Shown piece after piece: positions 1 through 64,000 of a stretch of 64,000 bases of DNA. Source of the DNA: Serripes groenlandicus (lineage: Eukaryota; Mollusca; Bivalvia; Cardiida; Cardiidae); NCBI GenBank assembly GCA_031761405.1, contig JASEVX010000003.1, positions 146,893,527-146,957,526 on the forward strand, given 5' to 3'. A program made the translations under genes and the position numbers. How positions within the stretch are numbered: the stretch's first letter is position 1; the number at the start of each line of letters is the position of its first letter. The notes under the pieces were generated by a model. It ran no database searches and had not been told where the DNA came from. It was given only the letters and a program-made list of their open reading frames with translations.

Positions 1-715
1 ACCAAAGGGTATATCACTATCTGCCTATATAGATATGAATTTCCTCTCCTGTAATCGCCATAAGAACTGTTATTCCATGATTATATGGGATGTTCTTAAT
101 CCATTTTCTGTTTTAAAATAAAACTTGATGCTAATATCAATAATTATTGACTGCTGTTTTAATACATGACAATAACTGCAAATAAGAGTGACTTTTAATA
201 AAATAAGATGATAATTTAAATGTCTTTAAATAAAATAGGATGATAAATTAATTAAAAAATAGATCTAATAGAATATACATGTATATTAGTTATGTTAGAA
301 AGCCAAGCTTTGGGCTCTGAGAATAGTTTTTCAGTTTTGATTTAAATCAGTTTGTACCTCTGTGTAGTCTTATCCGAATTATTCCTTTAAACCAATTACT
401 TTAAACTGATCTATTTTACATCCATTGTAAAACAAGCTTAAATCTTATTTTAATCACACTCCATGTCCTTGAGATACAACCAGTTCTTACGCCATTTGTA
501 CAGAAAATCCCAATCTTCACCGATACGGATTCAGTAGATATTTGGGGTATTTCTTTAGAATTTGGTAGATTATGAGGATTCCAGGGAATTTATGTAAATC
601 TTTCTATGCACCGCATTTGTCATTTGCTAGGCCAATATTTGGGCAGTTGCTTCTATGATTTTTTTTCAAAGGGGCCAACTCCCCCACTTATGTTCTGAAA
701 AAAGTAGCCATAAAG
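1..715. other. Non-coding, no feature seen
   Basis: AT-rich sequence without a credible open frame, RNA gene or tandem repeat. The reading frames are closed by dense stop codons on both strands. Confidence 0.5.
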
Positions 716-963
716 GCCGTTTTCAACAATTTTTCAGTCATATCTCGGCGACCAGTTCACCTACTCATGCGTTTCCATTGTTTTCCACTGCAGTACACCG
801 TACAACAGGCTGCTTTTCCACTTAGACTGTTAAACAGACCATTCGTGAAAGTCGAATGACGCAGGTCACAATGACTTTTGTCAAACGTCGGAATGAATGT
901 TGGCCGAGCTTGGATTCAAACTCACAACCCCTGGATTGACAGCCTGCGTCGCTACCGGAGCTT
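716..963 (-). mobile_element. tRNA-derived SINE, family 1
   Basis: The minus strand starts with a degenerate tRNA-like head (box B-like GAGTTTGAATCC with the sequence ending in AACCCCTGG on the plus strand). It continues through a conserved body with the plus-strand motif GACTTTTGTCAAACGTCGG and ends in a tail side with TTTTCAACAATTTTTCAGTCATAT. The same body is found at 25649-25952, where the copy is complete, and at 63707-63810. This copy has lost its box A end. It is transcribed by RNA polymerase III in active relatives and moved by a LINE reverse transcriptase. That mechanism is family knowledge and is not shown here. Confidence 0.75.
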
Positions 964-975
964 GACCATTATGAT

Positions 976-1655
976 AAAAGGTCACATTGTTGAAAATGTG
1001 TATGATACTTTATCTCACAATGTTACCTACATGAATCATGTTTTGCCGCAGAGTGGGTTCCTTTAGAGCATCGCAGTGATCCTGACCTGGAATTTTTCTG
1101 TTAAGATTCAATTTCGATAATTGTCACATCCTTTTTCACTAGAAAAAACAATTTTTAATTTTGTTTAGAGCACACAGAAAAAGTCATGCCAATATAAATC
1201 CGTTTCGGCTCTTGTTGAATTCACTGGGGACGTTTCATCTTGGGTTCGCTTAGTGAGAAAAGATGTTAGTTTTAACTGAATAGCCATTATTTAGAAATAT
1301 TCCGTCCACATTGCAATGTGAAATGGAGTGGATGTCATGCAGCAGAAACGTAATATATTGCGTCATAAAATGTGTAAACAATCTGCATCTAAAAATAGAT
1401 TTACTTTTTCTTCTTATAAATGTGCGGTTTTATTGGTTGCATTTAATTTTGAATGGGGTATGGTGGTAACGATTCCGAAATTTTAACCATTTGCATTTTC
1501 AGAAAAAAAAAACCAAAGCGAGTCCACAGGGAGGTGCTTCTGTGTGATCTAGAACAGAACATGACGCATTGCATAAATTTAGACATAGGCTACAGGAACA
1601 CGTCCCTGTGATTCAACTCTGTGTTGGTGTACTTGGGTAGAGACATAAATAAACA
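976..1655. other. Non-coding, no feature seen
   Basis: No frame, RNA gene or repeat that I can support. AT-rich intergenic sequence. Confidence 0.4.
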
Positions 1656-1795
1656 TGTCTCTGATTTGGGTCACATGGTGTTTCGTGTAACCGCTATGTT
1701 CAGCCACTTATTGCATTGATCTTTTGTCTCTGATTTGGGTCACATGGTGTTTCGTGTAACCGCTATATTAAGCCAATTATTGCATTGATCTTTGA
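1656..1795. repeat. Two-copy tandem duplication, ~69 bp unit
   Basis: The unit beginning TGTCTCTGATTTGGGTCACA occurs at 1656 and again at 1725. The two copies are almost identical over the whole unit and differ at a few bases near the 3' end, so this is a fairly recent tandem duplication. No coding meaning is apparent. Confidence 0.85.
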
Positions 1796-1954
1796 CAGTC
1801 CGAATGAGTTTTTGTCAGAAGGACATATAACTTCAGCGAAGTCTGTGTAGCATTGATGGTGAAACAAATTTACCATAAAGGGCATCTTAGATCAGACACT
1901 GAAACCAAATTATTCCATCGACAGAACATACGTCAATGAATTCAACCCATTGCC

Positions 1955-2182
1955 GAGATGTTGTTGGTTAGATCCCCGGTCGGGTCATACAAAAGACTTT
2001 AAAAATGGTAGTAATGGCTGAACTACTCGGCGACCAGGGTGGCGGGTTAACGTTACGATTGACTGGCTTGTGTTTACGATAAATGGACCAGTAGAACTAA
2101 TAACTTACCCAGGAAAAATCGTGATATAACAGATCAATTGTTGAAAGCGGCGTAAAACACCAACAAATCAATCAATAAAGAA
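1955..2182 (+). mobile_element. tRNA-derived SINE, family 2 (5'-truncated)
   Basis: The element shows a box B-like TAGATCCCCGGTCGGGTC and the body motif AAAATGGTAGTAATGGCT. It ends with GATATAACAGATCAATTG, then GCGGCGTAAAACACCAACAA and a tail of AATCAATCAAT. The same body order occurs in the copies at 7710-8145 and 32967-34592. The box A end is degraded, so this copy is probably dead. Confidence 0.75.
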
Positions 2183-2840
2183 ACGTCAATGTTGTTTAAA
2201 GTCGTACAATACAACAAATGCAAAAGTTGGTTAAAATAGTACAACTCATCACCATATAAATGTTGTTTAAAGTCGTATTTTTCAACACCTATATAGCGTA
2301 TTTTGAGCAGCTCGTCCCTAGAGTTGGAGATAAGGTATCGTGAGTATGAAAGATACGATACAATGCAATAAACTGCTATGGGCGCAACTTAATGCGTTGT
2401 GATGTGTATGTGTGTTGGCGTTTATCCGGCAGCGCATATAGACATGATACCAATGAGACTACACTTTGTATCATCATAGGTTACATTACTAGAGCTATGT
2501 AAACGTGCACTTGTAATACTCGCGCTAAGGTTGGTTTTCCTGGGAACCGCTCAAATATTGACATAGTCTGGTTTTTGTTAATTTGTACTAAATTGTAAAC
2601 TGTTTTCTATCAACTTGTCTGTTTGACTGTACATTTTGAAACACTTATGTAGATTTAAATACCACCAGAAAATACGTGAAGTAATGCTCAAATGTGTTTT
2701 ACAAATGATCTTGTCAACATTGCTACACACTCTTTATTTATAATTAAAGCGATGTATAGATTATTTACACTGTTTTTATACATGTTATTAAGAATGTAGA
2801 GACAGAAACATAATATTTTACAAAACCAAAAACCAACATT
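2183..2840. other. Non-coding; one short direct repeat
   Basis: The only structure seen is a motif TGTTGTTTAAAGTCGTA present near 2190 and again near 2262, about 72 bp apart. No coding frame is convincing. Confidence 0.4.
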
Positions 2841-2844
2841 GTGG

Positions 2845-2942
2845 ACTCCGCGTAAAGTGTCTACCCTGATCGGCCTAAGCATGCCGCGCAGGCTTACCCG
2901 GGCAGACACTTTTCGCCTCCTGTGGATTTTCTGTTTAAGAAA
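2845..2942. repeat. Palindromic end of a dispersed element
   Basis: A GC-rich imperfect palindrome: GTAAAGTGTCTACCC on the left is answered by GGGCAGACACTTTTCGC on the right, around a central GGCCTAAGCATGCC. I associate this arrangement (an ~AAGTGTC arm pair flanking a GC-rich core) with a very abundant repeat of bivalve genomes. That attribution is from memory. The structure itself is visible. Confidence 0.55.
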
Positions 2943-3064
2943 TCATTACTCTATACCTCTATCCCACTGAGACGGAATGTGTCGGCCCGGCGTAGTGCTT
3001 GTGCGCATTAACTCGGCTGTCGATTCGTGTTTATAAAGCGCTGCGAAAAGACATTCTATTCCCA

Positions 3065-6000
3065 TGTACGAAGGGCACGTAATCCATTACACGATGATCT
3101 TGAGTCCAAAATATTCCTTTGTGTATAAGATATTAACTTCGCTAGAGTCCCTTGTGGCAAGGCTACTAAGTCCATTACATTTTATTTGTGCCAATAATAT
3201 TTAGTGCATTACAGTTGATATTTAGTGCATTATAGTACATTGTGTCAAAGATATTTAGTGCATTACAGCCCATTGTGTCTATGATATTTAGTGCATTACA
3301 GTCCCTTGTGTCTAGGATATTAAATGCAATAAAGTCCCTTCTGTCAAGGATATTAAGTGCATTACAGTCTCTTGTATCAAGGATATTTAGTGCATTGCAA
3401 TCCTTTTTGTCAATGATATTAAGTGCATTACAGTCCATTGTGTCTATGATATTTAGTGCATTACAGTCCCTTATGTCTAGGCTATTTGGTGCAATACAGT
3501 CCCTTCTGTCAAGGATATTAAGTGCATTACAGTATCTTGTATCAAGGATATTTAGTGCATTACAGTCCCTTGTGTCTAGGATATTAAATGCAATACAGTC
3601 CCTTCTGTCAAGGATATTAAGTGCATTACAGTCTCTTGGATCAAGGATATTTAGTGCATTACAGTTCCTTGTGTCAAGGATATTTCGTGCATGAAAGTCC
3701 CGTGTGTCCATGATATTCAGTGCACTACAGTTCTTTGTGTCAGTGATATTTAGCGTATTACAGTCCCTTGTGTCTATGATATTTAGTGCATTACAGTCCC
3801 TTGTGTCTATGCTATTTAGTGCATTACAGTCCCTTGTGTCTAGGATATTAAATGCAATACAGTCCCTTCTGTCAAGGATAATAAGTGCATTACAGTCTCT
3901 TGTATCGATGATATTTAGTGCATTACAAATCCTTTTTGTCAATGATATTTGGTGCATTACAGTCCCTTGTTTCTATGATATTTAGTGCGTCCCTTCTGTC
4001 TATGATATTAAATGCAATACAGTCCCTTCTGTTAAGGATATTAAGTGCATTACAGTCCCTTGTGTCTAGGATATTAAATGCAATACAGTCCCTTCTGTCA
4101 AGGATATTAAGTGCATTACAGTATCTTGTAGCAAGGATATTTTGTGCATTACATTCCCTTGTGTCAAGGATATTTAGTGCATGACAGTCCCGTGTGTCCA
4201 TGATATTCAGTGCACTACAGTTCCTTGTGTCAGTGATATTAAGTGCATTACAGTCCCTTGTGTCTATGATATTTAGTAGATTACAGTCCCTTGTGTCTAG
4301 GATATTAAATGCAATACAGTCCCTTCTGTCAAGGATATTAAGTGCATTACAGTATCTTGTATCAAGGATATTTTGTGCATTACATTCCCTTGTGTCAAGG
4401 ATATTTAGTGCATGACAGTCCCGTGTGTCCATGATATTCAGTGCACTACAGTTCCTTGTGTCAGTGATATTTAGTGCAATTACAGTCCCTTGTGTCTATG
4501 ATATTTAGTAGATTACAGTCCCTTGTGTCTAGGATATTAAATGCAATACAGTCCCTTCTGTCAAGGATATTTCGTGCATTACATTCCCTTGTGTCAAGGC
4601 TATTAAGTGCATGACAGTCCCGTGTGTCTATGATATTTAGTGCACTACAGTTCCGTGTGTCAGTGATATTTAGTACATTACAGTCCCTTGTGTCTATGAT
4701 ATTTAGTGCATTACAGTCCCTTGTGTCTAGGATATCAAATGCAATACAGTTCCTTCTGTCAAGGATATTAAGTGCATTACAGTCTCTTGTATCAAGGCTA
4801 TTTAGTGCATTACAATCCTTTTTGTCAATGATATTTGGTGCATTACAGGCCATTTTGTCTATGATATTTAGTGCATTACAGTCCCTTGTGTCTAGGATAT
4901 TTGGTGCAATACAGTCCCTTTTGTCAAGGATATTAAGTGCATTACAGTATCTTGTATCAAGGATATTTAGTGCATTAAAGTCCCTTGTGTCAAGGACATT
5001 TAGTGCATGACAGTCCCGTGTGTCCATGATATTCAGTGCACTACAGTTCCGTGTGTCAGTGATATTTAGTACATTACAGTCTCTTGTGTCTATGATATTT
5101 AGTGCATTACAGTCCCTTGTGTCTAGGATATTAAATGCAATACAGTTCATTCTGTCAATGATATTAAGTGCATTACAGTCTCTTGTATCAAGGATATTTA
5201 GTGCATTAAAGTCCCTTGTGTCAAGGACATTTAGTGCATGACAGTCCCGTGTGTCCATGATATTCAGTGCACTACAGTTCCTTGTGTCAGTGATATTTAG
5301 TGCATTACAGTCCCTTGTGTTTATGATATTTAGTAGATTACAGTCCCTTGTGTCAAATATATTAAGTTTTACCTTATTTTTGTGTCAAGGGTTCTTAATT
5401 AAATATATTCCTTGTGCAGATGATACATTTTTCATTATTTACATTCCCATGTGTCAAGGGTATATAGTTTATTACATTCCATATTGCCAATGGTACTTAG
5501 TGTATTACATTCCTGTGTGGCAAGGGTATTGAGTACATTACAATTATTTGTGCCAGTGGTACTTAGTCCATTACACTTGTGTACTTAGTTATTACATTCC
5601 TTTATGTCAAGGGTACTTAGTGCATAATTTCCTTTGTAACAAGGGTACTTAGTTCACAACAGTCTTTTGTGTCAAGGGTATCACGTTCATGACATTCATT
5701 TGTGTCAAGGGTACTAAGTGTATAACATTCCTTTGTGTCAAGGGTATTTCATTATTTTCTATCCATAGTGCCAGTGGTACTTAGTTCTTTACATTCCTTT
5801 GTGTCCAGAGAACTTAGTTCATTACATTCATTTGAGTCAAAAGTTCTTAGTTCATTATTTACATTCCTTTGCGTCGAGAGTACTTTGGTCATTACATTCC
5901 TTTATGTCAATGGTACTTAATTCATTACATTCCTTTGTGTCAAGGGTACTTGGTTCATTACTTACATTCCTTTGTGTAAAGGGTACTTAGTTCATTACTT

Positions 6001-6140
6001 ACATTATTTTGTGTAAAGGGTACTTGGTTCATTACTTACATTCCTTTGTGTCAATGGTACTTAGGTCATTACATTACATCATGCCATGTGTACTTAGTTC
6101 AGTACATTCCTTTGTATCAAGTGTACTTGGTTACTTACCT
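3065..6140. repeat. 33-bp minisatellite array, ~90 copies, two subfamilies
   Basis: The array is built on a unit of 33 bp. From about 3170 to 5370 the unit contains ATATTTAGTGCATTACAGTC followed by CCTTGTGTCAAGG variants. From about 5380 to 6140 it changes to GGTACTTAGTTCATTACATT followed by CCTTTGTGTCAAG. Because 33 is a multiple of 3, reading frames stay open across many units on both strands and give false proteins with an 11-residue repeat (for example DTRDCNALNIL on the minus strand). Unit variants such as TTAAATGCAATAC recur every few units, which indicates a higher-order pattern. I do not call genes here. Confidence 0.95.
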
Positions 6141-6149
6141 ATCCGTTTG

Positions 6150-6152
<3 letters not shown>

Positions 6153-6190
<38 letters not shown>

Positions 6191-6197
6191 CGGGGGG
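6153..6197. repeat. Poly-G run (38 G, then C, then 6 G)
   Basis: An uninterrupted run of 38 G is followed by one C and six more G. It sits exactly at the distal edge of the 33-bp minisatellite. Assembled run length should be treated as approximate because such tracts are hard to sequence. Confidence 0.9.
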
Positions 6198-6214
6198 TAA
6201 CTATTGATTGTCTA

Positions 6215-7095
6215 CAATACTTTTTTCTTATTTTCCCTTTCTTACTGTCTTTTTGTCCGAAAAATATCTTTCAAACTAAAGGATGGAATTTAATAAACCT
6301 TTTTAGTATGATACAACACAGTGAGAGGAAGTGCAGTGTACAGGAACCATAACTTTATTTTACCTAATTATAGAGTTATTGCTCTTTGTTACGTTTTCTT
6401 GTTCGGAGAATAACTTGAAAACTACTAGATGGAATCTAAGATAAATTCATACAATAGTAAAGCACTGAGGTAGTGCAGTGTACAATAACCATAACGCGAT
6501 TTGAGCTCATTAACGAATTATTGCCCTTTCTTATTTTTTCTTATCTGGAGAATAACTTTCAGTGAAAAAATGCAGTGTACAAGAACCATAACTCTATTTT
6601 AGCTTATTACAGAATTATTGCCCTTAGTTACTTTTTTCTTGTCCAGAAAATTACTTTAAAACAACTGGATGGAATTTAATACTACTACATGCAATGGTAG
6701 AGCACAATGAGAGGTTGTGCAGTGTATAAGAACCATAACACTATTTAAGCTAATAGTTGAGTTATTGCCCTTTCTTTATTTTTCTTGTTCGGATAATAAC
6801 TTTAAAACAATTGGATGGAATTAAATAAAACTACAAACTATGAGAGGAAGTGCAGTGTGCAAGAACCATAACATTATTTTAGCTAATTACAGAGTCATTG
6901 CCCTTTGTTACTGATTTTTTTTTTTTTTTATCCTGAGAATAACTTGAAAACTACTGGATGGAACTTAATAACTTCATTCAATGGTTAAGCCCAATGAGAC
7001 ATAGTGCAGTTAACAAGAACCATACCTCTATTTAAACTTATTACAGAGCTTTTGCCCTTTCTTACTTTTTTCTTGTTCGAAGAATATTTTTAAAA
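6215..7095. repeat. Degenerate tandem repeat, ~145 bp unit, 6-7 copies
   Basis: A block of the form TTATTGCCCTTTGTTAC, then TTTTTCTTGTTCGGAGAATAAC, then ACTGGATGGAATTTAATAA, then AGTGCAGTGTACAAGAACCA recurs with starts near 6225, 6377, 6508, 6615, 6755, 6896 and 7040. Spacing varies from about 107 to 150 bp because of internal deletions. The units have diverged substantially from one another, so this is an old array. Confidence 0.85.
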
Positions 7096-7705
7096 CTACT
7101 GGATAGTATGTCCTATCAGTACGGCGTTCGGGGGGTATTAATCACATTCAGTGATAGCTTAAGTTTAAAATGTCTACAGCAAAATATACTCACGTGAGTT
7201 CTGTATGAACTTTGATTTGAGGCATTTTGCATAAATGATCATTTAAGTCTCGTTTTTGAAAAAACAACTTAAGGACAATTCCAGCCCATGAATAAGAAGA
7301 TCATCATGCGGGGATAATTATGGTTGCAGGAATTACACGAGATAAGTATTAATGATAATAGAAATAACAACATATTGTGCCAGGAAAGTGATTTGTGTTT
7401 GTCATACGTAAAGCAAATCATTTTTAAAATAATATCCTGGATGCTTCACCAGATTATTGCCCTGCTATTTTGTCAATCATTCTAGTCAACGCTGTTATCT
7501 GAAAACCGCTCTTTGTTGCTGAAAAAAAGAAAGAAAATTGATTCTCAATAACATTTTCATTTTGACGCAGCTGCAACAGACAACCTCTGCAAACATTGAA
7601 ACGAAAGAAGAAATTTGCCCATTATAAGCCATTTCAGCTTTTGTCACATCTGTGTTCGTACATTAGGTAACATTATATTTATCTGAACGCAAGTTATGTT
7701 TTTTT
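7096..7705. other. Non-coding; weak foldback remnant near its end
   Basis: No coding frame. Around 7540-7640 a decayed copy of the foldback family may be present (a GACGCAGCTGCAACAGACAA stretch resembling the family core), but it is too degraded to be sure. Confidence 0.35.
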
Positions 7706-7709
7706 TTTC

Positions 7710-8145
7710 CCTGGTGTAATGGTGATAGCGTTCACCTTCGGATCTGGAGACCAGAGTTTCAATCCCCGGTCAAAAATGGTAGTAATGGCTTCCCTAGTTG
7801 ACGCTCGGCGTTTCGGGAATAGCATTAACTCTTTCAGCGCAAAAGGCAATATTGAGCTTTTTGCAAACAATGCAGATTCAGGTGAGTCAGCTCGTAACGA
7901 GCTGTCTCACCTGAAATCTGCATTGTTTGACTGTCAGTTATAAAAATATTCCAAAAATCCTTTAACATGAAAATGGAGTCGTCCGAGTTTGAACATGGAA
8001 GAGTCTACTTTAAACAATTCGGCGCTGAAAGGGTTAAGACTACTGTATCTACTTGTAATTTACCCAGTAAATGTATCACCATGATATAACTAAATACTGA
8101 TGAACGCGGCGTACAATACCCATTGAAACAAACAAATGAAGTGAT
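7710..8145 (+). mobile_element. tRNA-derived SINE, family 2, split by a MITE
   Basis: The head has box A-like TGGTGTAATGGTGATAGCG and box B-like GAGTTTCAATCCCCGG. The body AAAATGGTAGTAATGGCT matches the copies at 1955 and 32967, and the tail contains AACGCGGCGTACAATACC followed by AAACAAACAAATGAA. Positions 7829-8033 are a separate insertion. The SINE tail ends only about 10 bp from the splice-donor side of the esterase-like exon at 8156-8307. Confidence 0.8.
7825..8037. mobile_element. piggyBac-like MITE, 205 bp, TTAA target duplication
   Basis: TTAA lies at 7825-7828 and again at 8034-8037. The element between starts CTCTTTCAGCGC and ends GGCGCTGAAAGGG, an inverted pair matching the TTAA-CCCTTT end style of piggyBac elements. 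It has no coding capacity. Inside, about 7868-7923, is a long hairpin: AATGCAGATTCAGGTGAG and its complement flank AGCTCGTAACGAGCT. The host is a SINE whose uninterrupted relatives show the empty site. Confidence 0.8.
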
Positions 8146-8155
8146 GTCCACTGAC

Positions 8156-8307
8156 CAAAGAGCATCCCTGTGTAGCCCCACCAGTCCCAGCAGCCTGCCA
8201 GGTTCGCCACCGTCTTGATCACCTGTGGGAACAGTATGGTGATATCGTTTATCTCCCCTACCTCATTGTAGCCAATGTGCTTTACGTAGGCGTCGTCAAT
8301 AATTTTC
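8156..8307 (-). CDS. Exon of a PHB-depolymerase / feruloyl-esterase-like protein
   Basis: The minus strand encodes about 50 residues ending in NLAGCWDWWGYTG, preceded by YVKHIGYNEVGEINDI and TILFPQ. The order (a GYN helix, a strand ending in hydrophobic-x-PQ, then GCWDWWGYT) is the signature I know from the secreted PHB-depolymerase/esterase family of alpha/beta hydrolases, where this segment precedes the nucleophile-bearing part. It is flanked by a plausible acceptor (CATTCTGGCAG just above 8307) and donor (G|GTCAGT at 8156-8155), giving a 152-bp exon. No neighbouring exon, lipase box or histidine motif is visible in the window, so it is either one exon of a gene with long introns or a stray exon copy. 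A SINE tail abuts the donor side. Confidence 0.6.
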
Positions 8308-8342
8308 CTGCCAGAATGCATAGAAATATAATTCATGTAATA

Positions 8343-8445
8343 TTACTTTTCTTCTTCTTCGTCTTCTTCCTTTTTTCTTCTTCTTCTTCCACTTTTTTTT
8401 CTTTTCTTTCTTCCTTTTCTTCTTCTTCTTTCATATTCTTATCAC
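8343..8445. repeat. TTC/TTTC-rich microsatellite
   Basis: A pyrimidine-rich stretch of TTCTTCTTC and TTTTCTTTC units. It also sits where the polypyrimidine tract would not be expected for the minus-strand exon, being purine-rich on that strand. It produces a false serine/phenylalanine reading frame. Confidence 0.85.
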
Positions 8446-8635
8446 AGTCAACACATTGAATATTATGCCAGCGGTTGTGCGAGAAGGAAATACAGAGTTG
8501 AAAGTGAAAGTATGTACAGTGAAGGTTGATACTTTTAAACTATTTCTAGCATTGTTTAGTTTCATAATGGTAAACAACCGACCGAGGATGCATGGATATG
8601 ATACATGGACAACACTATTTCGTATTTAGGTAGAC

Positions 8636-8712
8636 CTGGTGTCTTCGAACTCTGGACGCACGGTTCCGAATCCCCGACGCTATAACCTCTCGACCACGGC
8701 GGATTCCCCTTT
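8636..8712 (-). mobile_element. SINE head (tRNA-like), family 3
   Basis: On the minus strand a box A-like GTGGTCGAGAGGTTATAGCG is followed by box B-like AGAGTTCGAAGACACC at tRNA-like spacing. The same head style occurs near 59340-59400. No intact cloverleaf can be folded, so this is a SINE-derived fragment and not a functional tRNA gene. Confidence 0.55.
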
Positions 8713-8759
8713 CTTATGTGAAATCTTATGACTAAATGTCGACCTGAGAAGATCATGAT

Positions 8760-9154
8760 CAGTCGCGCGGAGACGCGGGATCTTTACCGGTTGCAAGGTC
8801 CCGAATGTTGGTGTCCGTGTAACATGGCCCATATAACATTGAATGTCGTGTACCATATGATTATTTTACGGTCACTCAAATGGTGACCTAGTTCGTAGGT
8901 CAAGGTAGCTATTAAAAACGTCTGTAGCATTGTCACTGGTTTCATAATCCAAAGGAACTATCTAACTATAAATGTGCAGAAATCTGTATCAAGCCCCGCC
9001 CTACCATGTCAAATCCGCCAGATAATAAACTCGATATCTAAATGGCGTATCTGTGTATTCGTTATTAAGCGATGTCCACATTTCATCAGACATCTACTCG
9101 GCCATTTTCCGGAGTTAAACCATATAACCATCTTAGTGACGTATTTTGAAATTT
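8760..9154. other. Non-coding, no feature seen
   Basis: Nothing supported in either strand. Confidence 0.35.
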
Positions 9155-9390
9155 AACCCGTTCCCACTTGTAGATGCATTCTGACGCATCTGCAGCAGAC
9201 GAATTTGGAAAGCATTTTGCAAAAAGGAGTAATTGTTCATCATAATTAATTTCCCCTATTGCCACAATGTTTACATCTCTATTTGATAATTAAACTTTCA
9301 TTATTAGAGACATTTCCATATTTTTGCACAACTGTTTTCAAAGTCGTCTGCTGTAATTTTGTTTTAAGTGGGAAAGAGCTTATGGAGTAA
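9155..9390. mobile_element. Foldback element copy
   Basis: The left arm has GATGCATTCTGACGCATCTGCAGCAGACGA and the right arm ends GTTTTCAAAGTCGTCTGCTG, so the arms are inverted around a centre near 9240. Each arm is part of the family listed among the findings. No open reading frame. Confidence 0.7.
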
Positions 9391-9689
9391 ATCTGTGTCA
9401 AGTAAGAACGAGGAACTACTGTTAACCGGTTAAATAAACATATTTTGGATGTATATATATATGCACAGGGCCGACATCCAGTAAAATATATTTCAATCAA
9501 AGGCTATAAAACATAAAACCAGAACTATTTTCCAAATAAGAGCACTCAAAAGTATGTGTTTATATTATATATCCCCTATTGGAAGTCACAGTCATTTACG
9601 AATTATGGCGCACTCGTATCCTATGTGTAAGACAACAGGTAAAACTTATTTATTTTACATCGATATCGAAATAACCTTTCAGCTCATAT

Positions 9690-9785
9690 TCAGCAGCTCC
9701 TGCTCCTCACAGGATTCGAACCCGGGACTTTTTGTACAAGAGGCCTACGCTCTACCACTGCACCAATATCTTCTACAACAGGGTT
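9690..9785 (-). mobile_element. tRNA-like SINE head inside copy A
   Basis: The minus strand reads ATTGGTGCAGTGGTAGAGCG (box A-like) and, after about 30 bases, CCCGGGTTCGAATCCTGTGAG (box B). Spacing is tRNA-like but the anticodon arm does not pair well. In copy B the corresponding element (47640-47699) keeps box B but loses box A through a deletion that joins AAGAG to TTCTATC. Confidence 0.55.
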
Positions 9786-10782
9786 ACTGAAAAGCTGGCG
9801 GCCCACCAACTGACCAAATCAGAACGGATCATACAGTCGCCATTTTAATTAGAGCATTTCTCGGTGTGTTGGATAGAAACTAAGTTTTAAGTTTTAGATC
9901 GTAATCGGAAACATTCCAGAACAAAGTCTACTGTTGAAGGAAGTTTAAACGTAGTATTAATTTGTCGTTATACCCAAAGATTATCGAAACAGGTTAAATT
10001 GGCAAAGTAGAACTAGTGGAGTTCTATTAGTCTCTTGTTGTATGGACTGTTTTAACATATTTTAAAAACAATGTAAGTTAAAAACAAGACGAATACTATC
10101 GGATCGGATAAACAACGGTGTCTTGCAGGAAATCGAAATCAAAACAACAATGACGTATCTGCTGTTGTATGTTAAATTGACGGCTTTGACATCTTGCCAT
10201 GTGTTTTGTAATGCTGTAAATGTTGAAACCTAACTAATGACAATTGATGTGTTTTTCTCGACGATGTATATATCTTCAATTGTAACATATTGAACTTGAA
10301 CTTGTTCTAATGATCCGAATATTGAACACATCCCTTGGAGTAAAGCCTGAGAAATGTTCTGGACAATCATGCACATTTAACCTCATTTTCTGACAGCGGA
10401 ATACATCGTCCGAGGACAGTTATTGTAATGTGTACACATAATCCTCGTTTTTACAGCACAACAAGATTAAACAGCTTATCATGGTGGTTTGTCGGTATAT
10501 GTAAAACTTAGATTCGGACTCCAACAATAGTAGCATTTCATACAATGGTAGAATTCAAAATGTTAACTTAAATCCTTATATTTCCCTGTTTAATGTGTTT
10601 TTGTAGATATATTATACTAACGTTTCTGATCAAACAGCGAGTGTGTCTTATTTTCTTTCTTTATTAGTTTCGTCTAAAGTTCAGTTGTTCTCCAAAGTTA
10701 CGGTCTTTAAAATGGAATGCCCAACCTTAACTAGATAAATGTAATTACTTTTGATCATACCCTGTAGTCAGTTAGAAGGTTG

Positions 10783-10790
10783 TATAAATA
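10783..10790 (+). promoter_or_regulatory. TATA box of the copy A gene
   Basis: TATAAATA 39 bp upstream of the ATG at 10829. The same motif and spacing occur in copy B, so it is the inherited core promoter. Confidence 0.65.
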
Positions 10791-13479
10791 ACTGCGTCAA
10801 ATTCAAGAACGTAAAACCCGCTATCAAAATGCTGAGATTAGCGTCGTTTTTTTTATGCGCAGTTATTATCGGAGGATATTTCGGAAAGTGATGCATTAAC
10901 AGGGTATGGATTTTGTGAATTATTTGATTTCGTTTAAGATCTAGACCTATACATGCCTTTTACATTTACATTAAATGAATTCGTTAAAATAACACATAAA
11001 ATAACAGTGACATGTGTATATCCGCTTGTGCTTTTCTCACTGAAACGTTTCATTTCAGGCATGTTATAGGTTACTACGTCCGGACGAGGTACGCCATTAC
11101 TAGCTGCTGCCTTTTGTAAGTAACACACTGCATCTTATAAAGCTTACCTCTCTAATTATCTTAAAATTGCATTTCAACCTTATTGCCAGCACGTATTTAC
11201 TAGTGTACCACGGCTGCAGCATGAAGCGATATGGCATTTTTGTTTGACTTTCTTTTCGCTTCATTAAGAATATCAAGCAGTAATAAGACGGACCTGATTT
11301 ATATATTAGATATAAATATAATGGCTCTGAAGGTTCACCAACTGACGCACAAGATACGTCTGATTTTACAAACATTAAATAAAGCTTTTGCGCGTTGGTT
11401 GATGTATAGATATGTTCAGATTGTTATTTCTTTCATTTTTATTTCGATATTTTTATCTGATCTGAGCTAATGGTAGAAAAATAGTATGATGTAAACATGC
11501 TGATTTCACTACAGATAAAACGGACTTAAGTGTTAAGAACATTGTCAATGTCTCATCCCGTTTCAATACAGTTGCTTGTTTGCTGAATTTTCTACGCGTT
11601 TGTATGAACGTATTACACGTTTGTTTGAACAAACTTTTTGATCATTAAAATGCGGTCACTGTGCTTCATGTGTGATACTGTGATACCCAAAATAAGATAT
11701 CAATGTGTATCAATCTTAGAGTCACAGTTCCTCTTCGTGAAAAAACAAACAAAGAACAGAATAAAAATTACCTCTGAAAGATAAGAATCCTCAAATGGAA
11801 ATAATTGCAGTATTTAAATTAGTCTTTATGTTTCAAACTAAAGGATGTTAAAGATACAAGACCTTCAAGTTAGTAATGGTGACAGGTAAATGTAAGTTTC
11901 TTTAAAGAGATGAAATACGCTGCAATATTACATAAGAAAGATTATATTATATGGTTCCAATTCTGTTGTATATGGATGCTCTTTGGGGGTAATTTTCAAT
12001 ATTTCATAATGCATATCCATTTCTTTGAAAGAAATTCACAATGAGCTGCCGGTGTGAATCTTCTGGAATGACTAAAATTAGATAGTGATTTACAAGGTAT
12101 AGTGTACATACGCGGTAGAAAATATCAAACAAAAAGTGCCTTATTAATTCTAATCTAAAAAACACATGACTTTTATGTCGACGCGACATACATTGATTAT
12201 GGTTACTTGCTCCGCGAAAACCAATCGTAGGGTATTTGCAATCAGGCTAGATACAGCGAATGCTCAGGCTTACATTTCGTTTAGACTTGTTTGAGTCAAG
12301 AATTGTCTGACAAACATTATTGATTTAGATTAGACTTCATGGTTGCGCAAGCAAATCATTTTGTATATTTGTCAACCATAATATTGCCTTTGCTGAATCT
12401 TTGATCAGACAGTTTTTAAAAATGATAAACCATGCGAATGCAAGTGTTCTTAATATATTCTGTGTATTACACAAAACGACAAACTATCCTTTGAATGAAG
12501 ACAATTATATTATACCGTTCTTTTTATCGATACGCATGAGGCAACTCAAAATTAGACATGAAACAGTAATTTTGTAAAAAAATGTCGTACTTTGTATTAT
12601 TGATACACAGTGGATGGAGACATAGGCCTGACGTTGCGTACCGCTCATCTCTGAAACAGCTTTGCGACGCCGACTGGAAAGATGATGGCACTGGAAACTG
12701 TAGAATACGTAAGGGACATTTTTACCATGTACTATTATATTTGTCTCTCTATGAATTGCAATTTAACTCGTGTATAGTTGCAGAAGTGAATATAGAAATA
12801 TTTTTCCAAAAAGAAAAGATCCCCACCATAAAAAATCAAATTATTGTTGGTCTTGTGAAAATTAATATCATTCGGTCCACATAGTACTTTTTTAGTGATC
12901 ATATTACACAATAGCTCTATGGAGATCCCAGCAGGAACATTCATTACAGTAACAGTGTCTTCCTATTTATTGACTGTATTGAACTAACTGATGCATTCAG
13001 AGTATGCAATATATTAAAACAATATATTAATATTTACAATTATAACAGTAAACTTAGAAGTGTAATCTACCAAAACAGTTGTGTTTTTAATGATTTTCTG
13101 GTTATTCATCTCCAGTATTATACTTTACGTTTAGTGACTGTTAAACAAAATGGATTGCAAGCTTCTATTTTGACTGCAAATCTGTATATAAATGAACAGA
13201 TTTATATAAAAACGCCTAAACCAAAAACAATGTTATAATGTACAAAATAGTTTTGCATCTCCAAAACAGAGGGCAAGCGTGAACTATGTAGCATATGTGT
13301 AACCGCTTATATCGGAGATAATTTAATCAAAAGCATGACTGAAACTGCTAGGAGTTAACACTGTAAATGAAACTTATCAAGAAAGGACATTTGTTATGAT
13401 ATTAAATCTTTCAACAGTTTTTACGAGGACCAGCAAAGTAACATTCCCGTAAAGTTTGGTTGATATCAGTCCAAGGTTT

Positions 13480-14745
13480 AGGAGGAGATTTTGTTTTAAG
13501 CTAAAAGTTCATGTGACCCCTATTCGGATGCAGCATGGCAGATATTTTTTCAAACCAACCAATATGTCTTGAACAAATTAAGAAGATGGTCACTTAAGGA
13601 TGATATTCGCTAAGTTACAAATGTATCCTGAAATCAGACAAAAACTTGAATAGAAAAGGAATTATTAAGTTTTGTCATTTTGCCCTTTTTTCTGATGCCG
13701 TCTGGCTGCCATGTTTTACAACCAATCAATACGGCTTAGACAAATCTTGTAGAGGGTCACTCAAGGAACATTTGCACTAAATTATCTTGGAATCTGACGA
13801 AGAAGAATTTTACAGTTTAGGCATTTTACTCCCTTCCTCCTGCCGCAGCAACAAAAGTTGTGTTTAGAATTTATATCTTTGAACATATTTAAAAGAGGAC
13901 CACCAAAGAAACTTTGCTGTGAAGTTTTGTTGAAATTTGCCCAAATGATTAGGTTGAGTTGTTATTTGAAACTAAAAGTTCAATTTACCCCTTGTTTGAT
14001 GCCGCATTGTATCTATGTCTTTCAACCAATCAGTATGGCTTAAAGAATTATGAAGAGGGTCACTGAGGGAACGAAAAGTACAAGCACTTTCATAAGAATC
14101 GAGTTTTAAAATGTTGTGATTTTGCACTTTTCTGATGCCGCCTCGCGGTTCTTTTAACCAATTAATATGACTTAGGGACATTTCTACTGAATAACATCGG
14201 AATCGGACATGCGGATTTACAGGAGAAGATTGTTACATATTGGGCATTTTAATCCCTTTCTCATATACCGCACAAACAAGAGTTCAACATATATCTGTGA
14301 ACATAATTAAGAAAAGGACCGCCGAAAGAACACTCCTTGTTGTTTTCTCCAGTGGACTAGTATGAGATGTCATTTGAAGCTTAACGTTCAATTCCCCCCC
14401 CCCCCCCCCCCCCCCCCTTTCAGATTCCACCTGGTTTCTACGACTTTCATCCAAACAATAACACTTAAAACATGTAGAGGGTTATTGAATGAACAGCTCT
14501 GCTAAATTTTCTTGAAATGAGACAAGCACTTTCATAATAATGTATTTTTAAAGTTTTGTCATTTTTGCCCCTTTTCTTATGCCGCCTGATTGCCGTGTTT
14601 AATAGTCAAATCAATATGATTGTATTTGTAGAGAGTTATCCAATGATAACATTATATTGGTATCAGATAATCTAATTCAGAGGAAAGTATTCTTAAAAAT
14701 TAGGCAAATTTCAGCCTTTCTGATGCCGCACCAAATTCTCCGTAG
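13480..14745 (+). repeat. Degenerate ~170-210 bp tandem repeat, copy A intron 3
   Basis: Each unit carries TTCTGATGCCGCCTGG, then TTTCAACCAATCAATATGGC, then AGAGGGTCACTCAAGGAACA, then AAATCAGACAAGC. At least five decayed units lie in the intron before exon 4. The units are the same family, in opposite orientation, as the core of the 50112-50886 element and as blocks near 25.5, 31.9, 37.4, 45.8 and 54.2 kb. Confidence 0.8.
14394..14417. repeat. Poly-C run, 24 C
   Basis: The paralogous site in copy B (about 55115-55137) is an interrupted C-rich stretch, CCTCCGACCCCACCCCTCCCCC. The pure run therefore arose, or was restored, in copy A after duplication. Confidence 0.85.
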
Positions 14746-14754
14746 AAAATAGAT

Positions 14755-14972
14755 CTACCAAGCAATTTCTTCTTTTGCCATTATATTTCCAAAAGTTGTC
14801 TGCTGCAGGGGCGTCAAAAAGGGTCTCTGTGTGGTTAAGGGTTGATATCTCAGGTTTATTATTCTGAATATTTCAGAATAGCATGGAAAATATTGTTGCG
14901 ACATGAGATATTGCTCTGTCTCCTTTTGCCACAATGTTTTCAAAAGGTGTCTGCTGCAAATGCATCTGCAAG
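14755..14972. mobile_element. Foldback element copy (A)
   Basis: Shares CTTTTGCCATTATATTTCC and GTTGTCTGCTGCAGG with its partner at 55465-55700 in copy B. It predates the segmental duplication. It ends with TTTTGCCACAATGTTTTC and GTGTCTGCTGCAAATGCATC. Confidence 0.75.
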
Positions 14973-15122
14973 TGTTAAAAACTGCTATTAAAATATCATA
15001 AACAAATGTACTTTGTAAGAAGAAATATATGTTGCTCAAATATTTCTGTTACAAGATGGAAAACAGGGTTACAATTTACAAGGGGTAATTTGATCAGGCA
15101 GTCGTACACTCTTGAGTATTTG

Positions 15123-15127
<5 letters not shown>

Positions 15128-15175
<48 letters not shown>
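15128..15175. repeat. Poly-G run, 48 G
   Basis: Copy B has GAAGGGGAGGGGTACATAG at the same site, so the run replaced an interrupted 9-bp purine stretch. It sits about 300 bp upstream of exon 4. Confidence 0.9.
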
Positions 15176-15177
<2 letters not shown>

Positions 15178-15641
15178 TAGTGATATCCTTATCCTTTATT
15201 ACACTAAAATAGGAAATGTATATATTCAGAGACTTGTAGTTTTATTTTGTTACTTAGAAGAAGTATTTTTTTTACTTATTTGACTTTTGCTTATGTTTGC
15301 ATTCGTAATTCAGTCAAGATGCACTATTTTTCTGGCGCACTGAATTGATAGAAATGGTGTTCTCTGTTATTTAAATCACGTGGCTTCAAAAGTTCAACTG
15401 CCACTATGGTAGCCTTGCTATCGAAATTCTACCAATCAAAATGATGAAAACCAATATACCTTGTTTTACAGCCGTGTGCATAACCCCTTGTTATAATGGT
15501 GGAACTTGCGTGTCTCCGAACACTTGCAGCTGCCTAAGTGCATATAAAGGAAGCCACTGTGCATACCCGGTGTTAAAGGAAAAATAACAAAACCAATCAA
15601 TGATACTAGATTTTGGATTTTCTTTTGTAATGACTGAAAAC

Positions 15642-15647
15642 ATTAAA
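15642..15647 (+). terminator. Polyadenylation signal ATTAAA, copy A
   Basis: ATTAAA 55 bp after the stop codon, followed by a GT-rich stretch (GTGTTGCAATAATGTTAGTGTTGTTG). Conserved in copy B. Confidence 0.55.
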
Positions 15648-15924
15648 AACAAGTGTTGCAATAATGTTAGTGTTGTTGCTTTTATTTAAATAATTATCGT
15701 ATCTTTCTTCATGTTTTGTTTCGTTTGTTTGTATGGATTTTTTTTTCAACGTTTACACAAATTGTTCAGTTCTATCACGGCGATTCATTTAACTCCGCAT
15801 TCAACAATTCGTCAGTCATATCACAACGTTTCCTGGTTTATTAACGAGTTCTACTGGTGCCTCTGTCCTTGTACTAGCGACTCGAGTTTAGTCGAGTGAT
15901 AAAACAACAACCCTGAACGCCAAG

Positions 15925-15994
15925 TAGAGTTAGACATAACTGCCATTGTGAAAGTCTTTGAAAAGACCAGGGTTTTGATCCCGCGCACTCTCAC
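15925..15994 (+). mobile_element. tRNA-like SINE head fragment
   Basis: TAGAGTTAGACATAACTGCC resembles a degenerate box A, and CCAGGGTTTTGATCCCGCGC a box B, at about 45 bp spacing. It is absent from copy B, where the minisatellite begins directly after CAACAATTCGTAGACCC, so it is an insertion in A at the array edge. Confidence 0.4.
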
Positions 15995-16372
15995 ACCAGA
16001 GGTAGACCCATCCACCACTACACCACCGAGGTAGACCAATCTACCACTACATCACCGAGGTAGACCCATCCACCACTACACCACCGAGGTAGACCCATAC
16101 ACCACTACACCATCGAGGTAGACCCATCCACCACTACACCACCGAGGTAGACCAATCCACCACACTGGTAGACCCATCCACCACTACACCACCGGTGTAG
16201 ACCCATCCACCACTACACCACCGAGGTAGACCCATCCACCACTACACCACCGAGGTAGACCCATCCACCACTACACCACCGAGGTAGACCCATCCACCAC
16301 TACACCACCGAGGTAGACCCATCCACCACTACACCACCGAGGTAGACACATACACCACTACACCACCGAGGC
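15995..16372. repeat. 29-bp minisatellite, ~13 copies (copy A)
   Basis: Unit CACCGAGGTAGACCCATCC plus ACCACTACAC, exact period 29 bp. Located about 400 bp downstream of exon 4. The homologous array in copy B has about 46 units. Confidence 0.95.
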
Positions 16373-16517
16373 AGTAGTTTTTGTATAAGTTAGCAACGGG
16401 CAATATTTAAAACTTAAACTTAAGTATTGCATAAAAGGTGTGCGCTTTGTTTGTGAGCCATGCACAAAAGTAAATAATATCATTTAAGGTTCACGAACTG
16501 TGTATTTAGTATTCTAA

Positions 16518-17460
16518 CATGACGTTGTTTTCCTTGCCTATAGAGAGCGAAGAAAATAACCGTTGATTATTCGTCAATAACCAATGGAAATGCACTACTT
16601 TTCCCATTGGCTTTTCCAGTTATCCCCACGTATAAGCCTGTCATTCAACGTCACGTGATGTAAAGAAACATACATGTATAGTATACTACGTCGTCTGCAA
16701 TGGCAGACTCGATAAATCTACCGTACATGCCACCTATTTGGGATATTTGTACAGCTTGGCGCTTAGATGGGCAATGGAGAATTATTAAACATGTCTCTGA
16801 CGGACTTGAGAGAAAATGCGTATTATAATCAATGGACCCTACTAAGCAGGTGGCCACAATATTTACCTTTGAAATAACAGAGCTATCCAGCTGCACTTAT
16901 GCAGAAATAAATGACTTTTTGATGAGTGTTTCTGGGCTAAGTCAGGAGGACTTGGCAGATCTGGATGAATCATTTGACATAGAAAACCTCCCTGATGATA
17001 CCTTGATTCAAGAAAATGCCCGTTTGTATGAAAATATGTATAGTAATGGAAAAGCGCTTCAAAAGTGTATCTGACATCAACCATCTGATGGCACAAAACT
17101 CAGAAAATGGCACTGAGAAACAGACAAAATGGGCTGCTTAAAGGTAGATATGTTTTTAACAGTTTTAGGCTGACCATGAAAAACGTTGAAAACTGACAGA
17201 TTCTTGAATTTCAGATTTAGATCTTTGTTTGGATTATTTTCATAGACATAGAAATAACAAAATGTATGTTGTAAAAATACACAAGAAACCGCTGAAGACA
17301 CTGTCACAGTATGGCCGGATTGTCGCAATTTGACCTTGACTGACAATAACAAGGTCGAAGTTACTTTATTCGCCAATAAACCACGGTTTTTGATAGTTCA
17401 TTTCGATTCTAACATTACCCAACACCTTAACAAAGGGAAATAAATGCACTATTTAGCAAA
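16518..17460 (+). mobile_element. Left part of a TIR element with two small frames
   Basis: Begins with the inverted-repeat end TTCTAACATGACGTTGT. Two consecutive open frames lie on the plus strand: 16700-16828 (42 codons, starting MADSINLPYMPPIW) and 16832-17074 (80 codons, acidic, containing SGLSQEDLADLDESFDIENL). They match nothing I recognise. They may be host-derived or remnants of an element protein. The segment ends with AATAAACCACGGTTTTTGAT and CGATTCTAACAT at about 17362-17412. Confidence 0.4.
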
Positions 17461-17667
17461 CTAGTACCCCTTTTCATTGCCGAGATTTTGCCTCAACCAG
17501 AAACTTTAACCAAATGTTGACGGACAGACAGACAGACGAACATCGCCAATCTATAGACTGAATTGCAAGAGCTGATCACTTAAAATGAAAGTGTGCGGTT
17601 AAAATTTCCCAAAATGTTAAACTTTTTCACAGTTAGCCACTTTCAAATGTGTGCATCATATAGAGAA

Positions 17668-17850
17668 TTGCTGGTACTCGACGGTACAACGTATAGCTGA
17701 GTACCTTTGTCCTCACGGAGGGAAGCTACAAAACCGGTTTTGTATACGCACGGGATGTATGTGCGATAGCTATTTATAGCTTGGGCGTTTCGAGAACTCA
17801 CTTCTAGCGAGACAATCGACAGAGGCAGTCGCATTTCTAAGATTTAAAAT
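17668..17850 (+). repeat. A1 split direct repeat
   Basis: 183 bp from TTGCTGGTACTCGACGGTAC to TTCTAAGATTTAAAAT. It is repeated as A2 at 22243-24185, where it is interrupted near its middle. The ATG of the first coding exon lies 2 bp after it. Confidence 0.9.
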
Positions 17851-17851
17851 C

Positions 17852-18158
17852 ATGGAAGATGATCCGAATTCAAGTGGTAGCATCCAACAACTGATAGACG
17901 AAAGACTTAGAGTATCACTCCAGACGCATAAAGCGGAGATTATAGCCAGCATGGAAAGCGTCTTTGAAAAGATAAGTGGGACTTCTAATTGTCATCAATT
18001 ATCACAGATTAGCAACATAATTAGTGGGCATTCGTTTAAAGGAAAATCTAATGAAGAGCAGTTCAAATTCAATTCGAAAGTCAATGTTGCTCTAGAAGAG
18101 GCTGATCATTCGCTGCAAGTTGACAAACAATTTGAATGTCGACAAAAGATAGCAGAAG
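17852..18158 (+). CDS. Gag-like N-terminal exon of the retrotransposon
   Basis: Opens with ATG directly after A1 and codes for 102 residues plus one base. The start is acidic with a predicted helical stretch (IQQLIDERLRVSLQ) and a HQLSQISNIIS segment. It joins through an intron of 194 bp (18159-18352; donor G|GTAAATTT, acceptor AAATTTCAG) to a frame that continues AKTLVAYRQKLIKLADSSE. The joined frame is correct in phase. Without splicing the frame ends after four more residues. The splice is inferred from signals and frame only. Confidence 0.65.
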
Positions 18159-18352
18159 GTAAATTTTACTAAAAGATATTCATTACTTCAGTAATATATA
18201 TAAACATATATATTTTAAATTTATTGATTTAATGGCAGTGCTCCTACCGCGTAGGCATTATGAAAGTTGCCAACGTTATTGATTATGTTGTCGGTACTAG
18301 TGACACGATTTAAATATAGTATTTGTGAAAGAATTTTTGTTTTAAATTTCAG

Positions 18353-18491
18353 CCAAGACTTTAGTGGCGTACAGACAGAAATTGATAAAATTGGCGGATT
18401 CTTCGGAATTAGGATGGCGGGTGGTAACTGAGTATGAGGCCAACCCTCTTGCCAGTGACTCCGATGATGAGAAACGCATGTACAAGGCAAA
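18353..18491 (+). pseudogene. Gag segment disrupted by a 101-bp tandem duplication
   Basis: Bases from TTGGCGGATTCTTCGG (18391) to GTACAAGGC (18488) are repeated from 18492 with an offset of 101 bp. As 101 is not a multiple of 3, the frame entering from the upstream exon is shifted at the junction and stops within about seven codons. The second copy carries the correct frame into the RT. The repeated part encodes LADSSELGWR, EYEANPLASDSDDEKRM, a conserved piece seen in related DIRS-order Gag proteins. Confidence 0.85.
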
Positions 18492-21056
18492 TTGGCGGAT
18501 TCTTCGGAATTAGGATGGCGGGTGGTAACTGAGTATGAGGCCAACCCTCTTGCCAGTGACTCCGATGATGAGAAACGCATGTACAAGGCTGAGGCTAGAG
18601 CTTCCAAAAAGATAAAAGCTGAAAAGACGAAGAAAGGCCGGACATCACATGCTTGGCCATATCGGAAAGGGGCTAACAATGCATCAACGACGTCGACGCC
18701 GTCTCCTGCACAATCTACCGGCAGACCGGGGCTTTGTTTTGATTGTGGTAAACCAGGCCATTGGAGGGGCTCGCCTGATTGTCAGGCGAATGCATCGAAA
18801 AATAAGATAAGTATAAATACGTCGGCAATTATTCAGAATAATGTAGGACGGTCTTTAGCAAGTGTTGTACATTGTGTGGAAAAGACGGAAAATGGTGAAT
18901 TAAAAGTAATAACACCAGTTGGCAGGCTAAAGGCTAAATTAGAAAAGTGGAAAGAAGCCACTGATAGTGTATTTATACATGATACTGTTGAAAACGGTTA
19001 CAAGTTACCTTTAAAAATGGTACCAGAAAGAGTAATTTTAAAGAATAATAAATCTGCTAGAGAAAATATGAGTTTCGTTCATGACGAAATAAGTAATTTG
19101 TTAAAAACGAGTGTAGTTACAGAGGTGATAACTCCTCCTCATGTTGTAAACCCTTTGACCGTGGCATATAATAAAAAGGGTAAACCTAGACTGGTTCTTG
19201 ATTGCAGACACATAAATGAGTATCTCCATCTTTTCAAAGTCAAATTTGAAGATATTAAAGTCGCGGAATGCATGTTTGATAATAGATCATTTTTGTATAC
19301 TTTCGATTTGAAAGGAGCGTATCATCATATTGATATATACCAGGCGCATAGAACTTTTCTTGGCTTTAGTTGTAAATACAACGATAAAACGAGGTATTTC
19401 ATTTTCAATTCTCTTCCGTTCGGTATAAAAACGGCAGGTCATATATTTACAAAAGTTATGAGGGTTGTGGTGAAGTTCTTAATGAGCAAAGGTCATAAAG
19501 TCATTATGTTTTTAGATGACGGAATAGGCGGAGATGCTAGCTATGAAAAAGCTATTTGGTCCAGTGAGTTTACAAAGCAAACGTTACTCGCATTTGGTTT
19601 TTTGTTGGCTCATGAGAAGTGTCATTGGATACCTATACTGAGGGTCACATGGTTAGGTCATGATTTAGACATGCACAATAATCGGCTATATATTGCCAAA
19701 GACAGGATAGAAAGGCTTCATGGCAAAGTAAAGATCCTTTTGAAGGAGATCAAGTTCAAAACTATGTTTCTCATTCATGTTAAATATCTGGCGAACTTAA
19801 TCGGTCAGATTGTATCTATGCAAAGTGTTTTTTGTGGAAAGACCAGATTGATGACTAGGTATATGTACAAATGTATTGATTCAAGAGCTAGCTGGAACGC
19901 CCCAGTAAGAATTACAACTGAAGTAATTACTGAGCTAACGTTCTGGAACACAAATTTGGTCAGTCTAAATGAGCGTGGAAAACCCATCAAAGATGGTCGG
20001 TTATGCAGTTATAGCCTATTTTCAGATGCCAGTGGGACAGGTTATGGTGGTTATGTAGAATATTTACCCACTGGGTGCATAAACCTCAAGGAAAATTTCC
20101 AATTACCATTTTTAAGTATAAATGAGTACGAGTCATCGAATGATGTGAGGCAAAGATCCCCGGAAGTGGATTGTGAGACAAATTGTCTGGTCCCGGAAGT
20201 GACCGAAACTCGTGATATCGAGTATGATTTAGGAATCCCGGATGTGGGTTCTTTGGAAGAAATGTTGTTCCCGGAAGCGGATTTGGAGTTCGACTCTGAA
20301 ATGGTCGGTTTATGGTCATTTTCTGAGCACGACGAAAGTTCGACTTGGAGAGAAGCGGAATCAATATACCGCATCGTTAGTTCGTATGCGAACGTTTTAC
20401 AGAATTCCTTAGTCAAGGTATATTGCGACAATAAAAATGTTATTTCAGTTCTGCTTAATGGCAGTCGTATTTCTGCAATTCAAAATATTGCTGTAAACTT
20501 GAATGTTGTATGTGATAAAGAAAACATTGTGCTTTTTCCTGAATGGATTCCAAGGCGCGAAAACGTCAAAGCCGATTACCTTAGTAGGTGTTATGATTGC
20601 GATGATTGGACAATCGCCGATACTGTTTATAACAGTTTAGATGGAAAATGGGGTTCCCATTCAATTGATAGATTTGCTTCCCATTGGAATACTAAATGTA
20701 TCAGGTTTAATTCAAGATGGTGGGTACCAGGAACAGAGGCTGTTGATTGTTTTCAGCAATCGTGGAGTAACGATAGAAATTGGCTGGTTCCTCCCCCAAG
20801 ATTAATTTCAAAATGTATTGGAAAGATTATCAGAGAAAGGGCTAACAGTACTTTGATAGTACCGAAATGGAAGAGTGCGCCATTTTGGCCACAACTAGTT
20901 AATGAGAACGGAGAATTCAAGCTATTGGTGAAAGATTTTGTAAATCTAGGTCGAAAAAACATCATATCTGCAGGTTTAGGAAATAACGGTTGTTTTGCTA
21001 AAACCCCATTGACATTTGATATGTTGGATTTGAATTTGGGGTTTGAAGATATTTAA
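18492..21056 (+). CDS. Gag zinc knuckle - reverse transcriptase - RNase H - methyltransferase-like polyprotein
   Basis: 854 codons, open throughout. Rough residue positions: conserved Gag tail 1-50; zinc knuckle C82-x2-C85-x4-H90-x6-C97; RT fingers and palm with KPRLVLDCRHINEYL (~235), FDLKGAYHHIDI (~275), SLPFGIKTAG (~310) and catalytic FLDDG with D342-D343; RNase H with SDASGTGYGG (~511), REAES (~620), YCDNKN (~643) and KADYLSR (~693); then IDRFAS, RFNSR, PGTEAVD, WLVPPP and SAPFWP (720-800). The last part resembles the Dam-type methyltransferase domain of DIRS/PAT elements, but the NPPY-type motif is VPPP, so activity is doubtful. The true start is in the upstream exon; 18492 is only where the frame opens. 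Confidence 0.85.
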   Translation: MADSSELGWRVVTEYEANPLASDSDDEKRMYKAEARASKKIKAEKTKKGRTSHAWPYRKGANNASTTSTPSPAQSTGRPGLCFDCGKPGHWRGSPDCQANASKNKISINTSAIIQNNVGRSLASVVHCVEKTENGELKVITPVGRLKAKLEKWKEATDSVFIHDTVENGYKLPLKMVPERVILKNNKSARENMSFVHDEISNLLKTSVVTEVITPPHVVNPLTVAYNKKGKPRLVLDCRHINEYLHLFKVKFEDIKVAECMFDNRSFLYTFDLKGAYHHIDIYQAHRTFLGFSCKYNDKTRYFIFNSLPFGIKTAGHIFTKVMRVVVKFLMSKGHKVIMFLDDGIGGDASYEKAIWSSEFTKQTLLAFGFLLAHEKCHWIPILRVTWLGHDLDMHNNRLYIAKDRIERLHGKVKILLKEIKFKTMFLIHVKYLANLIGQIVSMQSVFCGKTRLMTRYMYKCIDSRASWNAPVRITTEVITELTFWNTNLVSLNERGKPIKDGRLCSYSLFSDASGTGYGGYVEYLPTGCINLKENFQLPFLSINEYESSNDVRQRSPEVDCETNCLVPEVTETRDIEYDLGIPDVGSLEEMLFPEADLEFDSEMVGLWSFSEHDESSTWREAESIYRIVSSYANVLQNSLVKVYCDNKNVISVLLNGSRISAIQNIAVNLNVVCDKENIVLFPEWIPRRENVKADYLSRCYDCDDWTIADTVYNSLDGKWGSHSIDRFASHWNTKCIRFNSRWWVPGTEAVDCFQQSWSNDRNWLVPPPRLISKCIGKIIRERANSTLIVPKWKSAPFWPQLVNENGEFKLLVKDFVNLGRKNIISAGLGNNGCFAKTPLTFDMLDLNLGFEDI

Positions 21057-21089
21057 TTAGCCATTATTTATATTGTAACAGGTATTGGT

Positions 21090-22094
21090 TTGAAGCAAAC
21101 ACTAAAATGTAAATTAGATCGGGCAGGAGTGCAGATCGATACACAATCATCAGTTGCGGAAAGAATGGCGGGATATCTTCTTCAGTCAAGGGCGGACAAT
21201 ACGGTCAAAAAGTACAAGAGCTGTTTTGCTTTGTTTGAAAAATTCTGTTTTCAGCATATCTTAGTGTCAAAGCCCGCGCTGCCAATTAGTGTAGCCATGT
21301 ATTTCACGTCTCTTTTGGACGAGGGGAAATCAGTTAGTGTAATAACGTCCGCATATTACGGTATTAAGTGGGCACATACCATTAACGATCTTGTTGATCC
21401 GACTGAAAATAGCATTGTGAAACAATTATTAGAATGTGCCAAGCGTAATAATTCGAAACCAGTTCAAAAGAAAGACATTTTAACTTCTGATATGTTGAAG
21501 AATTTGTGTTTTATGTACACTGATTGCACTAACGTTTTAGACTTAAGAGATTTGTGTATGATCATGTTAGCATATACCGGTTTTCTTCGTATTAGCGAAG
21601 TAACAGAATTACGATGTAAAGATGTTCATTTCAACGACGATCACATAGTCATAAAGATCAGAAAAAGTAAAACAGACATTTACAGAGACGGATCGGAAGT
21701 TGTCATTTGCAAAGGTGTTTCAGAAGCTTGTCCTTTATCATTGTTATATAGATATATGAATGCAGCTGGTATCTCTTCATCATCGGATGATTATTTATTT
21801 AAGCCGGGGTTCTGTTCAAAAAATAGAGTATCTCTTATTAAGAAAAAAAAGCAATTAAGCTATACCAGAGCTAGAGAAACTATAGTTAAGAAACTTAAAC
21901 TGGTTGCACCGGATTTGAAACTGGGTACCCATTCCCTGAGAGCAAGCGGGGTTACATCTGCAGCAAATAGTTCAGTTATATCTGAAATGTGTTTGAAAAG
22001 GCATGGTCGGTGGAAAACCGACATAGCTAAGGATGGTTATATAAAGGATTGCATTGAGAACAGATTGTCGGTGACTAAGGTTTTGAACCTTTAG
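21090..22094 (+). CDS. Tyrosine recombinase of the retrotransposon
   Basis: About 334 codons, open. N-terminal SAM-like core-binding part (SRADNTVKKYKSCFALFEKF, 33-52). The catalytic part has R in GFLRISEV (~167), K in RKSKTD, HSLRASG giving H-x-x-R (~284-287), a W in RHGRWKTD (~308) and the nucleophile Y in KDGYIKD (~316), so the R-K-H-R-W-Y set is complete. It integrates circular cDNA in this order of elements. The first ATG in frame is 25 codons in (21165). An acceptor-like TATTTATATTGTAACAG just upstream suggests production from a spliced RNA. It starts 33 bp after the RT stop. Confidence 0.9.
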   Translation: MKQTLKCKLDRAGVQIDTQSSVAERMAGYLLQSRADNTVKKYKSCFALFEKFCFQHILVSKPALPISVAMYFTSLLDEGKSVSVITSAYYGIKWAHTINDLVDPTENSIVKQLLECAKRNNSKPVQKKDILTSDMLKNLCFMYTDCTNVLDLRDLCMIMLAYTGFLRISEVTELRCKDVHFNDDHIVIKIRKSKTDIYRDGSEVVICKGVSEACPLSLLYRYMNAAGISSSSDDYLFKPGFCSKNRVSLIKKKKQLSYTRARETIVKKLKLVAPDLKLGTHSLRASGVTSAANSSVISEMCLKRHGRWKTDIAKDGYIKDCIENRLSVTKVLNL

Positions 22095-22170
22095 TTTGTA
22101 GAAATATTATTTACAAACACATATAAGTATCGAATTTGAATTCGTAAACTCCCCTAAACTTTGTATGTCT

Positions 22171-22242
22171 ATACACGCGTCTCTCTGTACGCACAACATA
22201 GAGTAGTGTTGTTGTTTTGTTTTGAGCGAACTAAGTAAGGAC
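22171..22242 (+). repeat. B1 split direct repeat
   Basis: 72 bp, ATACACGCGTCTCTCTGTAC to GAACTAAGTAAGGAC, abutting A2. Identical except for one base to B2 at 24649-24720 (ATACAT in B2). Confidence 0.9.
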
Positions 22243-22702
22243 TTGCTGGTACTCGACGGTACAACGTATAGCTGAGTACCTTTGTCCTCACGGAGGGAAG
22301 CTACAAAATTTTGCCCCGGTCACAAATTCACGGATCGTCTTGCCGGATCCACTACGGATGGAAACTCACGGATGACCCCGGAAAAGACTATATCCGTGGT
22401 CCGCTACGGATGCACCGCGGTTTGACAACGGGTTTTGACGGATCAACCAAGGATAATGCAGAAAATGGGCTAGTTGACAACGGGGAGTGATACGGATTGC
22501 TACGGTTCGGTACGGTTTAGTACGGAAAGACACGTGTCACGGCGTATACACTGCGGATTAACAACGGTTTGCTACGATTATAGTACGGGTTAGCACGAAT
22601 TGGAACGGTCTGGCACGGATAAGTACGGACTCTCACGGAGCGCCACGGACCTGCCACGATAAGCAATCCGTATACATAAACTCCCGCGCTCGCGTTTATT
22701 CC

Positions 22703-22782
22703 ACAACTTCAGGCCTAAGGACACCCCGGCCGAGGATCGAACCCGAAACCTCCGGTTCGAAGTCCACTGAGCCATAAAAGTC
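22703..22782 (-). mobile_element. tRNA-like sequence inside the Harbinger element
   Basis: Minus strand: TATGGCTCAGTGGACTTCGA (box A) and GGTTTCGGGTTCGATCCTCGG (box B) at tRNA spacing. It lacks a clean acceptor stem, so it is most likely a SINE head that inserted in the DNA transposon. Confidence 0.5.
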
Positions 22783-22939
22783 GAAACAAATATCGTTGAA
22801 AAATATTAAAGTTGAACTATAATGTTGAAGTGAAATAAAATATTCTTAATTTTGAAATATACATGTACTTTAGTTCACTTCAATTTTAAGAGTTCAACTT
22901 TAATCTTTTTCATCCCTGTTTTTCCATTTTTTATTGTTC

Positions 22940-23434
22940 AAGCATATTATGTTTCAAATTCAAACTCTGCTGCTTCGCTTCCAAATAGACTAAGTTGCCA
23001 CCCCTGGTGTTCAGCACATCGTCCATGTTAACACCCTTGCCATCTAGAGCACCGAGAGCATGTGGGGACTGCCATTTTGCAGAAAACTTGTCGGCTATTG
23101 CCTGCCACTATTCAGGCTCAGTAGGAGTGTCGATAACATCCCCATCATATGTTGCAATTATGATCTCGCATACGTCCTGGAACAATACCAGAGATGGTAT
23201 TGTGCGCCACCCTGAAGCCATACATCAAGGCCCGGTAGCTGTCCCGAGTGCTTCATACTGGCCGTGTATGGGTCGTCGGAGGAGCCAGTCCTTGGTCCAC
23301 CATCTCTTCTGTATCCGGTCACCTCTCAGTCTGTCCTGAAGCAGCTCCACCATGGCCCTGGCATTTTGTGCCATATCAATGTCCAGTTCCAGTTCCAACC
23401 AGTTAATTGCCAGCCTCAGTTGTTGGTTGTTCAT
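22940..23434 (-). pseudogene. Harbinger transposase remnant
   Basis: Minus strand from 23434. The N-terminal piece ends KRWWTKDWLLRRPIHGQYEAL, the typical RWW..WL..R..HG.Y start of Harbinger transposases. The frame then shifts; the next frame reads DSYRALMYGFRVAHNTISGI (helix-turn-helix), and another reads VCEIIIATYDGDVIDTP, then WQAIADKFSAKWQSP and ALGALDGKGV, where D of GALDGK is the first DDE aspartate. There are at least two frameshifts and one in-frame stop. The leucine-rich segment between HGQYEAL and DSYRAL and everything after the first D are missing, so it is inactive. Confidence 0.85.
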
Positions 23435-24648
23435 GTTGGTTGTTGTTAGACGCAGACTTCTTGGATGAAACAGATATGAAGTAGGGCCCTATAAACTGGA
23501 AGTATTTATACAGAAGTCTGGTGACAGAACGGGGGTGACACCTAGATGATATAATCCGTAATAAACTGTAGTGGACCGTAGTAAGCCGTATTATACCGTG
23601 ATGTCACGTAGTAACCCGTAGGAATCCCTGAGAAACCTTGGTAATCCCTACCTATCCCTAATAGAACGTAGTGCGATCGTGCTGATCCGTGACAAATCCG
23701 TAAAAAACCGTATTGTATCCTTGGCTAATCCGTGGTGTAATCGTACACGTACGTAGTTCACCGTAACTAACCGTACCGATTATTGGCGACTTGAGTCCGG
23801 GGATGTACTACGAATAAGTACGGTTTATTAAGGACTACAAAGGATAAGTACGTTCTAATACGGATCAGTAAGGATGTGCTACGGTTGTCTGATCCGTGGG
23901 GAATTTTTGAACATGTTCAAAAATTGTCACGGATATACAAGTACTACTACGATTGACCCAGGATACAATACGGACAGCTACGGACCACTACATATTGCCA
24001 CGAATGATGCCGGATCGTATCCGTGGCTAATCCGGCGTCCGATCCGTGAATGTGTGACCGGGGCATTTTCGGTTTTGTATACGCACGGGATGTATGTGCG
24101 ATAGCTATTTATAGCTTGGGCGTTTCGAGAACTCACTTCTAGCGAGACAATCGACAGAGGCAGTCGCATTTCTAAGATTTAAAATTAGATATTTCTTGGT
24201 TATATAACATGTTAGAATTTTGAAATGGAAATGATATCATTTGTTATATATTATTTGATAAGGAAATAATGTATTTATATTTATTTCTGTTTGGAAATCT
24301 TTGTTAGATAGTATTCCTATTTCAGGTATGATTAATAAGTTAAAAGAGAAAACTTATTTTCAATACATATGAGTATACTCATACATTATTAAATGATATC
24401 TTAAGGATTAATACTGCAAATGAGGTTCGACATTTCATGGTATGACATTTGACAAATGGACACAGGTTTCCAGAGTTTTTTACTATTAGTTTTATCTCTG
24501 GTTGTTCCTGGGCGAGTCAGCCATACGCAGTAACTAATGTCTGAGTACCGGTACAAACATGTATTTCTTTTACATTTCTGTAATGTATTTATTACAAACA
24601 TATGCCTGTTATATATATGTACATTGTATATATGTGTGTCGACTGCCA

Positions 24649-24720
24649 ATACATGCGTCTCTCTGTACGCACAACATAGAGTAGTGTTGTTGTTTTGTTT
24701 TGAGCGAACTAAGTAAGGAC
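24649..24720 (+). repeat. B2 split direct repeat (element end)
   Basis: 72-bp repeat closing the retrotransposon; continues into unrelated TAATTGTCCTTTTC at 24721. Confidence 0.9.
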
Positions 24721-25535
24721 TAATTGTCCTTTTCTGTTGATTACCGAGTGAACAGAAAAAGCAATATTTTCACGAGTGACGAAGTCATGAATGAAAATTT
24801 ATACTTTTGGTGTTCACGAGGTGAATTAATTTATTTTATGCCAAAAATGCAGTTTTAACGTTTAAAATACGTCGCGCAACTATAAATGGCGCCAAAAACG
24901 TTATGGGTTAAAAGAACGACGTCACACGCTTTTGGTTCCTGTGACGTTTACGCTCGGTTTAAATAATAACGTTAGAATGGGGTACCATTATTTAGTAATC
25001 TCACTGAAAAAGTGGTAATTTCACCGGTAAATTATCAGTTTCTATTTCACTTAGATATCTCTATAATCCATCGATAGGCATAACATAAATAAATATTAAT
25101 ATGAATTAAGGCAAAGCCTCTGAAAGTTTCGGGAAGTGCATTCAGTCTCAACAGATTTAATCCCCTACTAAGCTGTTGTGCACTAACGCTTTGACTAATT
25201 GCTCAATTGATAATGGTTATAGTTGTCAATCCAGGGGTAGAGAGTTCCAGTTCAGGCTGAGTCAACTTACTTATATAAATGTCAAAGACTACTTTTACCA
25301 GTGAATATTGAACATTTTTCTAAGAGCTTTAAAGAGTATAGATCATATTATGACCATGAAGTTTGAGGGAATATCCTGATAGCCATAATAAATGCATAAA
25401 TTAACATATAAAATATGTTTATGTCTAGATAAACGCATCAACATTTTGAATAAAAAAAAAACATTTCTGCCAACTGAACTTGAAATCAGACAAGCAGTTG
25501 CAGAGGAAAAACGTTTAGATTTTTTAATTTTACCG
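24721..25535. other. Non-coding element debris
   Basis: No coding frame. Contains motifs such as CGACGTCACACGC and a degenerate TGACGTTTACGC. It probably belongs to the outer TIR element into which the retrotransposon inserted. Confidence 0.35.
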
Positions 25536-25539
25536 TTTT

Positions 25540-26250
25540 TCTGGTGCCACATTTCAGCATTGCTTTGAACTAATCAATATCCCTTGAACAATTTATGTAG
25601 AGGGTAAGGTTAATTAAAGAACGTTTTTTGCCAAACTATCTTGACATATTGATTGATTGATTGATTGATTGGGGTTTAACGCTGTTTTTAACAATTTCTC
25701 AGTTATATCACGGCGGCCAGTTCACCTACTCATGCATTTCCTGATTTTCTCACACCAGTACTCCACACAACAATCTTCCCAAGCAACTGGCTGCTTTTCC
25801 ACATAGACTTAGCCCATTGGTGGAAGACGAATGACGCATGTCGCATTGACTTTTGTCAATCGTCGGAAAGAAAGTTGGCCGAGCCGGGATTCAAACTCAC
25901 AACCCCTGGATTGACAGCCCGCGTCGCTACCGACTGAGCTACCGGGGCTCGGCTATCTTGACATAAGACAAGCAGTTTAAGAGGAAAATTGTTATCTTAC
26001 TCCCTTTTTGATACCACCTGGCATCATAATGGTTTTTTTAAGCCAAATTATCTTAAAACAAGACCGCAAACTCTGATGATGCCTGGCAACATTGTTTTTT
26101 AATTAATAAATATGACTTGAATAATCGTATGGATGGTCTCATAAGGAAAATTAATGCAACAGTCTTATAACTTTGAAATGATACCAGCAACTTCCTTCTT
26201 TTCTCATGCCACATGCAGATAATATTTTTCAACCAATCAATATGATTTGA
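25540..26250 (+). repeat. ~170-bp family repeat, split by a SINE
   Basis: Units with TTTCTGGTGCCACATT, ATCAATATCCCTTGAACAA and GTAGAGGGTAAGG. The repeat is cut at CTATCTTGACATA by a SINE and resumes with the duplicated CTATCTTGACATA and AGACAAGCAG. Confidence 0.75.
25649..25952 (-). mobile_element. Full-length tRNA-derived SINE with 13-bp target duplication
   Basis: 304 bp on the minus strand. The head is CCGGTAGCTCAGTCGGTAGC (box A) and TTGTGAGTTTGAATCCCGGC (box B). The body GACAAAAGTCAATGCGACAT and CATGAGTAGGTGAACTGG is shared with other family copies. The tail is (TCAA)n, seen on the plus strand as TTGATTGATTGATTGATTGG. The flank CTATCTTGACATA occurs at 25636-25648 and 25953-25965, a perfect target-site duplication, so it is a young, complete insertion. 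Confidence 0.9.
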
Positions 26251-26324
26251 ATATTTTTAGGGTTGCTGGTGGATATTGCATGATGGATTGAGGATTATCA
26301 CAAAATCTGTGCTGATATTGATTA

Positions 26325-26455
26325 AATTGTATGTATTTAGCTACAGTGTCATTTTGTCCCCACTGAGGTTTGAACTCAGAACTCCTGGCTAGACCAGGTG
26401 TTTTACCAGTTAAAACTATAAGGTCTCAAAATGTAGCTAAACACATTTAATTTAC
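26325..26455 (-). mobile_element. tRNA-like sequence flanked by an inverted repeat
   Basis: Outer arms TGTATTTAGCTACAGTGTCATTTTG and CAAAATGTAGCTAAACACATTT are inverted. Between them, on the minus strand, lies box A-like TATAGTTTTAACTGGTAAAA and box B-like GAGTTCTGAGTTCAAACCTC, with an anticodon-arm-like stem CCTGG..CCAGG. Either a tRNA pseudogene captured by a small foldback element or a SINE with a hairpin end. Confidence 0.5.
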
Positions 26456-27262
26456 GATCAAGATTGTCCTCAAAGAAAGTCACAAGTGGTAAATGCCTCA
26501 TGTTCTTTACCAAAAAAGGGAATTCCTAATAAATCAGAGCTTGTGATAGTTTAATTGTAATTTAAAAAACCTTACAAATGATGTTTTTCTAAACATTGAA
26601 TTGTTATCTTACCACACTATAATATTCTTATAACTGTTTAGACTGATGCAACCATGTCCCTTATATGGTCTCACCTATTTGCTATGTAAAACATGAGTAT
26701 AAGAAGTATTTTTATTTGTAAATTAACATCATTTTGGAGTTCTGATGCTTATACATTAGATGCAAAGAAAAACGACAAAGGCTGAGTGTTGAATAAACAC
26801 AATATATTTCTCTAGCTATTCTTTAGCACAACAATTTTTAAGATTTAATAGCAAAATTATAAATAAACGACGAAGCGTTGTTTGTTGGTGAATTTCAACG
26901 GTTGGAGTTTAGATGAGCAGTAATTGACTACGTGGGCGTCAGCCCGAATGGTCAGAATAACACGCATCAAAACGACGATTGTTGTTAATTCTACAGCAAA
27001 CTATGCTACGAAGTTGGGTTTTTTTAAATTCTAACATGACATTCATGTGTATTTTGACGCAAAAACTTTATTTCTTTTTGTGGCATCCATGGTGTCATTT
27101 TGGTGACGTTTAACTGGGTACATGACGTCATATTATCTATCTTTGTTTATTGGCAAATAAACAACGGTAATTTTTCTTCGCACTTTATAGGCAAGACAAA
27201 CAACGTCATGTTAGAATATAGTTTAAATAACTTGTTTGCATTTTGAAAAAAAATAATGCAAT

Positions 27263-27750
27263 TTGTTAGAAATATTTAGGTTAAAGTCAATATTAAACAA
27301 ATCCGGAAAACACTTAATCTTTGAAAATAAACTGACAAAAGTTATGTATGATATCATAAGTCAGTTTCGTCGGAGAGGTCAGGAAGGTTTGCGAAATTTA
27401 AGAAAGATTCATTCAAAACTTGTGTTGATGCTAAGGCTCGCACATATATTTGCATGGCTTATAATGAGGCTGACAAAAATCATCATGGCTTGGATAATAG
27501 AGAAAAGCAGAAAGCAGGGCCATCATGTCTGTAACAGGCCACAGGAATGTAGCTAGTCTAGCCTCGTACATTAAACCCAGCGAGGATGAACGAGATAGTC
27601 TTAGCAGGGCACTCTGTCCATTCACTGTCACAAACGAAAACTCGCATAAAACATCATCTCAGTGTCTCTCTGGCGTTGCATCAGCTACCAACAAACACGA
27701 GGCTGTAATTACCCCACCCACTGTCACATCACCCTCACATTGTCCTACAT
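27263..27750 (+). pseudogene. Crypton/DUF3504-type tyrosine recombinase remnant
   Basis: Frame 1 reads FRRRGQEGLRNLRK. After a 1-bp shift the sequence reads KDSFKTCVDAKARTYICMAY and NEADKNHHGL. A third part reads IMSVTGHRNVASLASYIKPS, followed by EDERDSLSRAL. These are pieces of the DUF3504 / Crypton recombinase family, in which GHRN..SL..Y carries the last histidine and the nucleophilic tyrosine. The part in between, with the R and H-x-x-R motifs, is deleted. Frameshift plus deletion make it non-functional. Confidence 0.7.
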
Positions 27751-28189
27751 AATCTAATCTAGACATAAGCCTACACGAAAGCAGGGCTATGCACATGTTT
27801 ACTGGTGCTATATCCAACAATAACGTCACTCTTAATGTTTACAATGCCAAATAATCACAAAATCCGCATAAAGTTGCATAAAACATTGTTGTATGTCGCT
27901 GTGTAATCATTGACGGAATTGACGTGTATTCAAGTTCTATTTTAAGAACAGCTCAGCACAGACTTGTTGTTGTTGATATGTTTTTGTCAATGTCAACACA
28001 TATTGTTTACTTGTGTAGTACAATGAAAACTAAATAATCAATTAAATAAGATTACATTGTCTTGTTGCTTAGTCTACCCCATCTTTGTCGTTTTTTTCTG
28101 CAGTTATGCGTATAATGCAGTGGGTAGTCACAATTGATGGAAGAACAGCACACACGTCTTTCGCATTCTAAGGGAAGTAAAAGTGGTGG

Positions 28190-28429
28190 GTAAACTGGTT
28201 TGCTAAATAGTGAATTTATTTCCCTTTGTTAAGGTGTCGGATCATGTTAGAATCGAAATGAACTATAAAAAACCGTGGTTTATTAGCGAATAAACAATGG
28301 TTTGTCATTCTGATGCGTTGTGATTAACCACAGAGGCCTACGGCCTTCGTGGTTAATTCCTGCGTATCAGAACTCTAAACCATTGTTTATTCGCCAATAA
28401 ACCACGATTTTTGATAGTTTATTACTTTA
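28190..28429. repeat. Right inverted-repeat end of the nested block
   Basis: Contains GTTAGAATCGAAATGAACTAT and AACCGTGGTTTATTAGCGAA, the inverse of 17355-17412. A second local inverted pair is present: AATAAACAATGGTTTG near 28300 and AAACCATTGTTTATTCG near 28376, so this end is a hairpin by itself. Confidence 0.65.
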
Positions 28430-28845
28430 GTAGATACCGACCGCAATGATGGAAATATCTTCCAGTATCGGAGTATCAAAACAGGGACTTTTGATTTCTT
28501 GAGGGCACAATCTGCGAAAGTAAACAACATTTCATTTTATCTAGGATATTGTGGACATTACTGGTTAATATATGCTATTTCATAACACTAAAAGCAATCA
28601 AACGAACTGTTCGCACAAGGAAATGAAGGTGCATAATTAAATATAGATGAATTTTGGCAAAAGGAGAAATTGCTATTTATGAACTATTTCTACTTTTGCC
28701 TCAATTTTTTTTCAAAAGTCGTTTACTGCGGAGGAGTCAGAAAGCTTCTGTATGTTGAAAGGGATACGTTTAAATATAATTTTCGAATCATGAAAATCAA
28801 AATTTGCGTTTTTCTTTGTTCCAACTGAGCTGCGTTTTAAAACGA
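28430..28845 (+). repeat. Segmental duplication, copy A (right part)
   Basis: Matches copy B 58716-59130 (AGTAGATACCGACCGC, then TATCAAAACAGGGACTTTTG). Homology ends near GCGTTTTTCTTTGTTCCAAC. It includes a foldback copy at about 28655-28765, shared with B. Confidence 0.85.
28655..28765. mobile_element. Foldback element copy (A right part)
   Basis: GGCAAAAGGAGAAATTGC and CTATTTCTACTTTTGCC form an inverted centre, followed by AAAAGTCGTTTACTGCGGA. The partner is at 58935-59050. Confidence 0.75.
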
Positions 28846-29112
28846 CGATATGCACTAAAATATTACATCACCACAACTTGTGTAAAACAGAAAATGGCGA
28901 CGTCAGACGAAGAACAGCTATACAATTATATGTACAATCAGGAATGACGCATATCAAAACACTTTGCCAGATGAAATAGGCAGAACGATACAAGAATATT
29001 TCAAGAGCACTTGCGTTTAAACTTTAAATGGCACCGTAGATAAGGCGACGGTTGTAAGGAGAATTTCGGCGGCCGTTGTACAAGGAAGGCAGAACAGTGA
29101 GAAATATAGTGT

Positions 29113-29370
29113 TACACCAGGACTGCTAGGAGAACCCTTCTCGACATCGATGTGTTAGCTTTCTAGCGATGTATTCATCAGCCGCGTTTACCGGATCTGG
29201 CGCCGCTCGATTTTGCGAACTTACCGAAGTTGAAGGCATATTAACAATGGAACATAATTCAGAGACATAACTAAGATCAGCCATGCGATACAACGATTCA
29301 ATCTCACATTATACAATGACTGGTTCATGAACGTTTACCAGAAGTGGGTCTGATACAACCATGAAATGTA
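29113..29370 (+). pseudogene. mariner transposase C-terminal remnant
   Basis: One frame reads TARRTLLDIDVLAF, a stop, then RCIHQPRLPDLAPLDFANLP and KLKAY. This matches the mariner block H-T-A..T...L followed by PPYSPDLAP-D..LFP-LK. Further on, another frame reads WFMNVYQKWV. Several stops and frameshifts show decay. Confidence 0.65.
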
Positions 29371-30870
29371 TTGCACATTACGGTGAAAGAAATAGAATGG
29401 GATGTAAATATCAAATATTTTGTATTCTCATTTCGTGACTATTTGCACAAAAATGTATGTGGAAACTAAACAAAACACAAGTATATGAGTTTGTAGTTTT
29501 CACATCCTCTTAGTTTCAGAACCTCCGACGGTCGATTGTCGTGTGGCGTGATTAAAGAGCTATCGTCTAATGATTTTAACAGATGGATGGCGTCTGAAAA
29601 TGGAACTTTTTAGTTCTTAGGTTCGATGACCAGCATTGTATTAAATTGTTCAATCTCCTTTCGTTCAATGAATCTCATTATTAAGTTCACTGAGGGCAAA
29701 TCCTGACAGAGATATACACTATATATATATACATGTACATGTATATAATCATAAATGTTCATGAAATAAGCCGAATGCAGTTAACTAAAGGATAAGCTTC
29801 AAATGTCATCCACATCAGACTTTACTTGATCCGCGTTTTATATCGGACGTAGCAGGGCTAGTATAGTTTGATGTATTCATGAATTAACCTTTTCTCACTT
29901 GCAGTTGCATTCTGATGAATTAATACTCATTTTTCCACACAGTATTCAACGCTATTCAATAATTGCACTTTCATTTAAAGCCAATGCCAAAAGTTTTGCC
30001 AATACGTTTTTAATCTCGTCTGCTGCATATTTATCATTTTTGGGAAAGGTTATAAAATAAGGTTATTAAAAGTTATAAAATATAACAATATTTGATTGAA
30101 TACTACAAATGTGGACTCGACAACCTTTCGCAAATAAAAGTAATGTATCACCCAATTGAGCCATTGAAAATGAAACATATATTTTGATCTTCATAAATAA
30201 TAAAGCATCGATTAAAGATAACAAAAACAGGGTTGTATTCTGGTTCGCCTATCTGAGTGTTAGGTTTGTGTTCCAAACAGTTGTAACTAACGCTAACATA
30301 TGAACGATGTTTAGGCTAACAACCATTGATCGTTCAGATAATTGTTATAACTGCACCAACCTAGCGACTGCTGTTTTAGGTGATATCGAATGAGTGCAGG
30401 CTGATCTGCATTTACGTTAATAAGTCAAATTAGCTTTCGGATACCAATGTATGACAAAGTGTGGCTTTGCAAAGAAGTCATTGTCTACTCATGTAAAACA
30501 TACTCCCAAACATACTCTCATGCTTGTTTCCGTAGAGTACTACTATTTAGTGTTGTTACCATACACCAACAAATTGTATATTATGTGCGATATCTGATTT
30601 CCACATGATGTTCTCGTAGGTAATTTTATTCAGAGTATAATTATGTAATTTTGGTAACTTATTCCATGTGTATATAATGGTGACTTTTTGGGTCAGCGGG
30701 TCGGTCGTGGTAGCATTGCATAAACCGTGTTATCCGAGTATGCAAATTCACATAAATCAAGTTAATAAATGTGTTATCTTTTCTTACCACATATCATTAC
30801 GACGATTCAACAAGACGCATACTCTTTAGACTGAAATTTCAAATAGTGTACACTTACTGTCGTCACGTAA
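29371..30870. other. Non-coding; one foldback copy
   Basis: No credible frames. A foldback copy (GTTGCATTCTGATGAATTAA and TTTTAATCTCGTCTGCTGCA) lies at about 29895-30050. A short TATATATATATACATGTACATG stretch lies near 29720. Confidence 0.4.
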
Positions 30871-31139
30871 GATATTAGCCTATACACGCGACATATGTTT
30901 TCCTTTGTGGTTAAGCTCATCCATTATTTGTATTTAATGGATTTCCAAGTGTCTCTTAGATATTAGCCTATACACGCGACATATGTTTTCCTTTGTGGTT
31001 AAGCTCATCCATTATTTGTATTTAATGGATTTCCAAGTATCTCTTAGATATTAGCCTATACACGCGACATATGTTTTCCTTTGAGGTTAAGCTCATTTAT
31101 TATTTGTATTTAATGGATTTCCAAGTATCTCTTAGATAT
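30871..31139. repeat. Three tandem copies of an 88-bp unit
   Basis: GATATTAGCCTATACACGCG starts at 30871, 30959 and 31047. The copies differ at only a few positions, so the array is recent. Each copy contains a small palindrome, CCATTATTTGTATTTAATGG. Confidence 0.95.
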
Positions 31140-31885
31140 TGTTGTACACAGTCCTAACTATTCCACTTGCATTTTATAAACATATATAAAATAAAAATAA
31201 AAATAGTCGGGTTCAATTTCGAAGCAATTTAAGCGGACTATTACGGTCGAAAAGTTTTTAACGGGTGTTGACATTACAGTCGCGTAAAAAACAATGCGCA
31301 ATTTAAAATAGTTCACAAATTCTTATTGAATACTCAAAATAAGCAAATGCCTTTGTGAATAAATTCGTATAACGCAGTTACTGTTGAAAACATACCGCTG
31401 GAAACACACATATTTATTGGTTTGATTCTGTAGATAGTTTCGCAGGTTGAAGTTTGGGGTTTTCTTGTGACCCTAATTTCAGTACTTTGATAACTATTTG
31501 TTTAAGAAATGAGTTCACCATGTTAAGAATAAATGACGTTTTTTAAACCTACCTAATATTTCGATTGATAAGAAAACGGTATGTCTATTGAAATATAAAT
31601 GCTTTTCAAAGAAAAATACATGTATGTAGATATCAATCTGTATTCTGTCGGTTTATTATGCTAAATGGAGGGTATGAAAAGATGAGTTTATGATCTATTT
31701 AGGAAAGAACGTAAACAAAAAATTAAAAAGCATACTTTGGTCATAACAAAATGATTTTAAAGTAATTGACTAGTCGATGATAATCTTCATGTCTTGTGTT
31801 TTGCATGATCATAACATGTTTGGAATTCGTGCAGTCATCTATTATTACGAAAAGAAAATAATAAAGTAAAGACTTTCAGAAACAT
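31140..31885. other. Non-coding, no feature seen
   Basis: AT-rich sequence. Nothing supported. Confidence 0.35.
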
Positions 31886-31889
31886 TTAT

Positions 31890-32965
31890 AATTTTCATTT
31901 CAGCCCTTTTCTGATGCCACCTGACTACCTTTTGCAACCAGTCAACATGGCTTGAACAAATTATGTAGGAGGTCACATTTCTGCTTAACCCTCCCCAAAT
32001 ACAATCGGTTGTTTACGCCTCTGCAGCAGATTTATCTTTTTGCCATGTCTGATCAATAATTATACTTTCATTTATAGATATTTTATCTCCTTGCCAAGTT
32101 GTTTTCAAAGTCGTCTGCAGCAAATGTGTTGTATGTGGGTAAGGGTTAATCATCTTGATATCAGACACGCACATTCATACCAAACAAGTGGACCAAGAGG
32201 GTCCTAAATCGATCACTTGAGTGATGATATAGTAGTAAATATGTAACTTCTTAAATCGGGGGAAATGTTATTAATGTTGGATGATACTTCAAGGAGTGGA
32301 CACTGTAAATGAAATGCCTTAAAGGAGAAGGACATTTGTCATAAGGCATTGAGACTTCGAATATTTGGAAAAGGAATTACCAAAGGAACATTCTTGTGAA
32401 GTGAATTCGGAGGAAATGTCGTTTGAAGCTAAAAGTTTCTTTTACCCCTTTTCTGACTGGTCGCAATGTTTTTCAACAAATCAATATGGTTTCAACATTT
32501 TTTGTAACGCGTCACCTAAGAAACATTTCTAAATAATATCTTGGAATTCAACAAGCTGATTAAGAAGAATAGTTTTAAAAATTTAGGCATTTGATTCCGT
32601 TTTCTGATGCCGCACCAATCGAAGTTAGAGATATAATTTAAATCTTTCGACCGTTTTGAAAGAGGACCACCAAAGAAACATTCCTGTGACGTTTGGTTGT
32701 GATTGGTTTGTTGGATTAAGAGAAGATGACATTTGAAGTTCTTTTGACCTCTTTCCTCTTTCCTGACGCCGCCAGATTGTCATGTCTTTCGGCCAACCAA
32801 TATGGCTTCTACAATGACTGTAATGGGTTTCAACAGATCAAGATGGCTTGAACATTTGAGTGGATAAGGAGTAGATGTCATTTGAAGCTTAAAGTTCATT
32901 TTATCTCATATCTGATGCTGAAAATTTGCTAAGTCTTTCAGACAATCAATATCGCTTTTACCAAT
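31890..32965 (+). repeat. ~170-bp family repeat block with a foldback fragment
   Basis: Repeated motifs CTTTTCTGATGCCACCTG, AACCAGTCAACATGGCTTGA and AGAGGACCACCAAAGAAACA mark at least five decayed units. A foldback piece (CGCCTCTGCAGCAGA to AAAGTCGTCTGCAGCAAATG) lies at 32010-32135. Confidence 0.7.
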
Positions 32966-33046
32966 TGTGAACAGCGTTGGTGGTGTAGTGGTAAAACGTC
33001 CGTCTCGCAGGTTTGTCGCCGGTCGGGTCATTCTAAAGATTTTAAT

Positions 33047-34455
33047 AAGAGGGCCATAATGGCCCTAGATCGCTCAACTGAAGTATGCGATGTGATTTCT
33101 AATGCAAAACACTTCAAGACAATTATTCTGACAAAGATTCAAAATGTAACCTTCAGAGTGTTAACAAGATTTTCCTTCATTTGGTCTAGTGACCTGGTTT
33201 TTGTTACCTGATATGACTCATATTCGAACATGGACTAGATATTATCCAGACAAACATACTGACAAAGCTTCAACTTTCTCAAAGTAAAACTGCAGTTTCC
33301 AGAGTTTTAACAATATGTTCCTTCAATTTGGCCTAGTGATCTAGTTTTTAACATTATATAACCTATGTTCGAACATGGCCAAGATATCATTAAGACAAAC
33401 ATTCTGACAAAATTTGAAGATGCTGAAGCAAAACATGCAGCTTCTTCAGTATTCACAAGATTTTCCTTCAATTTGGCATAGTGACCTACAGTTAAGAACA
33501 TCTTGAAATTGACAAATTTGTCGTTCACGGTCCACTCCGTTCCGCTCCGCTCACGTTCCATTCCGCTCATTAAGCGTTCACTCATTCATAACATTGTGAT
33601 TGCTTTTTTCCGTTCCGCTCAGATTGAGCGAAGCATTCATGTGATTGGATGTTTTCGTTCATTATGATTGTTTCGTTTAGAGCGCACATTTCCGTTCCTC
33701 TTATAAAGCGTTCCAATAACACTCACGATCGAATCACATTCCGCTCCGATTGTTTATTTCATGATGTTCTTAACAGTAGTTTTTGAGCAGACATATATTC
33801 GAACTTGGACTACATATTATCAAGACAAACATTCTGATAAAGTTTCCACATGCTGAATCTAAAAATACAGCATCCAGATTGTGATCCATTTTCGAATTTG
33901 GCTTATTAAGATAAACAGTCCGACAAAGTTTCAATATTTTCAAGTTAAAAATGCAGACTCCAGAGTGTTATCTTCAATTTGACCTAGTGACATTAATGAT
34001 CCATATTCAAACTCGACCTAGATATCATTAAGATAAATATTCTGAAAACATTTCAAACTGCTGAAGCAAATATTGCGGCCTCTAGAGTGTTAACAAAATG
34101 TTCCATCAATTTGACCTAGTGACCTGCTTTTTGACCCAACATGACCCAGATTCGAACTTGACCTACATATCATCAAGAAAAACATTCTGATAAAGTTTCA
34201 ACATGCTCAAGTTAAACATACGGCCTTCGGTATTAACAAAATGTTCCTTCAATTTGACCTCATATGGCCCAGTTTCGAACTTGTCCAATATTTGATGGAG
34301 ATGAATGTTCTGATAAATGTTCAAGAAGATCAGATGCAAAATGTAGCCTGTAGAGTGTTAACAAGGTAATTGTTGAAAACGCATGCCGGACGGACGCCGG
34401 ACAAAATGTGATCACAATAGCTCACCTTGAGCACTTCATGCAAAGGTGAGCTAAA
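33047..34455 (+). mobile_element. Non-autonomous element with palindromic ends and ~140-bp core repeats
   Basis: Left end AGGGCCATAATGGCCCT (palindrome) then AGATCGCTCAACTGAAG. Right end CACAATAGCTCACCTTGAGC with a hairpin completed by AAAGGTGAGCT. Internally about nine diverged units of ~140 bp contain TTCGAACATGGACTAGATAT, CAAGACAAACATTCTGA and AGTGTTAACAAGATTTTCC. No coding frame. The ends are shared with 50112-50886 in inverse orientation, but the core repeat differs. Confidence 0.75.
33487..33778. mobile_element. Tc1/mariner-type MITE, 288 bp, TA target duplication
   Basis: TA lies at 33487-33488 and 33777-33778. Ends are CAGTTAAGAACATCTTGAAA and TTTCATGATGTTCTTAACAG, inverted over about 20 bp. 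The interior is rich in CCGTTCCGCTC-like repeats. The host repeat reads GACCTAGTTTTTGA when the insertion is removed, matching neighbouring units. Confidence 0.85.
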
Positions 34456-34592
34456 AATAGTAGCTATGGCTGCCCTCCTTGGCGTTTAGGGTTGCGGTGT
34501 AATAATGACACAATCACATAATGACTGACTAGTGTCAGGTTAAATGGACCAGTATTACTTGTAAAGTATTCAGGAAACATGGATATAGCTGA

Positions 34593-34762
34593 AACAAGAG
34601 ACCATAGTGGCCATGGATCTCTCACCTGAGTTAAGTTAACCATATAGTCAATGACAATATTACAATTTAATAATAAAAAAATTGACAATTTATGAATTAC
34701 TATCATTAGAAAATCCAATATACATGTGTATATATATTTATATAACAGAACAGGACAGAATC
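34593..34762. mobile_element. Fragment with a GGCCATGG palindromic end
   Basis: AGAGACCATAGTGGCCATGG followed by ATCTCTCACCTGAG resembles the palindromic end of the 33047 element. Likely a truncated relative. Confidence 0.4.
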
Positions 34763-34764
34763 TT

Positions 34765-34995
34765 TAGTTACATGCGCACACAGAACATAGCATGCATGTC
34801 AGTGAGAATGTCCTTCGTAACTGACCCGGACATCCCACCTGACACGGAAAGCAATGTATACGCATGCTGTATACACATATATACTTACCATATACAAACG
34901 CACACAGAACATAACAGAACATGTCAGTGAGGATGTCCTTCGTAGTTGACCCGGACATCCACATGAAATACAAAGTGTACGCGTGCACATATGTA
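34765..34995. repeat. Two tandem copies of a ~135-bp unit
   Basis: GCGCACACAGAACATAGCAT, CAGTGAGAATGTCCTTCGTA and GACCCGGACATCC recur about 130 bp later with small changes. Several unrelated antisense frames result. Confidence 0.8.
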
Positions 34996-35089
34996 CATAT
35001 ATATGAAAATAAATATTTTTTTTATCCAGCAAACTATTTGATACTTAATGTCTCATGAATATCTAAAATTTAGATAAAAATGTCATTCA

Positions 35090-35970
35090 GATGCATCGCG
35101 GACACTAGCCCTTCTGGACATTATCTACTTCGTAAAATACTGCATAGGCGGACATTAGCCCACTTTCACAAGCGGAGATTGTTCCCTTTTTAAGCGAATA
35201 TAAGCCCCTTCATAGGATTACTGAAAGCTGACATTATCCACTTCGTAGACGGACAATATCTCCTTCAACAGGCATTAGCCCCTTAGAACATCTATTTAAT
35301 CTGCATTGGATGAATCCCTTCCAGCATACTAGACGCCATTGACTACATGAAGGCATTTGTCTGGAAAGTTACTAACATGAGTACTGAAAACATTGTGACA
35401 AAAAAAGAAATTGTTTTGAGCTTTTTATTGAGTGCAAAGAACATTATCGAATGGAAATGAAAAAAACATGAGAGAGAACGACAACATCTAATTAAATGTT
35501 AACAATATACTTTTCCTCGTCTTTGGGTACGTTCCTATCTCTGGCTCACATTTGATTTGGTTTTGAATGTGTAAGCATGGCCTGCATAACACAGTTTCCT
35601 ACTTCCTATAGTGCTTGTTATGAACTCAATAATTGCAATTAAAGTACTAGATGGCGTGATGATAAGTATATCGAGTCTCGCCATGCCGAATAAATTATTT
35701 GGCGAGCAGATTTCAGGGCATATGATACATGGCCATGTTAATATATGATTGTTCATATACAGTTTGCATTCAATAACGTCGGTTTAAGAAAGGGGCAATG
35801 GTTTGCTTTGTATTTTGTAGTTTGGGTAAGAGCTTCATCTTCATATGATTAAGGAAACGCACAATTCATATAGGTGACCAAGCTAGCTGATGATGGGGCT
35901 AATATCCGCCTATGGGGGGTTAATGTTTGCCATGTACATATTCACGATGGGGATAATGTCCATTCAGATA
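35090..35970. other. Degenerate GGACATTAGCCC-type repeats, non-coding
   Basis: 35090-35300 carries several variants of GCGGACATTAGCCCACTTT. An inverted variant, GGGGCTAATATCCGCC, occurs near 35897. This may mark the two ends of a decayed ~850-bp inverted-repeat element. No coding frame. Confidence 0.4.
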
Positions 35971-36089
35971 TCTAAATATATACGCGCTTTTCCGAGTAAA
36001 TGAATGTGTTGTTTTGTAAAGTCATTCCATAATTCAGTCGTTTATTGCCGTAGATAGAACTATCGAATCATATAAGCGTTTGCAGGTTA

Positions 36090-37352
36090 AAGGAAGTAGT
36101 CGTTCAGTACAAACATGAATAGCGGCAAGACTAAAGTAGTTTTCCTAATCTTTCCACAAGCTTGCGACATAATTTCATCGAGACTCAGAGATGTAGTATT
36201 ACATTCTATATCTAGATGCGTGTATTTATCAGTATCCGCAACTTTATTAGAGCCTAGGTACCAGGTTTGATTACGAGTTTGGAATTCATTTTTCGATTCG
36301 TTAAAAACTAGAACATTACTTTTATTTGCGTTTTAAAAATATTTGTCCAGAATAGAACTTTGATAACACTTATCCATGAGTCGCTCAAGTCCAATTTTAA
36401 TCAATGATACTAATACCATATCATCTGCTGTCGTAGGACAACCGACTTATTTTTAGACAATACTTAGAATTGGACAATTCATCCGTTAAATCATTAATAA
36501 ATACAAGATACAACCGATTACTGAGGACTTGGCCCTGCCTGGTTCCCTGTAGTATTGGGTTTGTTTATGCCTGTTTTATATATTTTTGTCAATGAGACGG
36601 GATATACAGATCAGAAAAATAGCTTTTCCAACCAACATTTATCTCTTCAGGATCTCTATATATACGGCCATTGAAATTCATCTATGATGTTAATACGTAT
36701 ATATAGAGATCATGAAGAGATAAATGTTGGTTGGAAAAGCTATTTATAAAGAAATTGCTCTATAGTTATTTGGATTGGATTTGCGTTTATTAATGATATT
36801 CCAAAAGTGATTATTATCAACTTCTGCTGCTGTATCTAATTCTTTTTCTAGAGAGTTGATGTAAATTTGAACTTTTTTTCTATGAAATTGTCTAAAGGTA
36901 TTTTTAGAATTTTTGTAATTATTGCACGATGGAGAGTCGCGACCTCGTAGCCTATTTTCACTTAACCACAGTTTAAGTTTCATGTTAATATCTTTGTGTA
37001 ATTTTGTTAAGGTGGAGTTCCAATATGGTTTAGTAAAAGGTTTATATCTTGGTTTTGGGATGTGTTTCTCGGTTGCCCTTTGTATATATTGTATGATATT
37101 GTGATACAGGTCATCAATTTCGGAGTGGGAGGAAATAGTTTCCCCTGAAATAAGTATTGATTTTAATAATTGCTTATCATTTTCTAAGGAGTGTTTATAA
37201 TTCAAAATGGAGCGTTGTTTCAAAGTACTCCAGCTTATTGCGTTCAAGTTGGAAACTTTTATTGGTTGGTTATGACTAGTGTTTGTCTGACCAATTATCG
37301 CATACAATAAAGGGCGGTGCTGCGTAGAGTAGTCACTAGCAGTGTCCTCCAC
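36090..37352 (-). pseudogene. Non-LTR retrotransposon ORF2 remnant (linker and reverse transcriptase)
   Basis: A 202-codon frame (37352 to 36744) covers the linker between endonuclease and RT. It ends ...INKRKSNPNNYRAISL, where NYR.ISL is the start of the RT domain of jockey/CR1-like elements. After the inverted duplication, further RT pieces follow in other frames: RQGQVLSNRLYLVFINDLTD, then a TADDMVLV motif (the catalytic A/Y-x-DD), then WYLGSNKVADTDKYTHLDIE. The RT between ISL and RQG is missing. Multiple frameshifts and stops. Confidence 0.75.
36617..36745. repeat. 50-bp inverted duplication, 29-bp loop
   Basis: Arms 36617-36666 and 36696-36745 differ at one base of 50. It lies exactly at the break in the RT frame of the non-LTR remnant. 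Confidence 0.95.
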
Positions 37353-37379
37353 AATACTACATTTCCATACTGAGGGGAG

Positions 37380-37785
37380 ATCATGTTCCCATAGATCATT
37401 TGTGCTAAATTATTTTCAAATCAGACCAGTGCTTTTGGACAAGAATATATTTTTAAGTTTTCACTATAGACATATAAATAAGGAAAAAAAGCTCCGCCCG
37501 ACGGCCATGTTTATCAAAGGAACGAACTTATTTTAACAATTTTGGTAAAGGGTCGCACTAGGAACATTTATGCTAAATGATTTTTTTGTACTTTTGGACG
37601 AGAATATTTTTAAAGTATTGGCATTTCCCATTTTCTGATTCCGCAGCAACCAACGTTTTGCATGGTATTAAATTATATAAAATACTTTGAAAAAGGACCA
37701 ACTTAGTAACATTCCTGTGAAATTATTTTGAATTAGGTTCTTTGGTTTAGGAGAAGTTGTGTAGGAAAATGTGAACGGACTGACG
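37380..37785 (+). repeat. ~170-bp family repeat, two to three decayed units
   Basis: GCTAAATTATTTTCAAATCAGACCAG, GGTAAAGGGTCGCACTAGGA and GGACCAACTTAGTAACATTC match the family order. Confidence 0.6.
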
Positions 37786-39745
37786 ACGTGATCAGGTGAG
37801 CTTATAATACATGAACAACGTTGAACAATACATGAACAACGTTGTTGACTATGAAACACGTGACAATGACTCGGATAGCTAAATATAATGAGCAGACAGA
37901 TGGGTTTATCTTAAAGGTCCGGGTCCTTAGTCCTCTAAAGACCTTCCCTCATCTGACCCATATTGGTTTGCCAACTTAATGACGTATCACACACAGATGC
38001 ACAGACCAAATGGCATGGTATAAACTAGCTAAGTGTCTCGATAGTTGACACTTGAGACATGTTTGTAAAGATTTAAGAACAACCCCTGTTAAACTACATT
38101 CTTTTTTATTGTCGCGTCTTCGAATTGACAATTTACATAGAATTCATGTAAATCAAAGTCAGATTTGAGTTTGAATAGTAAATATATTATGTATCAAAAC
38201 CAGTCAGAACTGCTGATGCAATTTAAACCTTTTACATTATGATAAAGTACTATTTTTTCCTAACCCTAACCCTAACCCTAGAAATTTAATTGATTGGACA
38301 ATACCTTGAAAAATGGCACATCCAAAATGAGGATGATTCAATTCGTGATTGAGTAGGACATGCAAATCCCAGTAAATACTACAGAATACTACAGATACTA
38401 CAGGACAACTCTGTTGTTGAAACAGTGAGATCCAAGCGATCATATACATAAAGTCAAAGAATCTGTATGATTTTAACAAACTTTCGAATAATATACAAAT
38501 GTTATTCTGATAAAGAAACGAACCACTGAAATTCAATTAAAAACTTGAAATTGATGTCATCATCACCTGCTCATTTGAGTTATCAGACTAACTATGATGG
38601 ATAAGTTTTTACAGTAGATCATTTGCATAGGTCACGCCATGCAAGCCGTGAAAAATACAATTAAATCCATTGAGAGAGAAATTGTTATCGATACCAAAAG
38701 TAGCATATAGATTTGTTGAATTTGGATAGAATCATTACATTCCAAATGCACACAATTTTCCTTCATCTTCTTCCATATAAACAGGTTGTTTGATGACTTT
38801 TCAAATTATTTCAATGTTTTTTAAAAAAGAAAAGATACATGTTATATAATTTGTTGTTTTATGGCATCAGTATTAGACTGTACATGTACATGTAGTTAGT
38901 CAATCAGAAATCACACTTAAGAGGAAACACATTTACCACCACTTGAAAAAAATGGTGTATTCCGATCTGACTCTTCGTTAATTTTAAATTGGTGAAGGCT
39001 GGTCTTCATGTAGTGTGGTGTCTTATGTTTTTGTATTCAGAAAGTTAAGATTAAGATGCATTTTTTCTAAAATAGTTACAATTCAATTCATACAAACCGT
39101 TGAAAAATCATGATTTTAGTGTATTTTTCTGTTTCTGCTATGATGTAAATGTATAAATAGTTCACCATTTCTCTTGTATGATAATAAAATCAAACTTTTA
39201 TTTAAAATTGAAAAATAAAAATAAAAATTCAATTATGTGAACAAATGAACCGTTTAAAAACAGTTCAGAAAGTACTGTTAGAAAATTGATATTGCAGATT
39301 TATGAGTACCAAATTCCATTTTTGACTCAATACCTTCATACTTTTTACTTCTGCAGTTTGAATGGCTTAAATAGAGAAAATAACAATAAGATTAGAGTCA
39401 TTAAACAAAAAAAATCTACATTACAGTGCCTTTATGTTATTTATTCACAAGGTCTAGCTGAAAATATGAAAATAGTGCGAGCAAAGGAGGAGTTGATATA
39501 ATGAAAAAGTTAACCATTTCCTTCAATAGGTTTTGATTGTATTTTATAAAGGTTTCGTGTTAATCTCGGGTGCATATTCTTTCCTCGGATTTTTTCAAAA
39601 TCAAAGTATACAACAGATGTCTTTGAGAACATCCGAGGAAGATATGGAAACTAGTTATACGCAAAAGTACGATGAATCATTTAAAATAGTTACAAACATT
39701 GAGACAAATAGAAAATGGTCGTCTGGTGCAGCGGAACTTCTGTGA
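37786..39745. other. Mostly non-coding; short telomere-like motif and one weak exon candidate
   Basis: CCTAACCCTAACCCTAACCC occurs at about 38259-38279. At 39617-39745 (+) a frame of 42 codons starts MSLRTSEEDMETSYTQKYDE directly after a CAACAG acceptor-like site and ends TGA. It is hydrophilic and unrecognised. No other support. Confidence 0.3.
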
Positions 39746-39965
39746 TTTGTTTGCTTTATTGGTGTTTTACGCCTCTTCCAATATTATCTAAGTTGCATTA
39801 CAGACGATATTATCCATGATCCATTTGTAAAACAACCAGTTCTAGGCTAGGAAATATGCCTTGCCCATGGGCACCCAACCATGACGGCCTCAAGCGGTAA
39901 TCGAACCATAAACGATGCCCTGTTACAAATTCCAACGTTATCCACGGATGATTCCTAAAAATCAT
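39746..39965 (-). mobile_element. SINE, family 3 (minus)
   Basis: The tail side TTGGTGTTTTACGCCTCTTCC and the body TTGCCCATGGGCACCCAACC and ACCATGACGGC match the element at 59205-59400 (GGTTTTACGCCGTCTTCAAC; GACACGCCACCATGATTGGG). Box B is decayed (GCGGTAATCGAACC). Confidence 0.6.
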
Positions 39966-40046
39966 GTGAACGAAAGGGTATAAATGCCACAACATATATC
40001 AATCAATTGTATGTAGTGTTTTGTCTGGATACATGAAGAAGTAATT

Positions 40047-40070
40047 GGAAGCCGCCAGGAGGCGGCTTCC
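40047..40070. repeat. Perfect hairpin, 10-bp stem
   Basis: GGAAGCCGCC and GGCGGCTTCC around AGGA. A small GC-rich island in AT-rich sequence. No gene lies next to it for it to terminate. Confidence 0.8.
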
Positions 40071-40803
40071 TGTAGGGATGCTTAGAAATTTCGGATAAGG
40101 AGAATGTTTAGACCTGCCAGCGTGACCACATATCTTGATTTCTCTTTGTCCTTACTAAGTACATTAAGTTAAGGTAATGACTTTTAAAACATCCCTTTTA
40201 CACTCTATATACATGTGTGAGTTCTACAAATTAAAAACAAAAGACAAAGGCCAGTATATTAATTAAATGTATGTACATTTTTATTTAAGCGAAATTCATA
40301 CTGTATCTAGTCTAAACAGTAAAATAGAGAACCCTTCTATTGAAATGGTAAATGTAGTCTGGTTCCTTACATCCTATGATATATTACGCAGTAATTAGAC
40401 GAAGAAGCCACGTCGCGTATTCATTAAACTTTTCAATTTAGATTTTTGACTAAATCTAAATCTTAATATTTAGTCCACGTTTTAGATTTAATCCGTATTC
40501 ACCAACGCGTTTTAAACCGATCTCAATTTAGTCTAGTTTGTAAATGTCTTAAGCGGCCGCACAGCCACTCTGGTTCCCGAATCAAGTTAGGATCTAAAAT
40601 AAAAGACAGTACCATTCATCTATAGTCTATTTATAGATTTTCATTTTTATTATCATTTCACATACATTTTTCATTTGCTTTGCTTTTAATCATCTGACTT
40701 TCAGGTTCAGTACATACTTGATTCAAAGTTAACTTTGAGTACAATTGTAATCGCAAAATGCAGACATGAAAAGATTTAAACCAAAGAAATATCTGTTTCA
40801 AGA

Positions 40804-41085
40804 TCAATTTGTTGCAGTTTCACATTCATGAATATCGCGGTAAACACGATATCGGTGTATTTTGCTTAGCCGACAACATGTTTTATCACGGATGCGATGT
40901 GAACATCCAGAACATTTAAATGAAATGAAATCTTCTGTTAAGCCTTTCCCACGTACAACAGATATGTAGCACATTAAGTAAAATTTGGAACATCTTGCTA
41001 AATGAAGGTATAATTTATGGATATAAAGTAGAAAACATTGTAGCAAAAGGATAAATTCCTCGTGATCAATTTCTCTTTTTGTCAC
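40804..41085 (-). other. Cys-containing open frame, unrecognised
   Basis: 93 codons, C-terminal part with FKCSGCSHRIRDKTCCRLSK and CETATN (C-x2-C-x9-CC-x16-C). The N-terminal part overlaps the foldback family and is certainly not protein. The C-terminal half might be a stray exon, but no splice site pair or homology supports it. Confidence 0.15.
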
Positions 41086-41365
41086 AATGTTTTCGAAAGT
41101 CGCTGCAGCTCTTGTCAGTCTTTCGGATTACATGTTATCTTACTATCATTTATAGAGATTTTCTATGTTTTGTACTTGATGATTTTAAAGTCTGTCAGGG
41201 TAAACATGATTGAAATCATTGCGGCAAAAGGAGAACTTGCTCATAATGAGCAATATCCGATTTTCCACACTAATTTCAACACTTTTCAATTATCATACGA
41301 TCATTTATAGAGATATTTTATATTTTTTACTTGATAATTTCAAGGTCGTCTACTGCAGATTTGTT
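41025..41365. mobile_element. Two adjacent foldback element fragments
   Basis: TTTGTCACAATGTTTTCGAAAG at 41075 and GCGGCAAAAGGAGAACTTGC with CTCATAATGAGCAATATCCG at 41220, ending AAGGTCGTCTACTGCAGATT. Both have family ends; the second keeps the inverted centre GCTCATAATGAGC. Confidence 0.65.
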
Positions 41366-41749
41366 TTATGTCGTAAACCCTAATCCACTATCATGACTCA
41401 CCGATACAAACGAAAAACAGATTTTCTGTGTGTCAGCATTATTTGATAAAACATCATAACAGAGCGTGTGTTCAATACAAATAGTTGATTGGTTTTGGTA
41501 CTAATTTAAATTTATCATAACCTCTTGTCCATTTATCTTTAATATTATATGTCACTTTTCATGATCAGTTTAACTCTAAATTATCTCATTCACTTAAAAC
41601 ACAGACCCTGCCAGGTTAAATATCCTACATAAAACTTATATCTTCAATAACCGATATCAGCATTACTGACTACAGATTAAATTGTTCTAATGTTTCTGGA
41701 TTTAAATGATATTTTTCTTATTTCTTCATGTGAAACGAAATATTGCGGC

Positions 41750-42690
41750 TTCTCTTTGATGCTTTGCATCAACCGTTCGTCTTGTAATTTAACTAGAATC
41801 CTATAATTTCGAGGAGCTGATTTAAGTTATTAAAATAAATTTGTCTTCTAATTGTCAACAAGATGGCCATGAACACTCAGAATACCGAACCTGAGTAAAG
41901 AGCTAGTGACTGAAATTTCTACAACCAAGTTCAAATTTGACCCAAGATTTTTATAGAGACAAATGATCCGACTACTAAACAAGGCGTTCGTATACATGGT
42001 GAATATTTTAGAACGTTTACAAGGTTTCTCTAGGATTTCACCTGGTGATCTTCCTTTTGATCCGACGTGATCAAATATACTTTGTTATAAACCGAAATGG
42101 AAGAAAATAACAATGTTCTAAATTTTTGATATTTTGATCTCAAGTGTGTGAAGCTGACTTGTCAATGATATACAGATATAAATCTTCTAGAAAAAGATAT
42201 TCGTGACATTTGGATGATTCTGTTTAAAATTCGACCTTTTTCCCCCCACGTGACTCAATTTAAACTTGACATTTAACATAAAGATCGGATGATGAATATG
42301 GTCCTAGACTGTGAACGAGGTTCTTCTTAAATAAGACAATGTTACCTGGTTGTTGACCAACGTGACCCAGTTTAAAACTTTACCGACGAATTAAGGAGAC
42401 GAAAGTTTCGATTAGCTAGAAAATGATGATATGAAGAATGTTACCTCTAGGGTCACAAGTTTATTTCGCTAAATGGGACCTATCGACTAAGCGTTTGACA
42501 CTTTATGACCCTTCTTTAAACTTGACCGTTTTGTGAAGGAGCTGTATCGATTGGATATATAGATTATTGAGTGGTCACATAATATATTTAGACGACATAG
42601 GATGGACACAGCGCATTTCAAATAGCCTACTCTAATTAAGCACTTCGTGCTCAGCTGATGCTTTATATGTTGTTCACATTGTCGCATACA
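41750..42690. repeat. Decayed ~140-bp family repeat block
   Basis: Degenerate TTTTGATCCGACGTGATC and CAGTTTAAAACTTTACCGAC type units recall the core of the 33047 element. The left edge, TTTGATGCTTTGCATCAACC, is inverse to the end near 61372. No coding frame. Confidence 0.45.
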
Positions 42691-43429
42691 TTAAGAAGAT
42701 TTGTGGATAAGATTATTGTACGAGAACATATCTCTGCTGTTTTATCATATGAATGACATGTATATTCATGCGCGGTGCATTCAGATTTACATATCACACA
42801 AGTCGTAAGGTTGTTGTTAATCCGAACATTTATCTGATAGATCTTTTAGCTTAACAAATGGCCACAATTTCCTTTCGCATGAAAACACTGTGCCGGCTAA
42901 GTCTGATAACTAACCAGTACGAACTAGATGTGTAAAGTATATTTTTTTTGTTCATGCTATCTTGAACTTAAACATTATGAAGTATGAATACATGCTGTTC
43001 AATAACACTTTGTCTATCGCTTAAAAAACGTTTCGTGACTCCGCCATCTCCAGTCAACTGAATGATGAACTTCGGTTCGAAGATGAGATGCGCATAATTA
43101 TTCGCGTGTTCATAATTGACATATTTTCCTGTTAGTTGAAATTCAATAAAACTGTACGGCACAGGGGAGATTCACATTATTTACATATTTAATCATAGTT
43201 GGATAGAGATATTGTTTTACCGATGTTCCTATATATTAATGTCACGATTCAAGTTTAAAACGCAAAACATGTCACTTATCAAAACAGTTTAAACCTACTT
43301 GAAATAACGTTATCTTTCAAGGTTAAGGTGAACGTTTTGGGGATTTTTCTATGTCAAAGAGATTGTATTGTTTGTCCAATTTAACCGATAAATTCATTTG
43401 ACATTTCTACACTTTTATACGCCAACTCA

Positions 43430-43510
43430 TTTGACGCACCTGCAGCAAACGACATTTAAAACAATGTGAGGCAAGAAAAGCAGTGACTAATTTTCCTCCT
43501 TTTCACGCGA
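43430..43510. mobile_element. Foldback arm fragment
   Basis: CATTTGACGCACCTGCAGCA and AAACAATGTGAGGCAAGAAA correspond to one arm. A similar lone arm lies at 44690-44770 (TGACGCGTCTACAGCAGACG). Confidence 0.55.
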
Positions 43511-43736
43511 TTCATGTGTCTCAGATTAAGTCATCATTTCTTCAGATGTTAAGGCTTAAAGCAAACACACATACGACGTTTTATATACGTTAACTGTTTT
43601 GAAACAAAGAGATTCGATTCAAGGGTTTTGAATTCATTTGAGCATTCGGTCTTTCAATATTCGACTTGCGCAATTGCGAGTGATAAATAATTGCATACAT
43701 CATTTACAAAACTTGTTTTAATCAGAATGTACGCGG

Positions 43737-44400
43737 TTGCCGAACAGAAAAATATTTTTACAGTTTAAAGTATATTTTACAAACATATTACAAACATTGA
43801 TGAGGAAAACCAGGAATACAGGAAAGGAACTGGTTGCCGTGAAACTCTCCGCCACACATTTTCTCATGCTAGATGTCATGTGGGCTGGGTATAAACATGT
43901 GTTAAGTAGGTTAATATATCTAAGGAATTGCGAATCCAACATTAGGACAAGGAACAACCTTAATTAACCAACGATAAACATTCTGGGAAAAACTGAATGG
44001 CCGAACTGCTACTAGCCTTCTATTCTTGTTAAGTATATTTCAAAAAGACAGAGAAGTTTTCAGTAAACGAGGACTATACGGATCGAGGAAAAACACACAG
44101 AAGAGAACTAGGAAAAGAGATGATAGAAGCGAGAAAGTAGTGGCATTAATTATGCTGCATAAAAGGGGTGACAAGTTATATATAAACAATGATATGTATC
44201 GTTATGATGATAGTAAATGGTATATCCAGTGTATTCGGAAATCGTGACGCTCGTACTTCTCTGTCACGTGATACGTTTAATGGAGGTCAAGCGGACGATA
44301 TGCGTATAGAGGAGTCAGAAATCGGGGGTCGTCCTCACAACGGCAAGGCAGGAAATAAAGGGAGTCAAGAGGCAATTAGGAACGGAGATGTTGCAGCATA
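43737..44400 (+). other. Cluster of three short basic open frames, unrecognised
   Basis: Frames 43737-43967, 44026-44247 and 44189-44400 follow one another on the plus strand. The second contains KRTRKRDDRSEKVVALIMLH and KRGDKLYINNDMYRYDD; the third is polar and slightly GC-richer than its surroundings and ends in TAG. Their succession with frame changes suggests a decayed protein-coding element. I cannot assign a family. Confidence 0.3.
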
Positions 44401-44779
44401 GGGAATCGGCCGAGGCGAAACAGTTATAGACTTAAACCGTGAGCAGCAGCTAGAACATATTCTTATTACAATTTTAACATGGACTATTGATGGTTTACTA
44501 TTATAGCCTATGAAACATGGGGTAAACATAGTAAAGGCTTTGACAATTTTCAAATACGCACTTTGGATATTACAGAAAAATGCAGAGAAATTCTATTAGA
44601 AATAGTGGCGTTTTTAAACGGAATGAATTTATTCACAAGAATTTACTCAAACTTTGCAGATTGTGTTGCATTATTGTTTAAATGTACTGACTTAACCCTT
44701 TTCCTGATACAAACGACATCTGACGCGTCTACAGCAGACGTTTTGAAGCAATGTGAGAAAGGAAAAATTTCAAATGTGT

Positions 44780-45775
44780 TGCAGTTTTTGTTATTCGCCT
44801 CTTGATCCGAACTATTTTCAACCGGTGATCAAATTTCGCTTGGATGATTTTAAAGCAGACAACTAATAAAATAGCATATCTAGTAAAAAGGTAAAACACG
44901 TACCATTGTTTTCCCATGGCTATTCCCTTAAGATAAAATTCTATCAATTTAGCGGCGACATACGTAAACGAACACATAGGGTTTTTTATAATGTTTATGT
45001 TTTTAAGATATCTCTCTGAACTTAAACTGAAACCTAAAGCTTGGGCAATTATAAAACATGTAATCTAAACATTTATTTACAAATATGAAGAGGAACGAAA
45101 TATTTATTTTTAAAAATACATCCACAAAATTAAGCATATTATTTATAAATATATGTTGAGCTTTGTGTCATATATCGAACAAAACAAAGTTCTATCATGT
45201 CAATCACCTGTGCTCCGAAAGGGTACACAACTACTTTATAGGTTATTGCGCTAAATGCTGTTTTTTTTATGTATTGCTAACTGTATATCTTTTAACTGTT
45301 CTGCAAGTATAGCAATACATACGTTTATCTTCATGAGAAACGTTCTGACAAAGTAATCGGAAACATTGCAGAACAAAGTGTCGCCATTCTGGAGTCGAAT
45401 ATACTGCCTCTGTAGGTCTCCACAATATTTAATTTCAAATTGTACGAGTAAGCTGGATTTTGTTACGACATCGCCCTTTTTCAAACTTGATCGAGATAAT
45501 TCTGCGTAATTTGCATGGAGATAGTATGAAAAATGTAAACAGAAGTGCACACAAATAAATTGTTGACGACGCAAGGTGGACACATGGTGGTACAATTATT
45601 TACATATCTAATATATAATAACAGCTGACAACTCTCTTATTTAACTTTGTAAACAGCCAAGATTGATAAGAACAGGAAAGTTTTTAATCTGAAATTATGT
45701 CATGTGCCAAACTAAAATCAAGAAACCAAAGAGTGCCAATATCGCTCGACTGACTTAAGGCAACAATACCCTAAC
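44780..45775. other. Non-coding, weak repeat debris
   Basis: 45330-45560 resembles the ~140-bp repeat family (CATCGCCCTTTTTCAAACTT). Antisense frames here are not credible. Confidence 0.35.
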
Positions 45776-45779
45776 AACT

Positions 45780-46720
45780 TTGATCACAACGGGTAAAAGA
45801 ACCCGACCCCCTAGTGGCCATGCTTTTATACCAATAACCATAGTTGAAAGAATCTTGTAGAGGATCTAAAGAGTTATTTGTTCGGCAAAAAAAGTGTTAA
45901 ATACCCCAACCCCTAGGCGTAATAGTCTTTCAACAATCAACATTTGAACAAATCTTGTAAATGATCATCATAGGCACATTTATTTGGAATACTTTGTTCA
46001 GAGTAAAAGATTTAGGCATAACGGATTAAACAGCTTCCTAATGACGGCCATGTGTTTCAACCAATCGAGGTTTATCGAAGGAAGCCGGCACATAAGCAAC
46101 CTAGGAAAAGAGTCAAACTTGTGTTAGTAGTCACATTTGTTAAGCAGCCAACTCCTATTACGCAGCCACTTGAAGATTAACCAAAACAACAATATTCATT
46201 TTTATTTGACTTGTATTAAGCAGCCACCTGTGTTCATCAGCCTAATTTAGATTCTCCCCTGGGTGACTTCTTAAGACAAGTTTTACTGTATGTCCATGAA
46301 ATAACTTGAAATTTTGACAATTATGTTTTGAGAAAAAGTTTTCTCAAACTAGCAGGCTTACAGGCTAAAACAGTCCAATATTCTGGAGGAATCTTGAAGA
46401 TTCTCGCCCAACGAACATGTCTACAAAGTAATTTGAAAAACAGGGCAAAACATGTCTGAGGAGAAGCAATATTAGGCAAAATATTCCCTCCCCTGGCGAC
46501 CATGTTTTCTTTGATAAATCAACATGGCAAGAACTATGTTTACAAAAAAAAAAAGGCTAAATAGTTTTGGAGGAGAATACATATTTTCTTTCGATTGCCA
46601 TGACCAGCATTCTACATGGATCCGGCAGTTCTGTAGGAAGCTTGGACAATACTTCGACATAATGCTACCAATGAAGTTACATTACATTTGGCCTACTGGT
46701 TACAGTGGATAATTCATTTG
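45780..46720. repeat. ~170-bp family repeat, decayed
   Basis: Motifs GTGGCCATGCTTTTATACCA, GTAGAGGATCTAAAGAG and GACGGCCATGTGTTTCAACC repeat at about 110-180 bp spacing. Confidence 0.55.
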
Positions 46721-47355
46721 AAGCAAAACAGACATACAATTCGCAGTGACATATGCTCGACTTGCTTTTAGTGGAACCAACAATACCGATCTATGTTTCC
46801 GGCAGTTATTTCAATTTCGTTTTAGTTCTAACCTCGTGTAGCTTAACTATTAAATGATGTCTTGATTAAAAACAATGCTGCCATAACCATTGTGACCGTT
46901 TTTCCCCTTGCATTATCTTCCTTATTATGCATCGATAATTTAATGTGTTCAAGTAGTTTAAAGCACTATTGGTTTTAAGATATTTTCTAATTTATGTTTC
47001 TACTTCAAGTAAAGCGGTATGTAAACAATCATGTGAGATCACTGTCAGCTCTTTCCCCGATACAGACGGCCTTTGATACCGACACAGGAGTTGAATTTTT
47101 AAATCATTTTTATAAAATGCTAGTTATCCGAGTCTCATAATTATCCAGGTCATATCGAATCATAGATTTAATGCAGGTGATGTAACTTGGCATTAAGCTT
47201 TTCTAAATAGACTTTCACATTAGAATAGTACAGACATATTTACACGAATTATCGAACTATTAGGTTGAACCTCGGTATACTACTCTTACAACAAATGCAC
47301 TAAAAGGGTAACAACATCTAAATGAATGTTAATATTTCTGTTGTCGATAGGCTTA
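46721..47355. other. Non-coding, no feature seen
   Basis: AT-rich sequence leading into the left edge of copy B. Confidence 0.35.
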
Positions 47356-47771
47356 AACTATATATATATATTCACAGGGCCGACATCTAGTAAAATGTAT
47401 TTCAATCAAAGGCTATGCAACATAAAACCAGAATTAGTTTCTAAATAAAAGCACCCAAAAGTATGTGTTTATATTATATATCCCCTATTGAAAGTGATAG
47501 TCATTTGAGAAGTATGGTCTACTCGTATATCTCGAATCCTCTTTGGAAGACAACAGGGAAAGTTTAAACTTATTTATTTTACATCGATAGCGACACAAGC
47601 TTTCAGCTTATATTAATCACGCTCGATATTTGTGTGAAAAAATGCCAACGGCAGATCCCGCTCCTCACATGATTCGAACCCGGGACTTTCAGTACAAGAG
47701 TTCTATCAGTCTCTTATTGTATGGACTGATTTAACATATTTTAAAAACAATATAAGTTAAAAACAAGACGA

Positions 47772-48545
47772 GATGAGTTTGAAGCATGACTTAAATGAAG
47801 CAGATGCAGTGGAGTACATCTAAATAACATGTGCAAACAGACAGGATACAAATATTTTGCACAAGAAGGTCAAATGTCCCTTTATTTTAAACAAGAAGGT
47901 CAAGCTGTGCCTATATTGCTCACCTAGCTACCATAGTCTATAATAACAGGTTATCAAGAGCAGAAAGGGTCAATTTTGACATAGGGATTATACGTTTTAT
48001 ATGCTACGATCTATGTGATATTCAGCATGTGAAAGTCTATTCTCCTCCCAGTTTAGCAGTAGTATGATAACAAAAACGGGAGTATATTAACAAAAAATAC
48101 AAAGTAATTTTAACAAGTTTGAAGATATTCATTATCAAAATTGAGCATTTATGAAATTAAAAGAAACAGTTCACATGTATAGGTCATAATAAAGCAAAAA
48201 TACAATGGTCTGAATGAACAATATGTATGGGGAGGAACGTTTTAAGTTTAGAAATACAACAGAATTTTAAAATAGGCAAAAACTTCCCCCGAAACTTTTC
48301 TTTTAGGGCCGTAAACCAAACAATTGAAAAGACGTAGCTTAGGAAGTTGGGGGAAAAGTGTACTTTTTTTCTGAGCTTTGATGAATCGGGTCAGGGCCGT
48401 TAACCAAACTATTACAAAAATAGCGTAGCCTAGGAAGTGAGGAACGGTTATTAAATACAAATTAAATGTGTCTGAAGTTTTGTAATAACGGTAAAAGACA
48501 AACGTATTTTGTATATTGTTGTTTATTAAATCAATTAGCACAATT
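47772..48545. mobile_element. Dispersed repeat R1, first copy
   Basis: Matches 61395-62395: GCATGACTTAAATGAAGCAG, AACAAGAAGGTCAAATGTCC, TATATGCTACGATCTATGTG, ACCAAACAATTGAAAAGACG. It is inserted in copy B after AAAACAAGACGA. No coding frame. Downstream, 48675-48698 is a 9-bp-stem hairpin (GACGCCGCG..CGCGGCGTC). Confidence 0.8.
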
Positions 48546-49325
48546 TATTGATTCATATTTTTTTTTTTTTTTTTCAAACATATTACAGAGTTTTTCTTAA
48601 CAATTATAATGTTAGTTGCTCCCTTTTCGATAACGTCACCCCCCATGGTACAAAATTAAAACCTATTCAATACTGACGCCGCGCTTCCACGCGGCGTCAA
48701 CAAACGTTTAAACTCGAGAACATTTTATATAAATCTACGGTGTTTTTCGGGTTGTCTAACATATTTTTCCACAAAGCATTTCGGTAGGTTTGGGAGATTA
48801 CAGATAGGTCAACGAGGAGCTGTTTAGATTCTAGATTAATTTATTGAATTTTGTTTTATTTCTTATCAAAGCAATGTTCCAAAAACATGTTTGATGTTTT
48901 CTTATAAAGCAGCTTAAATCTGTTTAGTCAATTTTCCCCAGTTTGCCTAATTTTAAGGTTCGATTTAGTTGTGATATATTGACAGAAATATTTCATTCTT
49001 CGATAGTATCTGTCAAAATCATTAAAAAACAAACCTGATTTGGCAAGACGTTTCTTCTGTAAAGAATTTGTTTCTTATGTCTAAGTGTCTGACACTAAAA
49101 CAATATAAATGAACCATACTCAAACATCCAAATGCCATTTGTTCTGTAAAGCTATCTATATATTACTGTTATGATCAATAATGTGCGTATTTACACTTCC
49201 TGGTGTCACAATAATCTACAGACTGGAACAAAAGTGGTGTTCGCAACACATGGTTTACGTTAACATTTACATAAATAATTATATGGGTCTATGTAATGAT
49301 TGCTGTTGACATATACTCCATAGCC
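48546..49325. other. B-specific insertion, non-coding remainder
   Basis: AT-rich DNA absent from copy A. No frames. It ends where A-like sequence resumes (CGGATCGGATAAAAAACGAT). Confidence 0.4.
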
Positions 49326-50111
49326 TACCGGATCGGATAAAAAACGATGTCTTCCAGGAGATCAAAATCGAAACAACGATGTCTTCCAGGAGATCGAAAT
49401 CAAAACAACAATGTCGTTTCTGCTGTTGTATGTTAAGTTGACGGCTTTGACATCTTGCCATGAGTTTTGTAATGCTATAAATGTTGAAACCTAACTAATG
49501 ACAATTGATGTGTTTCTCTCGACGATGTATATATCTTCAATTGTTAAACCGTCATATAAAAATGTTTACGGCGATGTGATATATCTTTTTTTGCAAAATA
49601 AAAAATCTTGAACTTGAACTTGTTCTAATGATCTGAATATTGAACACATCCCTTGGAGTCATGCCTGAGAAATGTTCTGGACAATCATGCACCTTTAACC
49701 TCATTTTCTGACAGTGCAATCCATCGTCCTGAGACAATTATTGAAATGTGTACAAATAATCCTCGTGTTTACAGCACGACAAGATTAAACAGCTTATCAT
49801 GGTGGTTTATCGGTATATGTAAAACTTAAATTCGGACTGCATCAATAGTAGTAGCATTTCATACAATGGTAGAATATCAAATTGTTAACTTATTAGTTGC
49901 CGGGCAGAAGCCCGCGAATTATATTTTTAATAGGTTTTCGAAAATGACATAGGAGGACGAGTTTTTATTAGAAAAAAACAAATTTAAATGTCTTGAACAT
50001 ATTATAATTGTGTTTGTTTAAAAACACTAAGTTATGACACATTTAAATGAAATAAATATTCCGATGTTTTAAGTATGTGCAGTTTCTTTATTTTGACTCG
50101 CATTTATGTTT

Positions 50112-50886
50112 TAGCTCACCTGAGCTTTGCTCAAGGTGAGTTATTGTGATCGCCTTTTGTCCGGCGTCCGTCGTGCGTCGTCCGGCGTCCGTCGTCCATC
50201 GTGCGTCAACTTCTTCTTCTCAGTAACCGGTGGGTCAATTGGGATGAAACTTCACAGAAAGCATCCTCTCAATGACCTCACCAGATTTCCTTCAATTTTT
50301 TGGGATCCATGCAGAATTCTGGTTTCCATGGCAACGAAATGAAAAAAACTTCAAAATTCTTCTTCTCCCAAACTGGTTGGCAGATTTTCAAATAATTTTG
50401 TAGAAATGTTCCTTGGATGACCATCTGTCAGATTCCTTCAAGCCATGTTGATTGGTCAAAAAACATGGCCGCCAGGGGGCGGGGCTATTTTGCCTTATAT
50501 GGCTATAGTGAAAACACAAAAAATCTTCTTCTCCAAAAGTGTCAGGCCGATTTTCAAATCATTTTGTAAAAATGTTCCTTGGATGACCTTCTATCAGATT
50601 CCTTCAAGCCAAGTTGATTGGTGAAAAAACATGGCCGCCAGGAGGGCGGGGCTATTTTGCCTTATATGGCTATAGTGAAAACTCAAAAAATCTTCTTCTC
50701 CGAAAGTGTCAGGCTGATTTTCAAATAATTTTGTAGAAATGTTCCTAGGGTGACCCTCTATCAGATTCCTTCAAGCCAAGTTGATTGGTCGTAAACTATG
50801 GCCGCCAGGGGCGGGGCTTATATAGCTAAAGTGAAAAAGAAAAAATGAGGTGAGCGATTCCAGGGCCATCATGGCCCTCTTGTTTT
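50112..50886 (-). mobile_element. Non-autonomous element with palindromic ends and ~180-bp core repeats
   Basis: Starts AGCTCACCTGAGCTTTGCTC with a self-complementary partner AAGGTGAGTT, then TTGTGATCGCCTTTTGTCCG, and ends GGTGAGCGATTCCAGGGCCATC with palindrome AGGGCCATCATGGCCCT. The core is about three units of ~180 bp containing TTCCTTCAAGCCAAGTTGATTG, ACATGGCCGCCAGG and ATATGGCTATAGTGAAAAC. It is inverse in orientation to 33047-34455. The units are only slightly diverged, so it is young. It is absent from copy A. Confidence 0.8.
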
Positions 50887-51584
50887 GTTTTATTTACGAA
50901 GACAAACCAGTCCCTATTAGCTAGACTGAAGTACTATATTTTCATATACTACATGTAATCACAACGCAATAACTACACACCTTTACGTCGCACAGTCTAA
51001 TTTGTTTACATACGCGCACCTGCTAGACTGACTGTATTTTATTTAACTATTGATAGCGCGATGTTACTGTGTACAGTCTAATAGTCAAGTTTGTGCAGCC
51101 ATAATTAGTTGGCTGTGTGTATGGTCAACGTACCTTAGAATGTAGATTGATCATAAACAATGAAAGGCTTCAATTATATTTCAATGAAGGACATTCACTT
51201 CGTTGACAAAAAAAAATGCAAGTTATGATACATTTTCACTTGACCCACCCCCTTATGTACCAATATGCCCCTCAGTTGATAACTGTTTTTCAACTACTAT
51301 AATGTAAGTGTTATGCTTAACTGCAGTATGGATTTCCGGCGACATTGATTCGTTGCATCAACTTTCTCCTGTATCCTTATATATCCACCATGTAATGTGT
51401 TTTGGTAGATATATTATAATAACATTTCTGATCAAACAGCGAGTGTGTCTTGTTTTCTTTCTTTATTAGTTTCGTCTAAAGTTCAGTTGTTCTCCAAAGT
51501 TACGGTCTTTATAATGGAATGCCCAACCTTAACTAGGTAAATGTAATTACTTTTGATCATACCCTGTAGTCAGTCAGAAGGTAG

Positions 51585-51592
51585 TATAAATA
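51585..51592 (+). promoter_or_regulatory. TATA box of the copy B gene
   Basis: TATAAATA 39 bp upstream of the exon 1 ATG at 51631, conserved in copy A at the same spacing. The transcription start would be expected near 51615. The short leader CCCGCTATCAAAATG is also shared by A. Confidence 0.7.
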
Positions 51593-51630
51593 ACTGCGTC
51601 AAATCCAAGAACGCAAAACCCGCTATCAAA

Positions 51631-54600
51631 ATGCTGAGATTAGCGTTGTTAGTTATATGCGCAGTTATTATCGGAGGATATTTCGTCTCGGAAAGTGATG
51701 CATTAACAGGGTATGTATTTGGTGAATTATTTGATTTCGTTTAAGATCTAGACCTATACATACCTTTTACATTTACATTAAATGAATATATTAAAATAAC
51801 ACATAAAATGACAGTAACATGTATATATCAGCTTGTACTTTTCTCACTCAAACGTTTCATTTCAGGCATGTTGTGGATTACTACGTCCGGACGAGATACA
51901 TCAGACATACTAGCTGCTGCTTTTTGTAAGTAACAAACTGCATTGTATAAAAGCTTACCTCTCTGATTATCTTAAAATACAGTTGCTTGTTTACTGAATT
52001 TTCTATGCGTTTCCAGTTGTATGAACGTATTACACGTTTTTTTTAACAAACTTGTTGATACTTTTGTAACGAAAACGTTCGGTATACGTTGCATTTGATA
52101 TGAAAATTTACATCACCGTTTCGAATTGATGGAGTTTAGGATTTGATATATAAGACAAGTGGACCCCTTCAGGGTTGAGTATACTTTTCGCTGAAGGGAT
52201 TTTCTGCGTCTTTAGCCCGGCACGTTACATTGGTGGCAGCGGTGGGGTGAAGACAACTGCCATACCGGAGTTGCCTTACCCATGGGTTTCCCAGGCCAAG
52301 ACTCGGGACGAGTCTTCCCGGAGTGGAAAGTAGTGTAACGAAAACGTTCGGTATACGTTGCATTTGATATGAATATTTACATCACCGTTTCGAAGTGATG
52401 GAGTTTAGTATTACATATATAAGACAAGTGGACCCCTTCAGGGTTGAGTATACTTTTCGCTGAAGGGATCTTCTGCATCTTTAGCCCGGCAAGTTACACT
52501 TTAAATGGGGTCACTGTGCTTTATGTGTAATACTGTGATACCCAAAATAAGATATCAATGTACATCAATTTTAGTGTCACAGTTCCTTTTCGTGAAAAAA
52601 CAAACAAAGAACAGAATAAAAATGACCTCTTAAAAGATAAGAATCCTCTCATGGAAAGAATTGCAGTATTTAAATTATTATTTATGTTAAACATACCAGA
52701 CCTTCAAGTTAGTAATGGTGACAGGTAAATTTAAGTTTCTTTAAAAAGATCAAATACGCTGCAAGACTACATAAGAAGAGTTACATTATATGGTTCCAAT
52801 TCTGTTGTATCCGGATGCTTTTTTGGTGTAATTTTCATTTCTTTGAAAGAAATTCACAATGAGCTGCCGGTGTGAATCTTCTGGAATGACTAGAATTAGA
52901 TAGTGATTTACAATGTATAGTGTACATTCTATATTGGTAATACGCGGTAGAAAATATCAAACAAAAAGTGCCATATTAAGTCTAATATCTTAGCAAAAAA
53001 ACCATGACTTTTATGTCGAGGAGACATTCATTTATTATTTTTACTTGCTCCGCGAAAATCAATCGTAGGAAATTTGCAATCAGTCTAGATCCAACGGATG
53101 CGCAAGCTTATATTTCTTTTAGAACTGTTTGAGTCAAGAATTCTCTGACAAACAATATTGATTGAGATCAGACTTCATGGTTGCGCAAGCAAATCATTTT
53201 CTTTATTTGTCAAACATAATATTGTGCCTTTGCTGGATCTTTGATCAGACAGTTTTTGAAAATGATAAACCATGTGAATGCAAGCGTTCTTAATATGTTC
53301 TGTGTATTACACAAAACGACAAACTATCTTTTGAATGAAGACAATTATATTGTACCGTTCTTTTTATCGATACGCATGAGGCAACTCAAAATTAGACATG
53401 AGACAGTAATTTTGTAAAAAATGTCGTACTTTGTATTATTGAAACACAGTGGATGGGGACGAAGGACTGTCGTTGCGTACCGCTCATCTCTGAGACAGCG
53501 ATGCCAAGACTACTGGAGAGATGATGGCACTGGAAACTGTAGAATACGTAAGAGAATTTTTTACCATGTAATAGTTTATTTGTCGCTCTATAAATTGCAA
53601 TTCAACTCATTTATAGTTGCAGAAGTGAATATAGAAATATTTTTCCAAAAAGAAAAGATCCCCACCATGACAAAAATAAACTATTGTTGGACTTGTGAAA
53701 GTTAATATCATTCGATCCACAGAGTACTTTTATAACGATTATATTACACAATAGCTCTATGGAGATCCCAGCAGGAACACATTCATTACTGTATTAGTGT
53801 CTTCCTATTTATTGACAGTACTGAACCAACGGATGCATTCAGAGTATGCAATATATCAATACAATCTAGTAATATTTACAATTGTAACAGTAAACTTAGA
53901 AATGTAATCTACCAAAACAGTTGTGTTTTGAATGATTTTCTGGTTATTCATCTCCAGTATTATACTTTACTTTTAGTGACTGTTAAACAAAATTGATTGC
54001 AAGCTTCTATTTTAACTGCAAGTTTCTATATAAATGTACAGATTAATATAAAAAGGCCTATAACCAAAACCAATGTTATAATGTACAAAATAGTTTTGCA
54101 TCTCCAAAACAGAGGGCAAGTGTGGACTATGTAGCATATGTATAACCGCTAATATCGGAGATAATTTAATCAAAAGCATGAATGAAACTGCTAGGAGTTG
54201 AAACTGATTTTTTTTTTTTAAACCCTAAAGTTCACTTTACCCCTATTTTGATGCAGCATGGCAGCTATCTCTTCAAACCAATCAATATGGCTTGAACAAA
54301 TTAAGAAGAGGGTCACTAAAGGAAAATTTCCGCTAAGTTACAAATGTATCCTGAAATCAGACACAAACTTGAATAGAAAAGGAATTATTAAGTTTTGTAA
54401 TTTTGCCCCCATTTCTTTTGCGGTCTAGCTGCCATATTTTTCAACCAATCCATACGGCTTAAGCAAATATTGTAGAGGGTCACCCAAGGAACATTTGTAC
54501 CAAATTATCTTTTAATCTTACAAGCTGATTCAGAGAAGAAGAATTGTACAGTTTAGGCATTTTCCTCCCTTCCTTCTGCCACAGCAACAAAAATTGTGTT

Positions 54601-57026
54601 TAGAATTTATATCTTTGAACACCACCATAGAAACATTCCTGTGAAGTTATGTTAAAATTTGCCCAATGGATTAGGTTTAGTTATTATTTGAAACTAAACG
54701 TTAAATTTACCCCTTTTCTGATGCCGCCTGGTATCTATGTCTTTCAACCAATCAGTATGGCTTAAAGCATTATTAAGAGGGTCACATAAGAAAAGAGTTT
54801 TAAAATGTTGTGATTTTGCACTTTTATGATGCCGCCTCGCGTCTCTTTTGTTAACCAATTAATATGACTTAAACAAATTTCGTAGGAACATTTCTACTAA
54901 ATAACCTTGGAATCGGACAAGCGCATTTACAGGAGAAGATTGTTAGATATTGGTCATTTTAATCCCTTTCTCATATACCGCACAAACAAGAGTTCAACAT
55001 ATATCTTTGAACATAATTAAGACAAGGAACACCAAAAGAAAAAAACACTTCTTGTTGTTTTGTCCAGTGGATTAGGATGAGATGTCATTTGAAGCTAAGC
55101 TAAAAGCTTTCAATCCTCCGACCCCACCCCTCCCCCTATCAGATGCCACCTGGTTTCTACTACTTTCATCCGATTAATAAGACTTAAAACATGTTGAGGG
55201 TTATTGAATAAACAGCTCTGCTAAATCTTCCTGAAATCAGATAAGCACTTTCATAAGAATGTGGTTTTAAAGTTTTGTCATTTTGCCCTTTTCTTATGCC
55301 GCCTGAATGGCGTGTTAAACAATCAATCAATATAAGTGTATGTGTAGAGAGTTATCCGATGATAACATTATGTTGGTATCAGATAATCTAATTCAGAGGA
55401 GAGTATTTTTAAAAAATAGGCAAATTTCACCCTTTCTGATGCCGCAGCAAATTCTCCGTAGAAAGTAGATCTACTGAGCAATTTCTTCTTTTGCCATTAT
55501 ATTTCCAAAAGTTGTCTGCTGCATGGGCGTCAAAAAGGGTCTCTGTGTGGTTAAGGGTTGATATCTCAGGTTTATTATTCTGAATATTTCAGAATAGCAT
55601 GGAAAACATTGTTGCAAAATGAGATATTGCTCTTTATGAGCAATGTCTCCTTTTGCCAGAATGTTTTCAAAATGTGTCTGCTGCAAATGCATCTGCAAGT
55701 GTAAAAAATGCTATTTAAGGTAGTAGGAGCCTAATGGGCAACAATTCAAATTATGATCAGCTTGATAATTTCTTAATGTGTATCATTTCCTGGATTCAAA
55801 AACAAAATTTAAAAGAAATTTAACCTCAAATAACAATTTTATTTTAATTTGAATTTCCCTACCCCCTTTTTAGAATTTTCGATAAAAACGACATCACCCG
55901 TGAGACAAGAAAAATCCTTTATTTCATTTTCAACATTTTGGTAATACTTTGATATCAAAGTAAAAAGAAATATATTTGCTTTCAGAAATAAAAAATTATT
56001 GATCACATCACCAACAAATATAATCAAACTGTACTGGAATAGTCATATGGTATTACGATTTTAACATACTATTTTGACCGCGTAAAATTGGAACATGATA
56101 ATTAACTTTAACCTTTTGGGAACATTATGCTAAAATATCAAAATGTTTTTTACCGTCTCATTTAAATAAAATAGAGTTTCAAATTCCCAACCACCTATTT
56201 CAGCCGTGACTGCAAGTAATAAAATCTTCAAAGAAGCTAATATTTATGTATAGAAATATATTTAATTACTTTTTAATTCAAAGTACAATATAAACTTCTG
56301 TAAAAAGTGTTAGCTAATGAAAACAAAGAAGAAAAAAAGAAAAACCACTACCTTGAAACCCTCAAAAGATTTGTAGTCCTGCGCTTAATTAACAACATAG
56401 GCTGAAGCATTAAACATTGAAAAGTTTTAAGTGGAGATTTTCATAACGCTTCTACTACCTTAAATATCACAAACAAATCTACTTGGTAAGAAGAAATATA
56501 TGTTGCTCAAATATTTCTGTTACTAGAGGGAACACAGGGTTACAATTTACAAAGGGTAATTTGATCAGGCAGTCGTACAATCTTGAGTATTTGAAGGGGA
56601 GGGGTACATAGTGATATTCGTATCCTTTATTACACTTAGATATGATATTTACACATTCAGAGACTTGTAATTTTATTGTGTTACCTAAAATAAGTATGTA
56701 TTTTTTTACTTATTTGACTTTTGCTTATGTTTGCATTCGTAATTCAGTCAATAATTGTTTGCACTATTTATCTGGCATACTGAACTGATATAAATTGTGT
56801 TCTCTGTCATTTACATCACCTGACTTCAAAAGTTCACCTGAAACTATGGTAGCCGTGCTATCGCAATTCTACCAATAAAAATGATGAATACCAATATACC
56901 TTTTTTACAGCTGTGTGCACAACCCCGTGTTATAATGGTGGAACTTGCGTATCACCGAACACTTGCAGCTGCCTAAGTGCATATAAAGGAAGCAACTGTG
57001 CAGATCCGGTGTTAAAGGAAAAATAA
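51631..57026 (+). CDS. Small secreted EGF-like domain protein, four exons (copy B)
   Basis: Exons 51631-51710, 51866-51925, 53450-53547 and 56911-57026 have GT/AG borders and phases 2, 2 and 1, and join into 354 bases: 117 residues and TAA. Residues 1-24 are a signal peptide ([20 protein letters not shown], cut near SDA|LTG). Residues 28-79 form a linker with CC, QRC and GNC cysteines. Residues 80-113 are an EGF-like domain, C-x3-C-x5-C-x5-C-x-C-x8-C, with [12 protein letters not shown] and YKGSNC. The C-terminus is DPVLKEK. The CC..GW..R.. then EGF order is reminiscent of the end of EMI plus EGF proteins, but the EMI part is too short to be certain. It is presumably secreted; its role is unknown. 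I chose ATG 51631 because an in-frame upstream ATG (51553) precedes the TATA box. Confidence 0.85.
52065..52498 (+). mobile_element. LTR miniature element (TRIM) in intron 2
   Basis: Two 165-bp direct repeats, 52065-52229 and 52334-52498, each starting TGTAACG and ending GTTACA, enclose 104 bp. One base after the left repeat is TGGTGGCAGCGGTGGGG (52231), complementary to the 3' end of tRNA-Leu. Before the right repeat is a purine-rich tract, GGAGTGGAAAG. CTTT flanks both sides (52061-52064 and 52499-52502). There is no coding capacity. The LTRs differ at about 8 of 165 bases. Each LTR has a TATATAA motif and a stem CCCTTCAG..CTGAAGGG. Copy A shows the empty site. Confidence 0.9.
52231..52247 (+). 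promoter_or_regulatory. Primer-binding site (tRNA-Leu type)
   Basis: TGGTGGCAGCGGTGGG matches the complement of the CCCACCGCTGCCA-CCA end found in several animal tRNA-Leu species. The first 16 bases fit and the following GT does not. Confidence 0.75.
54200..55455 (+). repeat. ~170-bp family repeat, copy B intron 3
   Basis: Counterpart of 13480-14745 in copy A, same unit order. It predates the duplication. Confidence 0.8.
55465..55700. mobile_element. Foldback element copy (B)
   Basis: Partner of 14755-14972. It retains a better centre (ATTGCTCTTTATGAGCAATGTC) than copy A, which has a deletion there. Confidence 0.8.
55715..56463. mobile_element. 741-bp TTAA-flanked element in intron 3 of copy B
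   Basis: TTAA lies at 55715-55718 and 56460-56463. Ends are GGTAGTAGGAGC and GCTTCTACTACC, an inverted pair with one mismatch. There is no transposase frame. Copy A reads GCTATTAAAATATC at this site. The TTAA target fits piggyBac or Kolobok, and the GGTAG start fits neither consensus I know precisely, so the superfamily is left open. Confidence 0.85.
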
Positions 57027-57080
57027 CAAAACCAATCAATGATACTAGATTTGGGATTTTCTTTTGTAATGACTGAAAAC

Positions 57081-57086
57081 ATTAAA
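57081..57086 (+). terminator. Polyadenylation signal ATTAAA, copy B
   Basis: ATTAAA 55 bp after the stop, followed by GT-rich GTGTTGTTGTTGTTGC. Same position as in copy A. Confidence 0.55.
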
Positions 57087-57250
57087 AACAAGTGTTGCAA
57101 TAGTGTTGTTGTTGTTGCTTTTATTAAAATAATTATCGTAACTTTTTTCATGTTTTGTTTCGTTTGATTGTATGGATTTTTTTTTTCAACGTTTACACAA
57201 ATTGTTCAGTTCTATCAAGGCGATTCACTTAACGCCGAATTCAACAATTC

Positions 57251-58579
57251 GTAGACCCATTCACCACTACACCACCGAGGTAGACCCATCCACCACTCCA
57301 CCACCGAGGTAGACCAATCCACCACCACACCACCGAGGTAGACCCATCCACCACCACACCACCGAGGTAGACCCATCCACCACTACACCACCGAGGTAGA
57401 CCCATCCACCACCACACCACCGAGGTAGACCCATACACCACTACACCACCGAGGTAGACCCACTACACCACCGAGGTAGACCAATCCACCACTACACCAC
57501 CGAGGTAGACCAATGCACCACCACACCACCGAGGTAGACCCATCCACCACCACACCACCGAGGTAGACCCATCCACCACTACACCACCGAGGTAGACCCA
57601 TCCACCACTACACCACCGAGGTATACCCATACACCACTACACCACCGAGGTAGACCCATCCACCATTACATCACCGAGGTAGACCCATCCACCAATACAC
57701 CACCGAGGTAGACCCATCCACCACTACACCACCGAGGTAGACCAATCCACCACTACACCACCGAGGTAGACCCATACACCAATACACCACCGAGGTAGAC
57801 CCATCCACCACTACACCACCGAGGTAGACCCATCCACCACTACATCACCGAGGTAGACCAATCCACCACTACACCACCGAGGTAGACCCATACACCACTA
57901 CACCACCGAGGTAGACCAATCCACCACTACACCACCGAGGTAGACCAATCCACCACTACACCACCGAGGTAGACCCATCCACCACTACACCACCGAGGTA
58001 GACCCATCCACCACTACATCACCGAGGTAGACAAATCCACCACTACACCACCGAGGTAGACCAATCCACCACTACACCACCGAGGTAGACCAATCCACCA
58101 CTACACCACCGAGGTAGACCAATCCACCACCACACCACCGAGGTATACCAATCCACCACCACACCACCGAGGTAGACCCATCTACCACCACACCACCGAG
58201 GTAGACCCATCCACCACTACACCACCGAGGTAGACCCATCCACCACTACACCACCGAGGTAGACCCATCCACCACTACACCACCGAGGTAGACCAATCCA
58301 CCACTACACCACCGAGGTAGACCCATACACCAATACACCACCGAGGTAGACCCATCCACCACTACACCACCGAGGTAGACCCATCCACCACTACATCACC
58401 GAAGTAGACCAATTCACCACTACACCACCGAGGTAGACCCATACACCACTACACCACCGAGGTAGACCAATCCACCACTACACCACCGAGGTAGACCAAT
58501 CCACCACTACACCACCGAGGTAGACCCATACACCACTACACCATCGAGGTAGACCCATACACCACTACACCACCGAGGC
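57251..58579. repeat. 29-bp minisatellite, ~46 copies (copy B)
   Basis: Same unit and period as at 15995-16372. Unit variants (CCAATCC, CCATACACC, CACCACCACACC) recur in blocks: the stretch from about 57700 to 58020 is largely repeated from about 58250 to 58520. Block duplication therefore drove the growth. Confidence 0.95.
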
Positions 58580-58934
58580 AGTAAATTTTGTATAAGTTAG
58601 CAACGGGCAATATTTAAAACTTAAACTTAAGTATTGCATAAAAGGTGTGCGCTTTGTTTTGTGAGCCATTCACAAAAGTAAATAATATCATTTAAGTTTC
58701 ACGAGCTGTGTATTTAGTAGTAGATACCGACCGCTATGATGGACATATCTTCTGGTATAGATGTATCAAAACAGGGACTTTTGACTTCTTGTGGGAACAA
58801 TACTGCGAAAGTAAAAAAACATTACATTTATTCAAAGATATTGTGGACATTTCTGGTTAATATATGCTATTTCATAACACTGAAAGCAATCAAACGAACT
58901 GCACAAGGAAATGAAGGTGCATAATTAAATATAT

Positions 58935-59050
58935 ATGAATTGTGGCAAAAGGAGAAATTGCTATTTATGAACTATTTCTCCTTTTGCCTCAATGTTTTCA
59001 AAAGTCGTCTACTGCGGAGGAGTCAGAAAGCTTTTGTATGAGGAAAGGGA
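58935..59050. mobile_element. Foldback element copy (B right part)
   Basis: GTGGCAAAAGGAGAAATTGC and CTATTTCTCCTTTTGCC form the inverted centre; the right arm is TTTTCAAAAGTCGTCTACTG. Confidence 0.8.
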
Positions 59051-59204
59051 TATGTTTAAAAATAACTTTCGAATCATGAAAAGCAAAATTTGCGTTTTTC
59101 TCTGTACCAACTGGGCTTCGTTTTAATACGCTTAAAGTGAAGTCATAATTATTGAGTTCTCACAACACCAATCTTGCACTGTATCCATTCTAAGGGTAGT
59201 TTTA

Positions 59205-59400
59205 TTGTGGTTTTACGCCGTCTTCAACATTATTTCAGTTATATCACTGCGACAGTTTACTTTTTCCTGATCGCTGAATAAGCAAACAGTACTAGACAAG
59301 GACATCGGTCTTTCCCAAGGACACGCCACCATGATTGGGAGCGAACCCGGGACGCCCGAATCCAATTCCCCGACGCTAGTCACTCGACAACGGGAGATTC
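59205..59400 (-). mobile_element. SINE, family 3 (minus)
   Basis: Minus-strand head TCCCGTTGTCGAGTGACTAGCG (box A-like) and GTCCCGGGTTCGCTCCC (box B-like). The tail side GGTTTTACGCCGTCTTCAAC and ATATCACTGCGAC is on the plus strand. Confidence 0.7.
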
Positions 59401-59980
59401 CTCAGTGTGTAATGCAGTGTTATATCTTATATCATAATTTTGAAGGGAAGTTCATTCGTCTGTGCTTTGAGTAGATTGAGCAAACACAATTTATAATATA
59501 TTATTCTGAATTACATTTTCAGAGATAAGCATTTTTTTTATTAATGTTCAACACAATTGCAGGCCTCGTGCAAGTGATAGGTTTAATCTAAATCTAAAGA
59601 CTCAAAACAGCTTTTGCCTTGATATTATATTTTACCACAGTTTGATTAAACTTCTAACTTAGAGTCTATAAGAGTATTTTGTACGGAAGAAACAGTTGTT
59701 CAATGGCATTTCTTTTAATCAATCATTGTTATGATATGAAATAATCATATAACATAACATAATCAGCATACCTGTTTGAAAATCATAGGAAAGCGCCGAA
59801 AAAGCCGTTCCCTCGTAGCCCAAATTAATTTTGACAGAATATGCTTGGTCGGCGTTGAGGCCAATTATATCGACAAATTTGTCTTAAAATTTCAAATATT
59901 TTTCAAATTTTATAACAGATCTGCCGATTATGTTATGTAATATGATAATTTCTCTTCCGTTAAACCGTTTCAATTAAAAA
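59401..59980. other. Non-coding, no feature seen
   Basis: AT-rich sequence. No frame or repeat supported. Confidence 0.4.
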
Positions 59981-59982
59981 CC

Positions 59983-60707
59983 ATGTTGTTTACTTTGCCG
60001 TACTATGTAATCTACGTTGCCGTAACCATGTACTTTACATTGCAGTAGCCATTTAGTATAAATAGCCGTTACCATGTAGTCCACATTGCCGTTACCATGT
60101 ACTCTACATTGCCGTTACCATGTACTCTACATTGCCATTACATGAAGTCTACATAACCGTTACCATGTACTCTAGATTGCCGTTAACATGTACTCTACAT
60201 AACCGTTACCATGTACTCTACATTGCCGTTACCATGTACTTTTCATTGCCTTTACCATGTAGTATATATAGCCGTTTTCGTTACCATGTACTATACATTG
60301 CCGTTACCATGTACTCTACATTGCCATGACATGAAGTCTACATAACCGTTACCATGTACTCTACATTGTCGTTACCATGTACCCTACATTGTCGTTACCA
60401 TGTACTCTACATTGCCGTTACCATGTACTCTACATTGCCGTTACCATGTACTATACATTGCCGTTACCATGTACTCTACATTGCCATTACAAGAAGTCTA
60501 CATAACCGTTACCATGTACTCTACATTGTCGTTACCATGTACCCTACATTGTCGTTACCATGTACTCTACATTGCCGTTACCATGTACTCTACATTGCCG
60601 TTTTCATGTACTTTACATTGCGGTTACATGAAGTCTACATTTCAGTACAATGTAATATACATAGCCGTTACCATGTAATATACAATGTAGTATATATAGC
60701 AGTTACA
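59983..60707. repeat. 23-bp minisatellite, ~31 copies
   Basis: Unit CCGTTACCATGTACTCTACATTG, period 23 bp. A larger unit of about 186 bp is visible: the block from about 60300 to 60480 is repeated almost unchanged from about 60485 to 60600 (GAAGTCTACATAACCGTTAC each time). Three-frame false proteins rich in YHVLYIAV result. Confidence 0.95.
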
Positions 60708-61394
60708 TCTTCGTCTGAAAGTCGTCATAATATAATTGTCACACGCAATTAAAATTAGAATTTTTGAACCAGCAAATACGATTTATTAATGATTTGGATA
60801 GGATATTTTGTAAGATTTGTTAAATACTCAGGTTCATTTTATTTTTGATCAGATAGCGGTTATCTACTCAAACGAAGGATTAGTTTTACTGAATGGAACA
60901 TTTTACTTAAAGCACTTAAAACTGTTTTTGTACAAATGACAACGAAACACAGGTCAAAAATAAGCAGCTGTTAACGATTTGGACGGCTTTCTATCAACAT
61001 CCGCGAGGTGTCGTCATCATATGTTGTTTAAACCCGTCATCAACTGTTGTCAAAAAAACACTCAATGTAGTGTGTTGCAATATTATAATTAATTATTTCA
61101 AATAGTAGCCAATTACTCGCATGCATTAAGGGTTAATTTAGAAGTTTTGATTGTTTATAGATTTTTAATGATGTAAATGCAAGTATCTGTGAAATATTTA
61201 AAGGGTACGGAATAATAACTGTCTCTTGATAATCGTAATAATTCATCTTTGACTTCAATTGCAGGAAAATTCTATCTATAGGTATGGGGAAGGGGATTTT
61301 AACAAGTACACAGCGTTGCACATACCACGATCCAGTGTGCTATTTGATTAATTAACAAGACGAATTTTGATGCAAAGCATCAAAGACGCCGAGC
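60708..61394. other. Non-coding, no feature seen
   Basis: Nothing supported; ends at the palindrome TTTGATGCAAAGCATCAAAG (61369-61388) next to repeat R1. Confidence 0.4.
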
Positions 61395-62387
61395 ACGATT
61401 TTGAAACATGACTTAAAGGAAGCAGATGCAGTTCAGTGCATTTAAATAACGTGTGCAAACATACAGGATGTAAATATTTCGAACAAGAAGGCCAAATGTC
61501 CCTTTATTTTAAACTAGAAGGCCAAGATGTGCCTATATTGCTCACCTGGCTACCATATCCTATAATAAAAGGTTTCCAAGGGCAGAAAGGGTCAATTTTG
61601 ACGTAGGGATTAGACGCTTTATATGCTACGATCTATGTGATATTCAGCATGTGAAGTCTAGTCGTGAAATGACAAGTTTAGTCCTGAAACCATTTGGTGT
61701 ACAGTTTGCTTAACGTTGACTGCAACTATAATGTGTCATACAAGCTGAAATTTGTTAATATTTTACCAATAAACGTTTTTAAATCTGATCTAACTAGATC
61801 AATTAGATAAAACAAAAACATAGGTGCTTAAATATTAACATATATTAAGGTTTAATGCCTCTTGTAATAAGTTAAGTGTGACACAAGCTTTGGAAGGAGA
61901 GGGTGAAGTCTATTTAGCAGAAGTATGATTACAAAAACGGGAGTATATAAACAAAAAATAAGAAGTAATTTTAAAAAGTCTAAAGATATTTATGATCAAA
62001 ATTGAGCAACTGAAATTAAAAGAAAAAGTTCACATTAATAGTCAACATATAGCAAGAGTACAATATGCTCTGAATGAACAAACTATATGGGGAGGAACTT
62101 TTTAAGTTTAGAAATACAACATAATTTTATAAATAGGCAAAAAATATCCCCCGTATTTTGGGGCCGTAAACCAAACAATTAAAGAAACGTAGCCTAGGAA
62201 GTTGGGGGAAAAGTGAACTTTTTTTCTGAGCTTTGATGAACCGTTAATCAAACTATTAAAAAAGCGTAGCCTAGGCAGTTGGGGGAAAAGTTATTAAATA
62301 CAAATTAAATGTGTCTTAAGATTTGTAATAACGGTAGAAGACATACGTATTTTGCATCATGATGTTTCTTAAAACAGTTAATACAAT
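61395..62387. mobile_element. Dispersed repeat R1, second copy
   Basis: Matches 47772-48545 with an extra ~250-bp internal segment (about 61660-61900). The edge CAAGACGAATTTTGATGCAAAGC is also seen inverted near 41755-41790, so R1 has a palindromic end motif. Confidence 0.75.
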
Positions 62388-62547
62388 TTAAATCAATATT
62401 GTATACACTCTAGCTTTCTAACACTTCCAAGAGTCTGCAGATCACTTGATTCACATCTTAAGTTCTATGGCGACCGTAATACTTCAAGCGGTGCGGGGAT
62501 TTATAGCATGCGTCGAATATTTAAGACCAACTGTTTAAGAGAATAAA
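62388..62547. repeat. Direct repeat, first copy (~157 bp)
   Basis: From AATCAATATTGTATACACTC to TTTAAGAGAATAAA. It is repeated at 63553-63710 with about seven differences, 1.16 kb apart. Confidence 0.9.
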
Positions 62548-63552
62548 TACATATTTTTATTTGTAATCGATAAACTGTAGTGGCATAATATTGGCTGCAA
62601 AGGTCCATTATAACTGACCTAACATACTACCCCATTTTGTGACAACCCGACCTGGGGAGACAACCGACTGCCTACGACTTAACGTTTGACTGGTGAATCA
62701 GCGACCTGTGCTACCTGTGCTAGTGTCGAAATCCCACAAGTTAACACAATCTCATTTGGACAGCATTATGGGGTTAGCTCGTATTATCTATCTCCCGAAT
62801 TAAGTGCCCAATCGTTAAGACAGCTCTGGTCCTCCCCTCTATACATAGAGGTGGGGGATCCCCACGTTACACAGAGGTAGGCCCCCACACTACATGTACT
62901 TACACATATGTTAATACGACACCGAAGAACCTGCAGCTTGTGAGCGTGTCAGGCCAGGGTAAATGCCAGGTTGATACCCCCAAAAGATTTCTGTCTCCCC
63001 AGAACCGCCCCCTTTAGGGCATGAAATTTGACCTTGCGCCTAAACAATATTTGAGTCCTATTAACACATTACAGAATGTTTAAGCTTATTTATAAATGAA
63101 AGATTTTTATGAAATATTATTTGTTCCTTCAGAATGTCCACTGAAAACACTGAAATTGTGTGGGTCTGTGTTCGCCGTGGATGACTTGTCCAAGGTTGTC
63201 CTTGCGTGGTCGTAATTTCTGTTTCGCCTTGTCATTTGACATCGCTCCATTCATTGACAAGTTATATCTGAAAAGAGACTAAGCTTTGAAATTAGAAACA
63301 GTCTAAATTATTTAAATTAGGGATGGGAGGGAGGGAATTTTAATAAATTTTAGACAGCTATGCCCTTCAAGAGTTGCAGGAAAAAGGAAGCTGACTTGGA
63401 ATGGCGTTCTGTGTACACCCTATCAAGGAACATAATTAAGAAATTCAGAAGCATAGCTCCCTTGCTATGAACCCTTATTTATTTGAACACATGACCCTTT
63501 GTTATTTTATTTTAAATTGGATTATAGAATATAAAATTAATATAATCTGTAT
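62548..63552. other. Unique DNA between the 157-bp direct repeats
   Basis: No long frame. A GC-richer part (62640-62900) has ATAGAGGTGGGGGATCCCCACG and a nearby imperfect inverse. The 64-codon frame there is not convincing. Confidence 0.35.
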
Positions 63553-63710
63553 TAAATCAATATTGTATACACTCTGGCTTTCTAACACTTCCGAGAGTCT
63601 GCAGATCACTTGATTCACATCTTAAGTTCTATGGCGACCGTAATACTTCAAGCGGTGCGGGAATTTATAGCATGCGTCAAATATTTAAGAACAACTGTTT
63701 TAGAGAATAA
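63553..63710. repeat. Direct repeat, second copy (~157 bp)
   Basis: Partner of 62388-62547; it abuts a truncated SINE at 63707. Confidence 0.9.
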
Positions 63711-63810
63711 ACAGTGACTTTTGTCAAACTTCGGAAACAATGTTAGCCGAGCTGGGGTTTGAACCACAACCCCTGGATTGACAGCCCGCGTCGCTACCGA
63801 CTGACTACAT
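63707..63810 (-). mobile_element. SINE, family 1 (truncated)
   Basis: GACTTTTGTCAAACTTCGG, then GTTAGCCGAGCTGGGGTTTG and AACCCCTGGATTGACAGCCC, the head half of the family seen complete at 25649-25952. The 3' half is missing. Confidence 0.8.
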
Positions 63811-63904
63811 AAGTAGCGGACGATGCTATGCTGCACGAATGCGGGTGTTGATCTTGATCTAAATTGGTCGCTGCAGTTTACAAACCGGGCTAAAATGATT
63901 CGGA

Positions 63905-63970
63905 ATTGTTGTTAACAGTTGTTGCCAAGATGTTCTCCAAGTCGTCTGCTGCAGATTTGCTGTGTGCTGG
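63905..63970. mobile_element. Foldback arm fragment
   Basis: GTTGCCAAGATGTTCTCCAA and GTCGTCTGCTGCAGATTTGC. Confidence 0.6.
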
Positions 63971-64000
63971 AAAATGTAAATCGATGATTGCTATGAAACT

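What the first reader, a model, noticed from the sequence alone, without database searches (positions are those of the whole stretch)
53450..53547. Exon 3 of the two paralogues differs only by amino-acid-changing codons
Seen: between 12611-12708 and 53450-53547 there are 13 base differences in 10 codons, and all 10 change the residue (R/G, H/R, P/T, D/V, K/R, L/R, D/Q, A/D, D/Y, K/R); no codon is changed silently. Cysteines and the GTGNC end are unchanged. In exon 4 (EGF) about half of the changes are silent. Inference: diversifying selection on the linker, towards a more basic surface in copy B.
Basis: seen in the sequence. Interest (0 to 1): 0.75.

Follow-up and report, generated by a model that had tools for sequence, protein, structure and literature searches.

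The report
Two gene copies, weak selection signal
Two neighbouring copies of a small secreted animal gene differ in one exon only by amino-acid-changing codons, but with just two copies, one of them broken at its start, this is close to what drift alone gives and does not show that evolution favoured the changes.

Summary
Exon 3 of copies A (12611-12708) and B (53450-53547) differs at 13 bases in 10 codons; all 10 differ in residue. It says less than it seems. By path counting the 13 differences are 11.5 replacement and 1.5 silent steps, because CAT/CGA and CTT/CGA hide silent third-base changes. Given 10 changed codons, no silent codon is expected by chance in 7-11% of neutral simulations. 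Exon 3 alone does not reject dN/dS = 1 (omega 3.65, p = 0.16). Clocked by introns omega is about 2.1 (p = 0.03, uncorrected), but p ranges from 0.007 to 0.94 with the flank used as clock. Copy A lacks 5 bp in its signal-peptide exon: that frame stops after 20 codons and no in-frame ATG remains. What stands out is the contrast with exon 4, the EGF-like exon, which shows constraint (omega 0.19, p = 0.022). Most likely: a duplicated small secreted EGF-like protein with a constrained EGF end and a weakly constrained cysteine-linked spacer, one copy now probably a pseudogene. Diversifying selection is possible, not shown; no outgroup could be reached.

The parts
51631..51710 (+). Copy B exon 1: likely signal peptide ([27 protein letters not shown]), GT donor
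   Evidence: signal-peptide reading is by eye, no predictor was run
51866..51925 (+). Copy B exon 2: start of mature part, ends in CC motif
52065..52498 (+). Short LTR-flanked insertion in intron 2 of copy B (a terminal-repeat retrotransposon in miniature by its look): arms 52065-52229 and 52334-52498, 8 differences in 165, TG...CA ends, CTTT on both sides; absent from copy A
   Evidence: flanking CTTT read; absence from A from the alignment and the blastn within the window
53450..53547 (+). Copy B exon 3 (the finding): spacer between the CC motif and the EGF-like unit, 2 Cys
56911..57026 (+). Copy B exon 4: EGF-like unit and stop codon
10829..10903 (+). Copy A exon 1, 5 bp shorter than in B; frame from the ATG stops after 20 codons
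11059..11115 (+). Copy A exon 2, 3 bp (one codon) shorter than in B, frame open
12611..12708 (+). Copy A exon 3, frame open, 13 differences to B
15472..15587 (+). Copy A exon 4, EGF-like unit, frame open, 8 differences to B
12709..12774 (+). Start of intron 3 in copy A: 11 differences to B in 66 aligned bases without a gap, as dense as exon 3 (end point chosen after seeing the data)

Best explanation
The two loci are a dispersed duplicate pair of a four-exon gene for a small secreted cysteine-rich protein: signal peptide, short N-terminal part with a CC motif, a spacer with two cysteines (exon 3), and a C-terminal EGF-like unit (exon 4). Shown: exon structure, open frame in B, broken start in A, constraint in exon 4. 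Inferred: the EGF unit does the conserved work (a protein-binding contact), while the spacer needs little more than its cysteines, the aromatic residues and the GTGNC end, so most base changes there are tolerated. At about 8-9% neutral divergence, and probably with a run of unconstrained change in copy A after it lost its start, such an exon collects mostly replacement differences by drift, in a stretch where the following intron is also unusually diverged.
For: Whole-gene omega is 1.04, not different from 1 (p = 0.93). Exon 3 alone: omega = 1 not rejected (p = 0.16). 0 of 10 silent codons has neutral probability 0.07-0.11. Noncoding divergence is 346 of 4165 bases and overdispersed (variance 13.1 against mean 8.3 over 41 bins of 100 columns); exon 3 against all noncoding gives one-sided p = 0.066. 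Intron 3 is 11% diverged over its first 100 bases. Exon 4 rejects omega = 1 downward (0.19, p = 0.022). Copy A start frame broken.
Against: The joint outcome, many replacements and no silent codon, is uncommon under neutrality (0.0045-0.011). Noncoding-clock omega in exon 3 is 2.1 (p = 0.028), 2.38 (p = 0.012) with both 300-bp flanks and 2.55 (p = 0.007) with both 100-bp flanks; exon 3 against the 300-bp flanks gives one-sided p = 0.049. Intron 2 just upstream is only 3 of 99 diverged. Exon 4 constraint suggests that both copies were functional for much of their history, so pseudogene drift in A cannot explain everything. Both exon-3 cysteines are kept, whereas 45-48% of neutral runs with at least 8 replacements keep them.
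Confidence: 0.6

Rival explanations
1. Diversifying (positive) selection on the spacer after duplication: the two proteins were driven to different surfaces, as in arms-race or recognition proteins.
For: Exon-3 omega 2.1-2.55 with clocks from all noncoding sequence or from both flanks; heterogeneity against exon 4 p = 0.0054; 10 of 10 changed codons replaced while the two cysteines stay.
Against: Tests lose significance when silent sites of the exon itself or the downstream intron are the clock (p = 0.16; p = 0.096 for 300 bp and 0.17 for 100 bp); only 32 codons and two sequences; one copy broken; exon and test chosen after seeing the pattern; charge shift within chance.
Confidence: 0.22
2. 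A local divergence block: exon 3 and the start of intron 3 in one copy came by gene conversion from a third paralogue, or alone escaped conversion between A and B.
For: High divergence runs from exon 3 into intron 3 (11 of the next 66 bases, no gaps), while the last 100 bases of intron 2 are 3% diverged and 14761-14910 is 2.7%; with the first 66 bases of intron 3 as clock exon-3 omega is 0.98.
Against: The 66-base boundary was picked post hoc; no third copy is in the window and none could be sought in the genome (genome search not answered); the last 29 bases of exon 3 are identical inside the supposed block.
Confidence: 0.13
3. Assembly or allelic artefact: the broken start of copy A is an error or a segregating allele, and both copies are functional genes. 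(This concerns copy A only and can hold together with any of the others.)
For: Rests on one assembled sequence; exons 2-4 of A are open and its splice sites are kept.
Against: The gap is 5 bp and not a homopolymer length change; no read data were available to test it.
Confidence: 0.1

Closest known systems
WIF-1 type EGF repeats (PDB 2ygq)
   Same: EGF-like unit of the C..PC.NGG.C...N.C.C...Y.G..C type; best PDB sequence match, E = 2e-11
   Different: The WIF-1 chain matches with five EGF stretches in a row and also has a WIF domain (recalled); here one EGF unit in a 117-aa protein, and the best match covers residues 76-114 only
Fibrillin-1 N-terminal fragment (PDB 2m74) and SCARF1 N-terminal fragment (PDB 8hn0)
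   Same: A cysteine/Trp-rich segment leading into an EGF unit; whole-chain E = 1e-6 and 0.0086 (the domain names are recalled)
   Different: The fibrillin stretch that reaches into exon 3 scores only i-E 3.7; the CC-to-EGF-start piece searched alone finds neither, only 4 chance-level matches (E 0.74-1.6)
Accelerated exons in primate segmental duplications (PMC3906575, passages read)
   Same: Exon divergence above that of adjacent introns in duplicated genes, tested by exon against nearby intron
   Different: That study examined 178,295 exons with q-values and shows CD58 exon 4 at 0.20 against 0.04; here 0.133 against 0.083, one exon, borderline (one-sided p 0.049 against the 300-bp flanks, 0.066 against all noncoding, uncorrected)
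Myticin-C (PMC3164099) and CRP-I (PMC10138031) of Mytilus (abstracts read)
   Same: Small cysteine-rich mussel peptides from duplicated genes: myticin-C with two genes in tandem and replacement-rich parts, CRP-I with about 50 genes and pseudogenes
   Different: No sequence relation was tested or is claimed; [quoted passage not shown]
Lysin and sp18 of abalone (PMC9022041, abstract read)
   Same: Tandem duplicates of a secreted mollusc protein family with positively selected sites
   Different: The abstract reports repeated positive selection across a four-member family; here there is one pair and no outgroup

Membership tests
EGF-like domain proteins | Six cysteines in EGF spacing | tested here: met
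   Exon 4 of both copies carries six cysteines in [29 protein letters not shown] and its copy A counterpart; the spacing is judged by eye and by the PDB alignments
EGF-like domain proteins | Pfam EGF model above its curated cut-off | tested here: not met
   Copy B: EGF_PEAR1L 20.7 (cut-off 37.5), EGF_2 17.7 (22.1), hEGF 16.4 (29.3), EGF 9.3 (21.5); copy A exons 2-4: best EGF_2 21.2 (22.1). PDB EGF matches are significant, so called EGF-like, not placed in a Pfam family
EMI domain / MEGF-SCARF family | EMI domain match | tested here: not met
   No EMI family among Pfam matches up to E = 10 (HMMER's filters drop most weak matches); SCARF1 match E = 0.0086 over residues 50-111
Macin or defensin-type antimicrobial peptides | Pfam or PDB sequence match to such a family | tested here: not met
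   None in Pfam up to E = 10, none among 55 PDB matches up to E = 1 or 4 up to E = 10
Positively selected duplicate exon | dN/dS significantly above 1 in the exon | tested here: inconclusive
   p = 0.16 on its own; p from 0.007 to 0.94 with different intron clocks
Positively selected duplicate exon | Replacements on branches of intact copies (needs outgroup) | not testable with these tools
   No relative of exon 3 found; the genome search not answered
Pseudogene (copy A) | Disrupted reading frame | tested here: met
   5-bp gap in exon 1, stop after 20 codons, no ATG in the mature-part frame back to the upstream stop; an unseen upstream exon is not excluded
Pseudogene (copy A) | No transcript or protein | not tested
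   No expression data available

The most novel reading that the evidence does not exclude
The spacer between the CC motif and the EGF unit is the recognition surface of a small secreted effector family in this animal; after duplication selection drove copy B to a more basic surface while the EGF anchor and disulfides stayed fixed, and copy A was later discarded.
Probability: 0.15. Interest if true: 0.5.

Novelty: new member of a known kind. Interest (0 to 1): 0.2.

Why it matters
If selection were confirmed, it would name a small secreted EGF-like family with a fast-changing surface exon, a candidate for recognition or defence. As it stands, it mainly shows how easily a two-sequence, one-exon comparison suggests selection: ten of ten replacement codons is about a one-in-ten event under drift, and codon-level counting hides silent steps.

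Tried and rejected
Looking for more copies or an outgroup: protein search with copy B, 3 hits among 9 candidates, each covering 26-29% of the query; their sequences share only the EGF-type stretch. Region search on residues 22-81: 1 candidate, none at E <= 10. Search with the A+B alignment: 7 of 151 candidates at E <= 1, covering 25-31% of the query; the four new ones were not read. Genome contigs and viral contigs: 14 and 4 pattern matches, none a relative by tblastn. tblastn of copy B against the window: no third copy.

Rejected: 'no silent change at all' (S = 1.5 by path counting); 'the density of changes is exceptional' (scan P = 0.57); 'the basic shift is directional' (18-19% by chance). 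The EMI-domain idea came from memory of the CC.GW motif and was not supported by Pfam. NCBIfam: 0 families. A bacterial promoter scan upstream of copy B found nothing and is not informative for an animal gene. Paper searches: searches list no paper recognisable as being about this gene, but only part of the matches was listed in three of them (15 of 290, 12 of 37, 10 of 150). Seen: passages of PMC3906575, abstracts of PMC9022041, PMC3164099 and PMC10138031, all others as search listings.

Full report
WHAT IS THERE. The window holds two copies of a four-exon gene on the + strand, about 40 kb apart: copy A (10829-15587) and copy B (51631-57026), within a homologous tract broken by insertions. 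The three donors and three acceptors of each copy are GT and AG. Copy B encodes 117 residues: a likely signal peptide (by eye), a short part ending in a CC motif, exon 3 (a spacer with two cysteines and GTGNC), and an EGF-like unit in exon 4. The EGF unit matches WIF-1 EGF repeats (E = 2e-11) and fibrillin-1 (E = 1e-6) in the PDB but falls below the cut-offs of the Pfam EGF models. The piece from the end of exon 2 to the start of the EGF unit has only 4 chance-level PDB matches (E 0.74-1.6).

COPY A IS BROKEN AT ITS START. Relative to B, exon 1 of A lacks 5 bp; the frame from the ATG ends after 20 codons, and the frame that continues into exons 2-4 has no ATG back to the preceding stop. Exons 2-4 of A are open. 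An upstream exon or an assembly error is not excluded.

THE OBSERVATION. Exon 3: 13 differences, 10 changed codons, 10 replaced. Three codons have two differences each. For CAT/CGA one of two shortest paths, and for CTT/CGA both, include a silent step, so Nei-Gojobori counts are N = 11.5 on 74.5 sites and S = 1.5 on 21.5 sites (dN 0.173, dS 0.073). Exon 1: 4 of 4 changed codons replaced; exon 2: 4 of 5; exon 4: 3 of 7. Codons touching a gap were dropped: 113 codons were compared in the pooled counts.

IS IT MORE THAN CHANCE? (a) Noncoding divergence is 346 of 4165 aligned bases, leaving out A 11168-11660, where the alignment is poor. (b) Simulations with the noncoding substitution matrix (15,000 runs per direction, runs with a stop codon discarded): P(N >= 11.5) = 0.040 / 0.023; P(0 silent given 10 changed codons) = 0.113 / 0.074 (821 and 620 runs); many replacements and no silent codon together 0.011 / 0.0045. 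(c) 8138 overlapping intron windows on both strands read as pseudo-exons (about 43 non-overlapping per strand): N >= 11.5 in 4.3%; with no silent codon 1.1%; no silent codon given 9-11 changed, 11%. (d) A random single change in exon 3 is silent with probability 0.22-0.23, so 0 of 10 is about 0.07-0.09. So the headline is roughly a one-in-ten event; with the raised number of changes, one in a hundred to two hundred, before correction for four exons and for choosing the pattern after seeing it.

CODON MODELS (own GY94-type code, two sequences). Exon 3 free: omega 3.65, LRT 1.96, p = 0.16. Time fixed to the noncoding clock: omega 2.12, p = 0.028. Exon 4: omega 0.19, p = 0.022 (free); 0.41, p = 0.078 (clock). 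Exon 1 has no silent difference, so its free omega is unbounded (p = 0.115; with the clock 0.90, p = 0.82). Exon 2: 1.53, p = 0.69 (clock 1.76, p = 0.25). Exons 1, 2 and 4 pooled: 0.64, p = 0.39. All exons: 1.04, p = 0.93. Exon 3 against exon 4: p = 0.0054; all four exons: p = 0.032. Fisher on codons, exon 3 (10/0) against exon 4 (3/4): p = 0.015. The clock matters: intron 2 last 300 + intron 3 first 300, omega 2.38 (p = 0.012); both 100-bp flanks 2.55 (p = 0.007); intron 3 first 300, 1.74 (p = 0.096); first 100, 1.57 (p = 0.17); first 66, 0.98 (p = 0.94; this length was chosen after seeing the differences). These tests ignore the sampling error of the clock; direct Fisher comparisons give one-sided p = 0.066 against all noncoding and 0.049 against the 300-bp flanks, and two-sided 0.089 against the 100-bp flanks. 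Noncoding divergence is itself overdispersed, and 13 differences in 64 columns are reached by two intronic windows as well; one of these lies beside a 9-column gap and may be partly misaligned, the other is gap-free, as is the exon 3 / intron 3 stretch.

READING. The better-supported part is heterogeneity: the EGF exon is constrained, exon 3 is not. Even that comparison was chosen post hoc. Whether exon 3 goes beyond 'unconstrained' cannot be settled with two sequences. Because copy A is broken at its start, part of its change may be post-inactivation drift; because exon 4 is constrained, both copies were probably functional for a good part of their history. The net-charge shift (+1 to +4) is within neutral expectation. 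The elevated divergence continues into intron 3 but not back into intron 2, which is mixed evidence for a local effect.

AGE. A short LTR-flanked element sits in intron 2 of copy B (52065-52498), arms differing at 8 of 165 bases, absent from A. If arms and introns change at one rate, it was inserted after the duplication (4.8% against 8.3%).

COMPARISON. Exons outpacing introns in duplicated genes are a known phenomenon with a published test (PMC3906575, passages read); rapidly changing duplicated secreted proteins are known in molluscs (PMC9022041, PMC3164099, PMC10138031, abstracts read). Nothing here departs from those kinds. No outgroup could be obtained (genome search not answered).

Noticed in passing
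52065-52498: Miniature LTR-flanked insertion in intron 2 of copy B: 165-bp arms with 8 differences, 104-bp middle, CTTT on both sides; no other copy in the window.
   Followed up: partly
18471-22094: Two adjacent ORFs with reverse transcriptase (PF00078) and phage-integrase-type tyrosine recombinase (PF00589) matches, i.e. a DIRS/Ngaro-type retroelement by its look (name recalled), lying between the two gene copies.
   Followed up: partly
15992-16374 and 57251-58581: The same 29-bp minisatellite follows both gene copies, much longer after copy B (about 1330 bp against about 380 bp).
   Followed up: no
3094-6144: Long 33-bp tandem repeat array, with long open frames on both strands because the period is a multiple of three; probably not coding.
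   Followed up: no
14761-14910 vs 55477-55626: Intron 3 block only 2.7% diverged between the copies against about 8% over all noncoding sequence, possible conversion or constraint.
   Followed up: no
11168-11564: About 400 bp in intron 2 of copy A with no counterpart in copy B; insertion in A or deletion in B.
   Followed up: no
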